Of a stretch of 64,000 nt of DNA, positions 1 to 64,000 are shown in pieces. The DNA comes from Natronorubrum tibetense GA33. Lineage in GTDB: Archaea; Halobacteriota; Halobacteria; Halobacteriales; Natrialbaceae. The stretch is taken from positions 3,014,265 through 3,078,264 of the forward strand of contig NZ_KB913017.1 of the NCBI RefSeq assembly GCF_000383975.1. Direction: 5' to 3'. The notes under the pieces were generated by a model. It was not told the DNA's origin and did no database searches. It saw only the letters and a list, made by a program, of their open reading frames with translations. A program made the position numbers and the translations under genes. Numbering within the stretch: the first letter of the stretch is position 1; each line of letters starts with the position of its first letter.

Positions 1-1
1 G

Positions 2-616
2 CTCGAGGTGAGCGCGCGAGTCGAGGCCGAATCGGAACTCCCGATCGGCTCCGGCTTCGGGGTCTCGGGCGCGATGGCGCTCGGAACCGCGCTCGCGGCG
101 AACCGGGTGTTCGAGCGCAAGCTTTCCTGGAACGAACTCGTGACCATCGCACACGGAGCCGAAGTGCAGGCGGGAACCGGGCTGGGGGACGTGGTCGCAC
201 AGGCTCACGGGGGCATCCCGATTCGGCTGGAGCCGGGCGCTCCACAGGTGAACAAACTCGACGCGATTCCGTCTCGGGCGCGCGTGGAGTACGTGTCGTT
301 CGGCGAACTTTCGACCGCGGACGTGCTATCGGGCGAGACCGACCAGCTCTCGGCCGCCGGAAAGCAGGCGCTCTCGCGGGTCGTCGAAGAACCGACGCTG
401 CTCTCCTTTATGTACGCCTCTCGGCTGTTCGCCCGCGAAGCGGGGCTGTTGACCGAGCAGGTCGCGCGGACGATTGGCGACGTGACGGAAGCGGACGGAC
501 AGGCCTCGATGGCCATGCTCGGCGAGACCGTCTTTGCGCTCGGCACGGGGTTGTCGGACGCCGGCTACGAGCCGACGGTCTGTGCGACACATCCGGCGGG
601 TGCACTGTTGAAGTAA
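2..616 (+). CDS. pantoate kinase (PoK), 5'-truncated by window edge
   Basis: This is a GHMP-family kinase that phosphorylates pantoate to 4-phosphopantoate, the first of the two archaeal steps that replace bacterial PanC/PanK in CoA synthesis. The open frame runs off the left edge, so the start lies outside the window. A GTG at 8 is in frame but is probably internal. The visible start contains the GHMP glycine-rich motif PIGSGFGVSGA, and the segment AGTGLGDVVAQ(A)HGG is typical of archaeal pantoate kinases. The partner enzyme, phosphopantothenate synthetase, lies at 7268. The family assignment is from sequence recall. The missing N-terminus (substrate-binding strand and first motif) cannot be assessed. 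Confidence 0.85.
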   Translation, partial: LEVSARVEAESELPIGSGFGVSGAMALGTALAANRVFERKLSWNELVTIAHGAEVQAGTGLGDVVAQAHGGIPIRLEPGAPQVNKLDAIPSRARVEYVSFGELSTADVLSGETDQLSAAGKQALSRVVEEPTLLSFMYASRLFAREAGLLTEQVARTIGDVTEADGQASMAMLGETVFALGTGLSDAGYEPTVCATHPAGALLK

Positions 617-844
617 CGAGTTCCGTGGCGAGACAGTTTGGGTCGCTCGAGGATCGATTCCGTTTACCTCGGTCGTGAGTCAATTACGCGCGCCGAGCGG
701 TCTGTATACGTTCGGTACGCTCCGCTTGTCGAGTCTGCGAAGCGATTCAGCTACCCACACGGCCCGCGGGGGAATATATCAGAACTCGATACTGTGGCCG
801 GAGCTTTATTATGGTGGGTTTCAGTTATCCGGTCAAGTTTACGA

Positions 845-3742
845 ATGTCTTCAACGACTGAAATTCATCAAAAGCTGTTTCGGCTGTACGAACACTACGT
901 CGGTGAACCCGACTCGAGCAAGGACGTCTACGGCTACTGGATATTCATCGCCGGCTACCTCCTCGGTGCAGCCGGGATATTCACGTTCGTCGTCGGCTAC
1001 GCCGGGAGTGCGGATTCCTACACGCTGATTCGGATCTCCGGCGTCACGGCGGCGACGGGGCTTGCGCTCTGTCTGTTCGGAATCGTCCTCATGCTCCCGG
1101 TACGACGGATCGGGATCTACGCCAGCGTGCTCGGACTCCTCGTCGCACTCGGCGGCGTCGTCTTCTTCGGGTGGGCCTACCCCTACAACTGGCGAGAGCT
1201 CGGGACCGACTACAGCGTCCAGGTCATCTCCGTCTACGCGCTCGGAATCGGCCTGATCGCTGGCGTCACAGCCCTCGTCCCCATCCTCACGGGACAGAAG
1301 GGGATGTTCGTCGAGGAGGAGGGTGCGACAGACGATCCGGACATTCTCACCGGCGACGCGATGGAGGGCGCCCAGTTCGCCGTCTTCCGTGACGAGAACG
1401 GCGACTGGGAGTGGAACGTCCTCCACCTGGAGGCGCTCGCGACGAGCAACGAGAGCGCCGTCACGCGACCCGACGCGACCGAGGGCATCGAGCGCGTCCA
1501 GTCCCAGATTAGCTCCGCGGGACTGATGGAGCTCACCACCTCCGCGTTCCGACTCTACGAGGACCGGGACGGCACCTGGCAGTGGACGCTCGCCCGCGAC
1601 GATGGCAGCGTCGTTGGCTCGAGCACCGGCGAGTTCGACCAGCGCGACGGGGCTGAAAACTCCGTGAGCTTCCTCAAGGACCGCGGCCCCGAGGCAGACG
1701 TCATCGAGATCGAGGGCGCCGCGTTCACGTACGAGGAAAAACGCGACCAGTGGTTCTGGCAACTCGTCGACGACGAACGGAATCCGTTGGCCTCGAGCGA
1801 CTCCGGCTTCGGAACCCAGGAGCAGGCCGAGGAGGCCGCACAGACGTTCGCGGAACGGTTCGACCGCGCGCGCCTGCTCGACATCGAACACGTCGGCGTC
1901 GAACTCGTCGAACGACCTGGCGGCTGGACGTGGCGCTTCGTCGACGACGGGGACGACGTCGTCGCGAGCGCATCGGACACTTTCGACAGTCGGCGCGACG
2001 CCGAGGAAGCCGCCGAAGCGTTGCTCCCCGCCCTGGAGTCGGCATCGATTACCGTGGCTGGCGAGCCGACCTACGAACTCTACGAGTCTGGCAGCGACTG
2101 GCGCTGGCGGCTCGTCGACGAGACCGAGCACGTCGTCGCCCGGAGTCCCCCCGAGATCAGCGAAGCGGCGGACGTCGAGTCGGCCGCCGATCGGTTCAGC
2201 GACGGAGCCCTCGAGGCCGACATCGTCGAAATCGACGAGGCGGAGTACGAGGTGTATCCGACTGCGACCGCGTCGACGGCTGCCGACTCGGACGATGACC
2301 TCCCGGCAACGGTGGACGACGCGGTCGCCCAGACCGACGGCGGCACGACGCTCGAGTACGACGATCAGACGGGGCCCGACTGGAACTGGCGGCTCGTCAC
2401 CGACGATCGCGAGATCGTCGCCGCGAGCAACGAACCCCACTCGGACGCCGAGACGGCGTCGGAGGCGATCCAGCGGGTTCGCGAACAGGCCAGCGAGGCC
2501 GACCTCATCGAGTTCGAACACGCGGCGTTTCAGGTCTACGAGGCCGACTCCGGTGAGTGGCGCTGGCGGCTCATCGACGAGGACGGCAACGTTCTCGCCG
2601 ACAGCGGCCAGGAACACACTTCGCGCGGCGAGGCCGCCGAGGCGATGATGACGCTGAAAGAGCAGGCCCCCGACGCCGAACTGCTCGAGATCGAGACTGC
2701 CGCGTTCGAACTGTTCGTCAACGAGGACGACGAGTGGGGCTGGCGACTCATCGACGAAGCCGGGAAACTCGTCGCCGAAGACCCCGCCACGCACCCGACT
2801 CGCGGCGCCGCACGACAGGCGATGAACCGACTGCTCGAGCACTTAGACTCCGACATTCGGACGATGGACGATGCGATCTTCCAGACCTACGCGGCCGAAG
2901 ACTGGCAGTGGCGGTTCGTGCTGCCCTCGGGCGAGACCGTCGCGGAAGCCGGCGAAGCTCACCCGACCCGGGACGAACTCGTCGACGAGTTGGCGGACAT
3001 CCGTCACTCGGCCGCCGCGGCTCACCAGCACACGATCGGCGATGTCGCCGTCCAACTGTACGACAGCGGCGGCTGGCACTGGCGGCTGCTCGACCGCGAC
3101 CGCGAGGAGGTCGCGGACTCCACCGTCACCTACGACACGCGCGACGAGGCCACGAACGGCGCCGAGAGCCTGAAGGCTCACGCCGTCGACGCACCGATCT
3201 TTGCGATCGAGGACGCCGCAATTCGACTGGACGGCAGCGACGGGTGGACGTGGGAGCTCATCGACCGCGACCGCGAGGTCAGTGCGAGCGCGGTCGGTGC
3301 CGTCTCCACCAAGGCCGCCGCCATGGGTGCCATCGAGGACGTGCGCCAGCTCGCGCCGATGGCGGGTCGGGTCGACTTCGATGTCGCCTCCTTCGAACTC
3401 GTCGCCGACGAGGACGAGCGCTGGAAGTGGCGACTCATCGACGAGGACGGGCGGACGATCGCGACCGGCTCCGAGAGCCACGACTCGACTGAGGCCGCGC
3501 GCACGGCCCTCGAGAACGTCCGCGAACTGATCGAAGAGGCGAGCATCCTCGAGATCGACAGCGTCTCCTTCGAACTGCACACGGACGAGGAAGGCGAGGG
3601 CTGGGTCTGGCGGCTGGTCGACGAGTACGGCTCGACGATGGCCGAGAGCACCCAGACCTACGAGAGCCGCACCGACGCCCGCGAGGCGATGAACGACGTG
3701 AAAGCCCACGCCCCAGACGGCTGGATCACCTTTACCGAGTAA
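845..3742 (+). CDS. four-TM membrane protein with 13 tandem DUF1508-like repeats
   Basis: The 965-residue protein begins with four predicted membrane helices at about 31-53, 60-86, 89-111 and 125-148. From about residue 177 to the end there are 13 consecutive units of roughly 57-60 residues. Each has an aromatic/acidic strand, a W-x-W core followed by (R)-L-(V/I)-D, and an alanine-rich helix, which is the pattern of DUF1508/YegP domains that usually occur as one or two copies. Positive charges at the N-terminus and in the TM2-TM3 loop (PVRRIG) put the repeat arm in the cytoplasm. The frame is open back to 638, but the ATG at 845 gives a natural N-terminus with an AT-rich TATA-like stretch about 35-40 nt upstream. 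Function is unknown. The repeats look like a scaffold or binding arm (inference). Confidence 0.85.
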   Translation: MSSTTEIHQKLFRLYEHYVGEPDSSKDVYGYWIFIAGYLLGAAGIFTFVVGYAGSADSYTLIRISGVTAATGLALCLFGIVLMLPVRRIGIYASVLGLLVALGGVVFFGWAYPYNWRELGTDYSVQVISVYALGIGLIAGVTALVPILTGQKGMFVEEEGATDDPDILTGDAMEGAQFAVFRDENGDWEWNVLHLEALATSNESAVTRPDATEGIERVQSQISSAGLMELTTSAFRLYEDRDGTWQWTLARDDGSVVGSSTGEFDQRDGAENSVSFLKDRGPEADVIEIEGAAFTYEEKRDQWFWQLVDDERNPLASSDSGFGTQEQAEEAAQTFAERFDRARLLDIEHVGVELVERPGGWTWRFVDDGDDVVASASDTFDSRRDAEEAAEALLPALESASITVAGEPTYELYESGSDWRWRLVDETEHVVARSPPEISEAADVESAADRFSDGALEADIVEIDEAEYEVYPTATASTAADSDDDLPATVDDAVAQTDGGTTLEYDDQTGPDWNWRLVTDDREIVAASNEPHSDAETASEAIQRVREQASEADLIEFEHAAFQVYEADSGEWRWRLIDEDGNVLADSGQEHTSRGEAAEAMMTLKEQAPDAELLEIETAAFELFVNEDDEWGWRLIDEAGKLVAEDPATHPTRGAARQAMNRLLEHLDSDIRTMDDAIFQTYAAEDWQWRFVLPSGETVAEAGEAHPTRDELVDELADIRHSAAAAHQHTIGDVAVQLYDSGGWHWRLLDRDREEVADSTVTYDTRDEATNGAESLKAHAVDAPIFAIEDAAIRLDGSDGWTWELIDRDREVSASAVGAVSTKAAAMGAIEDVRQLAPMAGRVDFDVASFELVADEDERWKWRLIDEDGRTIATGSESHDSTEAARTALENVRELIEEASILEIDSVSFELHTDEEGEGWVWRLVDEYGSTMAESTQTYESRTDAREAMNDVKAHAPDGWITFTE

Positions 3743-3801
3743 GCGTCGCTCGCCCGGACGACCGTCGACTGCCGACCGTTTCCGCTGTTTTTCGCCGTTT
3801 T

Positions 3802-4764
3802 TCACTCCAGACGACCACCGACTCGACGGGGCCGTTCCGGATCGATCGCGTGGGCGAGGAGTTCGATGTCGTCCGCGATCGGATACTCGAGGATCCGCGC
3901 CGGCTCCTCGAAGATTCGACCCGCGAGGAGTTCCGACACGCGCGCGATGGGGTTCCAGGTGTCGTAGTAGGCGTCGTACACTCCTTCCATGTCCGCCGTC
4001 TCCATGTATTGATAGGCCGTGTATCCGTCCGAACCGCGCTCGAGAACGATCGATTCGGTGTACATTGCCTCGGCTTCGAGCACTGCGCGGCTCCAGGATT
4101 CGATCCACCCGAGTTCGAGTTCGCCGGCGATCACGTCCCGGGAGACGGCCGCGAACCGGTCGGCGAACCGCTCGGAAACGCCGGATTCGAGGTCCAGCCG
4201 AACCAGCCCGACGTCGACCGCCGCCTCGTCGGGACCGATGACGGTCGTCGGTTCCGATCCGTCGGCCGCGATCGTTCGCGGCCGCGTAGGATGGACGGCG
4301 TGGACGAGCAACTCCCGATCGGCCGATTCGTCGGGTATAGAGAGCGCGTCGTGCGTCACGGGGAAGGCGTTGACAACCGTCGATTCGGGGTCGGACCATT
4401 CGGCAACGACGGTTCGGGGAACCTCGACGTACCAGCGGAGTAAGGGGTCCTCCCCACCGGATTCGAGGAACAACGAAGCCGTGCTCGCACCCTCGAGTCG
4501 GAGCAGACGGGTCGACTCGTGGCCGACGAGCGTTTCGGTGACGGAATCGGTGACCGATTCGACGCGGTCGTGATCGATCCGCCGGTCGACGAGAAACGCC
4601 GCTGCGTGCCGTTCCGTGACGGAACGTACCTCGTCGGTCGTCGACTCGACACGAGAACGGTACCGGGAGTAGGCGATTGCCGCCGCGGTCGCGAACGCGA
4701 CCGCTGCGGTCGCGCCGAGGAGCGGCCCACGGCCGGGTCGATGGCGAACCAAATTTCGGACCAT
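3802..4764 (-). CDS. membrane-anchored protein with two DUF6176-like halves
   Basis: This 320-residue protein has one hydrophobic segment at about 15-31 (GATAAVAFATAAAIAY), followed by two homologous halves. Each half has a Glu/Arg-rich helix, a strand ending in a Y-rich 'WYVEVP'/'YQYMETADM' motif, and closes with a similar block, LLVHAVHPTRPRTI in the first and LLAHAIDPERPRRV in the second. The second half resembles the haloarchaeal DUF6176 family as I recall it, and the first is a diverged copy. It converges with the DUF1508-repeat gene (59 bp apart) and is divergent from the HTH gene at 4848. The molecular role is unknown. Membrane anchoring is inferred from the single N-terminal helix. 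Confidence 0.7.
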   Translation of the reverse strand: MVRNLVRHRPGRGPLLGATAAVAFATAAAIAYSRYRSRVESTTDEVRSVTERHAAAFLVDRRIDHDRVESVTDSVTETLVGHESTRLLRLEGASTASLFLESGGEDPLLRWYVEVPRTVVAEWSDPESTVVNAFPVTHDALSIPDESADRELLVHAVHPTRPRTIAADGSEPTTVIGPDEAAVDVGLVRLDLESGVSERFADRFAAVSRDVIAGELELGWIESWSRAVLEAEAMYTESIVLERGSDGYTAYQYMETADMEGVYDAYYDTWNPIARVSELLAGRIFEEPARILEYPIADDIELLAHAIDPERPRRVGGRLE

Positions 4765-4816
4765 ATCGTCGTTTTCGCCGACGACGCCGTCGGACTATTC
4801 ACGAATCCTATCGGGG

Positions 4817-4825
4817 TTTTATATT
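4817..4825 (+). promoter_or_regulatory. TATA box of the HTH gene at 4848
   Basis: TTTTATATT sits 23-31 nt before the ATG at 4848. This is the spacing expected if transcription starts at or beside the start codon. It supports 4848 over the upstream in-frame position at 4677. Confidence 0.6.
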
Positions 4826-4847
4826 CTCCGGGCGACACCCTCGCGTT

Positions 4848-5495
4848 ATGAAATCGATGCGTATCGAACTGCAGTACGACCGAGACGCGGTTCCGCCGCT
4901 GCATCGAGGCATCTGCGAGTCGCCGGCTCTCGACCGGGAGATCATCGTCGGCGGGCAATCGGTCGACGGCGTCGAGACGATCACGTCGTTCGTCTACGGC
5001 GACTCCGAGGCCTACGAGTCGCTACTCGACGACCTCGAGACCGTCCTCGAGTACGATATCACGCCCTCCGACGACGGCTTCTTTCTCTATCTTCGCCGGG
5101 ATCTCGGTCCGGAAGGGTTGTCACTCTTGAACGCGCTCGCACAGGAGACCGTCGTGGTCGTCCCACCCATCGAGATTCGTTCGGACCGAACGATCCGGCT
5201 GACCGTCGTCGGCCACCCGTCGGCGCTGACCGCCGTCGTAGAGGAGGTACCAGACGGAATGGGACTGGACGTCCGTTGGGTCAGCCAGGAGATTGCAGTC
5301 GCCGACGCGTCGGTGTCCGATCGACAGGCGGCCGCACTACAGGCCGCCTGGGATGTCGGGTTCTACGAGGTTCCGCGCGAGGGCGGTATCGAGGCTGTCG
5401 CGGCGGAACTCGACTGCGCTGTCTCGACCGCGTCGGAACTGGTCCGTCGCGGCGAGGCGAACGCCGTAGGGCGAGTCCTCGATAGCGGTCCGTAG
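4848..5495 (+). CDS. Bat-type helix-turn-helix (HTH_10) regulator
   Basis: The protein has 215 residues. The C-terminal part, from about 155, reads VSDRQAAALQAAWDVGFYEVPRE and continues into an EAVAAELDCAVSTASELVRRGE-type helix pair. This is the HTH_10 domain of the bacterio-opsin-activator (Bat) family, which is greatly expanded in haloarchaea. The N-terminal 150 residues are the usual poorly characterised sensor/dimer half of these two-domain proteins, with no recognisable PAS or GAF motif. It is expected to be a cytoplasmic DNA-binding regulator. The target is unknown. It is transcribed away from the DUF6176-like gene and is followed by an intergenic region carrying an 84-bp palindromic element. 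Confidence 0.8.
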   Translation: MKSMRIELQYDRDAVPPLHRGICESPALDREIIVGGQSVDGVETITSFVYGDSEAYESLLDDLETVLEYDITPSDDGFFLYLRRDLGPEGLSLLNALAQETVVVVPPIEIRSDRTIRLTVVGHPSALTAVVEEVPDGMGLDVRWVSQEIAVADASVSDRQAAALQAAWDVGFYEVPREGGIEAVAAELDCAVSTASELVRRGEANAVGRVLDSGP

Positions 5496-5589
5496 GACGG
5501 TTCGGTAGCTCCGTTACTAATTCCTTCTTCAGATGTACTTTGACAGTATCGAGTAGCGCCTCAGCGATCTCAGTTCTCGTACGTTACTA

Positions 5590-5673
5590 TATAGTAGCCA
5601 CTGAAAGTCACTGCACACCTGATCGCACGACAGCTGTGCGATCAGTGTGTAAATCGTTTCAGTTGTTACTATA
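5590..5673. mobile_element. 84-bp palindromic MITE-like element, copy 1
   Basis: The ends are TATAGTA and TACTATA. The arms are imperfect inverted repeats (about 18 nt similar) and the centre is a perfect 8-bp stem, GATCGCAC/GTGCGATC. The element is non-coding. Copies at 7137 and 47687 share the two distinguishable ends (TATAGTAACAACTGAAACGA on one side, TCAGT-GCTACTATA on the other). Copy 1 is in the opposite orientation to the other two. Confidence 0.75.
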
Positions 5674-5746
5674 GGTGTGGCCTGCACTCACATTGCTCAG
5701 TACGTGACGGCGTCACCCTGTCCAGAATCGAACGACGTCCGTTTGC

Positions 5747-6040
5747 TCATGCTGTGTCCATGTCCAGCGTCTCTTCGAGAGGTTCGACACGAAACACGTA
5801 ATCCGCGTAACTGTCAGCAAGATTCGTGGGACTCTCTTCGGCGGCATGCTCTTGACAGAGAACGGCCTCTGCCTCAACGGCACCGTGCCCGGTTTCTTCC
5901 TGATATCGCTCGAGGACGACAAACGTCGCCCGCTCGGTGCAGCCGCGACGGTGGCACTCGGGAGGCGATTCTGGAACTCCGTCCTCGCGTCGGTTCTCGT
6001 CGTCTGTTTGCTTCTCTCGGCTGTTTTCCGTGTCTGTCAT
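5747..6040 (-). CDS. small CC-CH zinc-binding haloarchaeal protein
   Basis: The protein has 97 residues. After an acidic, disordered N-terminus come Cys29 and Cys34 (ECHRRGC), then Cys62 and His65 (LCQEH), giving a plausible four-ligand zinc site. The frame is open upstream to 6181, but the ATG at 6040 gives a typical acidic haloarchaeal N-terminus (MTDTENSREK) and the upstream extension has no acidic bias. I recognise the general form (ECHRxGC, then VLERYQE, then ESPTNL) as a conserved haloarchaeal small protein without an assigned function. It lies between two inverted copies of the 84-bp element and beside a methyltransferase on the same strand. Confidence 0.75.
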   Translation of the reverse strand: MTDTENSREKQTDDENRREDGVPESPPECHRRGCTERATFVVLERYQEETGHGAVEAEAVLCQEHAAEESPTNLADSYADYVFRVEPLEETLDMDTA

Positions 6041-6294
6041 CTTTACTCCGTAGGGAAGCAAGCGCGATAATGCTGTGGGCGTTCGCACTCTCGGTGATGC
6101 ATAGGCGCTGTGAGTTGAGCACGGGTTGTTCGAACCATTCGAATTCTGATAGGAGTGTTGCGACCGACTCGGAGACGCCATTCAGCCGACGGAACACTTC
6201 GTTGAAACGCGAAACCAATATTGAGTGACAGCGATCGCTCGGTTGCAGACTTACCTCGGCAACATACCGCAGTCACTCGACGAAGCTGATTCGG

Positions 6295-6996
6295 TTAGAC
6301 TGCGTCGCGTTTCTCACAGACGACGGTGTACGTGGTGCCGTGCGTGTAGGTGTCGACGATCTCGCTCGTATCGAAGACGACCTCGAGCGCCTCCACGACG
6401 TCATCGTCCGGATTCCAGTTCGCGTACCAGCGCAGGAAACGCCAAATGAACGGGTTCAGAACTCGAGCGGGGCCGTCGGGAAACGGTCTGACGTCGAACA
6501 CAACGAACGTCGAGTCGGGGACCAGCGATCGGTAGACGGTCTCGACCGCTCGAGTGATATCGGGCATGACGGAGAGCGAGAGCGTCGCGAGCGCCGCGTC
6601 GAATGGCTCCTCGAACTCGACCGCCGTCGCGTCGGCGCGACGAACGTCGACGTTCTCCCAGCCGTGGGCGTCGATCCGCTCTCGAGCCTTCTCGATCATT
6701 TCCGGACTGTAGTCGACGGCGACGAGTTCGCCGGACTCGCCGATATCGGTGCGGATCCGCTCGAAGTTGACACCCGGCCCGCAGCCGATCTCCAGGACGC
6801 GGTCGCCCGACTCGAGCGCCAGTCGGTCGATGGCGGCTTCGCGCATCGGTTCGAAGTCGCGCTCGCTCATTCCGTACCAGTCGCTCCAGCGGTCCCAGAC
6901 GGTGCGACTGCGCTCGAGGTGGTCGGCGTACTCGTCGTCTCTGCTTGAGCCGTCGTTCCCGGGCGTCGGTTCTCGATCTCGAGAGTCCGTGGCCAT
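6295..6996 (-). CDS. class I SAM-dependent methyltransferase
   Basis: This 233-residue Rossmann-fold methyltransferase carries motif I VLEIGCGPG at 67-75, an acidic residue after strand 2 (VAVDYSPEM), and a motif IV/post-motif pattern (FDAALATLSLSVMPD). It belongs to the UbiE/arsenite-methyltransferase-like group (Methyltransf_11). The small-molecule or protein substrate cannot be told from sequence. The start was placed at the ATG at 6996 because the upstream open frame lacks haloarchaeal composition. An AT-rich stretch just upstream (about 7022-7032) could be the TATA element. It shares the segment between the two inverted 84-bp elements with the zinc-binding protein gene. Confidence 0.85.
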   Translation of the reverse strand: MATDSRDREPTPGNDGSSRDDEYADHLERSRTVWDRWSDWYGMSERDFEPMREAAIDRLALESGDRVLEIGCGPGVNFERIRTDIGESGELVAVDYSPEMIEKARERIDAHGWENVDVRRADATAVEFEEPFDAALATLSLSVMPDITRAVETVYRSLVPDSTFVVFDVRPFPDGPARVLNPFIWRFLRWYANWNPDDDVVEALEVVFDTSEIVDTYTHGTTYTVVCEKRDAV

Positions 6997-7136
6997 AGTC
7001 GAAGATCCGTCTACGCGGCTGAGTAATTTAACACGAAGCCTATCGGTCTTTATTAAGCGGCCTGCGGAGGACGGCGTCGATCCGTCGTACCAACGCCCTC
7101 CGACTCGTTCGGACTGGCATCTCGACCGGCCGCAGC

Positions 7137-7220
7137 TATAGTAACAACTGAAACGATACACACACCGATCGCAACGCCGTTCTGCGATCGGGTGTACACT
7201 GACTGTCAGTAGCTACTCTA
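7137..7220. mobile_element. 84-bp palindromic MITE-like element, copy 2
   Basis: It begins TATAGTAACAACTGAAACGA and ends GTAGCTACTCTA, with a central GATCGCA/TGCGATC stem. It aligns end to end with the reverse complement of the copy at 5590 and has the same length. With that copy it brackets 1.46 kb holding the zinc-binding protein and the methyltransferase. It lies just upstream of phosphopantothenate synthetase, ending 47 bp before its GTG. Confidence 0.75.
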
Positions 7221-7267
7221 TCCGACGGATCGGTCTGTTTTTTATCGACCGAATCCAGTGATCGATC

Positions 7268-8044
7268 GTGACCGATTACGACACCGTCTCCGCCGACGTC
7301 GAGCACGAAGAGGAGATACCGGAGGACCATCCCAGATACCAGGACCTGCTGACGCGCCATCGGATCGAGAAAGGTGTCGAGAAGGGGATCACGCACCTAC
7401 AGGGGATGCACGCCGAAGGTCGCGGGAGCGCCTTCGACTACCTGCTCGGTGAGGAAACGATTCCGAGTGCGGACGCGGCGGAGCGAGCGGCCGCGGCTCA
7501 CCTCCTGCTGGCCGACCATCCCGTGCTCTCGATCAACGGCAACGTCGCTGCACTGGTTCCGGGCGAGATGGCCGACCTGGCCGCGGCAACCGGTGCGGAC
7601 CTCGAGGTCAACCTCTTCAACCGCACGCCAGAGCGGATCGGCGCGATCGCGGCCCACTTGCGCGAGCACGGCGCGGAGGATGTCAAGGGCCTCGAGGCCG
7701 ACGCTCGCATTCCGAACCTCGACCACCAGCGCGCGAAGGTCGACGAGGACGGGATCTACGCCGCCGACGTCGTGCTCGTCCCCCTCGAGGACGGCGACCG
7801 TGCCGAGGCGTTGAACGAGATGGGGAAAACCGAGATCGTGATCGACCTGAACCCCCTCTCGCGGTCGCCACGGGTCGCCGAGGTGCCGATCGTGGACAAC
7901 ATCATCCGCGCCGTACCGAACATGACCGACCACGCGCACGAACTGGCCGACGCCGACGAGGCGGAACTGCAGCGAGTCATCGACGAGTTCGATCGGGAGG
8001 CGGCGCTCGAGGATGCGGAAAATCGGATTCGAAGCGGGTTGTAA
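7268..8044 (+). CDS. 4-phosphopantoate--beta-alanine ligase (phosphopantothenate synthetase)
   Basis: The protein has 258 residues and belongs to the archaeal DUF137/PPS family. The enzyme joins 4-phosphopantoate to beta-alanine using ATP, the step after pantoate kinase in archaeal CoA synthesis. Family hallmarks include HPRYQDLLTRHRIEKGVEKG near the N-terminus, a central SINGNVAAL strand, an NLFNRTPERI segment, and a C-terminal DLNPLSRSPRVAEVPIVDNI-like stretch. The GTG at 7268 is the start; the alternative frame at 7258 lacks these motifs. Pantoate kinase, its pathway partner, is the truncated gene at the left edge, so the two are separated here by about 6.7 kb of accessory genes. Confidence 0.9.
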   Translation: MTDYDTVSADVEHEEEIPEDHPRYQDLLTRHRIEKGVEKGITHLQGMHAEGRGSAFDYLLGEETIPSADAAERAAAAHLLLADHPVLSINGNVAALVPGEMADLAAATGADLEVNLFNRTPERIGAIAAHLREHGAEDVKGLEADARIPNLDHQRAKVDEDGIYAADVVLVPLEDGDRAEALNEMGKTEIVIDLNPLSRSPRVAEVPIVDNIIRAVPNMTDHAHELADADEAELQRVIDEFDREAALEDAENRIRSGL

Positions 8045-8083
8045 CGTCAGTGGGGTCTTGGTAACCGTGGTTCCTGCCCCCTG

Positions 8084-8959
8084 TTATGATGAGTCGACCT
8101 GTCGATACCGTCTGATCAGGTAGATGATCACAGCGATCCAGAGCGCGCCCGCGAAGCCGTAGATCGCATCGCCGGCCGGGTTTGCCGAGTTGAACTGCAG
8201 CGCTGCCACGACGTACGTGAGCGCGGCGACCACCGCCGGACCGCCGACGTACGTGAGCCAACTCGGTCGCCACGAGGTGCCCGTCTTCGCGACGGCTCGC
8301 ATATCCCGGACGAGCACGCCCGGCGTGAGCACCGACGTGAGAAGAAGTGCCAGTACGAGGCCGAACCCGGCGAAGAACACCGCGTCGCTTTCTGCCCCCG
8401 GCTCGAGAACCACCCAGCCGAGATACGCCCCCGCAGCCGGCGCGACGAGGGCGTGGGGGACGAGAAGTTTCCACCAGCCGACGTTGTTGTCGACCCTCGA
8501 GGCAAGCCAGCCGACGAAATCAGGCGCGAGCGGGTACGACCACGCGCTCCCGAAGATCGCTTTCCCCATCGCGATCAGTCCGAATGCGAAATTCACCAGA
8601 AAGACGAACGTGGATCCGAAGAGTCCTGCCACGGCGACGAGCAAAAACGCCATCGCGAGGTACTGGAGGGGCGAGTTCTCGGAAGCTATCGAATCGATGG
8701 CGAACCCGGCTGCGAGAAGGCCGAAGAGTGTGGCGAAGACGCCGGTGATGATCACTTGCCAGTTAAACGCGTTCCGGGCGTTCTCGCGCGTGAACTCGTG
8801 CTCGGCGACCAGATAGACGAGCGCCGGGAGGACGAACCCGGTTCCGAGCCCGAGAACGTGGACGAAGATGCCCGCGAGCGTCCGCTCCTCGAGGAGCGCC
8901 GGTCCTGGTTGCGTCGTCGATGTCGATGCCGTCGTCGTGTGATCGTGTTCGTTAGACAT
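8084..8959 (-). CDS. DUF4870/Tic20-like multi-pass membrane protein
   Basis: The protein has 291 residues. After an acidic-polar N-terminus comes a DUF4870-like block, with an FVHVLGLGTGFVLPALVYLV helix then the family's characteristic ENARNAFNWQV segment and a second helix. At least four more hydrophobic segments follow, separated by short charged loops. DUF4870 proteins are small Tic20-like membrane proteins of unknown function. This one is longer, with an extra C-terminal multi-helix half. It lies 48 bp downstream of the winged-helix membrane protein on the same strand, so co-transcription is likely. No transport motif is seen. Confidence 0.75.
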   Translation of the reverse strand: MSNEHDHTTTASTSTTQPGPALLEERTLAGIFVHVLGLGTGFVLPALVYLVAEHEFTRENARNAFNWQVIITGVFATLFGLLAAGFAIDSIASENSPLQYLAMAFLLVAVAGLFGSTFVFLVNFAFGLIAMGKAIFGSAWSYPLAPDFVGWLASRVDNNVGWWKLLVPHALVAPAAGAYLGWVVLEPGAESDAVFFAGFGLVLALLLTSVLTPGVLVRDMRAVAKTGTSWRPSWLTYVGGPAVVAALTYVVAALQFNSANPAGDAIYGFAGALWIAVIIYLIRRYRQVDSS

Positions 8960-9007
8960 GTGTGCGTCGTGTTCTGTCGTCAGTGAGTGGCGTCAGCACG
9001 GGTGCGT

Positions 9008-9610
9008 TCAGTTCGAGTCTGTTCGCCCGGAGCGTACGCCCCCGGCGAGCACACCGCCGGTCCGAAGCTTGCGGGCGATCCGCTCGAGGGCCAAGAGGAC
9101 GAAACAGACGACGAAGAGGTTCCCCGCCACTTCCCAGTACGCGTTCGAGCTCTGGACGATGGGATCGCTCGCGAGCAGCGGGGCGACGACCCCGACCGCA
9201 AAGAGGACCATACTCAACTGGAAGCCAGCGAGGACCAGTGTCCTGATCCCGGCCGGATTCCGGAGCCGGACGAAATCACCGACCGTGAGGGTGTCGAGCG
9301 GCGTTTCGTACGAGAGCGCGTCTTTCCCTTCGGGGCTCAGCGGCCACTGCGATTCCGGGTGGTTGATGTAGTACAGCGTGATCGATTCCGGGTACGTCTC
9401 AACGGCGATGACGTCCATTTCGAGGAGTTCGTTCAACCGGAGCCGGACGGTCTCTTTGCTCACGTCCGGGCGCACCCGGGCACGGATCTGTTCGGCCGAA
9501 AAGTACGGCCGGTCGGCTGCGAACATCGTTTCGACGACGTGTCGCTGGGTTAGTTTCTTGTTCAGATCGTCGTCGATCCGGGTGTCGATCCAGGGCGGGA
9601 GGGGAGCCAT
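9008..9610 (-). CDS. membrane-anchored winged-helix protein
   Basis: The protein has 200 residues. A winged-helix DNA-binding domain occupies about 15-100 (RHVVETMFAADRPYFSAEQI, then RVRPDVSKETVRLRLNELL, then a wing with ITLYYINHPES). Two hydrophobic segments follow (about 125-150 and 160-180), leaving a short basic tail. The ATG at 9610 was chosen over the frame's earliest start at 9676 because TATATCCC-rich promoter-like sequence lies between them. It probably regulates from the membrane or senses an envelope state (inference). The DUF4870-type membrane protein immediately downstream on the same strand may be its partner. Confidence 0.75.
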   Translation of the reverse strand: MAPLPPWIDTRIDDDLNKKLTQRHVVETMFAADRPYFSAEQIRARVRPDVSKETVRLRLNELLEMDVIAVETYPESITLYYINHPESQWPLSPEGKDALSYETPLDTLTVGDFVRLRNPAGIRTLVLAGFQLSMVLFAVGVVAPLLASDPIVQSSNAYWEVAGNLFVVCFVLLALERIARKLRTGGVLAGGVRSGRTDSN

Positions 9611-9740
9611 CTGTCTCTGTGCTACCAAATTCTGCTTGGGGGATATAAACCCACATTCGGATTTGGCGGCCGCCAAAGAGGAGTATTAGTTCACTGTAGC
9701 CTCCCGACGGATGATTGCAGTACTCGTAGCCTCTTTCTAC

Positions 9741-10394
9741 TCAACGATCGACGGCCCGTGGCGACACGCCGTCCCGTTCACCCTCCCGGTCGATCTCGAG
9801 CGAGCCGTCGCCGCTGACGTACGGCAGCCGAGATCTGGCGCTTGCGACCGCTTCTTCGACCTGATAGTACGAGATCGAGAGGTACTCGCTCGCCTGGCGC
9901 GTGAACGAGTCGTCGACCTCGTAGTCGATGCCGTCGGAGCCGTTGAGACACTCCTCGTCGTAGTTGATCAGCCAGCGGCGGGCCAGTTCGACGCCTTTCT
10001 CGGCATCGTAGCCGCGGGCGACGTAGTGTTTGTAGGGGTGGCGGATCCACGAGCACTCCCAGTGGGCGTAGACGTCGACCTTTTCGGCGTTTTCGACCTC
10101 GTGGAGGACGATGTGCAGTTGCATGTCCGCCAGCGGCGACGCCCGCCAGACCCACGACCCCTCGGAGGTGTTCCCGTCCGTGCGGACCTTCAGCGACGCG
10201 ATCGGGTTGCGCGAGAAACCGAGTTCGGAAAGAATCTCCTCGAGACGTTCCTCCGAGCAGCGGGTCGTCAGCGCGTACTCGTCGGCCGTGGTGTGGCTGA
10301 CGGCGTAGCCGTCGAAGCTCCCGGAGATCAGGTAGTGGAGCTGTGGCCACGTACTTCGGCGAACGGCGTTGACGAAGTCCTCTCTGTAACCCAT
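9741..10394 (-). CDS. conserved haloarchaeal protein of unknown function
   Basis: The protein has 217 residues and is rich in Trp and Tyr. Features include GYREDFVNAVRRSTWPQLHY at the N-terminus, a strand pattern around MQLHIVLHEVENAEKVDVYAHWECSW, and a charged C-terminal tail. I see no signal peptide, membrane helix or catalytic motif. The YAHWECSWIRHPYKHY segment resembles a conserved core, but I do not recognise the family. The start at 10394 (ATG, MGYREDF) was chosen because the open frame upstream of it is Ser/Arg-rich shadow sequence from the divergent HalOD1 gene. It shares a 130-bp promoter region with the divergent gene at 10525. Confidence 0.7.
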   Translation of the reverse strand: MGYREDFVNAVRRSTWPQLHYLISGSFDGYAVSHTTADEYALTTRCSEERLEEILSELGFSRNPIASLKVRTDGNTSEGSWVWRASPLADMQLHIVLHEVENAEKVDVYAHWECSWIRHPYKHYVARGYDAEKGVELARRWLINYDEECLNGSDGIDYEVDDSFTRQASEYLSISYYQVEEAVASARSRLPYVSGDGSLEIDREGERDGVSPRAVDR

Positions 10395-10524
10395 CGGAGA
10401 CTGTACGAGGCCCACCGAAAAGGGTGTTCGGCAGGCACATGCGATATCGCCGAACGGCGAGCGGACGGCCATGCTACCGCCGGTAGTACTGTTACACTGC
10501 TCGCGATACTTGCTGTTATCACTG

Positions 10525-10812
10525 ATGAACGAGTGGATCGATCCGCCGGACGACGATGTCGTCGCCCGTCTGGATCTCGACACGACGCAGGAAGCACCGG
10601 AGATTCGGCTCGTCGAAATCGTCGCCGACCTCGAGAGCGTCCCCGAAACCGAACTCGATCCGATATACAACTGCATCGACGAGGTGGTCGACTCGCTTTT
10701 GTCGTCGCCGCCGTCTCCGACCGCGAACGCGGAACTCGAATTTACCTACGAGGGATACCGGATTCACGTCCAACAGGGTGGGGCCGCCGTCTTTCGGGAC
10801 GCGACCGCCTGA
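10525..10812 (+). CDS. HalOD1 output-domain protein
   Basis: This 95-residue protein is essentially one HalOD1 domain, the small haloarchaeal output domain often found alone or attached to response regulators. The visible pattern is LVEIVADLESVPETELDPIY, then CIDEVVDSLL, then a C-terminal strand pair LEFTYEGYRIHVQ with a GG turn. The ATG at 10525 opens the domain. The domain is presumed to take part in signal transduction; no ligand is known. It lies upstream of tyrS with about 90 bp between them, and tyrS has its own TATA box, so the two are probably independently transcribed. Confidence 0.8.
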   Translation: MNEWIDPPDDDVVARLDLDTTQEAPEIRLVEIVADLESVPETELDPIYNCIDEVVDSLLSSPPSPTANAELEFTYEGYRIHVQQGGAAVFRDATA

Positions 10813-10870
10813 GGGCTCCGGCCGAGACCGAATCGGGTCGCCTCGACGACCGCCCGGACGATTCATCGGG

Positions 10871-10877
10871 TATAAAT
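10871..10877 (+). promoter_or_regulatory. TATA box of tyrS
   Basis: TATAAAT ends 25 nt before the tyrS ATG at 10902, the haloarchaeal arrangement for a leaderless transcript. It also rejects the long in-frame extension upstream of 10902. Confidence 0.75.
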
Positions 10878-10901
10878 ACCTCCTCCCGCTTCAGTCAACA
10901 C

Positions 10902-11882
10902 ATGGATACCTACGACCTGATTATGCGAAACGCCGAGGAGGTCGTCACCGACGAGGAGGTGCGCGAACTCGCCGACGACCCCGCCGGCAAGCGCGCCTAC
11001 GTCGGCTACGAGCCCTCCGGCGTGCTCCATCTCGGGCACCTGCTGACGGCAAACAAGCTCATCGACCTTCAGGAGGCGGGCATGGAGGTCGTCGTCCTGC
11101 TCGCCGACGTCCACGCCTACCTCAACGGGAAAGGCACCTTCGAGGAGATCCGCGACACGGCCGAGCAGATGAAAGCCCAGTTCGTGGCCTACGGGCTCGA
11201 CGAGGACAACACCGAGTTCGTCTACGGCTCCGAGTTCCAACTCGACGAGGAGTACACCCTCGATCTGCACGAACTCGAGCTTTCGACGACGCTCAACCGC
11301 GCCCAGCGCGCGATGGCCGAGATTCAGGGCGGCGAGACCGCAAAGGTCAGCCACGTCGTCTACCCGCTCATGCAGTGTCTGGACATCGAATATCTCGACC
11401 TCGATCTGGCCGTCGGCGGACTTGACCAGCGCAAGGTCCACATGCTCGCCCGCGAGGAACTGCCCGAACTCGGCTACGACGTCCGGCCCGCACTTCACAC
11501 CCCGATCGTCGCCGATCTCACCAGCGGCGAGGGCAAGATGTCCTCGAGCGAGGGAGTTACGATCTCGATGGAGGACTCGACGGACGATCTCGAGGAGAAG
11601 GTCAACTCGGCCTTTTGTCCACCGACGCGGGATCCGGAGGGCGACCTCGAGAACCCAGTCCTCGAACTGTTCGAGTACCACGTCTTCCCGCGCTTCGAGG
11701 AAGTCGTCGTCGAGCGTCCCGACAAGTACGGTGGCGACCTGACCTACGAGGCCTACGAGGATCTGGCCGCGGACCTCGAGTCCGGCGAACTCCACCCCGC
11801 CGATGCGAAGGGGACGCTCGCGACTTACCTCGACGAACTGATCGCGCCGGGACGGGAGAAGTTGCTCGAGATCCGGGACTGA
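10902..11882 (+). CDS. tyrS: tyrosyl-tRNA synthetase
   Basis: This 326-residue class I aminoacyl-tRNA synthetase is of the short archaeal type. It activates tyrosine with ATP and charges tRNA-Tyr. The HIGH-type motif is HLGH at 43-46, the KMSKS-type loop is KMSSS at 212-216, and the tyrosine pocket shows GYEPSG at 35-40 and the YPLMQCLDI helix near 154. The length matches the archaeal family, which lacks the bacterial S4 domain. The reading frame is open back to 9711, but the tract before 10902 is antisense to the gene at 9741 and overlaps HalOD1 in another frame. The TATA box at 10871 fixes the start. Confidence 0.95.
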   Translation: MDTYDLIMRNAEEVVTDEEVRELADDPAGKRAYVGYEPSGVLHLGHLLTANKLIDLQEAGMEVVVLLADVHAYLNGKGTFEEIRDTAEQMKAQFVAYGLDEDNTEFVYGSEFQLDEEYTLDLHELELSTTLNRAQRAMAEIQGGETAKVSHVVYPLMQCLDIEYLDLDLAVGGLDQRKVHMLAREELPELGYDVRPALHTPIVADLTSGEGKMSSSEGVTISMEDSTDDLEEKVNSAFCPPTRDPEGDLENPVLELFEYHVFPRFEEVVVERPDKYGGDLTYEAYEDLAADLESGELHPADAKGTLATYLDELIAPGREKLLEIRD

Positions 11883-12015
11883 GCGGTCGGCCGGTTGACC
11901 AATCGGTCGACTGATCGACTAGTGGCCTAATCGACGGACTAGACCTCTTTGTTACACCGGCAGCGTGTCAGAATTTCGGCGATGCGTTGACGCTCGTTCG
12001 ACGTGAGGGTAGGGT

Positions 12016-13155
12016 ATGTCGTTTCATCTCACATCGGAACAGGAAGCCATCCGCGACGCGGTTCGGGAGTTCGGCGCCGAAGAGATCCGGCCGATCGCGG
12101 CGGAGTACGAAGCCGAGCAGCGGTACCCCGCGGATCTGCTGTCGAACGCGGCTGAACTCGACCTCGTCGCGCCACACGTCCCCGAGGCCTACGGCGGGGC
12201 CGGGATGGACGCGATTTCGACGGCCATCGTCACCGAACAGCTGTGGCGCGCCGATCCCGGCGTCGGCGGCTCGATCGCCGCGGCCGACTTCGGGACCGGG
12301 ATGCTCCTCGAGTACGGCGACGAGTGGATGTGCGAGAAGTGGCTGCCGAAGGTGACGGCCGGCGAGACACCCATTGCGACGGGAATTTCGGAACCCGCAC
12401 ACGGCTCGAACGTGGCGGGGATGGAAACCCGTGCCGAAAAGGATGGTGATGAGTGGGTCATCAACGGCCAGAAAATGTGGATCACGAACGGCACCGTGGC
12501 GGACGTGACGATCATCATGGCCAAGACCTCGCCGGAGCAGGGACACGGCGGAATCACCGCGTTTCTCACGCCGACCGCCGTCGACGGCTACGACGCGACG
12601 CGGATCACGAACAAGTTGGGGATCAAAGCGCAGGACACCGCGGAAATCGTTCTCGACGGGCTTCGCGTTCCGGAGGAAAACGTCGTCGGCGAGGTCGACC
12701 GGGGCTTTTACCAGCTGATGGAGTTCTTCGCACCTGCCCGCGTCGACGTCGCCGCGCAGGCGACCGGGGTGGCACAGGCCGCACTCGAGGAGGCGATCTC
12801 CTACGCCACCGAGCGCGAGCAGTTCGATCGGAAGATTTCGGAGTTTCAGGCGATTCGGCACACACTCGCCGAGATGGCGACGAGCGTGGAGGCCGGTCGA
12901 TCGCTGGCGTATCGGGCGGCGGCGAGCCTCGAGTCGGGCGACACCGACCGAGCGACGCGACTCGCCTCGATGGCGAAACTGTTCGCGAGCGAGCGCGCCG
13001 TCGAGGTCACCGACGACGCGCTGCAGGTTCACGGGGGAGCGGGCTATGTCTCCGATCATCCAGTCGAGCGGTTCTACCGGGACGCCCGGGTCACGAAGAT
13101 CTACGACGGAACGAGCGAGATTCAGAAGGGGATTATCGCCGATCAGTTGCTCTAG
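12016..13155 (+). CDS. acyl-CoA dehydrogenase
   Basis: The protein has 379 residues, the full length of the FAD-dependent acyl-CoA dehydrogenase family, with N-terminal helical, central beta and C-terminal helical domains. Family signatures are GISEPAHGSNVAG (substrate/flavin loop), WITNGTVADV, and the C-terminal LQVHGGAGY and YRDARVTKIYDGTSEIQ. At the position of the catalytic base in the medium-chain enzyme's 'YEGT' motif this protein has Asp364 rather than Glu. The substrate chain length is not predictable. There is no ETF or other beta-oxidation gene next to it. It is read toward birA, with a 250-bp gap. Confidence 0.9.
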   Translation: MSFHLTSEQEAIRDAVREFGAEEIRPIAAEYEAEQRYPADLLSNAAELDLVAPHVPEAYGGAGMDAISTAIVTEQLWRADPGVGGSIAAADFGTGMLLEYGDEWMCEKWLPKVTAGETPIATGISEPAHGSNVAGMETRAEKDGDEWVINGQKMWITNGTVADVTIIMAKTSPEQGHGGITAFLTPTAVDGYDATRITNKLGIKAQDTAEIVLDGLRVPEENVVGEVDRGFYQLMEFFAPARVDVAAQATGVAQAALEEAISYATEREQFDRKISEFQAIRHTLAEMATSVEAGRSLAYRAAASLESGDTDRATRLASMAKLFASERAVEVTDDALQVHGGAGYVSDHPVERFYRDARVTKIYDGTSEIQKGIIADQLL

Positions 13156-13406
13156 ACGAGGCTGTTCCGGGCCAATTTTTGCGAGAAGTAACGGTGACGT
13201 CGAATACGCTGCTCGCGCTGGCAACGATGATTTCCACGTCCTCCCCAGCCGATTCGTTCGCTCGCCCTGCTCGCTCACTCATCCCTCGCGCAAATCGTCA
13301 CCCGCCCTCGCTATCGCTCGGTCGGCCGACGGCGCGCGCCACCGCACGTGGTTCGATTGGCTTCGGATCCCGCCGATTCAAGTACGAGCGCACCCCTCTC
13401 GAGTGC

Positions 13407-14351
13407 ATGACCACGAACGAGACGCGACGATCGATCCTCGAGGCGCTCGCGGCGGGCCCGGTGTCGGGACCGCAACTGGCCGAGTCGCTCGACGTCTCGC
13501 GGGCGGCCGTCTGGAAACACATCGACGCGCTCCGCGATGCCGGTTTCGAAATCGAGAGCGGGCCGAATGGGTACGAACTGGCCGCGGTGACGGCGTACAA
13601 CGGTCCCGCGGTCGAGTACGAACTCGAGGCCCCGTTCTCGATCGAGTACCACGACTCGATCGGGAGCACGAACGATCGCGCGCGCGAGTTGGCATCCGAG
13701 GGTGCGACCGACGTGGTCGTGCTCGCGGACGAACAGGTCGGCGGACGGGGACGCTTAGAGCGCGAGTGGTCGGCTCCCTCGGGCGGCGTGTGGCTGAGTA
13801 TCGTTACGCGACCCGATATCGCGCCCGCGCAGGCACCGTTGTACACACTCGCGGTGTCGGTCGCGACGGCGCGGGCGGCCCGCGAGGCCGGCGTCGACGC
13901 GCGGATCAAGTGGCCCAACGACGTGGTCGTGCCCGTCGGCGAAGACGGTGAGTATCGCAAGCTCTCTGGGATCCTGACGGAGATGGAAGGCGAGACGGAT
14001 CGCGTCGACTGGATCGTCGTCGGACCCGGCATCAACGCGAACATCGACACGGACGCGCTGCCCGAGGGCGCGACGAGTATCCGCGACGAGGTGGGCGACG
14101 TCGACCGTCGGCGATTCGTCCAGCGGCTGTTAGAGGAGTTCGACCGCTACCGGACCGACCTCGAGGCCGTCGTCCCGGCATGGCGCGAGCTGGCGCTGAC
14201 GCTTGGCCAACGAGTGCGAGTCGAGCGGGCAACGGGCGAAATCGTCGGGGAAGCCGTCGACGTTACCGAATCGGGCGCGCTCGTGATCGAGACCGAGGAC
14301 GGACAGGAGACGGTCGCGGCTGGCGACTGTGAACACTTGCGGCCGGTCTGA
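13407..14351 (+). CDS. birA: biotin--[acetyl-CoA-carboxylase] ligase with HTH repressor domain
   Basis: This is a bifunctional BirA-type protein of 314 residues. A winged-helix domain at 1-60 (SRAAVWKHIDALRDAGFEIE) is followed by the biotin protein ligase domain with GRGRLEREW at 113-121 and IKWPNDV around Lys168, and then a C-terminal SH3-like domain (LGQRVRVERATGEIVGEA). It adenylates biotin and transfers it to the biotin carboxyl carrier protein. The HTH implies that it also represses biotin genes, as in bacteria. The open frame extends to 12453, but that part is antisense-like sequence inside the acyl-CoA dehydrogenase gene. The ATG at 13407 matches the family N-terminus. Confidence 0.92.
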   Translation: MTTNETRRSILEALAAGPVSGPQLAESLDVSRAAVWKHIDALRDAGFEIESGPNGYELAAVTAYNGPAVEYELEAPFSIEYHDSIGSTNDRARELASEGATDVVVLADEQVGGRGRLEREWSAPSGGVWLSIVTRPDIAPAQAPLYTLAVSVATARAAREAGVDARIKWPNDVVVPVGEDGEYRKLSGILTEMEGETDRVDWIVVGPGINANIDTDALPEGATSIRDEVGDVDRRRFVQRLLEEFDRYRTDLEAVVPAWRELALTLGQRVRVERATGEIVGEAVDVTESGALVIETEDGQETVAAGDCEHLRPV

Positions 14352-14382
14352 CCCGCTCCATCCAAGACTGAGAGTCGATCGG

Positions 14383-14859
14383 TCACTCGGCGGCGAGCTG
14401 TTTTTCGTCCGCCCGTTCCCCCGGTTCCGACGAATCGACCCGGACGGTCAACACCGGAATCGGCGCGTGTCGAACGACGCGTTCCGTGACGCTGCCGAGT
14501 AAGAGTCGATCGATGCCACCGCGGCCGTGGGTTCCCATGACGACGAGGTCGCACTCGTCGGGCTGGGCGTGCTCGACGATGACGCGACTCGGCGACCCCT
14601 CGAGCACCCTCGTTTCGACCTCGACGTCGGTCGGCGCGAGTTCTTCGACCCGCTCGACGGCCGCCTCGCCCTCCTCGCGAAGCGCACCGGCGATCCCGTC
14701 CAGCGGCGTTTCCATGGGCAGGCCGCCGTAGCCGGCCACGCTGACGACGTAGATCGCCCGAACCGTCGCATGGTGGGCCTGCGCCAGATCGAACGCGTGC
14801 TCGAGGGCGCGTTCGACCTCCGGCGACCCGTCGGTCGGGACGAGGATGCAGTCGTACAT
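14383..14859 (-). CDS. universal stress protein, single UspA domain
   Basis: This 158-residue cytoplasmic protein is one complete UspA domain. It starts MYDCILVPTDGSPE, and the ATP-binding loop G-x2-G-x9-G-(S/T) is seen as MGTHGRGGIDRLLLGS followed by VTERVVRHAPIPVL. A charged tail ends it. The nucleotide-binding pattern suggests the ATP-binding subclass. It converges with birA (about 30 bp apart). Two other UspA-type genes lie at 56133 and 63515, so the family is expanded here. The physiological trigger is not visible. Confidence 0.9.
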   Translation of the reverse strand: MYDCILVPTDGSPEVERALEHAFDLAQAHHATVRAIYVVSVAGYGGLPMETPLDGIAGALREEGEAAVERVEELAPTDVEVETRVLEGSPSRVIVEHAQPDECDLVVMGTHGRGGIDRLLLGSVTERVVRHAPIPVLTVRVDSSEPGERADEKQLAAE

Positions 14860-14966
14860 GCTATATGTGAACTTTTAACACTCGATGGTATAATAACGTT
14901 GTTGTCGTGTTCCGCCACTGTCACTCACACGAGGGAGACCGTCGAACGTGCCGCTGACCGACGCGT

Positions 14967-15989
14967 TCAGCCCTCGAGAACGACTTCGCGCACGTCGTCG
15001 ACGCCGGCCCGACGAACCACGGCCCGGACGGGGTCGCGGGCGCCCGTGAGGTTGTCCGAGTCGCCGTCGAGAACTAGCAGCCGCGCTTTCCGATCGGGTT
15101 CGACCAGCCCGTACTCGAGTCCGGCGATTTCCGCGCCGTTGATCGTCGCCATCCGGAGGATTTCGTCGGCCGAGAGCTCGGAGAGTTTGGCGAGGAACTC
15201 CATCTCCCGGAACATCGACGGCGAGTTGAGCATCACGTTGTCCGTCCCGAGCGCGAGGGTCGTTCGCTCGTTCAGTTCCGAATACGGCGAGAGCCCGACA
15301 TCTGTCACGAGATTCGATCGGGGACAGACCGCGATCGGCACCTCTTGGTCCGCGATTCGCTCGAGGTGATCCGACTCGGGGTGGACGACGTGGACCAGAA
15401 AGTCGGGCTCGAGATCCAGCGCGGGGTGGATATCGCTCGCGTCGACTTCGCCCGCGTGGATGCCGAACGGTTTACCGGCCTCCAGCGTCGCCGCTCGCTC
15501 GTCGCCGAACTCGGCGTCGTTGGCTCCGCTGGCGCCGTAGCCGTCGCCCGCGTGCATTGCGTCGATCGAGCCACGACCGAAGGCGACGGTGTCGATCTCG
15601 AGGCCCTCCACTGCGGCCTCGAGCTGTCGGACGCCCTCGACGTCGCCCTCGCGGAACTCGAGACAGGCCGCGGTGCCGGCTCGCTGCATGAACCGGAGGG
15701 ATCGATGCATGGCGTCGACGAGTTCGTCGCTCGATGCCTGCCGAAGTAAGCGGTGTTTCAGCCCGTCCGGCGGGGCAACCAGGTCCTCGAGCGAGAGCCC
15801 GCGACCCGCTTCCTTGGCGATCGAGTCGCCGATGTGCGTGTGGGCGTTGACGAACGCCGGGCAGATGATATCCGAACTGCCGACCGAGGCTTCCTCGATG
15901 GCCTCGATCCGACCGTCGTCGCCGATCACGATTCGTCCCTCCACCGGTTCGAAGTCGCGGCCGCGGAGAATCGTTCCCGTTCGTTCCAT
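14967..15989 (-). CDS. amidohydrolase / cytosine-deaminase-like metal-dependent hydrolase
   Basis: This 340-residue TIM-barrel amidohydrolase has the metal-binding HxH as NAHTH (His50, His52), a barrel histidine in GIHAGE, a further His in HVVHPES, and the catalytic Asp in LGTDN. The N-terminal small beta domain with GRIVIGDDGRIEAI is typical of deaminases in the SsnA/TrzN/cytosine-deaminase group. The substrate is unknown; guanine, cytosine or S-adenosylhomocysteine-like amines are all possible for the family. It starts at the ATG at 15989, divergent from the SRPBCC gene at 16128. Confidence 0.85.
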   Translation of the reverse strand: MERTGTILRGRDFEPVEGRIVIGDDGRIEAIEEASVGSSDIICPAFVNAHTHIGDSIAKEAGRGLSLEDLVAPPDGLKHRLLRQASSDELVDAMHRSLRFMQRAGTAACLEFREGDVEGVRQLEAAVEGLEIDTVAFGRGSIDAMHAGDGYGASGANDAEFGDERAATLEAGKPFGIHAGEVDASDIHPALDLEPDFLVHVVHPESDHLERIADQEVPIAVCPRSNLVTDVGLSPYSELNERTTLALGTDNVMLNSPSMFREMEFLAKLSELSADEILRMATINGAEIAGLEYGLVEPDRKARLLVLDGDSDNLTGARDPVRAVVRRAGVDDVREVVLEG

Positions 15990-16127
15990 ACCACTGTGTT
16001 CGCCCTGCGTGCCTTCAACGGTTCGGGGTTAGACGATCGACCGGTCAGCGAGAGCCTCCACTACGCCCCTCACGTACCGGAGTGAGACGGCAACACAGGC
16101 ATATCGCTCGAGCGCATCCGTGCTAGC

Positions 16128-16589
16128 ATGAACCAGATCGAGGTGTTCGAAGAGATCGACGCCCCGCCGGAGGTCGTCTGGGACGTCCTCCTCGAGTTCG
16201 AGAGCTATCCCGAATGGAACCCGTTCGTCCGGGCGATCGAGGGTGAACCAACCGAGGGTGAACGGCTTCGGGTGCAGATCGACCCGCCGAACTCCCGCGG
16301 GATGACGTTCAAGCCGGAGGTGATCGCCGTCGAAGAGAACCGCCGACTCGTCTGGCTCGGCCGACTGGTGGTTCCCTTCGCCTTCGACGGCTACCACGAG
16401 TTCCACTTAGAGCCGATCGAGGACGGTGAGTCGAGCGAAGCGAGGCGAACGCGATTGCTCCACCGCGAGACGTTCCGCGGCGCGCTCGTTCCCTTGCTGT
16501 TCGACCAGAAGTCTCTCGAGGCCGGCTTCGCGTCGATGAACGCCGCGGTCAAGAAGCGCGCCGAGGCGCGGGTCGAAGCGACGAAGTGA
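16128..16589 (+). CDS. SRPBCC (START-like) family protein
   Basis: The 153-residue protein has the polyketide-cyclase/START-like (SRPBCC) fold pattern. The N-terminal strand-turn INQIEVFEEIDAPPEVVWDVL runs into FESYPEWNPFV, central strands form a hydrophobic ligand cavity (LVWLGRLVVPFAFDGYHEFHLE), and a long C-terminal helix follows (MNAAVKKRAEARV). The fold binds small hydrophobic molecules; the actual ligand is unknown. It ends 3 bp before the convergent HAD gene. It starts at the ATG at 16128, which opens the first strand. Confidence 0.85.
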   Translation: MNQIEVFEEIDAPPEVVWDVLLEFESYPEWNPFVRAIEGEPTEGERLRVQIDPPNSRGMTFKPEVIAVEENRRLVWLGRLVVPFAFDGYHEFHLEPIEDGESSEARRTRLLHRETFRGALVPLLFDQKSLEAGFASMNAAVKKRAEARVEATK

Positions 16590-16592
16590 GGC

Positions 16593-17246
16593 TCACACCA
16601 GATCCGGAATCGCGTCGAGCCCCTCGATCTCGTACGTCGGCGCTCGCTCGAGGTCGTACCCCTCGCGGTGCGGTCGCCGGATGAAGGCGACGTCCATACC
16701 CGCGGCTTCGGCCGCCTGAATATCCACCCAGCTATCACCCACGTACAGCGCGTTCTCGGTGCCGAGTTCAGAGAGCGCGAGGTCGAGATAGTACGGCGTC
16801 GGCTTCTTGCGATCGATCCCCTGGACGGTCGGCTCGCGGCCGTACCAGTCGTCGAACCAGTCGAGGTCGTAGTGGTCGACGATGTTGCCGATCGTTTCGT
16901 GCTGGTTGTTGCTGACAATAGCTGTCGCCGTTTCGAGGCCCGTGAGCGCGTCGATGTCGTCGTAAAGGCGTTTCCGGCCGGCTTCGATCTCCTCGAGTTG
17001 GGCCTCGATCGCCGCGTATTCGCGCGCCGTCCAGAGCTCGTGGGGGTCGACATCGTGTGCGCCCGCGATGTCGTACAGTGAGTCGACGCTCGGCCTCAAC
17101 AGCGTGCGAACGTGGTCGTCGGATGGGGCGATCACGCCGACATCCCCGAAAGCGTCGTACATCGCGTCGACCAGTACCGCCCGATCCGTCGGTGTCGTCA
17201 GTACGCCGTCGTTGTCGAAGACGACCGCGTCGTATTCCGTGGCCAT
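16593..17246 (-). CDS. HAD-superfamily hydrolase (phosphoglycolate-phosphatase-like)
   Basis: This 217-residue HAD hydrolase has motif I VVFDNDGVL with nucleophile Asp11 and acid/base Asp13, a helical cap, motif II Ser/Asn in VSNNQ, the motif III region with Lys in DRKKPTPYY, and motif IV ALYVGDSWVDIQAAEAAG with its Asp pair. This is the subclass of Gph/beta-phosphoglucomutase-like phosphatases, and the substrate cannot be assigned. It converges with the SRPBCC gene (3-bp gap). The start at 17246 puts motif I at the usual position. Confidence 0.9.
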   Translation of the reverse strand: MATEYDAVVFDNDGVLTTPTDRAVLVDAMYDAFGDVGVIAPSDDHVRTLLRPSVDSLYDIAGAHDVDPHELWTAREYAAIEAQLEEIEAGRKRLYDDIDALTGLETATAIVSNNQHETIGNIVDHYDLDWFDDWYGREPTVQGIDRKKPTPYYLDLALSELGTENALYVGDSWVDIQAAEAAGMDVAFIRRPHREGYDLERAPTYEIEGLDAIPDLV

Positions 17247-17401
17247 CGAGTTCGTTTAGACGCAGGGGCTGAGAGGATTTCGGCGTTGCGCTCGCGGTTC
17301 CGTGGTCGTGAACACTCCCTCGGGGCGGGGACCTCGCTCGTCGATCACGGTGCATATGCAACCTCGCCGCTCACTTGCCGCGGCTCGCTACTCCTGTCAC
17401 T

Positions 17402-17569
17402 GTGAACGTTCTCGAGCGACTCAGCGACACGTTGTCGATCGGCGGTGGAGACGTCGAATACCAGTGTCCGTCGTGCGGGAGCGTCGTCGACACGGCATGC
17501 GAGCGCTGTCCGAACTGCGGCGAACTCGACCTTCGCGAGCGGGGTCGGTTCGAGTCCGGATCGGAGTAG
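17402..17569 (+). CDS. small zinc-ribbon protein (two CPxCG motifs)
   Basis: This is a 55-residue protein with two zinc-knuckle motifs, CPSCG (Cys22, Cys25) and CPNCG (Cys36, Cys39), spaced to bind one zinc. The start was set at the GTG at 17402 (MNVLERLSDTL), since the longer frame from 17375 adds a few residues with no conserved character. Tiny CPxCG proteins are numerous and conserved in haloarchaea, and several have regulatory effects, but no target can be inferred here. The strand and position suggest an independent gene downstream of the divergent HAD gene. Confidence 0.75.
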   Translation: MNVLERLSDTLSIGGGDVEYQCPSCGSVVDTACERCPNCGELDLRERGRFESGSE

Positions 17570-17742
17570 CAGCGGTCGGTTCGAACGGACGGCGATGCAA
17601 GATCGCTTTTTATATCGGTTCGGCACGCAGTCCGCAGGTTCAAATAGGGACGGGCGGCCAGCACCGGCGATGGACTCCCCAACCACCGCCCCTCACTCGA
17701 GGAACGCACACGGCCAGCCACGCTTTCCGCTCCGGGTGAACG

Positions 17743-18348
17743 ATGGGCCATAGAGCGCTCGTCGCCTACCGGCGACCCGACCGGCGTTACGACATCCGCT
17801 ACAGCCACTGGGGCGGCGACGGCGTCTCCCTCGCCGACCGGATCACTGCCGAAGCGCCGCTGGCCGACGGCGCGGTCAACCCAGATCTGCTCGCGAACGC
17901 GATCGACCGAGAACGGGTTCTTACAGCTCATCTCGACCCCTGTATTTACGAGCTGCTGTACCTCGTCTCCCCCGGGGCTGACTACCGAGTCTCGCCCTAT
18001 CGCGTCTGCTGGCTCGAGTGGGGCGACGGCCGCGAGGACGGCCGCGGCGCGATCGTCGCCGTCGCGGACGACGCCGCCGACCGGCGCGTCCGAACGTGGT
18101 TTCGCGCGACCAAAACGGCCCTCGCCGACGTGATCGAGATGGGGGCGCTCTCGCGTCGCGCGGCCCAGGCCTACCTCGAAGCGCGCGTCTGCGAGGACGA
18201 GGACGGCACGGTCTACACGTATGGAGCGTCGAAGCTAGAGGACTCGTCGTACACGCCGACGCCGGACTGCTGGCTCGGAGACGAGCGGGTTCGAGAAGGC
18301 AACCGAGACTATCGCGAAAACGACGACGAGGAGGGTGGCAACACCTGA
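17743..18348 (+). CDS. conserved haloarchaeal protein (DUF6735-like)
   Basis: The 201-residue protein starts MGHRALVAYRRPDRRYDIRY, followed by SHWGGDGVSL. This N-terminus is one I associate with the haloarchaeal DUF6735 family (from memory, moderately sure). The central part is mixed alpha/beta with no catalytic motif, and the C-terminal 40 residues are charged and probably disordered. There is no signal peptide or membrane helix. Its TGA (18346-18348) is directly followed by the complement of the next gene's stop codon, so the two convergent genes abut with no spacer. Function unknown. Confidence 0.75.
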   Translation: MGHRALVAYRRPDRRYDIRYSHWGGDGVSLADRITAEAPLADGAVNPDLLANAIDRERVLTAHLDPCIYELLYLVSPGADYRVSPYRVCWLEWGDGREDGRGAIVAVADDAADRRVRTWFRATKTALADVIEMGALSRRAAQAYLEARVCEDEDGTVYTYGASKLEDSSYTPTPDCWLGDERVREGNRDYRENDDEEGGNT

Positions 18349-20130
18349 TCAGTCAATCTCGCTCCAGCGGGCGTCGGCCAGCGTGCGCTGAACGACATCG
18401 TTACCGACGGCCTCCGCCAGCGTCTCGAAGCCGGCTCGCTCGCCTCGGCTGTCCGCGTTCGCGACGAGCCGCGAGACGATGAACTCCGGCGTCGACCGAC
18501 CGACGGTGTCGAACCGTGGCTGGTAGTCGACCAGTAACTCGAGGTCGGGATTCAGCCCCTCCGCGAAGATGCCGTCAACGCGGGCTTCCGGCGGGAGCGG
18601 CTCCAGATCGTCCGCGAGATGGGTAACAAACACGCCCAGCGCATCGCGTTTGACGGAGAGCGTGACGAGGCCGTGGAGTAGATCCGCCGCGCTGCCCGGT
18701 TCGGTGATCGCCTCGAACTCGTCGACCAGCATCAGGGTACGTCCGCCGGCGGACAGTGGCGGCACAATCGAGCGCAGCGTCGACTCGAGGACGCCGGCGT
18801 TGAAACTCGCGTGCCGGCGGTGAAAGACCAGCGAGTCGACCGGCGTCACCTCGGCCCGGTCGGCGGGAACGGGCAGTCCCATCGTCGCCAGCAACACGAC
18901 CTGACAGAGTGTCTCGAGCAGGGTCGTCTTCCCGCCGCTGTTCGCCCCGGTGAGGACGGAGACGCGCTGTTCGCCGGGGACCGCGTTCACGCTCGCCGGG
19001 ACCTCGGTCACGCCGTGCTCGCCGAGGGCGTAGGTGACGGGCTGGACACCTTCTTCGTCGGTCGCAGCGAGCGTGAGATTGCGCGCGTTGACGACCGAGA
19101 CGGCTGCGTCCTGTCCGTCGATAAAAGACGGCCGCGTACAGTCGTATGCCAGCGCGAACCGTGCCAGCGAGAGGTGGAGCGCGATGTCGTCGACCGCTGA
19201 GACGGCTTGGTCGGTGGCGTCGCGGGTCTCCTCGAGCGTCTCCTCGAGATCGCTCGCGACCGTCTCCTCACGCTCGTCGATCGCTGCGGTGAGATCGGTT
19301 CGAAGGGTTCGGAGCGTGGCTCCGACGAAGTCCGTCGCGTCTGTCGCGTCGGACGGCATCGCCTCGCGAACCTGATCGATCGTCACCTCCGTTTCGCTGA
19401 GGAGGTGGTCCTCGAAGGACTCGCGGAACTGGCCGACGTCGCGGACGCCGTCGGCGCGCAGTTCGTCGATCAGTTCGAGGGCGTTCGCGTCCATGTCCTC
19501 GATCGTGCCGAGCGCACCTCGCAGCCGATCGAGTTCGTCGTCGGCACCCGCACGAACTCGCCCGCGGTCGCCGTCGAGCGCCGCGAGGGCGTCGGCCGCC
19601 TCCGCGAGTCGCTCGGGTTCGAGATCGGCGATCGTCGCGAACGGGCCTGAGTCGACGCCGGCCTCGAGCAGGGCCAGGGCGGCCTCGACGGCCGCGTGTT
19701 CGCTCTCGTCACGCTCGTCGTAGTTAGCGTAGGCCTCGAGGACGGTCTCCCGATCGCTTTCCGACAGGGCGGCCCAGGCGTCGCGGGCCGCGAGGACGTC
19801 GTCCAATCGATCCTCCATCGCGTCGCGGGACGAAAGCGGCGTCAGCACGCGGATCCGGTCGGCCGCGCGCCGGGTGACCGCGTGGTCGACCGCCAGATCG
19901 AGCAGTTCCTTGTACGCCGAGCGCGCATCGCTCGTCGCTAGCACCTCCATCCCGTCGCCGCCCGTCGCGCGTCGCAGGATTCGCGTCGCTCGACCGCGGG
20001 CGAGTCCGGCGTCCGAGAGTGCCCGTACGTCGCCGCTCTCGATCGCCCGAATCGCGCGTTCGTTTCCCAACTCCTCGACTAACGTCGCCCGCGTCTTCGG
20101 CCCGACGCCCCAGTACTCCTCGAGTCGCAT
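18349..20130 (-). CDS. MutS-family ATPase (MutS5/MutS2-like) with N-terminal HhH
   Basis: The protein has 593 residues. The N-terminus carries a helix-hairpin-helix motif (YWGVGPKTRATLVEEL). The middle is long, helical and Glu/Asp-rich with coiled-coil character. The C-terminal MutS ATPase domain has Walker A TGANSGGKTTLLE near 390-403, Walker B LMLVDEFEAIT near 463 and a family H-loop region downstream. There is no MutS domain I (the mismatch-recognising Phe-x-Glu), so classical mismatch recognition is unlikely. Roles in recombination or DNA-structure binding are known for MutS2/MutS5 relatives. The start was moved to the ATG at 20130 (MRLEEYWGV). It abuts the DUF6735-like gene at its 3' end. 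Confidence 0.85.
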   Translation of the reverse strand: MRLEEYWGVGPKTRATLVEELGNERAIRAIESGDVRALSDAGLARGRATRILRRATGGDGMEVLATSDARSAYKELLDLAVDHAVTRRAADRIRVLTPLSSRDAMEDRLDDVLAARDAWAALSESDRETVLEAYANYDERDESEHAAVEAALALLEAGVDSGPFATIADLEPERLAEAADALAALDGDRGRVRAGADDELDRLRGALGTIEDMDANALELIDELRADGVRDVGQFRESFEDHLLSETEVTIDQVREAMPSDATDATDFVGATLRTLRTDLTAAIDEREETVASDLEETLEETRDATDQAVSAVDDIALHLSLARFALAYDCTRPSFIDGQDAAVSVVNARNLTLAATDEEGVQPVTYALGEHGVTEVPASVNAVPGEQRVSVLTGANSGGKTTLLETLCQVVLLATMGLPVPADRAEVTPVDSLVFHRRHASFNAGVLESTLRSIVPPLSAGGRTLMLVDEFEAITEPGSAADLLHGLVTLSVKRDALGVFVTHLADDLEPLPPEARVDGIFAEGLNPDLELLVDYQPRFDTVGRSTPEFIVSRLVANADSRGERAGFETLAEAVGNDVVQRTLADARWSEID

Positions 20131-20451
20131 GTGTTCTGGACTCGAGCCAACCGTCTTGAACACTGTGTCATCGACTCGCGAGGAGTCCCCGGTCGTCGTG
20201 ACATGGGACAGACCGGTTCCGAGCGTTCTTTGTCCAGCGTAGTCACGTTCGTGCCTGTCTGCTCACGAAGGCACCATCACGCGGGAGCGCCCCTCCCGCT
20301 CGTCCGTGTCAGCTCATCTGGATCGTGATTCGGATCCCGTGGCCCAATCTGCGGGTTTGTATGCATGTTCGTGGATATTAGCGTGGGTCGATGGCCACGG
20401 GTGAGGCACAAACACGGGGATTTTTATCTACTCGGGCGCCTACTCACTTCC
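20131..20451. other. intergenic region between MutS-like gene and purF
   Basis: These 321 bp separate the divergent genes. No open frame has coding character. The only recognisable signal is the AT-rich TATA-like TTTTTATC at 20421-20428 before purF. I see no repeat or stable hairpin. Confidence 0.5.
20421..20428 (+). promoter_or_regulatory. TATA box of purF
   Basis: TTTTTATC lies 24-31 nt upstream of the ATG at 20452, consistent with a leaderless purF transcript and supporting that start over the internal ATG at 20491. Confidence 0.6.
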
Positions 20452-21963
20452 ATGACTGATGGGCGGGGCGAGACTCCCCGGCGAACAGGAATGACCGAGA
20501 AGTGTGGCGTCGTCGGCGTCTCACTGAACGGTCGAGACGCGGCACGACCGTTGTACTACGCGCTCTACGCACTCCAGCACCGCGGCCAGGAGTCAGCGGG
20601 GATCGTTACGCACGACGGCTTTCAACAGCACAGCCACGTCGAGATGGGACTCGTCGGCGACGTCTTCGATGAGGACGACCTCGACGTGCTCAACGGCGCG
20701 GCAGGGATCGGCCACGTTCGGTACCCCACCGCGGGGTCCGTCGACTCCTGCTGTGCCCAGCCCTTTTCCGTCTCGTTCAAAAGCGGCTCGCTCGGCCTGA
20801 GCCACAACGGAAACCTCGTCAACGCCGACGAGATCCGGGACGAACTCGCCGCCACGGGCCACGCCTTCACCAGCGACGGCGACACCGAGGTCATCGCCCA
20901 CGACCTCGCGCGCAACCTGCTCGAGGAGGACCTCGTGCGCGCCGTCAAACACACGATGCAGCGCATCCACGGCTCCTACTCGCTGACGATCAGCCACGAC
21001 GATACGATTCTCGGCGTGCGCGACCCGCAGGGCAATCGGCCGCTCTGCATCGGGGAGCTCGACGACGGCTACATCCTTGCCTCCGAATCGGCGGCGATCG
21101 ACACGCTCGACGGCGAACTCGTCCGGGACGTCCGTCCGGGCGAACTCGTCGTCCTGCAGAAAGACGGCCAGGGATTCGACTCCTACCAGCTGATCGAGAA
21201 CGAGAACACGGCCCACTGCTTCTTCGAACACGTCTACTTCGCGCGGCCGGACAGCGTCATCGACGAGACACTGGTCTACGAGGCGCGTCGAAACCTCGGT
21301 CGCAAGCTCTGGGAGGAAAGCGGCGTCGAGAGCGACGTCGTGATGCCGGTACCCGACTCCGGTCGTGCGTTCGCGGCCGGCTATGCCGACGCGGCGACCG
21401 AAACCACCGCCGATGGCGAGCCCCGGGAGGAGGAAGACGACGGCGTCGAGTTCGCCGAAGGGCTGATGAAGAACCGATACGTCGGCCGGACGTTCATCAT
21501 GCCGACCCAGGACGAGCGCGAACGCGCGGTGCGACTCAAGCTCAACCCGATCAAATCGACCATCGAGGGCAAGACCGTCACGGTCATCGACGACAGTATC
21601 GTCCGCGGGACCACCTCGACGCAGCTCGTTCAACTGCTCAAGGATTGCGGGGCCGAGAAGGTCCACGTCCGAATCGGTGCGCCGCAGATTATCGCGCCGT
21701 GTTATATGGGTATCAACATGGCCACCCGTGAAGAGCTGATTGCCTCGGACAAGTCGACCGAGGAGATTCGCGACACGATCAACGCCGACAGCCTCGCGTA
21801 CCTGTCGACCGACGCGGTCGCGGAGGTGCTCGAGAAGGATCGTCTCGATCTCTGTCTCGGCTGCGTGACCGGCGAGTACCCATACGATATCGACGGCGAG
21901 GAGACCGACCGCGACGTCACCCGGCCGGAACTTGGCGAGAAACCGCTGCACGCCGACGACTAA
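20452..21963 (+). CDS. purF: amidophosphoribosyltransferase
   Basis: This enzyme makes 5-phosphoribosylamine from PRPP and glutamine, the first committed step of purine synthesis. The protein has 503 residues. The N-terminal Ntn glutaminase domain begins at Cys18 (KCGVVGVSL), which would be exposed by removal of a 17-residue propeptide, or of 4 residues if the ATG at 20491 is used. Downstream are ALQHRGQESAGIV and SHNGNLVNADE. The phosphoribosyltransferase domain has the PRPP loop VTVIDDSIVRGTT, and CLGCVTGEYP is at the C-terminus. An internal insert rich in Glu/Asp (about 315-335) is a haloarchaeal feature. Confidence 0.95.
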   Translation: MTDGRGETPRRTGMTEKCGVVGVSLNGRDAARPLYYALYALQHRGQESAGIVTHDGFQQHSHVEMGLVGDVFDEDDLDVLNGAAGIGHVRYPTAGSVDSCCAQPFSVSFKSGSLGLSHNGNLVNADEIRDELAATGHAFTSDGDTEVIAHDLARNLLEEDLVRAVKHTMQRIHGSYSLTISHDDTILGVRDPQGNRPLCIGELDDGYILASESAAIDTLDGELVRDVRPGELVVLQKDGQGFDSYQLIENENTAHCFFEHVYFARPDSVIDETLVYEARRNLGRKLWEESGVESDVVMPVPDSGRAFAAGYADAATETTADGEPREEEDDGVEFAEGLMKNRYVGRTFIMPTQDERERAVRLKLNPIKSTIEGKTVTVIDDSIVRGTTSTQLVQLLKDCGAEKVHVRIGAPQIIAPCYMGINMATREELIASDKSTEEIRDTINADSLAYLSTDAVAEVLEKDRLDLCLGCVTGEYPYDIDGEETDRDVTRPELGEKPLHADD

Positions 21964-22190
21964 CAAACGATTTCGCTGTCGTTCGAAAAACGCTCTGCGT
22001 ATTCCGTGGTGACGGAAGGTGCAAAGCGCCATTCGAATCTCGAGCCAGCAAAGCTGGCCCTCGGTAAAGCGTTGATAAAAAGCACTCTCGTTCCCCTTCG
22101 CTTGTTCCAACCGCGTCGGGTCAGTCGTCGGCCCGCTCGCTCACTCCGTGCTCACGGATGCAACGGTGTCGTCCTCCGTGAGACCGACTG

Positions 22191-22757
22191 TTATGAGTAG
22201 ATCACGTGCAACAGCACGTAAACCACGATCCCCAGCGAGAACGAGATCAGCCACAGCGCCGCCGCATATCGGCCGAAGCGGGCGTGGCTGGTTCGTCGCA
22301 GTTCCTCGATCGGGTGTGCGAACGCGAGCAAGAGCGCGTAGTAGACGAGCGGTATACAGACGATCGCGAGGAGGATATGAATCGCGAGGATCGGGAGGTA
22401 GACGAACTGGTATACGGCATCGGGTCCGGGAAACGGCTGTGCCCCGCCGGTCGCGACCAGCCGGTAGAGATAGAGCGTGAGGAAGGCTGCGAATAGGGCG
22501 AACGACGACAGCATCGCGACGCGGTGTCTATCGACGTTGCCGCGACGGATGGCCCGCCAGCCGAGCGTAATCGTTCCGATCGCCGTCGCGCTGATGAGGA
22601 CGTTGACGTGCGGAATCAGATCGAGGAACCATTCCGGCGCTGTTGGAACCGTCGAGGACGGAATCTGGCCGCCCGCTGCGGCGAAGACGACCGCGAGCGA
22701 GACGACGCTCAAGACTGCCGTAAGGGAGGTGACGCGTTCTCGAGGGACATACTCCAT
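22191..22757 (-). CDS. DUF420 family membrane protein
   Basis: The protein has 188 residues with about five or six membrane helices and short loops. It contains a His after a Pro-rich entry to TM2 (LIPHVNVLISATAI), a charged loop WRAIRRGNVDRHRVAM and a later helix with a conserved His (YLPILAIHILLAIV). This is the DUF420 (YozB-like) pattern, a family often near cytochrome oxidase or haem genes, although no such genes are adjacent here. The start was set to the ATG at 22757 (MEYVPRERV). It is followed downstream on the same strand by purF's convergent end with no clear operon partner. Confidence 0.8.
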   Translation of the reverse strand: MEYVPRERVTSLTAVLSVVSLAVVFAAAGGQIPSSTVPTAPEWFLDLIPHVNVLISATAIGTITLGWRAIRRGNVDRHRVAMLSSFALFAAFLTLYLYRLVATGGAQPFPGPDAVYQFVYLPILAIHILLAIVCIPLVYYALLLAFAHPIEELRRTSHARFGRYAAALWLISFSLGIVVYVLLHVIYS

Positions 22758-22881
22758 ATTTGGCCGTTCGGCCGCGGAAGGAAAGCGGTTTCTGTCCGGA
22801 CTCGAGATCAACCGACTGACCCCGCCGATAGCGGTTCGGTCAGTGTTCGTACTGCTCGAGTACGTGTACCTAGCTCTGTAG

Positions 22882-22983
22882 CACAGCGCTTTCGCTGTGG
22901 AGTGTAGTTTTCGTCAGAAGTTATGCGTGGGTGATGTCCTCGGAGGAGATCACCTGCATCGTGTATGGTGGACGTCGTCCACC
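22882..22983. other. cluster of three hairpins 3' of tRNA-Leu
   Basis: Immediately downstream of the tRNA (which is read leftward) are GGTGGAC-GTC-GTCCACC (22967-22983), GGTGAT...ATCACC with an inner TCCT/AGGA stem (22930-22954), and CACAGCG-CTTT-CGCTGTG (22882-22899). They could act in termination or 3' trailer processing, or be part of an unrecognised small RNA. No open frame covers them convincingly. Confidence 0.45.
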
Positions 22984-22990
22984 CATGCGA

Positions 22991-23075
<85 letters not shown>

Positions 23076-23222
23076 TCGCTGCGTCTTTGTCTTTCTGCAC
23101 TCAATCGTATCCAGTGTGATTATAAAAGCCCTTTCCTTTGTAGGCGCGCCTGCGGCGAGGTCACACGGAACTGACCCGTACTGAGGCGGTGATTTAAAAT
23201 GCGACAGTTGCCAAAGGATACC

Positions 23223-23756
23223 ATGGCTAAGTATTCGACCGGGTCCTCGTCCGGAGGCGGTGGGACGAACTGCGAACTCTGCGGGGCCGAGAGCAACAGG
23301 CTCCGGCTCGCGACCGTTGCCGGGGCCGAACTCGAGGTCTGTCCCGACTGCGCACCGCACGACGACAACCAGCAGAAGTCGAGTTCGCGGAACCAGCAAC
23401 GCAGTTCCCAGGACAGCGGTGGAAGCGCCTCGAGCGACGGTCCCAGCCGCAAGCAGAAGGCGGCCCAGAACGTCGCCAAGGCGAACCCGGTCTGGGACGG
23501 TGACTCCGAACACTGGGAGAAAGAGGGGACCAACTACGACGACGACCCGCTCCCGTATCTCGTCTCGAACTACGGCGAGAAGCTGGTCGAAGCGCGCCAG
23601 GAGGCCGGGCTCCAGCGCGACGAACTCGCCGACGAACTCGGCGCACGCGAGAAAGAGTTGCTCGCGGTCGAACAGGGACGGGCGACGCAGGCCGGGGTCG
23701 GCGGCGGACTGATCGAGGCGCTCGAGGAGCGCTTGGATGTAACGCTCGCGGAGTGA
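23223..23756 (+). CDS. archaeal multiprotein bridging factor 1 (aMBF1)
   Basis: This 177-residue protein combines an N-terminal zinc ribbon (Cys17, Cys20; Cys40, Cys43) with a C-terminal Cro-type helix-turn-helix at about 115-175 (GEKLVEARQEAGLQRDELADELGAREKELLAVEQG). It belongs to the archaeal aMBF1 family, relatives of the eukaryotic TBP-bridging coactivator; archaeal members associate with the ribosome/translation apparatus. A Ser/Gln-rich flexible linker at about 45-80 joins the domains. The start at 23223 (MAKYSTG) places the first Cys pair as in the family, and TTTAAAA about 23192 is a plausible TATA box. Confidence 0.9.
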   Translation: MAKYSTGSSSGGGGTNCELCGAESNRLRLATVAGAELEVCPDCAPHDDNQQKSSSRNQQRSSQDSGGSASSDGPSRKQKAAQNVAKANPVWDGDSEHWEKEGTNYDDDPLPYLVSNYGEKLVEARQEAGLQRDELADELGAREKELLAVEQGRATQAGVGGGLIEALEERLDVTLAE

Positions 23757-23868
23757 CGAGATCGACCGCGGCTGATGACACGACCGCCGGCGCGCCCCGA
23801 TCGAACGCGACGCGGGCGGGCGATGCTCGGCAAGCAGACTTTTCATGGCGGACGACGGAGTTCACCCA

Positions 23869-25116
23869 ATGACCGGGCAACGGGCGGCTCGAGAGCCGTA
23901 CACGACGCGGTTCGAAACCGAGGTGACGTCGATCGACGGGCGTGAGGTCTGGCTCGAGACGAGTTACTTCTACGGTGAGAGCGGCGGCCAGCCGGCCGAT
24001 CGCGGCACGATCGGCGGCATCGAGGTCGCGAACGTTCGGTACGACGACGGCGAACACGTCCACGTCCTCGCCGAGGAGCCGTCGTTCCGGGTCGGCAACC
24101 GCGTGCTCTGCTCGATCGACTGGTCGTTTCGGATGTACTGCATGCGTGCCCACACTGCCAGTCACGTGCTCTACGGCGCCGGCAGACGGCTTCTCGAGGA
24201 CCTCGGCTACGGCGGCTTCGACATCAGCGAGGAGAAGGTCCGGGTCGACCTCGAGACGAGCACGGAACTCGACGACGAGACGCTGCTCGAACTGGATACG
24301 CTGGTCAATCGGGTAGTCTGGGAATCGCGGCCGGTGACGTGGGATGATATCCCCGTCGCGGACGCGCGAGAGCGCGAGGATATCGCGTTCAACGAGGCAA
24401 CCGAGGAGGGTGCCTTCCGGAGGGGACGCCTCCGGATCGTGACGATCGGAAGCGAGGACGACAACGGAACCACCAACGGACTCGTTCGCAGGGATGGCGG
24501 CTCGAGCGACCCGTGGGACGTCGCGGCCTGTGGCGGAACCCACGTCCGCAACACGCGGGAGGTCGGCCCCGTGACCGTTCTCGGCCGGTCGAACCCCGGT
24601 AAGGGGCTGACGCGAGTCGAACTCGCGGTCGGCCCGCGCGCGATCGATCGCCGCGAAACGGAAAAGCGCGTCGCGCTCTCGTCGCGACGGGCGCTCGGCG
24701 TGTCCCTCGAGGATGTCGGGGACGAACTCGAACGACTCGAGGGCGAACGCGACGAACTCGCCGCCGAAGTCCGGTCGCTCCGCCGGGAACTCGTCGAAAC
24801 GGACCTCGAGCGAGCGGAGCCGTTCGAGCGGGACGGACTCAAGTGGGTCGCGACGACGGTCGCGGCGGTCGACGTGAACGAGGCGGGTGAGATCGCGAGC
24901 GGGGCCGCGGATGATCTCGCCGATATCATCGTGATCGCCGGTGACGCCGGATCGCCGTATGCCGTCGTGGCTACGAGCGGGTCGCACTCTGCCGAGGCCG
25001 TGATCGACGACCTGACCGACGAGTTCGGGGGCGGTGGCGGCGGCTCTGCGACGCTGGCGAAGGCGGGTGGGTTCGACGCGACGCCGGCGGAGGTCGTCGC
25101 GAGTTTGACTGAGTAG
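23869..25116 (+). CDS. alanyl-tRNA editing protein (AlaX-L type, with DHHA1)
   Basis: This stand-alone editing protein resembles the editing and C-terminal domains of AlaRS and is expected to hydrolyse Ser- or Gly-tRNA(Ala). It has 415 residues from the ATG at 23869; an in-frame ATG at 23845 would add eight. The N-terminal beta domain carries SGGQPADRG, the metal site HTASH then CGGTH, a coiled-coil follows (ELERLEGERDELAAEVRSLR), and the C-terminal DHHA1 domain has the FGGGGGGSATLAKAGG loop. AlaX-L proteins act in trans on mischarged tRNA. CTTTTCA, 27-33 nt before 23869, favours that start. Confidence 0.88.
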   Translation: MTGQRAAREPYTTRFETEVTSIDGREVWLETSYFYGESGGQPADRGTIGGIEVANVRYDDGEHVHVLAEEPSFRVGNRVLCSIDWSFRMYCMRAHTASHVLYGAGRRLLEDLGYGGFDISEEKVRVDLETSTELDDETLLELDTLVNRVVWESRPVTWDDIPVADAREREDIAFNEATEEGAFRRGRLRIVTIGSEDDNGTTNGLVRRDGGSSDPWDVAACGGTHVRNTREVGPVTVLGRSNPGKGLTRVELAVGPRAIDRRETEKRVALSSRRALGVSLEDVGDELERLEGERDELAAEVRSLRRELVETDLERAEPFERDGLKWVATTVAAVDVNEAGEIASGAADDLADIIVIAGDAGSPYAVVATSGSHSAEAVIDDLTDEFGGGGGGSATLAKAGGFDATPAEVVASLTE

Positions 25117-25197
25117 CGAGCCACCCGTTTTTGTGCGACCTCTCGAGGCAGACAACGCCGCCCCGAGTTATTACTGATCTGCGAACGACCAACTCCT

Positions 25198-26436
25198 ATG
25201 GGAGTCGATTACTCACGGCTGCGCGATCCGAACGCCGAATACACGATGCGTGATCTCTCGGCGGAAACGATGCAGGTCACCGGAGAGCGCGGCAACGGCC
25301 GGGACGTCGAAATCACGGATGTCCAGACCACGATGGTCGACGGCAACTTTCCGTGGACGCTCGTGCGAATCTACACGGACGCGGGCATCGTCGGTACGGG
25401 CGAAGCTTACTGGGGTGCGGGCGCGCCCGAACTCATCGAACGGATGACGCCGTTCCTCCAGGGGGAGAACCCGCTCGATATCGACCGGCTTACCGAGCAC
25501 CTCGTCCAGAAGATGTCGGGCGAGGGTTCGATCGGCGGCGTGACGATAACAGCCATCTCGGGCATCGAGGTCGCGCTGCACGATCTGGCGGGCAAAATCC
25601 TCGAGCTCCCCGCCTACCAGTTGATGGGTGGCAAGTACCGGGACGAGGTGCGGGTCTACTGCGACTGCCACACCGAGGAGGAAGCCGACCCCGTCGCCTG
25701 TGCCGAGGAGGCCGAGCGGGTCGTCGAAGAACTGGGCTACGACGCGCTGAAGTTCGACCTCGACGTGCCGTCTGGCCACGAGAAAGATCGCGCGAACCGC
25801 CATCTTCGGGAGCCGGAGATCGGCCACAAGGTGAGCATCGTCGAGGCGGTCACGGAGGCCGTCGGGCACCGTGCTGATGTCGCGTTCGACTGCCACTGGA
25901 CGTTCTCCGGCGGGAGTGCGAAACGCCTCGCGAAGGCCCTCGAGCCCTACGACGTCTGGTGGCTCGAAGACCCCGTGCCGCCGGAGAACCACGACGTGCA
26001 GCGCGAGATCACCCAGTCGACGACGACGCCGATCGCCGCCGGCGAGAACGTTTATCGTAAACACGGCCAGCGCCGACTCATCGAGAATCAGGCGGTGGAT
26101 ATCATCGCGCCCGACATGCCGAAAGTCGGCGGCATGCGAGAGACGGCGAAGATCGCCGACAAAGCGGATATGTACTACATGCCGGTCGCGATGCACAACG
26201 TCTCCTCACCGGTCGCGACCGTCGCGAGCGCCCACGTCGGTGCTGCAATCCCGAATTCTCTGGCCGTCGAGTACCACTCCTACGAACTCGGCTGGTGGGA
26301 AGATCTGGTCGAAGAGGACGTCATCGAGGACGGCTACATCGAGGTTCCCGAGGAACCCGGTCTCGGCGTGACCCTCGACATGGACGTCGTCGCGGAGCGG
26401 ATGGTCGACGGTGAGGAGTTGTTTGATGAATCATAA
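25198..26436 (+). CDS. gnaD: gluconate dehydratase (enolase superfamily), copy 1
   Basis: This 412-residue mandelate-racemase/enolase-superfamily enzyme is expected to dehydrate D-gluconate to 2-keto-3-deoxygluconate in the haloarchaeal semiphosphorylative Entner-Doudoroff pathway. The barrel shows KFDLDVPSG (catalytic Lys strand), metal ligands in VAFDCHW, WLEDPVPPE and AAGENVY, and the His in VAMHNVSSP. A paralog at 42914 is about nine-tenths identical in protein and lies beside glucose dehydrogenase and KDPG aldolase, which supports the role. D-xylonate or galactonate dehydratase are alternatives. The last codons and the stop lie inside the first hairpin of a repeat array. Confidence 0.85.
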   Translation: MGVDYSRLRDPNAEYTMRDLSAETMQVTGERGNGRDVEITDVQTTMVDGNFPWTLVRIYTDAGIVGTGEAYWGAGAPELIERMTPFLQGENPLDIDRLTEHLVQKMSGEGSIGGVTITAISGIEVALHDLAGKILELPAYQLMGGKYRDEVRVYCDCHTEEEADPVACAEEAERVVEELGYDALKFDLDVPSGHEKDRANRHLREPEIGHKVSIVEAVTEAVGHRADVAFDCHWTFSGGSAKRLAKALEPYDVWWLEDPVPPENHDVQREITQSTTTPIAAGENVYRKHGQRRLIENQAVDIIAPDMPKVGGMRETAKIADKADMYYMPVAMHNVSSPVATVASAHVGAAIPNSLAVEYHSYELGWWEDLVEEDVIEDGYIEVPEEPGLGVTLDMDVVAERMVDGEELFDES

Positions 26437-26515
26437 GATTCATCAAACTCGCTGAGCTCTGCTCAGCGTTGTTTGACGAGGCGTAAGCCGAAGTCAAGCC
26501 AGCAAATCTTCGATT
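26362..26515 (+). repeat. near-identical 154-bp tract shared by the two gnaD loci (copy A)
   Basis: From CTCGGCGTGACC in the last codons of gnaD through the stop and 79 bp of non-coding sequence, this matches 44078-44231 with a single mismatch (G at 26411 versus A), while the rest of the two genes differs at many synonymous sites. This looks like gene conversion or strong constraint. Confidence 0.85.
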
Positions 26516-26600
26516 TGCGCTGTTCGACGCGGCTCACGCCGCGTCGGGCTCGTGACTCTTCGATTCACGATGTTCGATTGAGCGAAGCGTGAATTGCCTC
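26418..26600 (+). repeat. ~50-bp-period hairpin repeat array after gnaD copy 1
   Basis: The word GTTGTTTGA, or a variant, starts units at 26418, 26468, 26519 and 26569 (spacings 50, 51, 50). Unit 1 holds an 11-bp perfect stem, arms 26422-26432 and 26437-26447, whose 4-nt loop ATAA contains the gnaD stop. It is followed by CGCTGAGC/GCTCAGCG. Unit 2 has GCAAATC/GATTTGC with a TTC loop. Unit 3 has a 9-bp stem CGACGCGGC/GCCGCGTCG at 26525-26546. Stem sequences differ between units but pairing is kept. Confidence 0.8.
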
Positions 26601-26655
26601 GAGACGACCGTCCGAGACCCGTTTATACGATCGTCTCTCACATGGCTAGAAATGT

Positions 26656-26684
26656 GAGGTAGTAGTACGCCACATATTTACCTC
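26656..26684 (+). promoter_or_regulatory. candidate operator/promoter of the GH13 gene
   Basis: GAGGTA (26656-26661) and TACCTC (26679-26684) form inverted arms around TAGTACGCCACA (26663-26674) and the AT-rich CATATTTA. This lies about 25-50 nt before the GTG at 26707. The 12-mer recurs with one difference upstream of malK (32283-32294) and, inverted with two differences, upstream of the regulator gene (33529-33540). Confidence 0.45.
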
Positions 26685-26706
26685 GCTGGCCGTCGAGAGT
26701 CGAATC

Positions 26707-28794
26707 GTGAACTGGAACAGCGACCACGAGCACTGCGACCGACGAACTGCCACTGACGGTGGGATCCTGAATAACGAGACCGAATTCGAGAGCGGAGACG
26801 GCTCACACCACCCCGGTCCGCCGCGGTTCGTCACCGTCGGGGACGGTATCGTGAACCCGAACGGTCGGGAGATGGAGACGCGCGACGACCTCGCGCCGTG
26901 GAATCCCGACGGCGACGGGACCTACGAGTGGCACCTCGTCGATTCGCCGGACGGGTCGACTGCCGAACCAACCGATGAACTGGTCGCCGAGTTCGAACCG
27001 GACGTACCGGGCGTTTACACGCTCGCCCTCGAGGCACCCGATGGAATCCATCAGCTGACGATTCGTGCCTTCCCCGAGGCGGACGATGACGCGCCCCGGC
27101 CGCGGATCGAACTCGATGCGGTAATCGAGGACGAGCAGGTCGTCCTGTCGCCGATAGCGACCTGTGTCGGTGGCGAGCCGTCCGTCGAGTACTACGTCGA
27201 CGACCGGGATGCGGACCTCCTCGAGTCGGACGGAACGATTTCCATCGACGCCGTGGACGAACCAGTCCGGATCTACGGGGTCGCCGTGGCCGAGCGCCAT
27301 TCCGTGCCGGACGCGATCGAACTGGTCCCCGACGAGGAGACCGGGACGGTCCGCGTCGAGCACCCCTTCGAACCGCCGGCGTGGGTCGCGGACTCGATCG
27401 TCTACGAGATCTTCACCCGCCGGTTTCCCGATCAGGACGAGCCGACGTTCGAGACCATCGCGGACCGACTCGACCACCTCGAGCGTCTCGGCGTCGATGT
27501 CCTCTGGCTGACGCCGTTTCTCGAGGCCGAGAGCGGGTTCGGAACGCCGATGGCGCATGGCGGCCCCCACGGCTACAACACGCGGGACTACTTCACCGTC
27601 GACGCGGATCTCGGGACGATGGCCGACTTCGAAGCGCTGGTCGACGCCTGCCACGACCGCGGTTTCAGGGTCGTCTTCGACCTCGTGATCAACCACACCG
27701 CGGATACGCACCCGTTCTACGAGGCCGCGGCCGACGAGACTCATCCCCAACACGAGCGCTACTGCGACTGGTACCGGTGGGACGATTTCGAGGCCCGCGA
27801 TCCGGACACCTACTTCGGCTGGGACGGGATCCCGAACCTCGACTACGGGAACCCCGAGGTTCGGGAGTACCTGCTTTCCGTCGTCGATTTCTGGGCCGAA
27901 CGGGTCGATGGTATTCGGGCCGATGTCGCGTGGGGCGTCCCGCTGACGTTCTGGACGGAGGTCCACGACCGTGTGACGAGCGCGGACGGTGAGTTCTTCC
28001 TGTTAGACGAGACCCTTCCATCCGACGTCGAGATGGGCGGCGGGCGCTTCCACATGCACCACGACGATGTCCTTCACGACACGCTCGAGCGGTTGGGCGA
28101 GCGGTTCGGGACCGGGCAGTCGGCCATGGCTGGGACGGTTGGTGAGGCGGACGCCACCGACGCGACACCCGACGAGGAAGAAGACGCCGTCGCCGACGAG
28201 TTCGTGGATCGGGCTGCACACCTGGACACGTCGACCGCCGACGCCGTTCTCGACGCGCTCGAGGATCGCCCTCGACGCGGCCCTCACCCGGACTCGGAGT
28301 GGCTGCTGTACGTCGAGAACCACGATACTGACCGGTATCTCGACGAATACGGCCGAGAGGCACAGCGTGCCGCGGCCGCGGCGACGTTCACCCTCCCCGG
28401 GTCGCCGATGTGTTACTACGGACAGGAGACCGGCGTCCGCGGTCGGCGCGAGCCGATGAACTGGGGCGCGTTCGACGAGTCCCTGCTCGCGTACTACGAA
28501 CGGCTGTTCGAGATTCGCCGCGAGGAGTCCGCGCTCCAGACCGACGCAAGCCTCGAGCGGATCGCCTACGAGTCGGAGACGGACGCCATGGTGGCGTTCG
28601 TCCGGTTTGTGCCCGAGGAGGACCGGCGAGTCGTCGTCGCGATTCACTTCGGCGAGGGAGCCGCGACGGTGGAACTCGAGGAGCAGGTCGACGAGACGGA
28701 TCTGCTGACCGGCGAGTCGGTCGTCGATTCGGCGACCGGCGACATCGTCGTGGACAGCGTCGTCGTTCTCGAGAGCGAGTCGACGGGCGACTGA
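26707..28794 (+). CDS. GH13 alpha-amylase-family maltodextrin hydrolase
   Basis: This is a 695-residue glycoside hydrolase family 13 enzyme. The N-terminal region (about 40-230) holds beta-sandwich modules. The catalytic barrel starts at VYEIFTRRFPD, and the triad is Asp406 (GIRADVAW), Glu435 (LLDETLP) and Asp540 (ENHDTDR), with FDLVINHTA as conserved region I. A C-terminal beta domain ends it. It has no signal peptide, so it should act in the cytoplasm on imported maltodextrins, as cyclomaltodextrinase/neopullulanase-type enzymes do. It starts at GTG. It lies between a gluconate dehydratase and the convergent importer operon. The exact specificity is uncertain. Confidence 0.85.
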   Translation: MNWNSDHEHCDRRTATDGGILNNETEFESGDGSHHPGPPRFVTVGDGIVNPNGREMETRDDLAPWNPDGDGTYEWHLVDSPDGSTAEPTDELVAEFEPDVPGVYTLALEAPDGIHQLTIRAFPEADDDAPRPRIELDAVIEDEQVVLSPIATCVGGEPSVEYYVDDRDADLLESDGTISIDAVDEPVRIYGVAVAERHSVPDAIELVPDEETGTVRVEHPFEPPAWVADSIVYEIFTRRFPDQDEPTFETIADRLDHLERLGVDVLWLTPFLEAESGFGTPMAHGGPHGYNTRDYFTVDADLGTMADFEALVDACHDRGFRVVFDLVINHTADTHPFYEAAADETHPQHERYCDWYRWDDFEARDPDTYFGWDGIPNLDYGNPEVREYLLSVVDFWAERVDGIRADVAWGVPLTFWTEVHDRVTSADGEFFLLDETLPSDVEMGGGRFHMHHDDVLHDTLERLGERFGTGQSAMAGTVGEADATDATPDEEEDAVADEFVDRAAHLDTSTADAVLDALEDRPRRGPHPDSEWLLYVENHDTDRYLDEYGREAQRAAAAATFTLPGSPMCYYGQETGVRGRREPMNWGAFDESLLAYYERLFEIRREESALQTDASLERIAYESETDAMVAFVRFVPEEDRRVVVAIHFGEGAATVELEEQVDETDLLTGESVVDSATGDIVVDSVVVLESESTGD

Positions 28795-28899
28795 TGCTGT
28801 CGACAGAAGCCGGTGTTGACGTACTCATGGCTCATTCTGGTAGTGCCGGGTACCGACAACGGACCGATATCGGAAAAAACGGCGTCGAATCGAGAGCGC

Positions 28900-29793
28900 T
28901 CAGCCTTCCATGCCGCCGAACGAGAGGCCGCTCTCGACGTAGCTCTGGGCGAAGAAGTAGATGAGCGCGACCGGGAGCGCAAACAGGATCGCAAATGCCG
29001 CGAACTCCGTCCACGGCGTGGAGTGACGGCTCCCGGTGGCTAGCCCGTAGAGTTCGATCGAGAGGGTCTCGTTCCCCGGCGAGAGCAGCGTCTGGGCGAC
29101 GATAAACTCGTTCCAGCCCGCAAGGAACGCGAACACGAGGACAACGGCGAGCCCCGGTTTGGCGAGCGGGAGGATGATCTCACGCATCACCTGCCACTGG
29201 CTTGCACCGTCGACGATCGCCGCCTCCTCGTAAGAGACCGGGATGTTGTCCATGAACAGCTTCAACAGCCACGTGTTGAACGGAATCGCCCCGCCGGCGT
29301 AGAACAACCCGAGCACGAGCAGGTTGTTGTTGACGCCGAACTCGACGAACAGGGCGTAGAGCGCGACGAGAACCGCGATCGAGAGCCCCGCACCGACCTG
29401 CGTGAACAGGACGTAGCCGTAGAGGACGTTACTCTTGCCAATGAATTTTCGGCGCGAGAGCGCGTACGCGCCGGGCACGGCAAGCGTGATGGTCACGCTG
29501 ACCGTGACGAAGACCACCACGAGGCTGTTCTGGAGCGCACTCCAGAATCGATCGCCGCCGAGGACGGTTCGATAGGCCTCGAGGTTGTACCCCGTCGGAT
29601 CAGCGAACACGCCGTCGGACGTGAGCAGCGTGCTTCCCCCGGAGAGGGAGGCGGTGACCACCCAGTAGACCGGGAACATCAACACGAGCAGTATCGAGAC
29701 GGCGAACCCGGTCGCGAGCGCCGTTTTCGCGACGTCTTCGGGTGTTCGACGGCCGGCCTTCAGATCGACGATCGCAGTGTAGAGTCCTTTCAT
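28900..29793 (-). CDS. malG: maltodextrin ABC transporter permease (MalG type)
   Basis: This 297-residue integral membrane permease has six predicted helices. The cytoplasmic EAA loop is seen as EEAAIVDGASQWQVMREIILPLAKPG near residues 185-210, where the ATPase docks. An N-terminal cytoplasmic stretch precedes TM1, and length and layout match MalG. It is the last gene of the malE-malF-malG operon, starting 2 bp after malF ends, so translational coupling is likely. Substrate assignment to maltodextrin is inferred from the GH13 and GH15 hydrolases on either side, not from the permease itself. Confidence 0.85.
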   Translation of the reverse strand: MKGLYTAIVDLKAGRRTPEDVAKTALATGFAVSILLVLMFPVYWVVTASLSGGSTLLTSDGVFADPTGYNLEAYRTVLGGDRFWSALQNSLVVVFVTVSVTITLAVPGAYALSRRKFIGKSNVLYGYVLFTQVGAGLSIAVLVALYALFVEFGVNNNLLVLGLFYAGGAIPFNTWLLKLFMDNIPVSYEEAAIVDGASQWQVMREIILPLAKPGLAVVLVFAFLAGWNEFIVAQTLLSPGNETLSIELYGLATGSRHSTPWTEFAAFAILFALPVALIYFFAQSYVESGLSFGGMEG

Positions 29794-29795
29794 CG

Positions 29796-30818
29796 TTATG
29801 CTGCTCCCTCCGCGATGTTCGTTTTCTTCACCGCGAGTAGCATGAACATCCCAATGATGATGATCGCGATGGTCATGATCGAAGAGGCCAGCGCGAACTG
29901 GTTCTCGATGATCGCTTCACGGTAGCCGTACACCAGAATGAGTTCGTTCTGGCGGGCCGGACCACCCTGATTCAATACCCACGGGATGAGGAAGTTCTGG
30001 AACGATGTCGCGGCCGTCAGGATCGACGCGAAGATGACGGGACCCTTGATCGACGGGAACGTCACGTTGACGAACCGATGGAAGAAGCCCGCGCCGTCGA
30101 CTTTCGCCGCGTCCTGGAGCTCTCCGGGGACATCCTGTAGCGCACTCACGATGATGATGACCATGAACGGGTACGCAAGCCAGACTTCCGTCGTCACGTA
30201 CGCTGCGAACGCGGTCCATCGACTCGAGAGGAACCCGACGGGAACGTCGGCCAACAGAAACTGCGGCGCGTTGACCGTCGTGAAGAAGACGATCGTATCG
30301 ACGATGCCCGTAACCGAGGTTACGGCCCCGTTGTACATCGACAGGAACTCGTTCATCGGTCCGAACCGCGCCCCGCTAAACATCGCCCGCCAGATGCTGA
30401 TCGTAAAGATCGGCGGGAACCCCATCGGAATGATGACGATTGCCCGCATGTAGCGCTTGCCTTTGACCCGCTCGTGGGTCAAAACCATAGCGAGACCGAT
30501 GGCCAAAATCACCTTGAGCACGAGGCTCAGTGCCAGATAGAGCCAGGTAATGGACATCGAGTTCCAGAACTGCCAGTCGGTGAGCAGTTCGACGTAGTTG
30601 TCGAACCCGATGACCGACGTCTCGCCGCTGACGACCGAGCCGGCCGTCGTCGCGTCGGTTAGCGAGATGTAGAGCAGCATCGCGATCGGGTAGATCATGA
30701 ACATCGAGAACAGCAACAGCCCGGGGAGCACGAGGAGCCACCCGATGAGATCTCTAGTCTCGAGGTTCAGATCGTCGACGAGTTCCGTTGTCGACCGTCC
30801 GGAGGGAAAGACACCCAT
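29796..30818 (-). CDS. malF: maltodextrin ABC transporter permease (MalF type)
   Basis: This 340-residue permease has about six to eight helices and the EAA loop ELQDAAKVDGAGFFHRFVNVTFPSIKGPV, pairing with MalG to form the channel. The N-terminal cytoplasmic segment (about 35 residues, acidic) is followed by LIGWLLVLPGLLLFSMFMIY. The periplasm-facing loop between TM2 and TM3 is longer than in MalG, as in MalF. It lies 9 bp downstream of the binding-protein gene and 2 bp upstream of malG, all on the minus strand, forming one operon read away from the divergent malK. Confidence 0.85.
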   Translation of the reverse strand: MGVFPSGRSTTELVDDLNLETRDLIGWLLVLPGLLLFSMFMIYPIAMLLYISLTDATTAGSVVSGETSVIGFDNYVELLTDWQFWNSMSITWLYLALSLVLKVILAIGLAMVLTHERVKGKRYMRAIVIIPMGFPPIFTISIWRAMFSGARFGPMNEFLSMYNGAVTSVTGIVDTIVFFTTVNAPQFLLADVPVGFLSSRWTAFAAYVTTEVWLAYPFMVIIIVSALQDVPGELQDAAKVDGAGFFHRFVNVTFPSIKGPVIFASILTAATSFQNFLIPWVLNQGGPARQNELILVYGYREAIIENQFALASSIMTIAIIIIGMFMLLAVKKTNIAEGAA

Positions 30819-30827
30819 TGTTCGTCG

Positions 30828-32036
30828 TCAGTCCCAGCTGCCGCGAATCTCGTCGGCTGCCGTTTCGAACGCGTCGGCCGCCGATTCGCTGCCGGAGAAG
30901 AGCTGATCGAGCGCGTCTTCCATCGGGGCCCAGACCGAGTCCATCTTCGCGTCTGCCGGCATTGGGACGCCCATATCGACGGTTTCGCTGAACGCGCCAA
31001 CCGTCTCGCCGAGTTCGTCGCTGCCGACGTGGTCGTTGTGGACCGGAATCATGCCGTTGTCCGCGTTACTGGTGATCACGTCGTCGTTGGTGGTGTACCA
31101 CTCGGCGAACTCCACGACGGCCTCGAGCGTCCCCTCGTCGGCTTCCTCGCCCTCGGTCGTGAAGTACCAGAGCGGAATGCCGGTCAACGGCGTCGGCTCG
31201 CCGCCGTCGGGCAGCGGGAGCGGAGCAACGCCCAGGTCGAGGTCGGCGTACTCGCCGGTCATCCACGGACCGTTGATCGTAAACGGCGCGTTGCCGTCGC
31301 CGAACGTCGCCTCGTGGGCCTCGTTGTCCGATGCGGAGGGCGTGTACGGGTAGAGCGACTGTTCGATGAACTCCCCGCCTTCGATCACGGCGTCCGAATC
31401 GACGCCCAGCTCGTCCGCCTCCTCGTCGAACAGCAGGCCGTCGAACGCCTGCAGGTACGCGCTCATGAAGTAGACGTCCGTCGGCGGGTAGGCGAGACCG
31501 TACGTCCCCTCGCCGTCGGGGTCGTGGTAGTCTTCCATGATCTCTTCCATCTCGTCGATCGTCTCCGGCGGCTCCTCGACCATCTCCCGGTTGTACATCA
31601 GCGTCACGGTCTCCGCCGCGTACGGGAGTCCGTAGGTGTTCCCCTCCCACTGGACTGCCTCCGCCGCCGCTTCCGAGTAGGTGTCCTCGAGATCCAGGCC
31701 GATGTCGTCGGTCGCATCGTACAGGTAGCCTTCGTCGTGATAGAGCCCGATCCAGTCGTGAGCCCAGGTGAAGCCGACGGGTCCCTCGCCGGCGGGGAGC
31801 GCCGTCTCGAGTTGCTCTTCCATCTCGTTGACGGAGTTCGAACCGAGGTCGTGGCCGGTCTCCTCGTTGAACTCGTCCAGGAAGTCGTTGAACTGCTCCC
31901 CTTCCGCGTCCTGGAACTCGTGCCAGAGCACTTCCGGATCGTCACCAGTGAACAGTCCCCCAATACAGCCCGCGAGCGTCGTTGCTGCGGCCGTTCCACC
32001 GACTCCCTTCAGGATTGATCTGCGGTTCATTGTCAT
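30828..32036 (-). CDS. malE: Tat-exported lipoprotein maltodextrin-binding protein (MalE type)
   Basis: This extracellular solute-binding protein of 402 residues captures maltodextrin and delivers it to MalF/MalG. The signal has a Tat twin Arg (Arg5-Arg6, MNRRSILKG), a hydrophobic core and a lipobox TLAGC with Cys24, so the folded protein is exported by Tat and lipid-anchored at the outer face, the usual haloarchaeal arrangement. A family 1 binding-protein pattern follows (FTWAHDWIGLYHDEGYL, VDMGVPMPADAKMD). It is highly acidic. The start at 32036 or 32030 (MNRRS) cannot be decided. It is first in the operon and divergent from malK. Confidence 0.88.
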   Translation of the reverse strand: MTMNRRSILKGVGGTAAATTLAGCIGGLFTGDDPEVLWHEFQDAEGEQFNDFLDEFNEETGHDLGSNSVNEMEEQLETALPAGEGPVGFTWAHDWIGLYHDEGYLYDATDDIGLDLEDTYSEAAAEAVQWEGNTYGLPYAAETVTLMYNREMVEEPPETIDEMEEIMEDYHDPDGEGTYGLAYPPTDVYFMSAYLQAFDGLLFDEEADELGVDSDAVIEGGEFIEQSLYPYTPSASDNEAHEATFGDGNAPFTINGPWMTGEYADLDLGVAPLPLPDGGEPTPLTGIPLWYFTTEGEEADEGTLEAVVEFAEWYTTNDDVITSNADNGMIPVHNDHVGSDELGETVGAFSETVDMGVPMPADAKMDSVWAPMEDALDQLFSGSESAADAFETAADEIRGSWD

Positions 32037-32346
32037 GCCTCAATCAGTGATGTATTATGTATTCACATATTTAATAGTTGTGGGTATGGATTGTATAGAC
32101 TCTCCCGAATAGATGTCTCTGAATTATTAATTATATATGCAGTAGATGGAGTCATATGCCTCATTATTGCCAATATTCGCGTACGATCGTAGTGTGTTGG
32201 CCGCTTAGTTCGTCTCCAATGTACGTTTCTTTCACGGAATGACTGTAACGTACCGACATCGTCCTCTCTAAAGTAGATGAAATAGTACACCACAGATTCA
32301 GATTATTGAGAAAGGGTTTTGTAGACGGTCGCCAAACCGTTCCTGT
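32037..32346. promoter_or_regulatory. divergent malE / malK promoter region
   Basis: This 310-bp AT-rich stretch contrasts with the GC-rich genes on both sides. On the malE side, TTAAATATG-type sequence (complement of about 32066-32073) is a likely TATA box. On the malK side lies TAGTACACCACA (32283-32294), shared with the GH13 promoter. A small open frame within (32063-32293) has no coding character. Confidence 0.6.
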
Positions 32347-33486
32347 ATGGCACGTGTTAGCGTCGACTCGCTCCGCAAGACATACGACCGCGGCTCGATC
32401 GTCGCCGTCGACGATCTGAATCTCGATATCGAAGACGGCGAGTTCATTACCGTCGTCGGTCCGTCCGGTTGCGGAAAGACGACGACGCTCCGAATGTTGG
32501 CCGGCCTCGAGGAGCCCTCCGGAGGAACGATCACGATCGGCGACGAGGACGTCACGGACGTCCACGCGAAAAACCGGGATGTCGCGATGGTATTCCAGAA
32601 CTACGCGCTCTACCCCCACAAAACCGTCTTCGAGAACATGGAGTTCGGACTTCGGATGAGTACCGATTTCGATGAGAGCGAACGCGAACGCCGCGTCGTC
32701 GAGGCAGCCGAAATGATGGGGATCGCTGACCTGCTCGAGGACAAACCCGACGAGCTTTCGGGCGGGCAGAAACAGCGCGTCGCGCTCGGGCGGGCGATCG
32801 TTCGCGAGCCGGATCTCTTCCTCTTCGACGAGCCGCTTTCCAACCTCGACGCGAGCCTCCGGACGGAGATGCGCGCGGAGATCCAGCGCATTCAGGACGA
32901 ACTCGGGATCACCGCCGTCTACGTCACGCACGATCAAGAGGAGGCGATGACGATGGGCGATCGGATGGTCATCCTCAACCACGGTATCCTCCAGCAGACC
33001 GGTCCGCCGACGGACGTCTACGAGAACCCTGTCAACCGATTCGTCGGCGGCTTCGTCGGCTCTCCGTCGATGAACTTCGTCGATGTCGATGTCGAACGGA
33101 CGGGCGATGGGATCCGGCTGCTCGGTCCCGGTGACCGGTTCCAGTTCGACCTCTCGACGGCGTACGTCGACCGACACGCCGGGGAACTCTCGGCCGACCG
33201 ATACACGCTCGGGATCCGACCGGAAAACGTCTCGGTCGCCGACGGAACGGCCGACAACACGGTCCGAACCACCGTCGAGGTCGTCGAACCCGTCGGCTCG
33301 GACAACTACCTGCACGTCGACATCGCCGAGGACTTCATCGTTCGGGTCGAGTCGACGATCACTCCGGAGACCGGAGAGCAAGTGACGTTGACGTTCTCGG
33401 AGTCCGATCTCCACCTGTTCGATCGGGATCGCGGCGTCGATATTTTCGGCATCGAGTCCGAACCGCCGGAAGCGCCGGCTCAGTAA
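32347..33486 (+). CDS. malK: ABC transporter ATPase (MalK/UgpC type)
   Basis: The 379-residue ATPase powers the maltodextrin importer. Walker A is GPSGCGKTT (38-46), the Q-loop is MVFQNYALYPHKT, the signature is LSGGQKQRV (about 138-146), Walker B is LFLFDEPLSNLD, and the H-loop is VYVTHDQEEA. A C-terminal MalK/TOBE regulatory domain (about 240-379) contains LGIRPENVSVADG. This is the CUT1 sugar-importer ATPase architecture, with a dimerising OB-fold. It is transcribed divergently from malE, so subunit stoichiometry relies on two promoters, possibly under the same regulator. Confidence 0.92.
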   Translation: MARVSVDSLRKTYDRGSIVAVDDLNLDIEDGEFITVVGPSGCGKTTTLRMLAGLEEPSGGTITIGDEDVTDVHAKNRDVAMVFQNYALYPHKTVFENMEFGLRMSTDFDESERERRVVEAAEMMGIADLLEDKPDELSGGQKQRVALGRAIVREPDLFLFDEPLSNLDASLRTEMRAEIQRIQDELGITAVYVTHDQEEAMTMGDRMVILNHGILQQTGPPTDVYENPVNRFVGGFVGSPSMNFVDVDVERTGDGIRLLGPGDRFQFDLSTAYVDRHAGELSADRYTLGIRPENVSVADGTADNTVRTTVEVVEPVGSDNYLHVDIAEDFIVRVESTITPETGEQVTLTFSESDLHLFDRDRGVDIFGIESEPPEAPAQ

Positions 33487-33528
33487 CCGGCTTCCGCGGC
33501 TCTGTTAAAATTGTAACTGTCTAATAAG

Positions 33529-33540
33529 TGTGGCGTGCTG
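33529..33540 (-). promoter_or_regulatory. inverted copy of the mal-locus 12-mer upstream of the FilR1-like gene
   Basis: TGTGGCGTGCTG is the reverse complement of the word shared by the GH13 and malK upstream regions, with two substitutions. It lies about 90 nt before the start codon at 33631. Confidence 0.3.
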
Positions 33541-33630
33541 AATACAGGGTGCGAATGTTTCATGCACAGATGGACCATTCGCAGCGATCGCCACCTATAC
33601 GATTTTTGTGTGCCAGCACATACCAAGACC

Positions 33631-34461
33631 ATGAATGGGACACCCGATGACATCGAATTTCTCGTCACGTCGGACCACCGGGTCGCCGTGCTAGACACGC
33701 TGGCCTCGGGTCCGAATGACCGTGACGCATTGCGATCCGCGACGGGGGCTTCGTCGCCAACCATGAGCCGAATTCTCACCGACTTCGAGAATCGCAATTG
33801 GATCGAACGGGAGGACCGGAGGTACCAGCTGACCGGTCTGGGCGAGTTCGTTGCCGATCGACTAGGGAAGTTTGTGGACGCGATGTCGATTGAACACCAA
33901 CTTCGTGACGTCTGGCGGTGGTTACCTCATGAATTAGATGGGTTCAGCGTCGATCTGTTTACGGATGTGACGGTCACTCGCCCGAATGCCGGGTACCCCG
34001 ATAAATCCACTAAACGCCGTATCGAGTTGATCACGGAGACATCTACGTGGCGTGGGGTTGGCGTGGCAATGTTAGGGTTACGGACGCTGGAGACCTCATT
34101 CGATCGGCTCCTCGACCAGCATGATGAGTTCCACTGTGAGTACATCTACCCGCCCGAAGTGTTCGATGAACTCCTATCGTGGGGGGACACGGAAACGATC
34201 ATGGAGGCAGCCGACAGCGACAGCTACACCGTCTTGTTGCACGAGAACCTGCCAATGGAAGATCGGTACGAAATCTCTCTCTTCGACGATTGCGTGACCA
34301 TCTGTTGTTACGATCACGAAAAGGGTGGATTACAGGCGCTCATCGAGACGACCAGTAGCGACATGCGAACGTGGGCGGAGTCGTACTACGAGCAGTTCCG
34401 TGCAGAAGCGCAGCCGCTCAGGGACGCATACGAACACGGGGTACTGCGATCGCTCGAATAG
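33631..34461 (+). CDS. winged-helix transcriptional regulator (FilR1-like)
   Basis: The 276-residue regulator has an N-terminal winged helix at about 5-75 (HRVAVLDTLASGPNDRDAL, then ATGASSPTMSRILTDFENRNWIER) and an alpha/beta C-terminal ligand domain with DLFTDVTVTRPN and YTVLLHENLPMEDRYEISLFDD. This is the domain arrangement of the FilR1-type (formerly DUF1724) archaeal regulators. The start at the ATG at 33631 is preceded by an AT-rich region. Base composition is clearly less GC-rich than the mal genes, suggesting separate acquisition. Its place next to malK makes it a candidate local regulator of the sugar genes. Confidence 0.8.
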   Translation: MNGTPDDIEFLVTSDHRVAVLDTLASGPNDRDALRSATGASSPTMSRILTDFENRNWIEREDRRYQLTGLGEFVADRLGKFVDAMSIEHQLRDVWRWLPHELDGFSVDLFTDVTVTRPNAGYPDKSTKRRIELITETSTWRGVGVAMLGLRTLETSFDRLLDQHDEFHCEYIYPPEVFDELLSWGDTETIMEAADSDSYTVLLHENLPMEDRYEISLFDDCVTICCYDHEKGGLQALIETTSSDMRTWAESYYEQFRAEAQPLRDAYEHGVLRSLE

Positions 34462-34570
34462 GCCGAATCACCGTGGGCTGACCGATTGGTTTTTTACGCC
34501 GTGAAAGATTTTGCACGACGAAGATCTTTCAGCAGGAATCTATAACGATTTTGCGGTCGCATCGTGTCAT

Positions 34571-36013
34571 ATGGGATCTGAAGCAGAAAACGGTGATCAC
34601 ATCGATGAATTTGAATCGGGATTTCTCGGCGACCTGATCCGCCCCGAGGATTCCGGCTACGACGACGCTCGCACAGTCTGGAACGGGATGATCGACAAAC
34701 GTCCTGATCTGGTCGCTCACTGCCAAGACGTCGCTGACGTTATCAGCGCGGTCGAGTTCGCCCGCGAGCAGGACCTGCTCGTTGCCGTCCGCGGTGGGGG
34801 ACACAACGCTGCTGGTCTCGGAACGTGTGACGACGGGATCGTCATCGACTGTTCCCCGATGAACTGGGTTGACGTAGACCCAGACACCCGGCGCGTTCGC
34901 ATCGGCGGCGGTGCCACGTGGCGGGACGTCGATCATGCGACGCAAACGTTCGGACTCGCAGTTCCGGGTGGGGTCGTTTCCCACACTGGTGTCGCAGGTC
35001 TCACCCTCGGTGGCGGGTACGGCCACCTCCGTCGAAAGTACGGACTGACCTGCGACAACCTCGTCTCGGTCGATCTAGTCACTGCCGACGGCCGCTTCCT
35101 CACCGCCAGCGAGGATGAGCATCCAGACCTTTTCTGGGCGGTCCGCGGGGGTGGCGGTAACTTCGGTATCGTGACTGCCTTCGAGTTCGAGGCACACCCG
35201 ATCGGGACTGAGCTGGCCACGGTGGAGACGTGGCACCCCATCGAGGACGCGGCGGCGGTCTTCAAGGCCTGGCGCGACTTCGTCGAGACCGCGCCGCGAA
35301 CGGTCAGTGGGGAGGCGATCATCTGGGGCATACCGGAAGACCCCCACTTTCCGGAGGAGTACCACGACGACCCGGTCGCCATCATCACCGCCGTCCACGC
35401 TGGCGACCCCGAAGAGGGTGAGGACCTCCTCCGGCCGCTTCGGGAGTTCGGCTCGCCGCTGTTCGACTTCAGCGGTCGGACGCGATATCTCGACCTCCAG
35501 CAGGGGTTCGACCCGTTCTTCCCGGCCCACGAGCATCGGTACTATCAGGGTTCGGTCTACCTCGATTCGCTGGACGACGAGGTCATCACGGAGATCGTCG
35601 AGCGTGAGCCGTCGCGGCCTGACCCTCGGATACTCTACTACGTCTGGAACCTGGGTGGGGCAATTACCGAGGTTCCGGAGCATGCCACGGCATTCAACGG
35701 CCGAGACCACCCGTACCTTCTCGCCATCGACTGCAAGTGGGACGACTCCGACGCTGACGAGGCGATTCTCGACTGGGCGCGGTCCTTCCAGCGGGACGTG
35801 CAGGTCCACTCCCCAGGCGAGGGCTACCGAAACTTCCCTGGACTGGGCGAGGACGAGGACGGCGAACCCCAACGGAGCCCTCGTAGCGACGAAACGCACG
35901 ACCGCTTAGTCGAGGTCAAGGACCAGTACGACCCGACGAACGTGTTCAGCCGCAATCACGGCGTTACGCCGTCCGAATCGGCGCGGACTGACGGAGGGAC
36001 TGTCGATGAGTGA
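34571..36013 (+). CDS. FAD-linked oxidoreductase (berberine-bridge / 6-hydroxynicotine-oxidase type)
   Basis: The 480-residue flavoprotein has a PCMH-type FAD-binding domain. RGGGHNAAG holds His78, which aligns with the covalent FAD attachment site of 6-hydroxy-D-nicotine oxidase. GGGATWRDVD and GVAGLTLGGGYGHLRRKYGLTCDN are further FAD contacts, and RGGGGNFGIVTAF follows. The C-terminal BBE segment is YDPTNVFSRNH. The substrate is unknown; family members oxidise sugars, alkaloids or alcohols. The ATG at 34571 was chosen over the frame's earlier start at 34511. It overlaps the rhodanese gene by 8 bp, so the two are co-translated. Confidence 0.85.
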   Translation: MGSEAENGDHIDEFESGFLGDLIRPEDSGYDDARTVWNGMIDKRPDLVAHCQDVADVISAVEFAREQDLLVAVRGGGHNAAGLGTCDDGIVIDCSPMNWVDVDPDTRRVRIGGGATWRDVDHATQTFGLAVPGGVVSHTGVAGLTLGGGYGHLRRKYGLTCDNLVSVDLVTADGRFLTASEDEHPDLFWAVRGGGGNFGIVTAFEFEAHPIGTELATVETWHPIEDAAAVFKAWRDFVETAPRTVSGEAIIWGIPEDPHFPEEYHDDPVAIITAVHAGDPEEGEDLLRPLREFGSPLFDFSGRTRYLDLQQGFDPFFPAHEHRYYQGSVYLDSLDDEVITEIVEREPSRPDPRILYYVWNLGGAITEVPEHATAFNGRDHPYLLAIDCKWDDSDADEAILDWARSFQRDVQVHSPGEGYRNFPGLGEDEDGEPQRSPRSDETHDRLVEVKDQYDPTNVFSRNHGVTPSESARTDGGTVDE

Positions 36014-36533
36014 GTTTGGCGAATCGATGCCGGGTCCATCGGCGAAGGAGACCACAGTAGCAGAGCGACCAGCGACGCGACAATCAGGCTGGGAAACAAC
36101 GGAGGCATCACCCGAAGCCAAACGGGAGCATCACAGGAACAGTATACAGACTGGATACGACGAGCTGGTCAGCGCGGCCGAAGCCACCGTCAGGGTGTAT
36201 ACGCCAGCGGACGCAATTGATCTGACCGGAGAAACTCAGGTCCTCTTTGTGGACGTCTGCGGCGCTGTCGAACTGTCCGACGGGATGATTCCCGGAGCCA
36301 TCCACGCATCGAGGGGACAGCTGGAGGCTCATCTGGATCCCGACAACAGGCGGTACGTTTGTGCGCTCGACGATGCAACCGAGATCATCTTCTACTGTGC
36401 GGGTGGTGCACGCTCGGCGCTGGCTGCACAGCGGGCGCAGGAACTGGGATTCGACCGCGTCGGACACCTCGCCGGTGGGATCTCCGCATGGAAGGACGCT
36501 GGTGGACCGATGCAAGTGATCGTAGACCGTTGA
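36006..36533 (+). CDS. rhodanese-like domain protein
   Basis: The 175-residue protein has an N-terminal polar stretch of about 60 residues and one rhodanese domain. The active-site loop starts at Cys131 (IIFYCAGGARS), giving a six-residue CAGGAR loop typical of sulfurtransferases. Upstream motifs are VLFVDVC and PGAIHASRGQLE, and downstream is GHLAGGISAWKDAG. It probably carries persulfide or transfers sulfur in the cytoplasm. The start overlaps the stop region of the FAD oxidoreductase by 8 bp, pointing to co-expression. The acceptor is unknown. Confidence 0.88.
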   Translation: MSEFGESMPGPSAKETTVAERPATRQSGWETTEASPEAKREHHRNSIQTGYDELVSAAEATVRVYTPADAIDLTGETQVLFVDVCGAVELSDGMIPGAIHASRGQLEAHLDPDNRRYVCALDDATEIIFYCAGGARSALAAQRAQELGFDRVGHLAGGISAWKDAGGPMQVIVDR

Positions 36534-36542
36534 TGATCTACT

Positions 36543-37136
36543 ATGTTCCCTGACCACATCGAGACGGACCGACTTGACCTCGAACGGATTTCGCACGACT
36601 CCGTCGATGTGTTCGAGCTTCACGAACTCTACTCCAACGGAGACGATACGGAGGAACTGTTCGAGTACTGGGATTCGTCTCCCCACGAGACGGTGAAAGA
36701 GACCTACGACTACGTGGATGAGGCTGAACGTCTGTGGAACGATGTTGAGGGTGCGAAATACGTGATCCGCCCGAAAGAAGAGGAAGACGGGGCAGGCGTC
36801 ATCGCCGGAACGACGGGACTGTACCCAAATTGGGAAAAACGATCCGCCAACCTCGGAATTCTCCTCGATAAGCCATTTTGGGGACGTGGATATTCCGGTG
36901 AACGAGCCGATGCCATGCTGTCCGTCGCATTCGATCGACTCGATCTCGAACTCGTCGTCGCCGTCTACATCGACGGGAACGAAAAGTCCCGACGGGCGAT
37001 CAGCAAGTACGTCGAACGGTATGGTGGCCAATACGAGGGCCTGCTGCGAAATTGGCTTCCGGTGGACGAGACCGTTGTTGATGCGCATCGATACTCGATT
37101 TCATGGGAAGAATACCTTGCGATGGCCGAATGCTGA
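36543..37136 (+). CDS. GNAT-family N-acetyltransferase
   Basis: The 197-residue protein is a RimJ/RimL-like GNAT acetyltransferase. It opens IETDRLDLERISHDS and has a beta strand with ANLGILLDKPFWGRGYSGERADAM, where GRGYSG is the acetyl-CoA pyrophosphate loop (Q/R-x2-G-x-G/A). It continues with AFDRLDLELVVAVYIDGNEKSRRAISKYVERYGG. The acetyl acceptor is unknown, perhaps an N-terminus or a small amine. It lies 9 bp after the rhodanese gene on the same strand and closes the lower-GC segment between malK and the glucoamylase. Confidence 0.85.
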   Translation: MFPDHIETDRLDLERISHDSVDVFELHELYSNGDDTEELFEYWDSSPHETVKETYDYVDEAERLWNDVEGAKYVIRPKEEEDGAGVIAGTTGLYPNWEKRSANLGILLDKPFWGRGYSGERADAMLSVAFDRLDLELVVAVYIDGNEKSRRAISKYVERYGGQYEGLLRNWLPVDETVVDAHRYSISWEEYLAMAEC

Positions 37137-37426
37137 GCGGTTGCCCCGTCGAGACCGATAGAACAGTTTCCAATTCGGAATTAACGTTTGCTGCACTCAT
37201 CCTCTGTATTCAGCAGGGCTGCTGAAATCTATCACTGATTGAAGGTTTCAACAAGGCCACTTCCGCACATTCGGCCGGTCGATCGGCAGGCGCTCGAACT
37301 CGAACTGCGCTCGTTGTTCGCGTACTACTGTACTGATTCCGTTCGACCCTCTCGCCGAAACCGAGCTGACGCCATAGCTGTACATACTTCTGGCCGAAGA
37401 AGACCGAATGACTCGTTTAGACGCCG

Positions 37427-39469
37427 TTACTCGTGGCTCGCCGCCCTGCCACTTGTCTCGACAGTCGACGACTCGACCGCGTCGGCCGCCTCGAGCGCGC
37501 TGGCGGTCGCAAGGCGAATCGCGTGCGGCCAGCCGAGCGGGGTCGCGCTGTCCGGCGTGCCGTCGTCGAACAGCTGTTCCGGAAGATACGCACCGGGCCG
37601 GCGGAGCGAGCCGCCGGGCGCGACCAGCGCCAGTAACGCTCGAGCGCGGGCGTCGAACTCGGTGGCTCGGTCGTGGCCGTTCGAGTCGAGCAGGTCGCGG
37701 AGTTCGACGGCTGCATGGGCTCCCCACGCGGTCGTCACCGTCCAGATCTTCGCCTCCGCCTGCTCCCGGAGCCGCCAGGGGTCATCCTCGAAGCGCGCCA
37801 GCCCCTCGATCGGTCCCTCCGGATCGCGATAGAGCCCGTCGAGCGTCGTCTCGACGTGGGAGACGAGGCGGTCGAGTCGCTCGTCGTCGACGGCTGCGAT
37901 CGCGTCGTACTCGTTGTGTGCCGACGCGAGCGCGAGCGTACTTCCGTCGAGGCGATCGTCGAGGTCGTCGCCGTCGAGGCGCATCGCGTAGCACTCGCGT
38001 TCGGACGCCCACAGGTCGTCGAACGCCTCGTAGACGCGAGTCGCCTGGGCTCTCGCGTGGGCCGCGACGTCCTCATCGACCGGCGCTCGAGCGATGGCGG
38101 CATAGGCCTCGAGGAACGTCGCCGTTGTGTGCGTAAACCGCCCGGTCATGTTCTCCCAGGCGTTCTGGACGCGCTCGGGCAGCCCGTCGTCTGCGAGGGT
38201 CGCGTCCATGCCCTCGAGCGCCGACGTTAGCGTCTCGTGAACCCGCTCGTCGCCGGAGTCGACCCGCCGGAGGTAGGTCGCGAGAAAGGCGGCGACGCTC
38301 GCCGTCTGATCGGCCTGGTAGTCTGCGGTGTTGTCCGCCTCGAGCCGACCGTTCGCCCAGCCCGGCGCGAGTCGGCCGTTGTACGGCCAGACGCGGTGGG
38401 GCCACGTGCCGTCGGGGCGCTGCGTGTCGGCGTAGAAGTTCGCACTCGCTTCGTGCCACGACTCGAGACCGAGTCCCGTCCGTTCGTCGGCGTCGAGGAG
38501 GAACCGGGAGATTTCGGCGTCGTCGCGGAACCAGGTGTAGCCGTAGCCGCCGGAGTAGCGGTAGAAGGGGTCGAACTCGGGACCGGCGATCCGCGCGCCC
38601 GTCGACGACCGTAGGAGACAGAGCGCCCGCAGATCCGCGAACCCGCGGTCGATTCCGGGTGCTGCGTCCGGAAGCCGGTCGCGAGCCTGACGGTGACCCG
38701 CGTCGACGATCGACTCGCGGTCCCCGTGAGCCATCGCGTTCGATCGCACGCGTTCGAGTGCGTCGTCGCGATCGGCTGTCTCTGTCAGGAGGGTTGCGAC
38801 GGTCGCCTTCGGCGCCGAACCGGTCAGTTCGAACTCGACCATCGTAATCGGGCTGAGTCGGGCCTCCTCGTACCGGTCGTCGTCTTCGGAGCGCGGAAAC
38901 GCCGCCGGCTCCGGCTCGAGTAACTCCTCGAAGCGCTCGGGGACCTGCCCTGACACGTCGATATCGGTCGACGCGGCGACGAAGTCGCGCTCGCTGTCGT
39001 GGTAGATTTCGACGGCGTCGCCGTGCCAGAGCTGGCCGATTCGGCTCGCTCGCCCCTCGGGGGCGAACCCGAAACAGGCCGTGATCGAGGCGTCGATGTC
39101 GGTCGCTGCGTCGTCGAGCACGAAGTGGGTCGTGTGACCGTGATCCACCGCGAGATCGTACTGGGTACAGCTGTAGCCGGCGACTTCGTGGACGGTTTCG
39201 ACGACCGCCGTGTCTTCGACGTACCGCTGGTCTCCGTCCTCGAACCAGTGGGTTTCGCCGTCCAACTCGAGACCGAATCGGGAGCGTTCGATGCCGGCGA
39301 CGCCGGAGAGCGGGTAGGAGTAGTCGCTGATCGATCCGTCGGGCGCGACGTGGACGAGTCTGTCGTCGAGACCGGAGAACAGTCCCGTTGTCGAGCGTCG
39401 CTCCCCGGGAAACCGCCGAGGGTCGCCCTGAGAGCGCTTGAAATCGTTGAGGGCGCCGTGTAATTCCAT
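37427..39469 (-). CDS. glucoamylase (GH15), cytoplasmic
   Basis: The 680-residue protein has an N-terminal beta-sandwich domain (about 1-255) and an (alpha/alpha)6 barrel of glycoside hydrolase family 15. The barrel contains SGGYGYTWFRDDAEISRFLLDA, PDGTWPHRVWPYNGRLAPGW, a SALEGMDATLADDG stretch and a C-terminal WGAHAAVELRDLL segment. GH15 enzymes release beta-glucose from non-reducing ends of malto-oligosaccharides. There is no signal peptide, so it should act on imported dextrins and feed glucose dehydrogenase. The start at 39469 (MELHGALNDF) sits behind a TATA-like GATTTAATG on the minus strand. It is divergent from trmB. Confidence 0.88.
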   Translation of the reverse strand: MELHGALNDFKRSQGDPRRFPGERRSTTGLFSGLDDRLVHVAPDGSISDYSYPLSGVAGIERSRFGLELDGETHWFEDGDQRYVEDTAVVETVHEVAGYSCTQYDLAVDHGHTTHFVLDDAATDIDASITACFGFAPEGRASRIGQLWHGDAVEIYHDSERDFVAASTDIDVSGQVPERFEELLEPEPAAFPRSEDDDRYEEARLSPITMVEFELTGSAPKATVATLLTETADRDDALERVRSNAMAHGDRESIVDAGHRQARDRLPDAAPGIDRGFADLRALCLLRSSTGARIAGPEFDPFYRYSGGYGYTWFRDDAEISRFLLDADERTGLGLESWHEASANFYADTQRPDGTWPHRVWPYNGRLAPGWANGRLEADNTADYQADQTASVAAFLATYLRRVDSGDERVHETLTSALEGMDATLADDGLPERVQNAWENMTGRFTHTTATFLEAYAAIARAPVDEDVAAHARAQATRVYEAFDDLWASERECYAMRLDGDDLDDRLDGSTLALASAHNEYDAIAAVDDERLDRLVSHVETTLDGLYRDPEGPIEGLARFEDDPWRLREQAEAKIWTVTTAWGAHAAVELRDLLDSNGHDRATEFDARARALLALVAPGGSLRRPGAYLPEQLFDDGTPDSATPLGWPHAIRLATASALEAADAVESSTVETSGRAASHE

Positions 39470-39683
39470 CGTACGTTCGGTTAGTGCCCGGACCATTAAA
39501 TCTTGTTGAAAAATGTGTTCCTACTTTTCACGCAAGATCGAAGCGGCGTTCGGAGCGTTGGCGGGCGAGGAGTTGGGTTCCAGGGACCGACCGGCACAGT
39601 TACGGCGGTCTGCTGACGGCATCGAGACCCGGTGATCGGGAATCTTTTAGCGCAACCGGACAATTGTGAACTACTGAGTATAC

Positions 39684-40742
39684 ATGGATACCGACGATCT
39701 CGGCGACCTGCTCGCGCAGTTCGGCCTGTCAGCGAAGGAGATCGACACCTACCTCGCGATACTCGATCACGGCGAGTCGAAGGCGAGTACGATCGCCGAC
39801 GCTGCGGACGTCTCGAAGCGGTACGTCTACAGCATCAGCGAGGAACTCGAGGATCGCGGCTTCGTCGAGGTCGACGACCACGCCGTCCCGACCGTTATTC
39901 GGCCCGTCCAGCCCGAGACGGTCATCGGCCGACTTACCGACAGCGTCGAAGCGATCGAGCCGGAGTTACAGTCGCGGTACACGACGACAGAGCGGACGGG
40001 CGAGCAGTTCGAGGTGATCAAGTCCCGCCAGACGGTGCTCAAACGGATCGAGGAGCTGTTGGCCGCCGCGGAGACGGAGGTCACCCTTTCGCTGCCCGTC
40101 GAGATTCTGCCCCAGATCCGCTCAACGCTCGAAGAGACCGTCGACCGGGGTGTCCTGGTCTTGCTCCTGTTAGGGGGCACCGACGACGATCAGGACATCG
40201 CTTCGCTCGCCGGGACGGCGAGCACGGTCCGGACGTGGGATGCGCTCGTGCCAACGATGCTCACGGTCGACGCCCAGCACGGACTGCTCGCTCCCAGTCA
40301 ACTGCTGACGAGTTCGACGAGCGAGACGAAGGCGATCAGCATCTCACAGCCACAGCTCGCCCCCGTCTTCGCCGGCTCTTTTCTCGCGAACTACTGGCCG
40401 ACCGCCGAGGAACGCTACGTGAGCGCACCCGGGGAACTCCCGCGGACGTTCGAGGGATTCCGCAACGCGGTCTTCCAGATCGCGCTCCACCGCGCCACGG
40501 ACAGCCGGATCGAGGCGACCGTCACGGGGTCGCCCGTCGGGGACCGGGATCTCCCGTCGACGCTCTCCGGCGAGATCGTCGCCGTCCGACAGAGTCTCGT
40601 CCGCCCCGTCTCGTCGACGGTACCGATCGAGAACGCTTTCGAACTCGACGTCGACGGCGAGCGCTACACGATCGGCGGTACGGGTGCGTTCCTCGAGGAT
40701 TTCGAAGCCGAATCGGTCACCGTCCGCGCGCTCGAGGAGTGA
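39684..40742 (+). CDS. trmB: TrmB-family sugar-responsive transcriptional regulator
   Basis: The 352-residue regulator has an N-terminal winged helix at about 8-75 (LAQFGLSAKEIDTYLAILDHGESKASTIADAADVSKRYVYSI), a short coiled-coil and a C-terminal TrmB sugar-binding domain. In Halobacterium, TrmB regulates central carbon metabolism through a TACT-N7/8-GAGTA type operator (established). Here it sits directly upstream of KDPG aldolase, glucose dehydrogenase and gluconate dehydratase, and two of these promoters hold TACT-N8-type palindromes. CTACTGAGTA lies just before its own ATG, possibly for autoregulation. A second mal-locus regulator is at 33631. Confidence 0.88.
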   Translation: MDTDDLGDLLAQFGLSAKEIDTYLAILDHGESKASTIADAADVSKRYVYSISEELEDRGFVEVDDHAVPTVIRPVQPETVIGRLTDSVEAIEPELQSRYTTTERTGEQFEVIKSRQTVLKRIEELLAAAETEVTLSLPVEILPQIRSTLEETVDRGVLVLLLLGGTDDDQDIASLAGTASTVRTWDALVPTMLTVDAQHGLLAPSQLLTSSTSETKAISISQPQLAPVFAGSFLANYWPTAEERYVSAPGELPRTFEGFRNAVFQIALHRATDSRIEATVTGSPVGDRDLPSTLSGEIVAVRQSLVRPVSSTVPIENAFELDVDGERYTIGGTGAFLEDFEAESVTVRALEE

Positions 40743-40836
40743 GGAACCGGGTAATCGGATTTTTCATCTGTGAGTAAATTTCTTGAGTCGGGGGCGTGAA
40801 CGGTCCGTCGTGATGGATCGTCACTGCCACATTGCG

Positions 40837-40843
40837 GGAGGGA
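40837..40843 (+). promoter_or_regulatory. Shine-Dalgarno of the KDPG aldolase gene
   Basis: GGAGGGA lies 6 nt before the ATG at 40850, a stronger ribosome-binding site than most genes here show. It decides for that start over the upstream in-frame codon at 40832. Confidence 0.55.
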
Positions 40844-40849
40844 TCGCCG

Positions 40850-41503
40850 ATGTCTGAGCGTCAGTCGGTCAGAGATCGGGTCGTCGAGAGCGGCGTGATC
40901 GCCGTGCTCCGCGGAATCGACGAGGAACAGATCGTTCCGGTCGCGCGAGCGATTCACGAGGGGGGCGTCGACGCGCTCGAGATCACCGCGGACGGGACGC
41001 GTGCGAGCGAACAGATCGCCGCCGTCGACCGCGAACTCGAGGACACCGGCGCGATCGTCGGCGCGGGGACCGTCCTCGACGCGCCGACGGCCCAATCGGT
41101 AATCGACGCGGGCGCCGAGTTCGTCGTCTCGCCGCACACCGACGTCGAGACTGTCAGACTGTGTAACCGACAGGGCGTGCTCTCGGCACCGGGTGTCATG
41201 ACGCCGACCGAAGCCGTCACGGCGCTCGAGGCCGGTGCGGACGTGCTCAAATTGTTCCCGGCCTCGACCGTCGGGCCAGGCCACATCGGGGCGATTCGAG
41301 GGCCACTCGGCGACGTCGACGTGATTCCCACCGGCGGCATTTCGCCGGCGAACGTCGAGTCGTACTTCGACGCCGGCGCGGTGGCCGTCGGTGCCGGCAG
41401 CGCGCTCGTCGACTACGACGCGATCGCCGACGGCGACATGGACCGCGTTCGGGAGACGGCAGCCGAGTTCGTCGAGACCGTCGAATCCGCACGGGACGAC
41501 TGA
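40850..41503 (+). CDS. KDPG / KHG aldolase
   Basis: This 217-residue class I aldolase cleaves 2-keto-3-deoxy-6-phosphogluconate to pyruvate and glyceraldehyde 3-phosphate, the last committed step of the Entner-Doudoroff route. The Schiff-base Lys134 is in VLKLFPAST, Glu44 in DALEITADG, and the phosphate loop is GAIRGPLGDVDVIPTGGI then AVGAGSALV. The start at 40850 (MSERQSV) is preceded by a Shine-Dalgarno-like GGAGGGA. It lies between trmB and glucose dehydrogenase on the same strand. KDG kinase, needed between gluconate dehydratase and this enzyme, is not in the window. Confidence 0.92.
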   Translation: MSERQSVRDRVVESGVIAVLRGIDEEQIVPVARAIHEGGVDALEITADGTRASEQIAAVDRELEDTGAIVGAGTVLDAPTAQSVIDAGAEFVVSPHTDVETVRLCNRQGVLSAPGVMTPTEAVTALEAGADVLKLFPASTVGPGHIGAIRGPLGDVDVIPTGGISPANVESYFDAGAVAVGAGSALVDYDAIADGDMDRVRETAAEFVETVESARDD

Positions 41504-41687
41504 CCGCTGCCCGCGTTCGCAATTTACCGTTCATCGTCAGAATCCCGTCTACGGTGCAGAATTCCATTTCGGCGCGCGCGGACGTTCGTTTCGACGTTCG
41601 ATACACTGGGTGACAGTCATCGGTATGCAGAGCGGAAACTCTTCGAAAACCGAAAGTTACTGACGGTGGCCGACCACCGTTCAAATA

Positions 41688-41707
41688 TTTACTACGAATT
41701 GGGTAAA
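41688..41707 (+). promoter_or_regulatory. TrmB-type operator candidate before glucose dehydrogenase
   Basis: TTTACT-N8-GGTAAA is a near-perfect palindrome placed 31 nt before the ATG at 41739, just upstream of an AT-rich AACTTTTTG TATA-like segment. It fits the TACT-N8-(G)AGTA type known for haloarchaeal TrmB with one changed base. Confidence 0.5.
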
Positions 41708-41738
41708 CTTTTTGCAGCCGGGGATCCTTCGGTGAGCT

Positions 41739-42806
41739 ATGAAAGCGATCGCTGTCGAACCCGGGGCCGGTACGCCCGTCCTCGTCGAAAAACCCCGTCC
41801 CGACCCGAAGCCCGGCGAAGCGCTCGTTCGCACGCTTCGCGTCGGCGTCGACGGGACCGACCACGAAGTCATCGCGGGCCACCACGGAAACCTCCCCGAC
41901 GGCGCGGACCAACTCGTGCTCGGCCACGAGGCCGTCGGCGTCGTCGAGGACGCGAACGGGACCGATCTCGAGGAAGGCGAGTTCGTCGTCCCGACCGTTC
42001 GACGGCCGCCAAACGGGACCAACGAGTATTTTGAACGCGGCGAGCCTGACATGGCTCCGGAGGGGGAGTACGTCGAGCGAGGGATCGTCGACGGACACGG
42101 ATTCATGGCGGAGTACTTCACCAGTCCCGCGGAATATCTCGTCCCGATTCCCGAACGGCTCGCCCCGCTCGGATTTCTGGTCGAACCGATCAGCATCAGC
42201 GAGAAGGCCATCGAGCACGCGATCGCCTCCCGATCGGCGTTCGACTGGGAGCCCGAGTCGGCCATCGTGCTGGGCAACGGCTCGCTCGGACTGATCACGC
42301 TCGCGATGTTCGAGGAGGTACTCGAGATCGATCGGACCTACTGTCTCGGCCGACGGGATCGCCCGCATCCGACGATCGACCTCATCGACGAACTCGGCTC
42401 GACGTACGTCGACTCCCGCGAAACGCCCGTTCCGGAGATTCCCGACGTTTACGAGCCGATCGACCTCGTCTACGAGGCGACTGGTCACGCGAAACACGCC
42501 TTCGAGACGGTCGACGCGCTCGCACCGAACGGCGTCGGCGTCCTACTCGGCGTCCCCGAACCCTGGGAGTTCGAGGTCGACGGCGGTCGCCTCCACCGGG
42601 AACTCGTCCTCCACAACAAGGCCCTGCTGGGGACCGTCAACTCCCACCGCGGTCACTTCGAGGCCGCGATCGATACGCTCTCGCAGCTCCCGACGTGGTT
42701 CACCGACGAGTTCGTCACCGGCGTCTACGGACTCGAGGAGTTCGAACGGGCGTTCGACACCGGCGATGATGTGGTGAAGACCGCCGTCGAGTTTAGCCGT
42801 CTCTGA
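41739..42806 (+). CDS. gdh: glucose 1-dehydrogenase (haloarchaeal zinc MDR type)
   Basis: The 355-residue medium-chain dehydrogenase oxidises glucose to gluconolactone with NAD(P)+, entering the Entner-Doudoroff pathway. The catalytic zinc region shows Asp38 (GVDGTDHEV) in place of the usual Cys, then His63-Glu64 (LGHEAVG), with Glu149 (LVEP) as a further candidate ligand. Asp38 and His63 match the known Haloferax mediterranei enzyme. The structural-zinc Cys cluster is absent, and the nucleotide-binding GNGSLG replaces the classic GxGxxG. The start at 41739 is preceded by a TrmB-type palindrome. Gluconate dehydratase follows 107 bp later. Confidence 0.92.
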   Translation: MKAIAVEPGAGTPVLVEKPRPDPKPGEALVRTLRVGVDGTDHEVIAGHHGNLPDGADQLVLGHEAVGVVEDANGTDLEEGEFVVPTVRRPPNGTNEYFERGEPDMAPEGEYVERGIVDGHGFMAEYFTSPAEYLVPIPERLAPLGFLVEPISISEKAIEHAIASRSAFDWEPESAIVLGNGSLGLITLAMFEEVLEIDRTYCLGRRDRPHPTIDLIDELGSTYVDSRETPVPEIPDVYEPIDLVYEATGHAKHAFETVDALAPNGVGVLLGVPEPWEFEVDGGRLHRELVLHNKALLGTVNSHRGHFEAAIDTLSQLPTWFTDEFVTGVYGLEEFERAFDTGDDVVKTAVEFSRL

Positions 42807-42884
42807 GCACGGCTCGAGTTTGCGGCCACGATCCTGTTTTATCCTGACTCGATGCCGTTGGTGTCGATCGGCGAATAGAAACAA

Positions 42885-42902
42885 TTACTATTATCGAAGT
42901 AA
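42885..42902 (+). promoter_or_regulatory. TrmB-type operator candidate before gnaD copy 2
   Basis: TTACT-N8-AGTAA, with the core TACT-ATTATCGA-AGTA, is a perfect palindrome ending 11 nt before the ATG at 42914. It therefore overlaps the position expected for the TATA box. No equally good site is seen before gnaD copy 1. Confidence 0.55.
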
Positions 42903-42913
42903 GTATTTGTGCC

Positions 42914-44152
42914 ATGGGAGTCGATTACACGCAGCTTCACGATCCGAACGCCGAGTACACGATGCGGGATCTCTCGGCGGAGACGATGAACGTGACCCGG
43001 GAGCGCGGCAACGGCCGGGACGTCGAGATCACGGACATCCAGACGACGATGGTCGACGGCAACTTCCCGTGGACGCTCGTGCGAATCTACACGGATGCAG
43101 GCATCGTCGGCACGGGCGAAGCCTACTGGGGTGCGGGCGCGCCGGAACTGATCGAGCGCATGACACCCTTCCTGCAGGGCGAGAACCCGCTCGATATCGA
43201 TCGACTCACCGAGCACCTCGTCCAGAAAATGTCAGGCGAGGGTTCGATCGGCGGGGTCACGGTGACGGCGATTTCGGGCATCGAAGTCGCGCTTCACGAT
43301 CTGGCGGGCAAGATCCTCGAGGTACCGGCCTACCAGCTGCTGGGCGGGAAGTACCGCGACGAGGTGCGGGTCTACTGTGACTGTCACACCGAAGACGAGG
43401 CGGATCCGATAGCCTGCGCCGACGAGGCCGAACGCGTCGTCGAAGAGTTAGGGTACGATGCGCTGAAGTTCGATCTGGACGTGCCGTCGGGCCACGAGAA
43501 GGACCGAGCCAATCGCCACCTCCGCGGCCCCGAGATCGAGCACAAGGCCTCGATCGTCGAGGCGATCACCGAGCGTGTCGGATCGCGCGCCGACGTCGCC
43601 TTCGACTGCCACTGGACGTTCTCGGGCGGGAGCGCGAAACGTCTCGCGAAGCGGCTCGAGGAGTACGATATCTGGTGGCTCGAGGACCCCGTGCCGCCGG
43701 AGAACCACGACGTCCAGCGGGCGGTCACGCAGTCGACCACGACCCCGATCACCGTCGGGGAGAACGTCTATCGCAAACACGGCCAGCGTCGGCTGCTCGA
43801 GGAGCAGGCCGTCGATATCATCGCGCCGGACATGCCGAAGGTCGGCGGAATGCGCGAAACCCGAAAGATCGCAGACCTGGCGGATATGTACTACGTCCCG
43901 GTGGCGATGCACAACGTCGCCTCACCCGTCGCGACGATGGCCAGTGCCCACGTCGGGGCAGCGATTCCGAACTCGCTGGCGGTCGAGTACCACTCCTACG
44001 AACTCGGCTGGTGGGAGGAGCTGGTCGAAGAGGACGTTATCGAGGACGGCTACATCGAGATTCCCGAGAAACCGGGGCTCGGCGTGACCCTCGACATGGA
44101 CGTCGTCGCGGAGCGGATGGTCGACGATGAGGAGTTGTTTGATGAATCATAA
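42914..44152 (+). CDS. gnaD: gluconate dehydratase (enolase superfamily), copy 2
   Basis: This 412-residue paralog of the gene at 25198 differs at scattered positions (for example SRLRD versus TQLHD near the N-terminus, KALEPYDV versus KRLEEYDI in the barrel) but keeps all enolase-superfamily ligands, VAFDCHW, WLEDPVPPE, TVGENVY and VAMHNVASP. It forms a run with glucose dehydrogenase and KDPG aldolase, so it is the better candidate for the main gluconate dehydratase. Its promoter carries a TACT-N8-AGTA palindrome absent from copy 1. The final codons ELFDES and the TAA form the start of a hairpin array identical at first to that of copy 1. Confidence 0.88.
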   Translation: MGVDYTQLHDPNAEYTMRDLSAETMNVTRERGNGRDVEITDIQTTMVDGNFPWTLVRIYTDAGIVGTGEAYWGAGAPELIERMTPFLQGENPLDIDRLTEHLVQKMSGEGSIGGVTVTAISGIEVALHDLAGKILEVPAYQLLGGKYRDEVRVYCDCHTEDEADPIACADEAERVVEELGYDALKFDLDVPSGHEKDRANRHLRGPEIEHKASIVEAITERVGSRADVAFDCHWTFSGGSAKRLAKRLEEYDIWWLEDPVPPENHDVQRAVTQSTTTPITVGENVYRKHGQRRLLEEQAVDIIAPDMPKVGGMRETRKIADLADMYYVPVAMHNVASPVATMASAHVGAAIPNSLAVEYHSYELGWWEELVEEDVIEDGYIEIPEKPGLGVTLDMDVVAERMVDDEELFDES

Positions 44153-44231
44153 GATTCATCAAACTCGCTGAGCTCTGCTCAGCGTTGTTTGACGAGGCGT
44201 AAGCCGAAGTCAAGCCAGCAAATCTTCGATT
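44078..44231 (+). repeat. near-identical 154-bp tract shared by the two gnaD loci (copy B)
   Basis: It matches 26362-26515 with one mismatch, covering the last 75 nt of coding sequence and 79 bp of non-coding sequence. Upstream coding sequence between the two genes is visibly more diverged. Confidence 0.85.
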
Positions 44232-44470
44232 AGCGTTGTTTGACGAGGCGTAAGCCGAAGTCAAGCCAGCAAATCTTCGATTTGCGTTGTTCGATTGAGC
44301 GAAGCGAAATCGAGCTCGGAAGACGAGTTTCGCGAGTCTTCCGTTGTTCGACTGAGCGAAGCGAAGTCAAACTCACAGAGCTTCGCTCTGGGTTGTTTGA
44401 CGAAGCGTGAGCTTCGTCAAGCTAGCAAATCTTCGATTTGCGTTGTTTGACGAGGCGTAAGTCGCGTCGA
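44134..44470 (+). repeat. ~50-bp-period hairpin repeat array after gnaD copy 2 (7 units)
   Basis: GTTGTTYGA starts units at 44134, 44184, 44235, 44286, 44343, 44392 and 44442 (spacings 50, 51, 51, 57, 49, 50). Each unit has a first hairpin opening TTYGA, often with a GTAA/GTGA/ATAA loop (perfect 10-bp TTGACGAAGC/GCTTCGTCAA in unit 6). A second hairpin usually has a TTC or TCT loop (CGCTGAGC/GCTCAGCG, GCAAATC/GATTTGC, CAGAGC/GCTCTG). Stems differ but their arms stay complementary. Unit 7 decays near 44470. Confidence 0.8.
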
Positions 44471-44666
44471 CGAACGTAACAGTTCAGCGAGTCGCCAGAG
44501 CAGGCCGGCGGCTCGGGGTTCTCGGGCGACGGTTTCGAGGGGGCACTGACAACAATCAAGGGGATACCGACAACGATCAGGAACACTCGCACGCGAACTG
44601 TACATCCTTCGAGAAAGTTCCAGACGCAAGACCGCCTGCATCCTCGAGATGGTGGTGCTGGGACGT
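44471..44666. other. intergenic remainder before htrA
   Basis: About 200 bp follow the hairpin array. No open frame on either strand has haloarchaeal coding character. The only signals seen are the htrA TATA box at its right end and short GC-rich stretches. Confidence 0.4.
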
Positions 44667-44675
44667 GTTTTATTG
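44667..44675 (+). promoter_or_regulatory. TATA box of the HtrA-type protease gene
   Basis: GTTTTATTG ends 23 nt before the ATG at 44699, fitting a leaderless start and rejecting the in-frame start at 44687. Confidence 0.6.
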
Positions 44676-44698
44676 TCCTCGTCGGGGTGGGACCGGGT

Positions 44699-45820
44699 AT
44701 GTCGAGAGACGAGCGTCCTGTCAGCCGCCGCCGGCTACTGGGGCTGAGTGCCGGTATCGCGACCGCAGCAGGGATCGGAACCCTCTCGAGCGCGAGCACG
44801 CGTGTACAGGATGCCGACGACGGTACCGACGATCAAAACGGGACGACCGACGCCGACATGGCGGGACGGTACGCCGAAATCTACCAGGAGTCGATCGACG
44901 ACGTTGTGCTCATCACCATCCCCGGCACCGGCGAGCCCGGTCAGGAGACGCCCGGCGGACTCGGTTCCGGGTTCGTGGTCGACGACCACGTGGTGACCAA
45001 CTCCCACGTCGTCGACGGATCAGACGAGGTCGAACTGCAGTTTCGCGACGAACAGTGGCGAGAGGGGTCAGTCGTGGGAACGGACGTGCACAGCGACCTC
45101 GCCGTCCTCGAGGTCGACGACATGCCGGACGATACCGACGGGCTCGAGTTCGCGACCGACGGGCCGACGATCGGGGACGAAGTACTCGCCCTGGGCAACC
45201 CGCTCGGGCTCGACGCGTCGATCTCACAGGGGATCGTCAGCGGGATCGATCGATCGCTTCCCAGTCCGACGGGGTTCTCGATCCCGGCGGCGATCCAGAC
45301 CGACGCCTCGCTTAACCCGGGTAACAGCGGCGGTCCGCTCGTGGACCTCGATGGCGAGGTCGTCGGCGTCGCCTTCGCCGGTGTGGAACAGACGATCGGA
45401 TTCGCCATCTCCGCCGCGCTCGCAAGTCGCGTCGTCCCCGCACTCGTCGAGGACGGCACGTACGAACACCCCTACATGGGCGTCAGCGTAACGCCCGTCG
45501 GGCCACAGATCGCCGAGGCGAACGATCTCGAGGAGCCACGCGGCGTGTTGATCACCGAAACGATTCCGAACGGGCCCGCCGAGGACGTCCTCCAGCCGGC
45601 GACCGGCGTCGAGACAGTCGACGGGACGGCTGTCCCCGTCGGTGGCGACGTGATCGTCGCTATCAACGACGAAGAGATTCCCAATCAAGACCGGCTCTCG
45701 TCGGTGCTCGCCCTCGAGACGTCACCCGACGAGACGATTCCGATCGAGATTATCCGCGACGGCGAACGCGGAATCGGTGAGTTGACGCTCGAATCGCGGC
45801 CGGATGTCGATGCGCCGTGA
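44699..45820 (+). CDS. Tat-exported HtrA/DegP-type serine protease
   Basis: The 373-residue trypsin-fold protease carries one PDZ domain. It has a Tat signal (SRRRLLGLSAGIATAAG) without a lipobox, then a catalytic triad of His103 (VTNSHVV), Asp133 (SDLAVL) and Ser210 (NPGNSGGPL). The PDZ domain (about 260-365) has YMGVSVTPVGPQI and GDVIVAINDEEI. HtrA proteins degrade or chaperone misfolded exported proteins, here outside the cell membrane at high salt. A TATA box at 44667 fixes the start. Sequence outside the signal is acidic. The neighbours, a gluconate dehydratase and secE, do not suggest a dedicated operon. Confidence 0.9.
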   Translation: MSRDERPVSRRRLLGLSAGIATAAGIGTLSSASTRVQDADDGTDDQNGTTDADMAGRYAEIYQESIDDVVLITIPGTGEPGQETPGGLGSGFVVDDHVVTNSHVVDGSDEVELQFRDEQWREGSVVGTDVHSDLAVLEVDDMPDDTDGLEFATDGPTIGDEVLALGNPLGLDASISQGIVSGIDRSLPSPTGFSIPAAIQTDASLNPGNSGGPLVDLDGEVVGVAFAGVEQTIGFAISAALASRVVPALVEDGTYEHPYMGVSVTPVGPQIAEANDLEEPRGVLITETIPNGPAEDVLQPATGVETVDGTAVPVGGDVIVAINDEEIPNQDRLSSVLALETSPDETIPIEIIRDGERGIGELTLESRPDVDAP

Positions 45821-45995
45821 TCGCCACACGGTAGCCCCAGCATCGTTGCGCTGTCTGGGGACTGAGTCAGTATCTGACGACCGTACTTGTCTCTCCGGTG
45901 CCGATTGCGAGAGTCGATCCTCGGAACCCTGGCCAAGCCGAGGTTGTCGAGTTTCCGACAGAAACACGGGTTCGGCGATGCAGTAATCGTTCGGC

Positions 45996-46190
45996 TCAGG
46001 ATTCCCCGTCCGCCCCTTCGGCGTCCTCGAGGTCGTCCAGTTCCTCTTCGCGAGGTGCGTTCTGGGTGCCGAGGTCGTCGCCTGCGTCCACCTGGTCGGG
46101 ATCCTGATCGACCCGCTCGAGTTCGTCCTCGATCTCTGCCTCTCGTTCCGCCTCGTACTCGTTCGCTCGGTCTGCGTCGTCTTCAGCCAT
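45996..46190 (-). CDS. small acidic haloarchaeal protein
   Basis: This is a 64-residue, extremely acidic protein (MAEDDADRANEYEAEREAEIEDELERVDQ...) with a probable single helix and no Cys or Trp. It is divergent from secE, with 128 bp between starts. The codon composition and acidity look like a real haloarchaeal gene rather than a shadow, but the family is not recognised and such low-complexity sequences are hard to judge. It could be a small cytoplasmic protein expressed with the translocation/transcription genes, or noise. Confidence 0.5.
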   Translation of the reverse strand: MAEDDADRANEYEAEREAEIEDELERVDQDPDQVDAGDDLGTQNAPREEELDDLEDAEGADGES

Positions 46191-46286
46191 TGGTCACGGG
46201 TTCGGCCTCGAGCGGTTTGTTCGTCGGGCCGTCGCCTGCAACGTCGACCCGTTCGCGAGTCGAATCGTCGCCGGACACGAAAGACA

Positions 46287-46294
46287 GATAAAAG
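46287..46294 (+). promoter_or_regulatory. TATA box of secE
   Basis: GATAAAAG ends 25 nt before the secE ATG at 46319, giving a leaderless secE-spt5 transcript. Confidence 0.6.
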
Positions 46295-46318
46295 ACGCCC
46301 CAGTGTGAACAGACAGAC

Positions 46319-46492
46319 ATGGACGTTCCGTACGACCTGACCTCGTACGTTCGGGTGTTGAAGATGGCAACGACACCCACGACTGAGGAGTTCCTTCAGG
46401 TATCGAAGATCGCCGGCGCAGGCATCCTGCTCATCGGGCTGATGGGCTTCCTCATTGGAGGCATCATGCTCGTGCTGACTGGTGGTCTCTGA
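46319..46492 (+). CDS. secE: preprotein translocase subunit SecE / Sec61-gamma
   Basis: The 57-residue protein has one membrane helix. The cytoplasmic part [20 protein letters not shown] is followed by [15 protein letters not shown], then the hydrophobic segment [20 protein letters not shown] near the C-terminus. This is the archaeal Sec61-gamma layout, with an amphipathic helix then one tail-side membrane span. SecE clamps SecY in the protein-conducting channel. Its TGA overlaps the ATG of spt5 (TGATG), the conserved archaeal secE-spt5 pairing, so the two are translationally coupled. It starts at the ATG at 46319. Confidence 0.93.
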
Positions 46493-46929
46493 TGGGGATC
46501 TTCGCAGTCAAGACGACGGCGAGTCAAGAGCGCACCGTAGCAGACATGATCATCAACCGCGAGGAGCCCGAAATTCACGCTGCCCTCGCCCCCGACTCGC
46601 TGACCTCCTACGTGATGGTGGAAGCCGAGGGCAACGCGGTGTTGAACCGCGTGCTCGAGGACATCCCTCACGCCCGGAGCATCGTGCCCGGCGAGTCCGA
46701 CATCTCGGAGGTCGAGCACTTCCTCTCGCCCAAGCCGGACGTCGAGGGGATCGCCGAGGGCGACATCGTCGAACTCATCGCTGGTCCGTTCAAGGGTGAG
46801 AAGGCCCAGGTCCAGCGTATTGACGAGGGCAAGGATCAGGTAACCGTCGAACTGTACGAGGCGACGGTTCCGATTCCGGTGACGGTTCGCGGTGACCAGA
46901 TCCGCGTGCTGGATTCCGACGAACGGTAG
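46492..46929 (+). CDS. spt5: transcription elongation factor Spt5 (NusG family)
   Basis: The 145-residue factor has an NGN domain ([20 protein letters not shown] at the N-terminus, continuing to about residue 85) and a KOW domain at about 88-145 ([38 protein letters not shown]). With Spt4 it binds the RNA polymerase clamp and promotes processivity. It starts within the secE stop (TGATG). The last 16 residues ([16 protein letters not shown]) lie inside a 158-bp unit that is repeated in tandem downstream, so copies of the 3' end follow the gene but are not expressed as part of it. Confidence 0.95.
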
Positions 46930-47422
46930 TGAGTCGGTTCGCTCGGCGCTTCGCGCCGAGAGAGTTTTATACTAAATTTTGCAAGGAGTGGTGAGCGAAC
47001 GCCGTGAGCGAACCCGACGCAGTAAAATTTAGCCGCGTGACGGTTCGCGGTGACCAGATCCGCGTGCTGGATTCCGACGAACGGTAGTGAGTCGGTTCGC
47101 TCGGCGCTTCGCGCCGAGAGAGTTTTATACTAAATTTTGCAAGGAGTGGTGAGCGAACGCCGTGAGCGAACCCGACGCAGTAAAATTTAGCCGCGTGACG
47201 GTTCGCGGTGACCAGATCCGCGTGCTGGATTCCGACGAACGGTAGTGAGTCGGTTCGCTCGGCGCTTCGCGCCGAGAGAGTTTTATACTAAATTTTGCAA
47301 GGAGTGGTGAGCGAACGCCGTGAGCGAACCCGACGCAGTAAAATTTAGCCGCGTGACGGTTCGCGGTGACCAGATCCGCGTGCTGGATTCCGACGAACGG
47401 TAGTGAGTCGGTTCGCTCGGCG
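46881..47422 (+). repeat. 158-bp tandem repeat array, 3 full units plus a 68-bp partial
   Basis: GACGGTTCGC begins units at 46881, 47039, 47197 and 47355, an exact period of 158; the three full units appear identical. Each holds the last 16 codons and stop of spt5, a CGGCGC-TTC-GCGCCG hairpin, a TATA-like TTTTATACT, and the inverted pair TAAATTTT/AAAATTTA about 50 bp apart around two GTGAGCGAAC words. The first unit overlaps the real spt5 end. The final partial unit breaks off after GCTCGGCG. Confidence 0.92.
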
Positions 47423-47437
47423 TGGTCGTCAGGAGAG

Positions 47438-47577
47438 CGGCGAGAACGCGTTTCACTGAATTTATGCGAAGAATGGATACTGAGCGGAGCGAAGTACCCC
47501 GAAAACGAAATATCTAACCGAGTGACGGTTCGTTGGGACCAGATTTCCGTCTTGAATTCCCACGAGCGAAACCAAGT
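47438..47577 (+). repeat. degenerate older copy of the 158-bp unit
   Basis: GTGACGGTTCGTTGGGACCA, starting at 47522, continues with a diverged version of the spt5 3' end (VTVRWDQISVLNSHERN in translation). It is preceded by a diverged spacer (CGTTTCACTGAATTTATGCG, then GAACGAAATATCTAACCG-like sequence). It shows that this locus was amplified before the present identical copies arose. Confidence 0.65.
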
Positions 47578-47686
47578 CGGTTCACGAGTCGGTTTTCGTT
47601 ACCCGTCCTCTCGGGCCAGTTCCCCAACGGTCAGCCGAACCGGCAACTGGCCGACGGCTGTTCGAGCATGTTCTTTGGCGGCCGAT

Positions 47687-47760
47687 TATAGTACCAACTG
47701 TAACTATGCACACACGGTCATGCGTCGATTACTGTGTACTGACGTTCAGTGGCTACGATC
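47687..47760. mobile_element. palindromic MITE-like element, copy 3 (shortened)
   Basis: It begins TATAGTACCAACTGTAACTA and ends TTCAGTGGCTACGATC. It aligns with copy 2 (7137-7220) in the same orientation but lacks about ten central bases and has a decayed right end. The last codon and stop of the convergent DUF389 gene (stop at 47746-47748) lie within it. Confidence 0.6.
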
Positions 47761-49062
47761 AGTTCCTACTGTCGTCTCGTGTGTGGTAACCATCTGGATT
47801 TTGACCTCGACCGGTGCTTCGGTGTGTGGCTCGATCGCCGCCACGAGTCGTTCGGACAGGGCCGGATCGAGGTCAGTTTCGGGACCGGTGATGGTGACGA
47901 CGACCGTGTCGATCGACCGAAGTGGGTAGTCGTCGTCGAGTTCGACCGTTACCGTCTCGGCCTCGAAGGTGTCGTACTCCGAATCGGCGAGAACGGTGTC
48001 GACGCCGGTTTCGACGTCCGACTCGAGTTGCGTGGCGCGAACGTCGACGACCGTCGCGCTGACGAGCGGAACCAGCAAGAGCACCATAATCAGTCCGAGG
48101 ACGGCCGCAAACGTAAGCGTCTGTCGACGGGCAGTAGAGACAGCGAACAGTCCTGTCGGCCGATATCCGCCACTCCAGAGAGTCACCAGTGCCGCGAGGT
48201 TGATCGACAGAGCGTTGACGAGCACGAGGATGAGCGCTCCAGCAGCCGCACCGTACATCCCCCAGGCGAGGGCGATTCCGACGGCTGCAGCGGGTGGAAT
48301 CAGCGCCGCGGCGATCATCACGCCGACGATCGCCTCCGAGAGCTCTCGCGTCAGACTCAGGATGCCCGCGACGCCGGCACCGAGTGCGATGACCAGCGCG
48401 AGTAGGTTCGGCGCGACCCGCTCTTCCAGTTCCGCGACGGCGACGATGTCGATTCCCGCCGGCTCGAGGCCGGCCAGCCGGGCGAGACCGGCGAGCAAGA
48501 TCGAGCCGACGACCGCGATACCGAGCCCGCCGAACTGGTAGGTGAGGCCAGTGGATCGGAGTTCGGGATCGGCGATGACGGTGCCGATGCTCGCGGCCAG
48601 CGCCGGACCGATCAACGGTGCGATCACCATAGAGCCAACGACGACGGCCGGCGAATCCAGTAACAGTCCGGCCGTCGCGACGAGCGCGCTGATGAACGTC
48701 ATCGTCGCATAGACGGCGAACGAGGGGGTCAGATCCCCCGCTCTCGTCTGTAACTCTTGTCTCGAAATGCGGCCGTCGACGGAGCCGTCGCTGTCGTACT
48801 GTGCTTTGAGCCGTGCGAAGTCGTCGGACAGAATCGTTTCGGTGTCGATGACGACGATACTCGCGTCGTCGCTGATTCCGGCCCCGGTCAACCGGTCGAG
48901 AACCCCCTCGACGGCCTCACCTGGGAGGGGGAACCGGACGACGGCGACGTAGTCACGCCCGCTGATCTCGTCGCTGACGACGTAGTCGATCTCCTCGTCC
49001 TCGAGGATCCCGAGAACCGCCTCCTTTCGGCCGGTCGGGATCGTAACCTCGACGTAGCGCAC
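47746..49062 (-). CDS. DUF389 / TIGR00341 family membrane protein
   Basis: The 438-residue protein has an N-terminal cytoplasmic domain of about 105 residues (MRYVEVTIPTGRKEAVLGIL, then VRFPLPGEAVEGVLDRL), six or seven membrane helices (TFISALVATAGLLLDSPAVVVGSMVIAPLIGPALAASIG and following), and a C-terminal soluble domain of about 90 residues after the last helix. This is the DUF389 pattern, found widely in haloarchaea with no proven function; transport has been suggested. The last residues and stop fall in a palindromic MITE-like element, so the C-terminus may have been changed by its insertion. Confidence 0.85.
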   Translation of the reverse strand: MRYVEVTIPTGRKEAVLGILEDEEIDYVVSDEISGRDYVAVVRFPLPGEAVEGVLDRLTGAGISDDASIVVIDTETILSDDFARLKAQYDSDGSVDGRISRQELQTRAGDLTPSFAVYATMTFISALVATAGLLLDSPAVVVGSMVIAPLIGPALAASIGTVIADPELRSTGLTYQFGGLGIAVVGSILLAGLARLAGLEPAGIDIVAVAELEERVAPNLLALVIALGAGVAGILSLTRELSEAIVGVMIAAALIPPAAAVGIALAWGMYGAAAGALILVLVNALSINLAALVTLWSGGYRPTGLFAVSTARRQTLTFAAVLGLIMVLLLVPLVSATVVDVRATQLESDVETGVDTVLADSEYDTFEAETVTVELDDDYPLRSIDTVVVTITGPETDLDPALSERLVAAIEPHTEAPVEVKIQMVTTHETTVGTDRSH

Positions 49063-49222
49063 GGCCCATAAGATGGCAATCGGTTATATACTGGTTTTCG
49101 ACGGCGAGATGGGAGGTCACTTGGGGACGTGTTTCTCGACGTTCGACAGGTGTCGCCGCCTCGAGAAACGATGGCTGGTCGTGGCGAGTGAGAACCGCGT
49201 CAGTGCCGGTGAAACGACCGGA

Positions 49223-49510
49223 CTATCGTTTCAGTTCGCGGGCGATCGCTTCCATATCCGCCTCATTTTCGATCTCCGCTAAGAGGTCCTCCCGACTTCG
49301 CACGTCTTCGGAATCCGCACCGTAGGCGCGAACGTATTCGGCGCGACTGTGCTCGGTGAAGGCGTGTCGGATCGCGAGGTAGCCGTCAGGAACAACGGTA
49401 CCACAGACCTTACACTCCCGTCGCTCGTGCTCCGTCGCCTGATGGACGACGGTCGATTCGACGTCCTCGAACACCGCTCCGCAGCCGTCGATGCCGCATT
49501 CCCAGGCCAT
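49223..49510 (-). CDS. two-finger C2H2-like small protein
   Basis: The 95-residue protein has two C2H2-like zinc sites, Cys5/Cys10/His23/His28 (MAWECGIDGC...HQATEH) and Cys33/Cys36/His49/His54 (CKVCG...RHAFTEH). The C-terminal third is a charged helix (SREDLLAEIENEADMEAIARELKR). The MAWECGIDGCGA start is one I associate with a conserved haloarchaeal small-protein family (DUF7565, from memory). It could bind DNA, RNA or protein. It is divergent from the 49745 gene and read toward the DUF389 gene's upstream end. Confidence 0.8.
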   Translation of the reverse strand: MAWECGIDGCGAVFEDVESTVVHQATEHERRECKVCGTVVPDGYLAIRHAFTEHSRAEYVRAYGADSEDVRSREDLLAEIENEADMEAIARELKR

Positions 49511-49744
49511 TCACTCTCACTGAAACTATCGAGCGGCCGGCCTAATGATCCTTTCGCAGCCGATTCGATAGTTACCGGTCGTCTCCCAACGTGGCTCCGC
49601 GCCCGATAGGGCTTCAACGGGCCGGCTCCAGGAGGAACTATGCCCGCTACGAATTACTTGGTGCGCTCCGCTTTCGACGCCGACAGCGTCCACCGTGCCG
49701 TCCAGCACACCGTTTCCGGTCCGCTCTAGGACAGCAGCGACGAG

Positions 49745-49999
49745 ATGCTCGGACACTTCGAGCGGCTCCACACCCACGTCCACATGGACTTCATGCAGAT
49801 CGAACTCTTCCGGAACGCGCTGTTTCCGACCGCCGAACGAATCGAGTACATCGCAACGTCCATGGACGCTCTGAAGCTGTTGTGTATCTACGTGGACGAA
49901 GACGCACTTCTCCTCGCGCTCGAGTCCGACGAACCGGTCGAGCCGATCGTCGCCGTCATCAAGGGAACCCTTGGCTGGCCGCCGAATCAGAATTCATAA
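49745..49999 (+). CDS. haloarchaeal hypothetical protein, possibly interrupted by an in-frame TAG
   Basis: An 84-residue protein can be read from the ATG at 49745 (MLGHFERLHTHVHMDFMQIEL...). The same frame is open further upstream, from an ATG at 49640 preceded by GGAGGA, except for one TAG at 49727-49729. The whole frame would encode about 119 residues with the stop at codon 30. Either the gene starts at 49745, or it is a recent pseudogene with an amber mutation, or the upstream part is a small leader frame. I do not recognise the family, and the composition after 49745 looks coding. It ends 26 bp before the PHP gene. Confidence 0.5.
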   Translation: MLGHFERLHTHVHMDFMQIELFRNALFPTAERIEYIATSMDALKLLCIYVDEDALLLALESDEPVEPIVAVIKGTLGWPPNQNS

Positions 50000-50024
50000 C
50001 TCGGCGGTCTCGAAAAAGGTTCTC

Positions 50025-50795
50025 GTGAGCGAGGGTACCGCTGTGGAAAGCCGAGTCGACTGTCACGTGAAGGTGCTCGACGAGTCGGTCGTCGAGCGAG
50101 CGATCGCCGCCGGTCTCGACGCCATCGTCTACGCGCCACACTTCACCCGATTACCGGAGATTCGGCGTCGAGCGAACCACTTCTCGAGCGACGACCTGCT
50201 GGTCGTCCCCGCACGCGAGGTGTTCACCGGCTCGTGGCGCGATCGAAAGCACGTCCTGGCGATCGGTCTCGAGGAGCCGGTGCCGGACTTCATCCCGCTC
50301 GAGGCCGCGATGGCGGAGTTCGAGCGACAGGGAGCGGCCGTGTTGGCTCCGCATCCGGAGTTCGCGACGGTGAGCCTTACCGAAGCGGATCTCCGTCAGT
50401 ATCGAGACGCCATCGACGCGGTCGAAATCTTCAACCCGAAACATCTCCCGTCGCACAACCGACGGGCGCGCGAGTTGGCCGACCTGTTCGAACTCCCGCC
50501 GTTTACGTCGTCGTACGCCCACCTCCCGAGCACGGTCGGCGTCGCCTACACCCTGTTCGAGACCGAGATCGACTCCGAGGCCGACCTCGCGAGTGCACTC
50601 GCCGACGGCGTTTCCCGGCGCGTCATCCACCACACCGGCCGGCAGCGATGGCGAACGACCGCGAGCGAACTCGCCCATCTCTGTTACGAGAACACGTGGG
50701 AGAAGATCGACCGACTCTTTCTCTCGGGAACCGAGCCAACGCATCCGGATCACATCGCGTACAACGGTCGGTTCGACGATGTCTCCGTCTACTGA
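50025..50795 (+). CDS. PHP-domain protein
   Basis: The 256-residue protein has a PHP (polymerase and histidinol phosphatase) fold. RVDCHVKVLDESVVERAIAA is the modified N-terminal motif (DCH in place of the usual HxH), then AIVYAPHF, VVPAREVFTG, LAPHPEFATV and FNPKHLPSHN supply His and acidic positions of the metal cluster. Several standard ligands appear altered, so activity is uncertain; a phosphoesterase role is the usual inference. The GTG start at 50025 (VSEGTAVESRVDCH) was chosen because the upstream extension reads through the preceding gene. The stop lies at the left end of an 80-bp palindrome. Confidence 0.8.
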   Translation: MSEGTAVESRVDCHVKVLDESVVERAIAAGLDAIVYAPHFTRLPEIRRRANHFSSDDLLVVPAREVFTGSWRDRKHVLAIGLEEPVPDFIPLEAAMAEFERQGAAVLAPHPEFATVSLTEADLRQYRDAIDAVEIFNPKHLPSHNRRARELADLFELPPFTSSYAHLPSTVGVAYTLFETEIDSEADLASALADGVSRRVIHHTGRQRWRTTASELAHLCYENTWEKIDRLFLSGTEPTHPDHIAYNGRFDDVSVY

Positions 50796-50874
50796 TACTG
50801 TCGGACAGAAGTTAATGAAGAGAATTCGCCGGACGGGAGCGGCGAATTTTCACAATAGTTCTGTCCGACAGTAT
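50795..50874. mobile_element. 80-bp palindromic element abutting the PHP gene stop
   Basis: The ends are ATACTGTCGGACAGAA and the exact reverse complement TTCTGTCCGACAGTAT, and the interior pairs AATTCGCCG-type arms (GAATTCGCCGG versus GGCGAATTTTC). It differs from the 84-bp family. The stop codon of the PHP gene (50793-50795) shares its first base. No coding potential. Confidence 0.7.
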
Positions 50875-50891
50875 GAACGGGCGATTCCCGG

Positions 50892-51050
50892 CTACTGCTC
50901 TTCCTCGAGGGCGTCCGCGATTCGCTCGAGTTGCACCCCGACGTAGCAAAGTGCCTGCGTTTGCATGATCGCGGGGTCGTCGCTCCACTCGTTGGTAATG
51001 TAGGCCGCCTGTTTTCCGGCTCGGTCGAGCTGATTGGTGTCGTCCGGCAT
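50892..51050 (-). CDS. 52-residue haloarchaeal small protein
   Basis: This short minus-strand frame reads MPDDTNQLDRAGKQAAYITN, then EWSDDPAIMQTQALCYVGVQ, then LERIADALEEEQ. It is a compact, acidic, helix-rich sequence with typical haloarchaeal codon composition. The ATG at 51050 has no competing start. Length and composition resemble haloarchaeal small proteins of unknown function, and I do not recognise a family. It is read toward the 80-bp palindrome and the PHP gene, which may serve as its 3' boundary. Confidence 0.6.
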   Translation of the reverse strand: MPDDTNQLDRAGKQAAYITNEWSDDPAIMQTQALCYVGVQLERIADALEEEQ

Positions 51051-51314
51051 GGCCTCCGAAGCGTTCGACGGCGAGACCTGAAACGGTTTGGGTCAGTACG
51101 GCCACTCGATTCCTGACGGGTGTGTCCAGTGCGAAGACGCCGCACAGAACGAAACCGACGACGTGGATCAGACGCTCGAGAACATCACCGGCGTCGAAGT
51201 CGAATCGCAGATGGCCGAGGTTCAGGACGGGACGATCGAGGAGTGTCGGACGACCCTCGATGTCGTGTTCGTGCTGAATCGAGAATCGAATCACGGTGCA
51301 GAGACCGCGACCGT

Positions 51315-51794
51315 TCAGTTACCGTCCGCGCTCGACGCTTTGTCGCCCCCTTTGATCTTCGCCAGCGTGTCCGCGACCCGTTCCCAGTGGCTCCCTCGCC
51401 AGAAGTGCTGGCCACACGCTTGGCAGTACCAGATATCGATGTCGCAGGGCTCAGGCGCGTACTCTGGTGTCGACGCCGTTCGATCGATTCTCTCAAGCGG
51501 TCCGTTGCACCGGCCGCAGAACGCGGGTTCGTCGGCGAGCGTCAGCTCTACTCTCGCATCCGCGAGTTCCGCCAGTTGGGTCTCGACGTCGCGCGACTCG
51601 AGCAGAATCGAATCGTCCGCGCGGTTTGCGAGCGCGACGTCTCTCGTGACGAGGGTCCGATCTTCGGCTCGAGCGACCGCGAGCAACGCGTCGTCGGCCT
51701 CGAGCCCGCGGTCGCCGGCGTAGACGGTGTCGTGGTTGCACATCCGCAGATAGGAGACCACGCCACCGCACATGACGTCGAGGAGCAGGCGCAT
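51315..51794 (-). CDS. Mut7-C RNase (PIN-like) with zinc ribbon
   Basis: The 159-residue protein belongs to the Mut7-C (DUF82) family, a PIN-like nuclease fold with a C-terminal zinc ribbon. The N-terminal MRLLLDVMCGG bears the first conserved Asp, EADDALLAVARAEDRTLVTRD supplies further acidic positions, and Cys93, Cys96, Cys124 and Cys127 bind zinc. An RNA-cleaving role is proposed for the family. The start at 51794 (MRLLLD) was chosen over the frame's earlier start. It lies 32 bp downstream of polX on the same strand and probably shares its transcript. Confidence 0.85.
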   Translation of the reverse strand: MRLLLDVMCGGVVSYLRMCNHDTVYAGDRGLEADDALLAVARAEDRTLVTRDVALANRADDSILLESRDVETQLAELADARVELTLADEPAFCGRCNGPLERIDRTASTPEYAPEPCDIDIWYCQACGQHFWRGSHWERVADTLAKIKGGDKASSADGN

Positions 51795-51826
51795 GTGATG
51801 GGAGCCAGTGCCAAAGCGGTCGTCGA

Positions 51827-53578
51827 TCAGTGCAGGAACTCGCGCAGGTCCTCGAGCGCCCACGTGTTGATCACGTCCGCGGGTTCAGCCCAGCCCCGAC
51901 GGGCGGTGTGGACGCCCCAGCGCATGTACTCGAGCGTCGAGGGCTGGTGGGCGTCGGTGTTGACCGAGATGGGTGCACCCTCCTCGAGGGCGGCCTGGAC
52001 GGCGCTCCCCCAGAGGTCGAGTCGGCGCGGGTTGGCGTTGATCTCGAGGGCGGTGTTGTGTTCCGCAGCGGCTTCGCCGAGTCGCCGTGCGTCGAACTCC
52101 AGTCCGGAGCGCTCGTTGAGCAGGCGACCGCTGGGGTGGCCCAGCACGTCGACCGCGGGGTTCTCGATCGCGCGGACGAGCCGTTCGGTGGCCGTCCCCG
52201 CATCCTGATCGAGCGCGCTGTGGGGCGAGGCGACGATCACGTCCAGCGCCTCGATTACCTCGTCGGTGAGACCGATCTCGCCGTCGGCGTCGACGTTGGC
52301 TTCGATGCCGGCAAAGACCGCAATCTCACTCGCGGCGGCAGCCTCGCGGACCTGTTCGATCTGCTCGAGAATTTCGGTGTCTGAGAGTCCCATCCCGCCG
52401 ACGATACCGGGGCCTTCCGCGTGGTCCGCGACGCCGTAGAACTCGTAGTCCAGCGCCGCGGCGGCGTCGACCATCGCCTCGATACTCGTGTTGCCGTCGG
52501 ACCACTCGGTGTGGGTGTGGAGGTCGCCGCGGATATCGTCTCGAGTGATGAGGTCGGGCAGGTCGCCGCTCTCGGCGGCGGCGATCTCGCCGCGGTCCTC
52601 GCGAAGTTCCGGCGGAATCCACGGCAAGCCGAGGGCTTCGTACATCCCCGCTTCCGTTTCACCAGCGACACGCTCGCCGACGCGCTGGTCAGATTCGGGG
52701 TCGTCGACGGTACTCACGTCGAACGCGCCGTACTCGTTTAACTTCATATCGCGGGCGATCGCGTAGTTTCGCAGGCGGACGTTGTGGTCCTTACTTCCCG
52801 TGAAGTACTGGAGCGCGGAGCCAAACTCCTCAGGGACGACGACCCGCAGATCGACCCGGATCTCGCCGACGCGGACGCTCGCCTTCTCAGGGCCGGACTC
52901 GATCTCGCTGTCGACCGACTCCCAGTCGACGAACGACTCGATCACGTCCTCGCCAACCTCGGTCCCGACGAGCACGTCCACGTCTCCGATGGTCTCCCGC
53001 CAACGCCGGATCGAGCCTGCCACTTCGCAGCGCTCGACGGCCTCGAGGGACTCGAGGAAGGCGAGCACGTCGTCGGCGAGCGGTCGCCCCTCACCGAGGA
53101 GGTGACGCTGGCCGACCTCGCGGGCGAACTCGATTCCCTCGCGGATGTTCTCTTCCGTCTTCGGGCCGAAGCCCTTGATCTCCCGAATCTCGCCGGCCTC
53201 GGCGGCTTCCTCGAGGTCGTCCAACGTCTGCACACCGAGTTCGCGGTAGAGTTTCCCCGCCGTTTTGGGGCCGACGCCTTCGATTCTGGTGATATCGGCG
53301 ATGTCGATCGGCAACTCCTCGCGGAGTTCCTCGAGTTCCTCGATCGAGCCGGTTTCGACGTACTCGACGACCTTCGACGCGATGGCGTCGCCGACGCCGT
53401 CGATTTCCTCGAGAATCTGCTCGTCTCCGGCTTCGACCCGATCCCCGATCGGCACGGGGTGGGCCTGGATGTTCTCGGCCGCGCGTCGATAGGCGCGGGG
53501 TTTGTACTCGACGTCGTCGGCCGCGAGCAGGTCGGCGAACTCCTCGAAGCGGCCGGCGATTTCGGCGTTGGTCGCCAT
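51827..53578 (-). CDS. polX: DNA polymerase X / 3'-5' exonuclease (PolX)
   Basis: The 583-residue PolX combines a polymerase-beta-like half and a PHP exonuclease half. Helix-hairpin-helix motifs (IDGVGDAIASKVVEY, IEGVGPKTAGKLYREL, IKGFGPKTEENI) precede the nucleotidyltransferase signature GSIRRWRETIGDVDVLVG, with its catalytic Asp pair. The C-terminal PHP domain starts GDLHTHTEWSDGN and ends near ITVNTDAHQPSTLEYM-like sequence. PolX fills short gaps in base-excision repair. It overlaps the DUF5788 gene by one base (TAATG), and Mut7-C follows, so three genes form an operon with repair/nuclease character. Confidence 0.93.
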   Translation of the reverse strand: MATNAEIAGRFEEFADLLAADDVEYKPRAYRRAAENIQAHPVPIGDRVEAGDEQILEEIDGVGDAIASKVVEYVETGSIEELEELREELPIDIADITRIEGVGPKTAGKLYRELGVQTLDDLEEAAEAGEIREIKGFGPKTEENIREGIEFAREVGQRHLLGEGRPLADDVLAFLESLEAVERCEVAGSIRRWRETIGDVDVLVGTEVGEDVIESFVDWESVDSEIESGPEKASVRVGEIRVDLRVVVPEEFGSALQYFTGSKDHNVRLRNYAIARDMKLNEYGAFDVSTVDDPESDQRVGERVAGETEAGMYEALGLPWIPPELREDRGEIAAAESGDLPDLITRDDIRGDLHTHTEWSDGNTSIEAMVDAAAALDYEFYGVADHAEGPGIVGGMGLSDTEILEQIEQVREAAAASEIAVFAGIEANVDADGEIGLTDEVIEALDVIVASPHSALDQDAGTATERLVRAIENPAVDVLGHPSGRLLNERSGLEFDARRLGEAAAEHNTALEINANPRRLDLWGSAVQAALEEGAPISVNTDAHQPSTLEYMRWGVHTARRGWAEPADVINTWALEDLREFLH

Positions 53579-54015
53579 TATCGTCCCCCTCGAGTGCTGC
53601 CGTCGTCGTCGCCGAGGGCCTGCTTCAGGAACGACATCCAGCGCTTTCGGTCGGCGGCCTGCTGGGCTTTCTGTTCGCGCTCGAGATCCGTTGGGCCGAG
53701 GCTCTCCAAGGCGTTCAGTGCGCGGTCGATGCCGATGATGCTCTGGGCGAGTTCCTCGCCTTCCGCGCGGGTGATGTCGCCTTCCTCGATGGCCTCGAGG
53801 CGATCGTTCCGTTCGCGGCGCAGGTTCTTTTTCGCCTGCTCGACGCGGTCGCGCTCGCCGGCCGGGACCGTCTCGCGGCGCTTGATCTCGAAGACGAACG
53901 TCCGGAGGTCGATCGCCTCACCCTGGACGGTGATCGTCTCGGGGATGTCCGCGCCGACGGTCGCGCCATCGCGCTCGACCCGCTCGAGCAGCTGCTTGCG
54001 CTCGTATGCTTGCAC
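53578..54015 (-). CDS. DUF5788 family protein
   Basis: The 145-residue protein is cytoplasmic and helical, with MQAYERKQLLERVERDGATV at the start, a strand DIPETITVQGEAIDLRTFVFEIKRR, and then a long Arg/Glu-rich helical stretch (AKKNLRRERNDRLEAIEEG). This is the haloarchaeal DUF5788 type. The start was set to the GTG at 54015, about 27 nt after a TTTTTG TATA-like element; a TTG at 54042 is the other option. Its TAA shares a base with the polX ATG (TAATG), indicating translational coupling, so a link to DNA repair is likely though unproven. Confidence 0.8.
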   Translation of the reverse strand: MQAYERKQLLERVERDGATVGADIPETITVQGEAIDLRTFVFEIKRRETVPAGERDRVEQAKKNLRRERNDRLEAIEEGDITRAEGEELAQSIIGIDRALNALESLGPTDLEREQKAQQAADRKRWMSFLKQALGDDDGSTRGGR

Positions 54016-54291
54016 GCCTCGATATCCGGGTTGGGAGGGCAAAAATGTACAGTTCGTCCCCGGCAGAGTGGGCCGCCGCTCCGTTTCGACTGCGCTCGAG
54101 CCGATCGGGTTCGACGGTGTTCGGTCGAACGAACGAACCGAACGGAGTTCAAGCTGTGACTGCTAGCCCGGTCGAACTGTTAGGGACGAAAAACTGTCGC
54201 GAGCGCGGATGTAAGCCCACCATTCGAGGCGCGATTCAGTGCGAGTGACGAACCCCAAATCCCTTAGCGGTGCCACACATACCCCCGGTCA

Positions 54292-55212
54292 ATGGCGAAG
54301 TGCGACGTGTGTGGGAAAGACGAAAGCATGCCCTACAACTGTCGGCACTGCGGGGGCACCTACTGTGGTGAACACCGACTGCCGGAGAACCACGACTGTA
54401 CGGGGCTCCAGAACTGGAACGACCCGAAGGGGGTCTTCGACAGCGGCTTCGACGACAGTGTCAACGGCGGTGGGGGCAAATCGAAGGCCTCGAGTCTGAC
54501 CGACAAGCTCCCGATCGATACGGGGGCGGGCGGACCGCTCGCGTACTTCCGCGGGAACATGACCTACACGCTGCTGGCACTGATGTGGATCACGTTCCTC
54601 GCGCAGCTAATCACGCAGGCCGTCGCCGGTCCGCGCGTCGCCCAGGACCTGTTCGTCCTCTCCTCGTGGAACATCGAGTACGTCTGGACGTGGGTCACGT
54701 CGGTCTTCGCACACGGCGGCTTCATGCACATCGTGTTCAACAGCATCGTGATATTCTTCTTCGGACCCCTCGTCGAGCGCTACGTCGGCTCGCTGAAGTT
54801 GGCGATCCTTTTCGTCGTGAGCGGCGCCCTCGCTGGACTCGGCCAGATCGGCATCTCGATGGCACAGGGCGATCCCTCGAGCGTCCTCGGGGCCAGCGGG
54901 GCCGCGCTCGCGATCCTGGGCGTCATCACGATCCTGAACCCGAATCTCCGGGTCTACCTGTTCTTCATGATCCCGATGCCGCTGTGGATACTGACCGCCG
55001 GCTTTGCGATCCTCAGCCTCGGTTTCATCGGCGGCGGCGCTGCAGGCGCGTTCAACATTGCCCACGCGGCACACCTGATCGGCCTCCTCGTCGGATTGGC
55101 CTACGGGGAGTACATCAAGCGGACTCAGAACGTTCGCGCGCCGAGCCAGCTCCAACTCGGCGGCGGCGGTCCCGGCGGTCCTGGCGGTCCCGGCGGTCGC
55201 CGTCGGTTCTAA
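54292..55212 (+). CDS. rhomboid-family intramembrane protease with AN1-type zinc finger
   Basis: The 306-residue protein has an N-terminal AN1-like zinc finger (Cys4, Cys7, Cys17, Cys20, Cys25, His28, His34, Cys36), a polar linker, then a rhomboid domain with six or more helices. The catalytic Ser202 is in the GASGA motif and His261 is in HAAHLIG; the HGGFMHIVFN segment is the conserved entry to helix 2. It cleaves membrane-embedded substrates. The C-terminus ends in a Gly-Pro-rich tail (GGGGPGGPGGPGG). It starts at the ATG at 54292. Confidence 0.9.
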   Translation: MAKCDVCGKDESMPYNCRHCGGTYCGEHRLPENHDCTGLQNWNDPKGVFDSGFDDSVNGGGGKSKASSLTDKLPIDTGAGGPLAYFRGNMTYTLLALMWITFLAQLITQAVAGPRVAQDLFVLSSWNIEYVWTWVTSVFAHGGFMHIVFNSIVIFFFGPLVERYVGSLKLAILFVVSGALAGLGQIGISMAQGDPSSVLGASGAALAILGVITILNPNLRVYLFFMIPMPLWILTAGFAILSLGFIGGGAAGAFNIAHAAHLIGLLVGLAYGEYIKRTQNVRAPSQLQLGGGGPGGPGGPGGRRRF

Positions 55213-55296
55213 CCACCCATCGCTCACTGGACACACTCGAGAAACCTCTCACAACCCTGGCACTGATTTTCACCCGCTGCCAACTCGTCCCTATCG

Positions 55297-56094
55297 ATGA
55301 CTCTACCTCGTCCGGACCTCGCACCCGACGGCTCGCTCGAGCGCGACGACATGGAGGCCCTCCAGCGCGAAATCGCCGACGCCGCGGTCTTCGAGGACGA
55401 TTTCGCGTTCGATCCGGCGGCGCTCTCGAACCCGCTCGCGACGGCCTCGAGCCCCGACGAGCCGCCGATCGTCGCGGGCGTCGACCAGTCTTTCCTCACG
55501 AATTCCGAGGGCGACCAGGACCGCGCGCTGAGCGCCGTGGTCGCGATGCAAGGCGGCGAAGTGATCGAGCGCGTCCACGCGGTGACGCCGCTCGAGATTC
55601 CCTACATCCCTGGCCTGCTCGCATTTCGCGAGGGTGGACCGATCCTCGAGGCGCTCGAGGGACTCTCCGTCGACCCCGACCTCTTCCTCTTCGACGGCAG
55701 CGGCCGCATTCACTTCCGGCAGGCCGGCATTGCGACTCACATCGGCGTTATCCGGGACGTGCCAGCCGTAGGCGTCGCGAAGAGCCTGCTCTGTGGGACG
55801 CCGCGCGAGGACACCGAGAACCTCCCGGCAGGTACTCGAGTCCCGATCGAGGCGAACTCGCGGGTCGACTGCCCCGACGGCACCCTGATCGGCTACGCGG
55901 TCCAGACGCGCCAGTACGACTCCCCGGACCGGTACATCAACCCGCTGTACGTCAGCCCCGGCCACCGCGTCGGTCCCGAAACCGCGGCCGATATCGCGCT
56001 CGCGCTCGCCTCGTCCTACAAACTCCCCGAACCCGTCCGACTGGCCGACGGCTACGCCGATGAGGCAAAACGGGAAGTCGACGAGACGGCGTGA
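55297..56094 (+). CDS. nfi: endonuclease V
   Basis: The 265-residue enzyme cleaves DNA (or RNA) next to deaminated bases such as inosine. Catalytic acids are Asp63 (VAGVDQSF), Glu112 (IPGLLAFREGG) and Asp133 (FLFDGSGRIH), with VGVAKSLLCG downstream. The N-terminal region is longer than in bacterial Nfi and carries an acidic segment. It is read from the ATG at 55297, 84 bp after the rhomboid gene, on the same strand but probably separately promoted. DNA deamination repair fits heat- and salt-exposed archaea, and PolX lies nearby. Confidence 0.92.
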   Translation: MTLPRPDLAPDGSLERDDMEALQREIADAAVFEDDFAFDPAALSNPLATASSPDEPPIVAGVDQSFLTNSEGDQDRALSAVVAMQGGEVIERVHAVTPLEIPYIPGLLAFREGGPILEALEGLSVDPDLFLFDGSGRIHFRQAGIATHIGVIRDVPAVGVAKSLLCGTPREDTENLPAGTRVPIEANSRVDCPDGTLIGYAVQTRQYDSPDRYINPLYVSPGHRVGPETAADIALALASSYKLPEPVRLADGYADEAKREVDETA

Positions 56095-56132
56095 GAGGTA
56101 GGGAGGTGGGGACGGAGAGGTATCGACGGTCG

Positions 56133-57029
56133 CTACGACGGAGTCAGGAGCTGTCGAATTTGGGTGAGCACCGACCCGCCGACGGCGTCTCCGTCGCGAG
56201 CGAGAATGACCGTCTTGTCGGTCTGACGAGTGACCGTCCGCGGAATCGTGCCGACGAGGCGGCGCTGAAGCGCCCCCTGACGCGTCGCGCCGAACACGAT
56301 GATGTCGTGGTCGGCGGCGACTGCGAGCAGTTCCGTCGCGACGTCGTTGCCAGCGTAGGTCGCAGACTCCGACCGAACGGGAGGTCCCGTGGCGTCCTCG
56401 AGAGCGTCCCGGGCCTGATCGATGTACTCGCCGGCCGCGGTCGAATCCGTCTCCCTGTCGACGACCGACGCCAGGTGGACGGTCGCGTCGTTGCGGGCGG
56501 CGATCGCGGCTGCGACGCGGACCGCTGGACGGACGTGCGGGCCGCCCGCGACCGGAACCAGGATCGAGTCGACGCCGTTTGCCTCGTGACCGATACGTTC
56601 GACGTAGAGGTCACACGGTGCGCGTTCGATGAGTCGATCGATCGTCGATCCGAGAACGGCGTCGGTTCGGCTTCCACGGGCCTGCCAGCCGACGACGAGC
56701 GCCCGTGCGTTGGTCTGTTCGACCGCCGCGAGGATGCCCTCGGAGACCGAGTGGCTGACGACCTGTGCATCGTCGACGGTGACGTCGTCGGGCGCGACGG
56801 CGATCGCCCTATCCAGTAGCTCCCGACTGTTTCCCGCGTACTGGTCGATGATCGTCTCGTCCGAGTAGACGGAAAACGGCGAATCGTGGGATTTGACGAC
56901 GACCGAAGCGATCTTGACCGGACTATCGCTCGCTCGAGCGAGATCACCGGCCGTTCGGACCAACTGTTCGGCGCGGTCGGGATTGCCGACGGCGACCAAC
57001 ACTGGTCGGGTCGCTGACGAGGTGCTCAT
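56133..57029 (-). CDS. tandem two-domain UspA universal stress protein
   Basis: The 298-residue protein contains two UspA domains, about 8-145 and 153-290. The first opens RPVLVAVGNPDRAEQLVRT and ends near APCDLYVERIG; the second opens DSILVPVAGGPHVRPAVRVA and ends with TRQTDKTVILARDG. Nucleotide-binding G-x2-G-x9-G-S loops are only partly kept (GWQARGSRTDAVLGS in the first, FGATRQGALQRRLVG in the second), so ATP binding by either half is uncertain. It is a stress-linked cytoplasmic protein. It converges with endonuclease V, and 309 bp of featureless sequence separate it from the SDR gene. Confidence 0.87.
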   Translation of the reverse strand: MSTSSATRPVLVAVGNPDRAEQLVRTAGDLARASDSPVKIASVVVKSHDSPFSVYSDETIIDQYAGNSRELLDRAIAVAPDDVTVDDAQVVSHSVSEGILAAVEQTNARALVVGWQARGSRTDAVLGSTIDRLIERAPCDLYVERIGHEANGVDSILVPVAGGPHVRPAVRVAAAIAARNDATVHLASVVDRETDSTAAGEYIDQARDALEDATGPPVRSESATYAGNDVATELLAVAADHDIIVFGATRQGALQRRLVGTIPRTVTRQTDKTVILARDGDAVGGSVLTQIRQLLTPS

Positions 57030-57338
57030 GACTGATATATAGTACCACGGCAGTGAATAGCTCCCGGTTAGTGATCGAGAACGTCACCGACGCTGATCAA
57101 TCATCTCGTCGGTTCACCGATCGAAATCGGCCGGGTGAACTGGTGTCGGCGAGTAGTTGCCGAAGCGATCATCGATCGCGCGTTGTCGCTACAGCGACGG
57201 ACCGCTCCGGCACCACCCGCTACAGTGCTCGAGCCATGCTCCCCCAGCGCCGACGGGGAACTCGATCGCTGAACCGGACAGTACGTTCAGCGCGACAAAC
57301 CGTCGATACTTAGGTATCGTCTCTCGAACCCGTCACGT
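57030..57338. other. intergenic region between UspA and SDR genes
   Basis: These 309 bp hold the divergent promoters. TATATAGTACCA next to the UspA start resembles one end of the 84-bp palindromic element over about 11 bases but lacks the other end, so it may be chance or a remnant. No coding frame or strong hairpin is seen. Confidence 0.4.
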
Positions 57339-58388
57339 ATGGCCACCGATGAGGACGTCGAGGAAGCCGACGATGGGCCGGACGGCACCGTCGTCGAGGA
57401 GGATCGCGAGGCCGAATCGACTGCGACCGAGACGGACGCCCCCGATCACACGTCGTCTGAGACCGATACAGACGACCGTACAGCGTCTGACACTACCACG
57501 AGCGACCGCGCAGCGTCCGAGACCACGACCGACGACGCGAGCGATCAGGACCGCTACGCGCGCAAGAAGAGCGTCCTGATCACGGGTTGCTCCTCGGGAA
57601 TCGGTCGGGCGACCGCCGAAGCGTTCCTCGCCAACGACTGGCAGGTCTTCGCGACGGCGCGCGATCCGGACGACATCACGGCACTCGAGGAGGCAGGCTG
57701 TACGACCCTCGCGCTGGATGTCACCGATCCCGATCAGGTCGCACGGGCGGTCGAACGGGTCGTCGACGTCGCCGGCGCGATCGACTGCGTCGTCAACAAC
57801 GCGGGCTACGCCCAGATGGGACCGATGGAGGATATCTCGACATCGGATCTCCACCGCCAGTTCGACGTCAACGTCTACGGCCCGCACCGACTCGTTCGCG
57901 CGGCGTTGCCCCACATGCGCGCCCAGGGTGCCGGCCGGATCATCAACGTCTCGAGCGTCGTCGGCCGGATCTCGATCCCCGGTTCGGGCGCGTACGCGGG
58001 CTCGAAACACGCTCTCGAGGCGATGAGCGACTCGCTGCGCGCGGAGGTCGAGGAGTTCGGGATCGACGTTACCGTGATCGAACCCGGTCCGGTCGAGACG
58101 AACTTCACCGACCGTGTCGGCGAGGAACTGCCCGAGAGCGAGCGCACACCGGCCTACGAGACGCTGTACGAACTGTACGACGAGATGCAACTGATCGGCG
58201 GCGGCAGCGGGGGGCCGTTCGCCTCCGAGCCGAAGGACATCGCGCAGGCAATTCTCGAGTCCGCGACGACTCCCGAGCCGCCGGCCCGATACCCGGTCGG
58301 GCCGCTCGCCCAGTACGGCGTCTACGCTCGATTCCTGCCGGAAACCCTCCGCGACGCGGGCTACCGGTTGCTTCAAAAACTGGTCTGA
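57339..58388 (+). CDS. short-chain dehydrogenase/reductase with acidic N-terminal extension
   Basis: The 349-residue protein is a classical SDR with a 75-residue acidic/Thr-rich extension before the fold. The cofactor loop TGCSSGIG lies at 82-89, NNAG at 153-156, and catalytic Ser205/206, Tyr219 and Lys223 (SGAYAGSK). It oxidises or reduces a small alcohol or carbonyl with NAD(P)(H); the substrate is unknown. The extension has no signal-peptide character and is probably a disordered salt-adaptation tail. The start is the ATG at 57339. It is followed on the same strand by a small membrane protein gene. Confidence 0.87.
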   Translation: MATDEDVEEADDGPDGTVVEEDREAESTATETDAPDHTSSETDTDDRTASDTTTSDRAASETTTDDASDQDRYARKKSVLITGCSSGIGRATAEAFLANDWQVFATARDPDDITALEEAGCTTLALDVTDPDQVARAVERVVDVAGAIDCVVNNAGYAQMGPMEDISTSDLHRQFDVNVYGPHRLVRAALPHMRAQGAGRIINVSSVVGRISIPGSGAYAGSKHALEAMSDSLRAEVEEFGIDVTVIEPGPVETNFTDRVGEELPESERTPAYETLYELYDEMQLIGGGSGGPFASEPKDIAQAILESATTPEPPARYPVGPLAQYGVYARFLPETLRDAGYRLLQKLV

Positions 58389-58451
58389 GCCGCTCTCGAA
58401 TTCGTTACAGAACGTTTACAGTAGCCGGCCGCGAATTGCGGGTATTCGATA

Positions 58452-59003
58452 ATGTCTTCGAAACGATCCGGTGCGGTCGAACTCGCGGATCGGGTCGCCG
58501 AGATCTGTTATGCCCTCGCCGGCTGGCTGACCGTCGTGTTCGGTATCGGGATCGCCTTCGTCGCGATCAGCGGATTCCTCGCGTCAGAGCCGCATCTCGG
58601 CAACGCTCTGCTGGCGATAGTACTGTTCGCCGTCGGGTTCGTCGTCGCTTCGCTCGGCATCTTCGTCAATCCGGGGATGCGTCGCCGACTGAACCGTCGG
58701 CACTCGCCGTCGGCGTTCGGCCGCGTTCGGTCAGTCGATCGACGGGTCGTCCGCCCCGACGAAGACTGCGACGAACGCTGTATCGCCTGTGACTCCCGCG
58801 TCGAGCGGGGACTGGTTCGGCGCTACCGGGAGGAGTACGCGCTCGCGGGACTGCCGGTCTACACGCGGTCGACGGACTACAACTACTATTGCCTCGAGTG
58901 TGCGACGAACGAAGTGTTGGATGAGTCGGCAGCCAGGGACGGCAAAAGAGACGGCGAACACAGTCGTCGACCCGTCGACGATCCGGCCCTCGAGCGACGG
59001 TAA
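58452..59003 (+). CDS. two-TM membrane protein with CxxC zinc site
   Basis: The 183-residue protein has two membrane helices at about 20-45 and 55-77 (LAGWLTVVFGIGIAFVAISGF, ALLAIVLFAVGFVVASLGIFV). A basic stretch (RRRLNRRHSP) follows, then a C-terminal soluble domain with CIACDSR and a later YYCLEC, two CxxC pairs that can bind zinc. The positive stretch after TM2 places the zinc domain in the cytoplasm. I do not recognise the family. It begins 63 bp after the SDR gene on the same strand, so co-transcription is possible. Confidence 0.7.
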   Translation: MSSKRSGAVELADRVAEICYALAGWLTVVFGIGIAFVAISGFLASEPHLGNALLAIVLFAVGFVVASLGIFVNPGMRRRLNRRHSPSAFGRVRSVDRRVVRPDEDCDERCIACDSRVERGLVRRYREEYALAGLPVYTRSTDYNYYCLECATNEVLDESAARDGKRDGEHSRRPVDDPALERR

Positions 59004-59050
59004 TCGGAATCGCTGCTATGGGACGACCGGATTCGGTCGCCCGGGGGCGG

Positions 59051-59323
59051 TCAGTCGGCGGGATTCGGTGGTCGGTGTCGGTCCGAGGAGGCGTCAGCGG
59101 GGGCTGTCTGCCGGCCGGTGTCGGTCTCGACGAGCGTGTACACCCCACCGGTACACTGACGGATATGGCCGTCTCGCTGGAGGGACCGGCAGCGGCGCTC
59201 GACGGTTACGGGGTGTGTCTCGAGAGCCGTCGCGAGATCGGCGATCGTCGCCGGACTGGACGCCTCGAGCGCCTCGAGGATTGCATCCGTCTGCGTTCGT
59301 TCCGGGGTGTCGTGGTCTGACAT
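59051..59323 (-). CDS. small winged-helix regulator
   Basis: This 90-residue protein is mostly one winged helix: DAILEALEASSPATIADLATALETHPVTVERRCRSLQRDGHIRQC, followed by a TGGVYTL wing and a Gly/Pro/Asp-rich tail. It is a MarR/IclR-like stand-alone DNA-binding domain with no sensor, probably a local repressor. It is divergent from no close gene; the next minus-strand gene upstream is the SLC13 transporter at 59518, read in the same direction, about 200 bp before it. Confidence 0.75.
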   Translation of the reverse strand: MSDHDTPERTQTDAILEALEASSPATIADLATALETHPVTVERRCRSLQRDGHIRQCTGGVYTLVETDTGRQTAPADASSDRHRPPNPAD

Positions 59324-59517
59324 ACCGTCTCATTCATGACGTATTCGGCGGAGTGCATCAACCGGAGACCCGGTTCCCAGCCAGTCGGAACGTGGTTTCC
59401 ATTGGCAATTTCTCGAGCCGTTTGCTCGATTGATGCGTTCTGTGTACCGCTAATCGATGGGGGCCTCTCGGCCGAAATCCCGCATCTAATCGGAGCACTC
59501 GAGTCAGCGACCGGTCG

Positions 59518-61479
59518 TCACGAGCCCCACGCTTCGACGAACTCTGTCGGAAGCGCCGTGATGTCGATGCCCCAGGCGACGGGCAGCCACACGAGCGCGA
59601 CGGCCGTGATCAGGATGATGCCAATCACGTTGAGACCGACTCCGACGCGAACCATCTGGGGCAGCGTGATATATCCGCTGCCGAAAACGATCGCGTTCGG
59701 CGGCGTCGCGACCGGGAGCATGAACGCGAACGAAGCCGCGGTCGCGGCGGCGATCATCAGCCCGAAGGGATGGACGCCGATGCCGACCGCGACGCCAGCG
59801 AGGATAGGCATCAACATCGCCGTCGTCGCCGTGTTCGAGGTAACCTCGGTCAGGAAGATAGTCATGGCAACGACGGAGAACAGGATGAGCACCATCGAGA
59901 CGCCCTCGAGTGCTTGCAGTTGTTCGCCGATCCAGGCCGCGAGGCCGGTGTCACCGAAGCCGGCAGCGATGGCGAGACCGCCGCCGAACAGGAGGATGAC
60001 GCCCCACGGAATGTCGACGGCGTTGCTCCAGTCGAGCAGGAACGTGTGCTCGCCGTCCTCGGTCGTGGTCGGCAGTGTGAACAGCACCATCGCACCACCG
60101 ATAGCGACGACCGTGTCCGCGTCATCGGGAACCGGGACCGCGAAAATCGGATCGAGGAACAGCGCTACCGCACCGGGAACGAACGCCGGAGCGGAATCGA
60201 ACTGCCCGATCAAGCTGGCACCGATCCAGGCGAATGCCATGCTGACGAAGACGACGAGCACCAGTCGCTCCTGTTTGTTCATCGAGCCGAGATCGGAGAG
60301 CTGTCGATCGATCGTGCCCGCACCGATCGGTAGCTGGTCGAACTGCGGGGACATCGCGATGCGAGTGACGTGAATATAGACTGCAACGAGACCGATCGCC
60401 GAGATGGGAACGCCGTAAAGCATCCACTGGGCGAAGCTGATGTTCTCGCCGAAGAGTTCCCCAGCCTGCCCCGCAAAGAGGATGTTTGGCGGCGTGCCGA
60501 TGAGCGTCGCGACCCCGCCGACGGATGCACCGTAGGCGATACAGAGCATGAGTGCGATACCGAACGAGAAGTTCCCCTCGGTGGTATCGATATCGAGGTC
60601 GCTGTCGTCGACCAGATCCGCGGTCTGGTAGATGACCGCCAGCGCGATGGGGACCATCATCATTACCGTCGCGCTGTTCGAGACCCACATCGAGAGAAAC
60701 GCCGTCGCGAGCATGAACCCGAGGATGAGCCGTGAGGGTTCAGTACCGACGGCTTTGATGGTTCGGAGCGCGATGCGTCGGTGGAGTCCCCACCGCTGCA
60801 TCGCCATCGCGAGGAAAAAGCCGCCCATAAAGAGGAAGATCAGCGGATTGGCGTAGGACGGCGTCGTCTCCGCGGCCGGAAGCGCGCCGGTCAGCGGGAA
60901 CAACACAATCGGGAGCAACGACGTCGCAGGGATCGGAATCGCTTCGGACATCCACCAGACGGCGACCCACGCGGTGACGGCTGCAACGGCTTGCCCTTCC
61001 GGTGTGAGTCCCTCCGGCGTCGGCGAGAGAAAAATAAGTGCGAACAAGACGGGTCCGAGGCCGAAGCCGATCTTCTGGCGAAGCCCGTACGAGCCGCCGA
61101 CGTCGAACGGTGATTCTTCGTCTCCATTACCGCCACCGTCACCGCCGGTACCGCCACCGTCACCGCCGGTACCGCCAACGTCTCCGCGTTCGGTTGTCGT
61201 GTCGCTATCGTCGGTACCGCTGTCGACGTCGCGGTCCCGACCGTCTCCCGCGGTCTCGCCGAGATCACGACCGCCGTCCGCGAAGGCCTTCCGCGCGAGG
61301 CGTCGTTCCTCCGCGGAGAGGCTGTCCATATCCTCGACGATCGCGGGACCGTCGAGCGTGAGGTACGCCTTCGTCTGTTCGTTGAGCCGCCACAGATACG
61401 CCCACAGCCGCTGCGTGGCCGTTCGAACGCGGTTCGAGAGCTGGTCCGTCAGTCGGTCGTCGGGCTTTGAGTTCGGCAT
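59518..61479 (-). CDS. SLC13/DASS-family anion:Na+ symporter
   Basis: The 653-residue transporter is of the divalent anion/Na+ symporter (SLC13/CitT) family. It has about 12 helices in two inverted halves, with the SNT-type motifs SNSATVMMMVPI (first half) and SNTATTAMLMPIL (second half) that form the Na+/substrate sites. Substrates are usually di- or tricarboxylates or sulfate. An N-terminal extension of about 130 hydrophilic residues is unusual and contains a Gly-rich repeat (GTGGDGG). It starts at the ATG at 61479. A dicarboxylate role could link it to central carbon use, though no such genes are adjacent. Confidence 0.88.
   Translation of the reverse strand: MPNSKPDDRLTDQLSNRVRTATQRLWAYLWRLNEQTKAYLTLDGPAIVEDMDSLSAEERRLARKAFADGGRDLGETAGDGRDRDVDSGTDDSDTTTERGDVGGTGGDGGGTGGDGGGNGDEESPFDVGGSYGLRQKIGFGLGPVLFALIFLSPTPEGLTPEGQAVAAVTAWVAVWWMSEAIPIPATSLLPIVLFPLTGALPAAETTPSYANPLIFLFMGGFFLAMAMQRWGLHRRIALRTIKAVGTEPSRLILGFMLATAFLSMWVSNSATVMMMVPIALAVIYQTADLVDDSDLDIDTTEGNFSFGIALMLCIAYGASVGGVATLIGTPPNILFAGQAGELFGENISFAQWMLYGVPISAIGLVAVYIHVTRIAMSPQFDQLPIGAGTIDRQLSDLGSMNKQERLVLVVFVSMAFAWIGASLIGQFDSAPAFVPGAVALFLDPIFAVPVPDDADTVVAIGGAMVLFTLPTTTEDGEHTFLLDWSNAVDIPWGVILLFGGGLAIAAGFGDTGLAAWIGEQLQALEGVSMVLILFSVVAMTIFLTEVTSNTATTAMLMPILAGVAVGIGVHPFGLMIAAATAASFAFMLPVATPPNAIVFGSGYITLPQMVRVGVGLNVIGIILITAVALVWLPVAWGIDITALPTEFVEAWGS
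61129..61182 (-). repeat. 21-bp tandem repeat in the SLC13 gene
   Basis: ACCGCCACCGTCACCGCCGG (plus-strand first 20 of the 21-base unit) occurs at 61129 and 61150, then in part from 61171. On the minus strand it encodes two copies of a seven-residue Gly/Asp unit (GGTGGDG) in the N-terminal linker. In-frame slippage would change linker length only. Confidence 0.7.
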
Positions 61480-61702
61480 TGAATTCCTTCGGTGTCAGCG
61501 CGCGGTTCGGTCTCGTCAGCGGGCTCGGCTTTCACGGGTTGTTTGCTCGAGCCATCCAATAAGTAACTAGCAAGTAGCAGCCGTTTCCGGATACTCGAGC
61601 GTCGATAAGTTCCGATTACGGGTCCGCGATCCGATGGGTGGGTCACTCGAACGACGGACGAGCCGCCGGAATTCACAAGCCGACGCCCCATGAAATAGGG
61701 GT

Positions 61703-62077
61703 ATGCCGCTGTTACAGTTCGACACGACGCTGTCGCTTACCGGGGACGAGAAAACGGCGCTGGCGGGCCGAGTAACGGAACTGTACACCGACGAGATGTC
61801 GACCACCGCGGGTCACGTCGCCGTGACGATCCGCGACCGCGAGTCGGCCGACCTCCATCTGGGCCGCGCGGTGGACGGACCGCTCCTCTTTCTCGACGCT
61901 GAGATTCGACGGGGCCGGCCGTTCGAGCGCAAGCGCACGTTCGCACTCGAGACCATGGCATACGTCGGCGAGACGTTCGACGTTCCCGACGAGAATATGA
62001 AGGTCGTCTTCACCGAGCACGCGGGCGAGAACATGATGGGCGTCGACCGCGTCGGCGGCGAGTGGGACGACGAGTGA
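61703..62077 (+). CDS. tautomerase/MIF-like protein
   Basis: The 124-residue protein starts MPLLQFDTTLSLTGDEKTAL. The Pro directly after Met fits the tautomerase superfamily, in which Pro-1 acts as the catalytic base after Met removal, and the beta-alpha-beta order (helix AGRVTELYTDEM, strand GHVAVTIRD, later VPDENMKVVFTEH) matches MIF/CHMI-like folds. The reaction is unassigned. The ATG at 61703 starts a clear reading frame divergent from the SLC13 gene. The C-terminal DRVGGEWDDE tail is haloarchaeal in style. Confidence 0.7.
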   Translation: MPLLQFDTTLSLTGDEKTALAGRVTELYTDEMSTTAGHVAVTIRDRESADLHLGRAVDGPLLFLDAEIRRGRPFERKRTFALETMAYVGETFDVPDENMKVVFTEHAGENMMGVDRVGGEWDDE

Positions 62078-62208
62078 GGGACAAGTGAGTGTCGAGTGGG
62101 GCAGCGAGTGAGCGGGGGAACCGTGCGACGGTAGCAGCGTCGCGAGCCGGAACGTCTCTCCGCCACCGGGACAGTAAAGCGCGTACTCGAGAAAAGAGGC
62201 GACGGTCG

Positions 62209-63405
62209 ATGGATCGGTCGTACTGGCGAACAGTCTCGCTCGTGTCGCTGTGGCAGGTGTCGGCGAGTATCTGTTACTACACGGTCTTCGCGGCGACGCC
62301 GTTCTTTCGCGACGAGTTTGGGCTCTCCCGGCTCTCGGTGGGGTTCGTGGTGACGGCGCTGACGCTCGGCTACGCGGTCTGTCTGCTCCCCGTCGGCGCG
62401 CTGATCGACCGTTTCGGCGAGAAGCGGTCGCTCACGCTCGGCCTCGTCGGACTAGCGGCCGGCGTCGTGATGGTCGCCGGCGCACCCACCTACGCCCTGT
62501 TGCTCGCGGCTGCCTTCTTCCTCGGCTCGATGTACGCCTCCGCGATTCCGGGGACGAACAAGGCGATCTACGACGGCATCCCCGCGGGTCGCCAGAACTT
62601 CGCGCTGGGAATCAAGCAGGTCGGCGTCACCGCCGGCAGCGGTATCAGCGCGTTGCTCGTGACCGGATTGGCGGGCGTGCTCTTTTGGCAAGCCGGCTTC
62701 CTGATCGCGGCGGGCGTCGGGTTCGTCGTTGCCCTCCTCTTCGCGCTCCTCTACAGCGGCGCGGGCGACGGCGGCGCGGCGGAGTATCCGGACTTTCGGC
62801 GACTGTCGCGCAACCGCCCGTACCGGGTGCTCGTCGCGGCGGGCTTTTTCCTCGGCGCGGCGCTCTTTACGACGACCGGCTACACCGTCCTCTACGTCGA
62901 GGAGGATATCGGCGCGTCGGTGGCCTTCGGCGGCGTGGTGCTCGCGCTGGTACAGCTGTTCGGGAGCGTCGGCCGCGTCGTCACGGGCTGGCTGAGCGAC
63001 AACCTGCCCGGCGATCCGCAGACCCGGATCGGGGCAATCCTGCTCGTCCAGGTCATCGCGGGGACCGTCCTGTTCGTCGTCGTCGCGGCGACCGACAGCG
63101 CGCTGAACGCCGCCATCGCCTTCTCCGCCCTCGGCTTCTTCGTGCTCGGAAACACCGGCATCTACTACTCCTACATGGCGACGCTGGTCACGGCCGACGA
63201 GATGGGCGGGGCGACCGCCGCCGGCCAACTCTCGCTCGTGATCGGCTCGGTCGTCGCTCCCCCGGCGTTCGGTTATCTTGCGGACACTGTCGGCTACCAC
63301 GGTTCGTGGTGGCTACTCGCCGCCGGGATGGGTCTTGCCGTTGGCCTCCTGTTCTACGCGGTTCGGCTCGAGCCCCCGATCGACGAGCCGGCAATGCAGG
63401 AGTGA
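62209..63405 (+). CDS. MFS transporter
   Basis: The 398-residue protein has 12 predicted helices in two bundles. It carries the MFS signature in the TM2-TM3 loop, GALIDRFGEKRSLTLGL, and a second-half counterpart, GWLSDNLPGDPQTR. The substrate is unknown; the general pattern resembles oxalate/formate or nitrate-type MFS permeases. The start was set to the ATG at 62209 (MDRSYWRTVSLV) because the earlier frame from 62089 lacks haloarchaeal composition. It is read in the same direction as the tautomerase-like gene, with a gap of about 130 bp. Confidence 0.88.
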   Translation: MDRSYWRTVSLVSLWQVSASICYYTVFAATPFFRDEFGLSRLSVGFVVTALTLGYAVCLLPVGALIDRFGEKRSLTLGLVGLAAGVVMVAGAPTYALLLAAAFFLGSMYASAIPGTNKAIYDGIPAGRQNFALGIKQVGVTAGSGISALLVTGLAGVLFWQAGFLIAAGVGFVVALLFALLYSGAGDGGAAEYPDFRRLSRNRPYRVLVAAGFFLGAALFTTTGYTVLYVEEDIGASVAFGGVVLALVQLFGSVGRVVTGWLSDNLPGDPQTRIGAILLVQVIAGTVLFVVVAATDSALNAAIAFSALGFFVLGNTGIYYSYMATLVTADEMGGATAAGQLSLVIGSVVAPPAFGYLADTVGYHGSWWLLAAGMGLAVGLLFYAVRLEPPIDEPAMQE

Positions 63406-63514
63406 CGGGGGCGAATCGGCTCGCCGATGGCGCACTCGGCGTTCGGACGCCACGCAACATCTCGACGCCGGATCCGGGAGACGACTTTTAATTCAGGCGA
63501 CCGAAGGAACGGCC

Positions 63515-63982
63515 ATGTACCGCATCCTGCTCCCGGTCGACGAAACCGAGGCTCGAGCGCGTTCCCAAGCGGAGTCGATCCTCGAGAACCCGGCCGCGCC
63601 CGACTGTACCGTCGATGTTCTATACGTTCACCGCGACGTTTCTGCACCGGACGCCGAGTGGGCTACCGGCGGTTTCTCCGAGACCTTCGCCGAGGAGATG
63701 GCCGAGAACGTCGAGAACCTCCAGCGGCTTCCGAACGCGGCCGAGGCCGCAATCAACGTCCTCGATTCGGGCGGCGTCGACTGGTCGCTCCACGAGACGA
63801 CGGGCGAACCTGCCGAGGCGATCCTCGAGTTCGCCGCGGAGGTCGACAGCGACGTGATCGTGCTCGGCATCGGGACCGAGTCGCCGGTCGGCAAGGTCCT
63901 CTTCGGCAGCGTCGCGCAGGCGGTGATCCTCGCGAGCGATCGACCGGTGACGGTCGTCCCGGAGGGCCGATCGGAGTCGTAA
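63515..63982 (+). CDS. universal stress protein, single UspA domain
   Basis: The 155-residue protein begins MYRILLPVDETEARARSQAE and ends with the UspA core VLGIGTESPVGKVLFGSVAQAVILASDRPVTVVPEG. The nucleotide loop is G-x-E-S-P-V-G-K-V-L-F-G-S, close to the ATP-binding consensus. It differs from the copies at 14383 and 56133 in its N-terminal half. The start was set to the ATG at 63515, with AT-rich sequence (TTTTAATTC, about 63487) 20-28 nt upstream as the likely TATA region. It is the last complete gene of the window. Confidence 0.88.
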   Translation: MYRILLPVDETEARARSQAESILENPAAPDCTVDVLYVHRDVSAPDAEWATGGFSETFAEEMAENVENLQRLPNAAEAAINVLDSGGVDWSLHETTGEPAEAILEFAAEVDSDVIVLGIGTESPVGKVLFGSVAQAVILASDRPVTVVPEGRSES

Positions 63983-64000
63983 CTGCGACGTGGGGCGGTG

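Follow-up and report, generated by a model that had tools for sequence, protein, structure and literature searches.

What is the regular series of short hairpins that follows one of the two gnaD genes of Natronorubrum tibetense GA33, and why do its stems differ in sequence from unit to unit and still keep their pairing? The array is located in a window of 64,000 nucleotides, by which we designate the whole stretch of DNA that was analysed, and was originally described as seven copies of the word GTTGTTYGA at nearly constant distances, most of them heading a pair of hairpins. The original prediction proposed a folded RNA, a DNA cruciform or a self-propagating palindrome, and took the array to be probably transcribed, with a possible effect on mRNA ends. 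Here we describe the anatomy of the units, their distribution in haloarchaea, their pairing and their turnover, and we weigh the explanations that can be offered for them.

Anatomy of the units

Each unit starts with a segment of ~18 nt, designated T, which comprises the last codons and the stop codon of the host gene. T is followed by its inverted copy (T'), a linker of 2-3 nt, and a second hairpin, typically of 7 pairs with a 3-nt loop (7-3-7 geometry). T and T' pair to form hairpin 1, which carries the stop codon in its loop. Tandem arrays are composed of 1 to 6 units and are usually closed by a bare T. The features of the window are the following (positions in the window).

25198 to 26436, + strand: gnaD copy 1, protein 91% identical to that of copy 2, same ending
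26418 to 26595, + strand: array of copy 1, with units at 26418, 26468 and 26519 and a partial T at about 26570
42914 to 44152, + strand: putative gnaD copy 2, 412 aa, ending E-L-F-D-E-S-stop, Pfam domains MR_MLE_C and MR_MLE_N
Final 19 nt of gnaD copy 2, + strand: first T of the copy 2 array
44134 to 44480, + strand: array of copy 2, six units of two hairpins each and a partial T, from repeat calling and a fold z-score of -10.3
44134 to 44183, + strand: unit 1, hairpin 1 GTTTGATGAATC(ATAA)GATTCATCAAAC with the gnaD stop codon TAA in the loop, hairpin 2 GCTGAGC(TCT)GCTCAGC
44184 to 44234, + strand: unit 2, T GTTGTTTGACGAGGCGTAA (L-F-D-E-A-stop), one pair of hairpin 2 broken (GCAAATC/GATTAGC)
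44235 to 44285, + strand: unit 3, like unit 2 but with a perfect hairpin 2, GCAAATC(TTC)GATTTGC
44286 to 44342, + strand: unit 4, 57 nt, longer hairpin 2 (GGAAGAC...GTCTTCC)
44343 to 44391, + strand: unit 5, T reading L-F-D-stop, hairpin 2 CAGAGC(TTC)GCTCTG
44392 to 44441, + strand: unit 6, hairpin 1 TTGACGAAGC(GTGA)GCTTCGTCAA, hairpin 2 GCAAATC(TTC)GATTTGC
44442 to 44480, + strand: partial unit, T alone (L-F-D-E-A-stop), then unique sequence

The domains of copy 2 are those of an MR_MLE-type sugar-acid dehydratase. Its designation as gnaD is putative and based on context and name; NCBIfam equivalogs score below their cut-off. The window gnaD is 98% identical to that of N. texcoconense. Tandem Repeats Finder described the copy 2 array as 5.4 copies of a 51-nt period with 73% match. 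The word GTTGTTYGA occurs at 44134, 44184, 44235, 44286, 44343, 44392 and 44442 (spacings 50, 51, 51, 57, 49 and 50), exactly as first listed, and five of the six full units fold into two consecutive hairpins when taken in isolation, in line with the earlier description. The stems quoted there are also present, with three corrections: the broken pair of unit 2, the longer second hairpin of unit 4, and a seventh unit that consists of its T part only. As had been recognized, the array begins within the last codons of gnaD, which form the first T. What had escaped notice is the second array, behind gnaD copy 1, whose first unit is identical to that of copy 2, and the fact that GTTGTTYGA is no free-standing motif: it is the ending of gnaD itself, (GA)G-TTG-TTT-GAY-GAR-GCG-TAA, which in unit 1 reads (GA)G TTG TTT GAT GAA TCA TAA (E-L-F-D-E-S-stop). 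The later units, which lie downstream of gnaD and are untranslated, mostly repeat L-F-D-E-A-stop or L-F-D-stop.

Distribution in haloarchaea

A first covariance model, built from the six units and searched in ten genomes of the window's genus, gave strong matches at gnaD 3' ends only and weak ones at other genes. In the genome of the window, all nine strong matches (E≤1e-4) fall in the two gnaD arrays. A second covariance model has matches in 79 of 145 genomes and in 38 of 58 genera of the class, and comparison with the gnaD coordinates places nearly all of them at gnaD 3' ends. Units of at least 28 bits are present at 35 of the 79 gnaD loci of the class, and array carriers are found in Natrinema, Halobiforma, Natronococcus, Halogranum, Haloprofundus, Halorussus, Halorientalis, Salinigranum and Haloferax. 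The inspected matches outside gnaD include genes for the Fe-S subunit of type II DMSO reductases, two genes ending L-F-E-R-L-stop and a DNA polymerase B gene ending A-F-D-stop; two gnaD-type units are located 2-6.5 kb downstream of gnaD. The suspicion that similar elements exist in other haloarchaea was thus justified, and the expected covarying matches are numerous, but they mark the end of essentially one gene and not the 3' ends of many. That the units might occur only here, with no covariation beyond chance, is contradicted by the class-wide matches and by the analysis described below.

Pairing, covariation and strand bias

The whole copy 2 array folds far more stably than its dinucleotide shuffles, with z-scores of -10.3 for the sense and -7.4 for the antisense RNA. 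In an alignment of 133 distinct units, standard pairs occupy 93.0% of the paired cells (78.5% after shuffling) and the covariation score is 0.420 against 0.166 for shuffled units, none of 500 shuffles reaching the observed score; when the pairing partners were slid, covariation dropped to 0.05-0.09. A test with 55 units had a similar outcome. Because these two alignments had been fitted to the structure, the pairing test was repeated without a fitted alignment on the 17 nt preceding the next T: six or seven of the 7 positions of hairpin 2 pair in 36 of 51 units, compared to ~21% for arms mixed between units. Compensatory change of the stems above chance, as originally claimed, is thus confirmed in both ways. 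Since the hairpin arms change together across many genera, the folding of the unit is probably under selection.

The original prediction left RNA and cruciform side by side. On the sense strand, G-U pairs exceed A-C pairs by 21 to 6 in the enlarged alignment-free set (p 0.006, from few and related sequences), and a U.G pair is retained in hairpin 1 of 101 of 132 units. A preference for G-U is expected neither of a DNA cruciform nor of a strand-neutral palindrome, and with one stem position being a U.G wobble in most units, the cruciform becomes less likely than the RNA. The p-values for pairing and for G-U overstate the case because the sequences are related to each other.

A bias is also found within the coding sequence. 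The terminal leucine codon is TTG in 24 of 35 array-bearing gnaD genes and in 6 of 44 others (p 6e-7), and TTG is a rare codon which accounts for 4.7% of the leucine codons of the gnaD genes compared. Because TTG is enriched at this position in the carriers, the coding end is either under constraint at the nucleotide level or was imported along with the unit.

Arrays between the genes of a DMSO reductase family

The second family of host genes encodes the Fe-S subunit of type II DMSO reductases (TIGR03478), which ends V-F-D-D-A/E-stop. When 30 orthologues were sorted by eye and by the start position of the next gene, the order T, T', hairpin, T, or a version of it in which the T copies enclose other hairpins, was present in about 17 and absent in about 13. 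Without an array, the ATG of the next gene lies mostly within the last codons of the Fe-S gene, at -8 to -14 when counted from the last base of the stop codon; with an array, the next gene starts inside the last T, at +35 to +404. The array separates genes that otherwise overlap, and T provides the stop codon of the upstream gene and the start of the following one. The overlap of the reading frames suggests that the Fe-S gene and its neighbour form one transcription unit, and if they do, the array must be transcribed, because the pair spans it.

These arrays bear on the idea that the array is the transcription terminator of gnaD, for which its stable hairpins at the 3' end of a gene might be taken. 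In Haloferax volcanii, 503 termination sites were found to be preceded by hairpins, and a hairpin that was put to the test ended 59% of the transcripts; in the consulted passages of that report (PMC7237163) such hairpins appear as a general class of haloarchaeal 3' hairpins near termination sites, with no tandem two-hairpin unit described. The U-rich tract of archaeal intrinsic terminators is absent from the arrays, in which the longest T-runs are 2-4 and never exceed 4, with mostly none within 200 nt beyond. Since U-tracts are lacking and the DMSO reductase array lies between genes that overlap in array-less genomes, termination is a very improbable function, and insofar as it implies termination, the earlier proposal of an array that sets mRNA ends loses support.

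Gain, loss and movement of units

On a gnaD tree of 79 tips, presence and absence of the array require 23 changes, compared to 26 for shuffled labels. Haloferax larsenii and H. elongans differ at this locus by exactly one unit of 53 bp, with flanks that are 97% identical and identical gnaD proteins in the sequences compared, and strains of Natronococcus differ by entire units. As the number of changes on the tree and the Haloferax difference show, units come and go quickly. Recombination between T copies could account for the loss and expansion of units, and their import could result from exchange among the gnaD genes of different species. The T of the 53-bp Haloferax unit (..GAGGAGTGA) is not the same as the T that the unit displaced (..GAGGCGTAA), and the unit is therefore no simple copy of local sequence. 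That the local gene end was simply duplicated in tandem was rejected as a full explanation, since the displaced T is not identical to the T of the unit in H. elongans, G001 and G007.

The filled and empty Haloferax sites, with their exact difference and nearly identical flanks, are what would be expected of a palindrome that is mobile or selfish, akin to a MITE or a REP, and whose insertion into gene ends around GTTCGA duplicates the target, the RNA structure being a by-product or serving mobility as single-strand DNA. The patchy presence on the gnaD tree, the recurrence of the anatomy at unrelated genes with similar terminal codons and, in one genome (L321), gene-sized DNA between gnaD-type units are also in its favour, and dispersed repeats of two and three hairpins, which another family of the phylum carries away from gene ends, fit such an element as well. 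The genome of the window, however, has units at just two loci, T and T' follow the codons of each host gene, which a fixed element would not do, and the retained U.G in hairpin 1 together with the G-U bias favours an RNA. We regard a mobile element as possible, though doubtful. With MITEs and minisatellites the units share their palindromic nature, the filled and empty sites and the variable copy number; T flanks the unit and T' is its inversion, which recalls a target-site duplication with terminal inverted repeats, but there are no fixed terminal repeats, and arms, length and sequence follow the host gene. In L321 (genome G040), the DNA between the two gnaD-type units contains a substrate-binding-protein-like and a thioredoxin-reductase-like gene, as if inserted into the array.

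A related and rather unlikely possibility is a host-templated palindrome, that is, an archaeal process of recombination or replication which places direct as well as inverted copies of a gene's last codons and stop around a hairpin that can be exchanged. By such a process an invaded gene would receive an element matching its own sequence and keep its end, and where two genes overlap, the start codon of the next gene would be preserved.

Own-genome controls covered 2.4 Mb in stretches with 1925 ORF-called genes. Among these genes, hairpins centred on stop codons show neither excess nor peak at the stops, and a general haloarchaeal habit of placing stop codons in hairpin loops was rejected. Duplications spanning a stop codon are no more common in this genome than duplications of 3' regions in general, which led to the rejection of a special stop-codon-duplicating mechanism. 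As neither stop hairpins nor stop duplications are in excess, the gnaD array is exceptional and not an instance of a genome-wide habit. The same equality of duplications would be expected if the array were a minisatellite devoid of function, in which duplications across the stop codon are tolerated outside the gene and template-switch correction of quasi-palindromes keeps the arms complementary. The ends of the Spt5, ileS and argF genes are likewise tandemly duplicated, and some arrays are near-perfect repeats (L256, L341, L353). Such an origin predicts neither the class-wide recurrence at the same few genes nor the constant unit length and 7-3-7 geometry, nor the biases for G-U over A-C and in codon use, and the Haloferax unit, whose T differs from the displaced one, is no simple local duplication; we consider a minisatellite unlikely.

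Comparison with known systems and possible role

Several known systems were compared with the units. The core boxes of integron attC sites are GTTRRRY and RYYYAAC, and attC was rejected because GTTGTTY has pyrimidines at positions that require purines. A CRISPR array was discarded, as the variable parts are palindromes common to several genera and not unique, non-palindromic spacers between near-identical repeats. A known Rfam family was also dismissed, the best match, RefA5, reaching 17.9 bits against a gathering cut-off of 91. No element of this anatomy was found in Rfam or in the searched literature, which was mostly that outside subscription journals.

The REP and BIME elements of bacteria are palindromic repeats tagged with GTAG and CGTC and located, for example, between malE and malF (PMC3733652). 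They resemble the units in being short tandem palindromes placed just past stop codons or between cistrons, stem-loops without U-tract, and patchy between strains; the extragenic 3'-end or intercistronic position applies to the units as well, although unit 1 overlaps the coding end. In contrast to REPs, which are many per genome, gnaD-type units occur at one or two loci, and the nine strong matches of the window's genome, all confined to the two gnaD arrays, do not amount to many dispersed copies. A GTAG or CGTC tag is not consistently present at the foot of the palindromes, the feet being GTTG or GNNG and CGTC occurring inside some arms only. The units further differ in containing the last codons and stop of their host gene and in having stems that vary between units and covary. 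By tag and number of loci, then, the units are not REPs, but in their action they may be REP/BIME-like. In E. coli, protective hairpins are often located in the coding end, lack U-tracts and stabilize the upstream gene (PMC5927463). The units share with them the stable hairpin in the coding end, at a cistron boundary and without U-tract; the E. coli structures are single, whereas the units, for which a similar role is proposed, are in tandem with constant period.

Against this background, we give about even chances to the interpretation that the array is a haloarchaeal gene-end hairpin repeat which is read through in the mRNA and whose stem-loops serve to protect, or to mark, the upstream cistron at its 3' boundary. 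The array would be part of the gnaD mRNA and, in the DMSO reductase family, would sit between two genes of one mRNA. Its stem-loops, starting in the last codons like the protective structures of E. coli and especially those of malE-malF, may protect or mark the boundary or take part in its processing, and may in this way set the level of the upstream cistron, as REP/BIME do for E. coli malE. Protection or processing is favoured because U-tracts are lacking, the position is intercistronic and the likeness to the E. coli structures is close; the recurrence of the same anatomy within an apparent DMSO reductase operon was also counted in support of stem-loops acting in mRNA. Counted against them were the near-random presence of arrays and the derivation of the G-U excess from few related sequences. 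Because presence on the gnaD tree is near-random and many orthologues lack an array, any function must be dispensable. Haloarchaea may degrade mRNA by an RNase R-type enzyme that passes structures, which weighs against protection.

If the stem-loops do act in mRNA, the units would represent, across this archaeal class, an equivalent of the REP-type stem-loops that is associated with a respiratory operon and with a key enzyme of sugar degradation. Species pairs that naturally differ in the presence of units, for example H. larsenii and H. elongans, offer a direct test of whether the units influence the stability of the mRNA and the stoichiometry of the operon, and the element allows compensatory evolution, codon choice and rapid turnover to be followed together.

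Similar repeats at other loci

In the genome of the window, a similar anatomy with unrelated T was found at an isocitrate dehydrogenase-like gene (C1:1220207-1221512) and at a rhodanese-like gene (C1:1765407-1766328). A possible further example in genome G000 (C1:2235623-2236793, - strand) consists of the gene end GTGATCGCGTGA, its inverted copy, a CCAGCGC/GCGCTGG hairpin and GTGGTCGAATGAGCGG, which contains the beginning of the gene that follows. At the 3' ends of dnaK in genomes G003 and G006 (L046, L047), the last codons and stop are followed by an inverted copy, a GCGAATCTTCGATTCGC hairpin and the last codons again. The GCGAATCTTCGATTCGC hairpin is also located in the apparent right ends of IS605/TnpB-type elements (L071, L073, L078, L082), two copies of which are in the window's genome.

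A search with hairpin 2 only (GCRAATCTTCGATTYGC) outside gnaD led mostly to unrelated contexts, namely IS605/TnpB ends, dnaK ends and a four-hairpin family. In this family the constant words GGTTCGAAAG..GTCATC..GGACCTC..CTCAGTCACGAGAG..CGAACGACAG join the hairpins and both stem arms vary between copies; it occurs in several haloarchaeal genera (G000 C1:487339 and C1:1015913, designated L076 and L077; L048, L316, L318, L319). The dispersed repeats of two to three hairpins in the other family of the phylum (GTTACGAAGCCTTGCTTCGTAGCTCACAAATCTTCGATTTGTGATG; L360-L363 in G158 and G167) are not located at gnaD, and their second hairpin differs very little from the one in the gnaD units.

Within the window, positions 46879-47583 contain 3.4 copies (100% identity, period 158) of the end of an Spt5/NusG-like gene together with a hairpin and an AT-flanked element (TAAATTTTGCAAGGAGTGG...CCCGACGCAGTAAAATTTA), and one further diverged copy. 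An element of the same kind, ATTTTT..GAGTGG..CCCGA..AAAAA, also follows ileS and argF in this genome, in each case flanked by copies of the last codons of the host gene.
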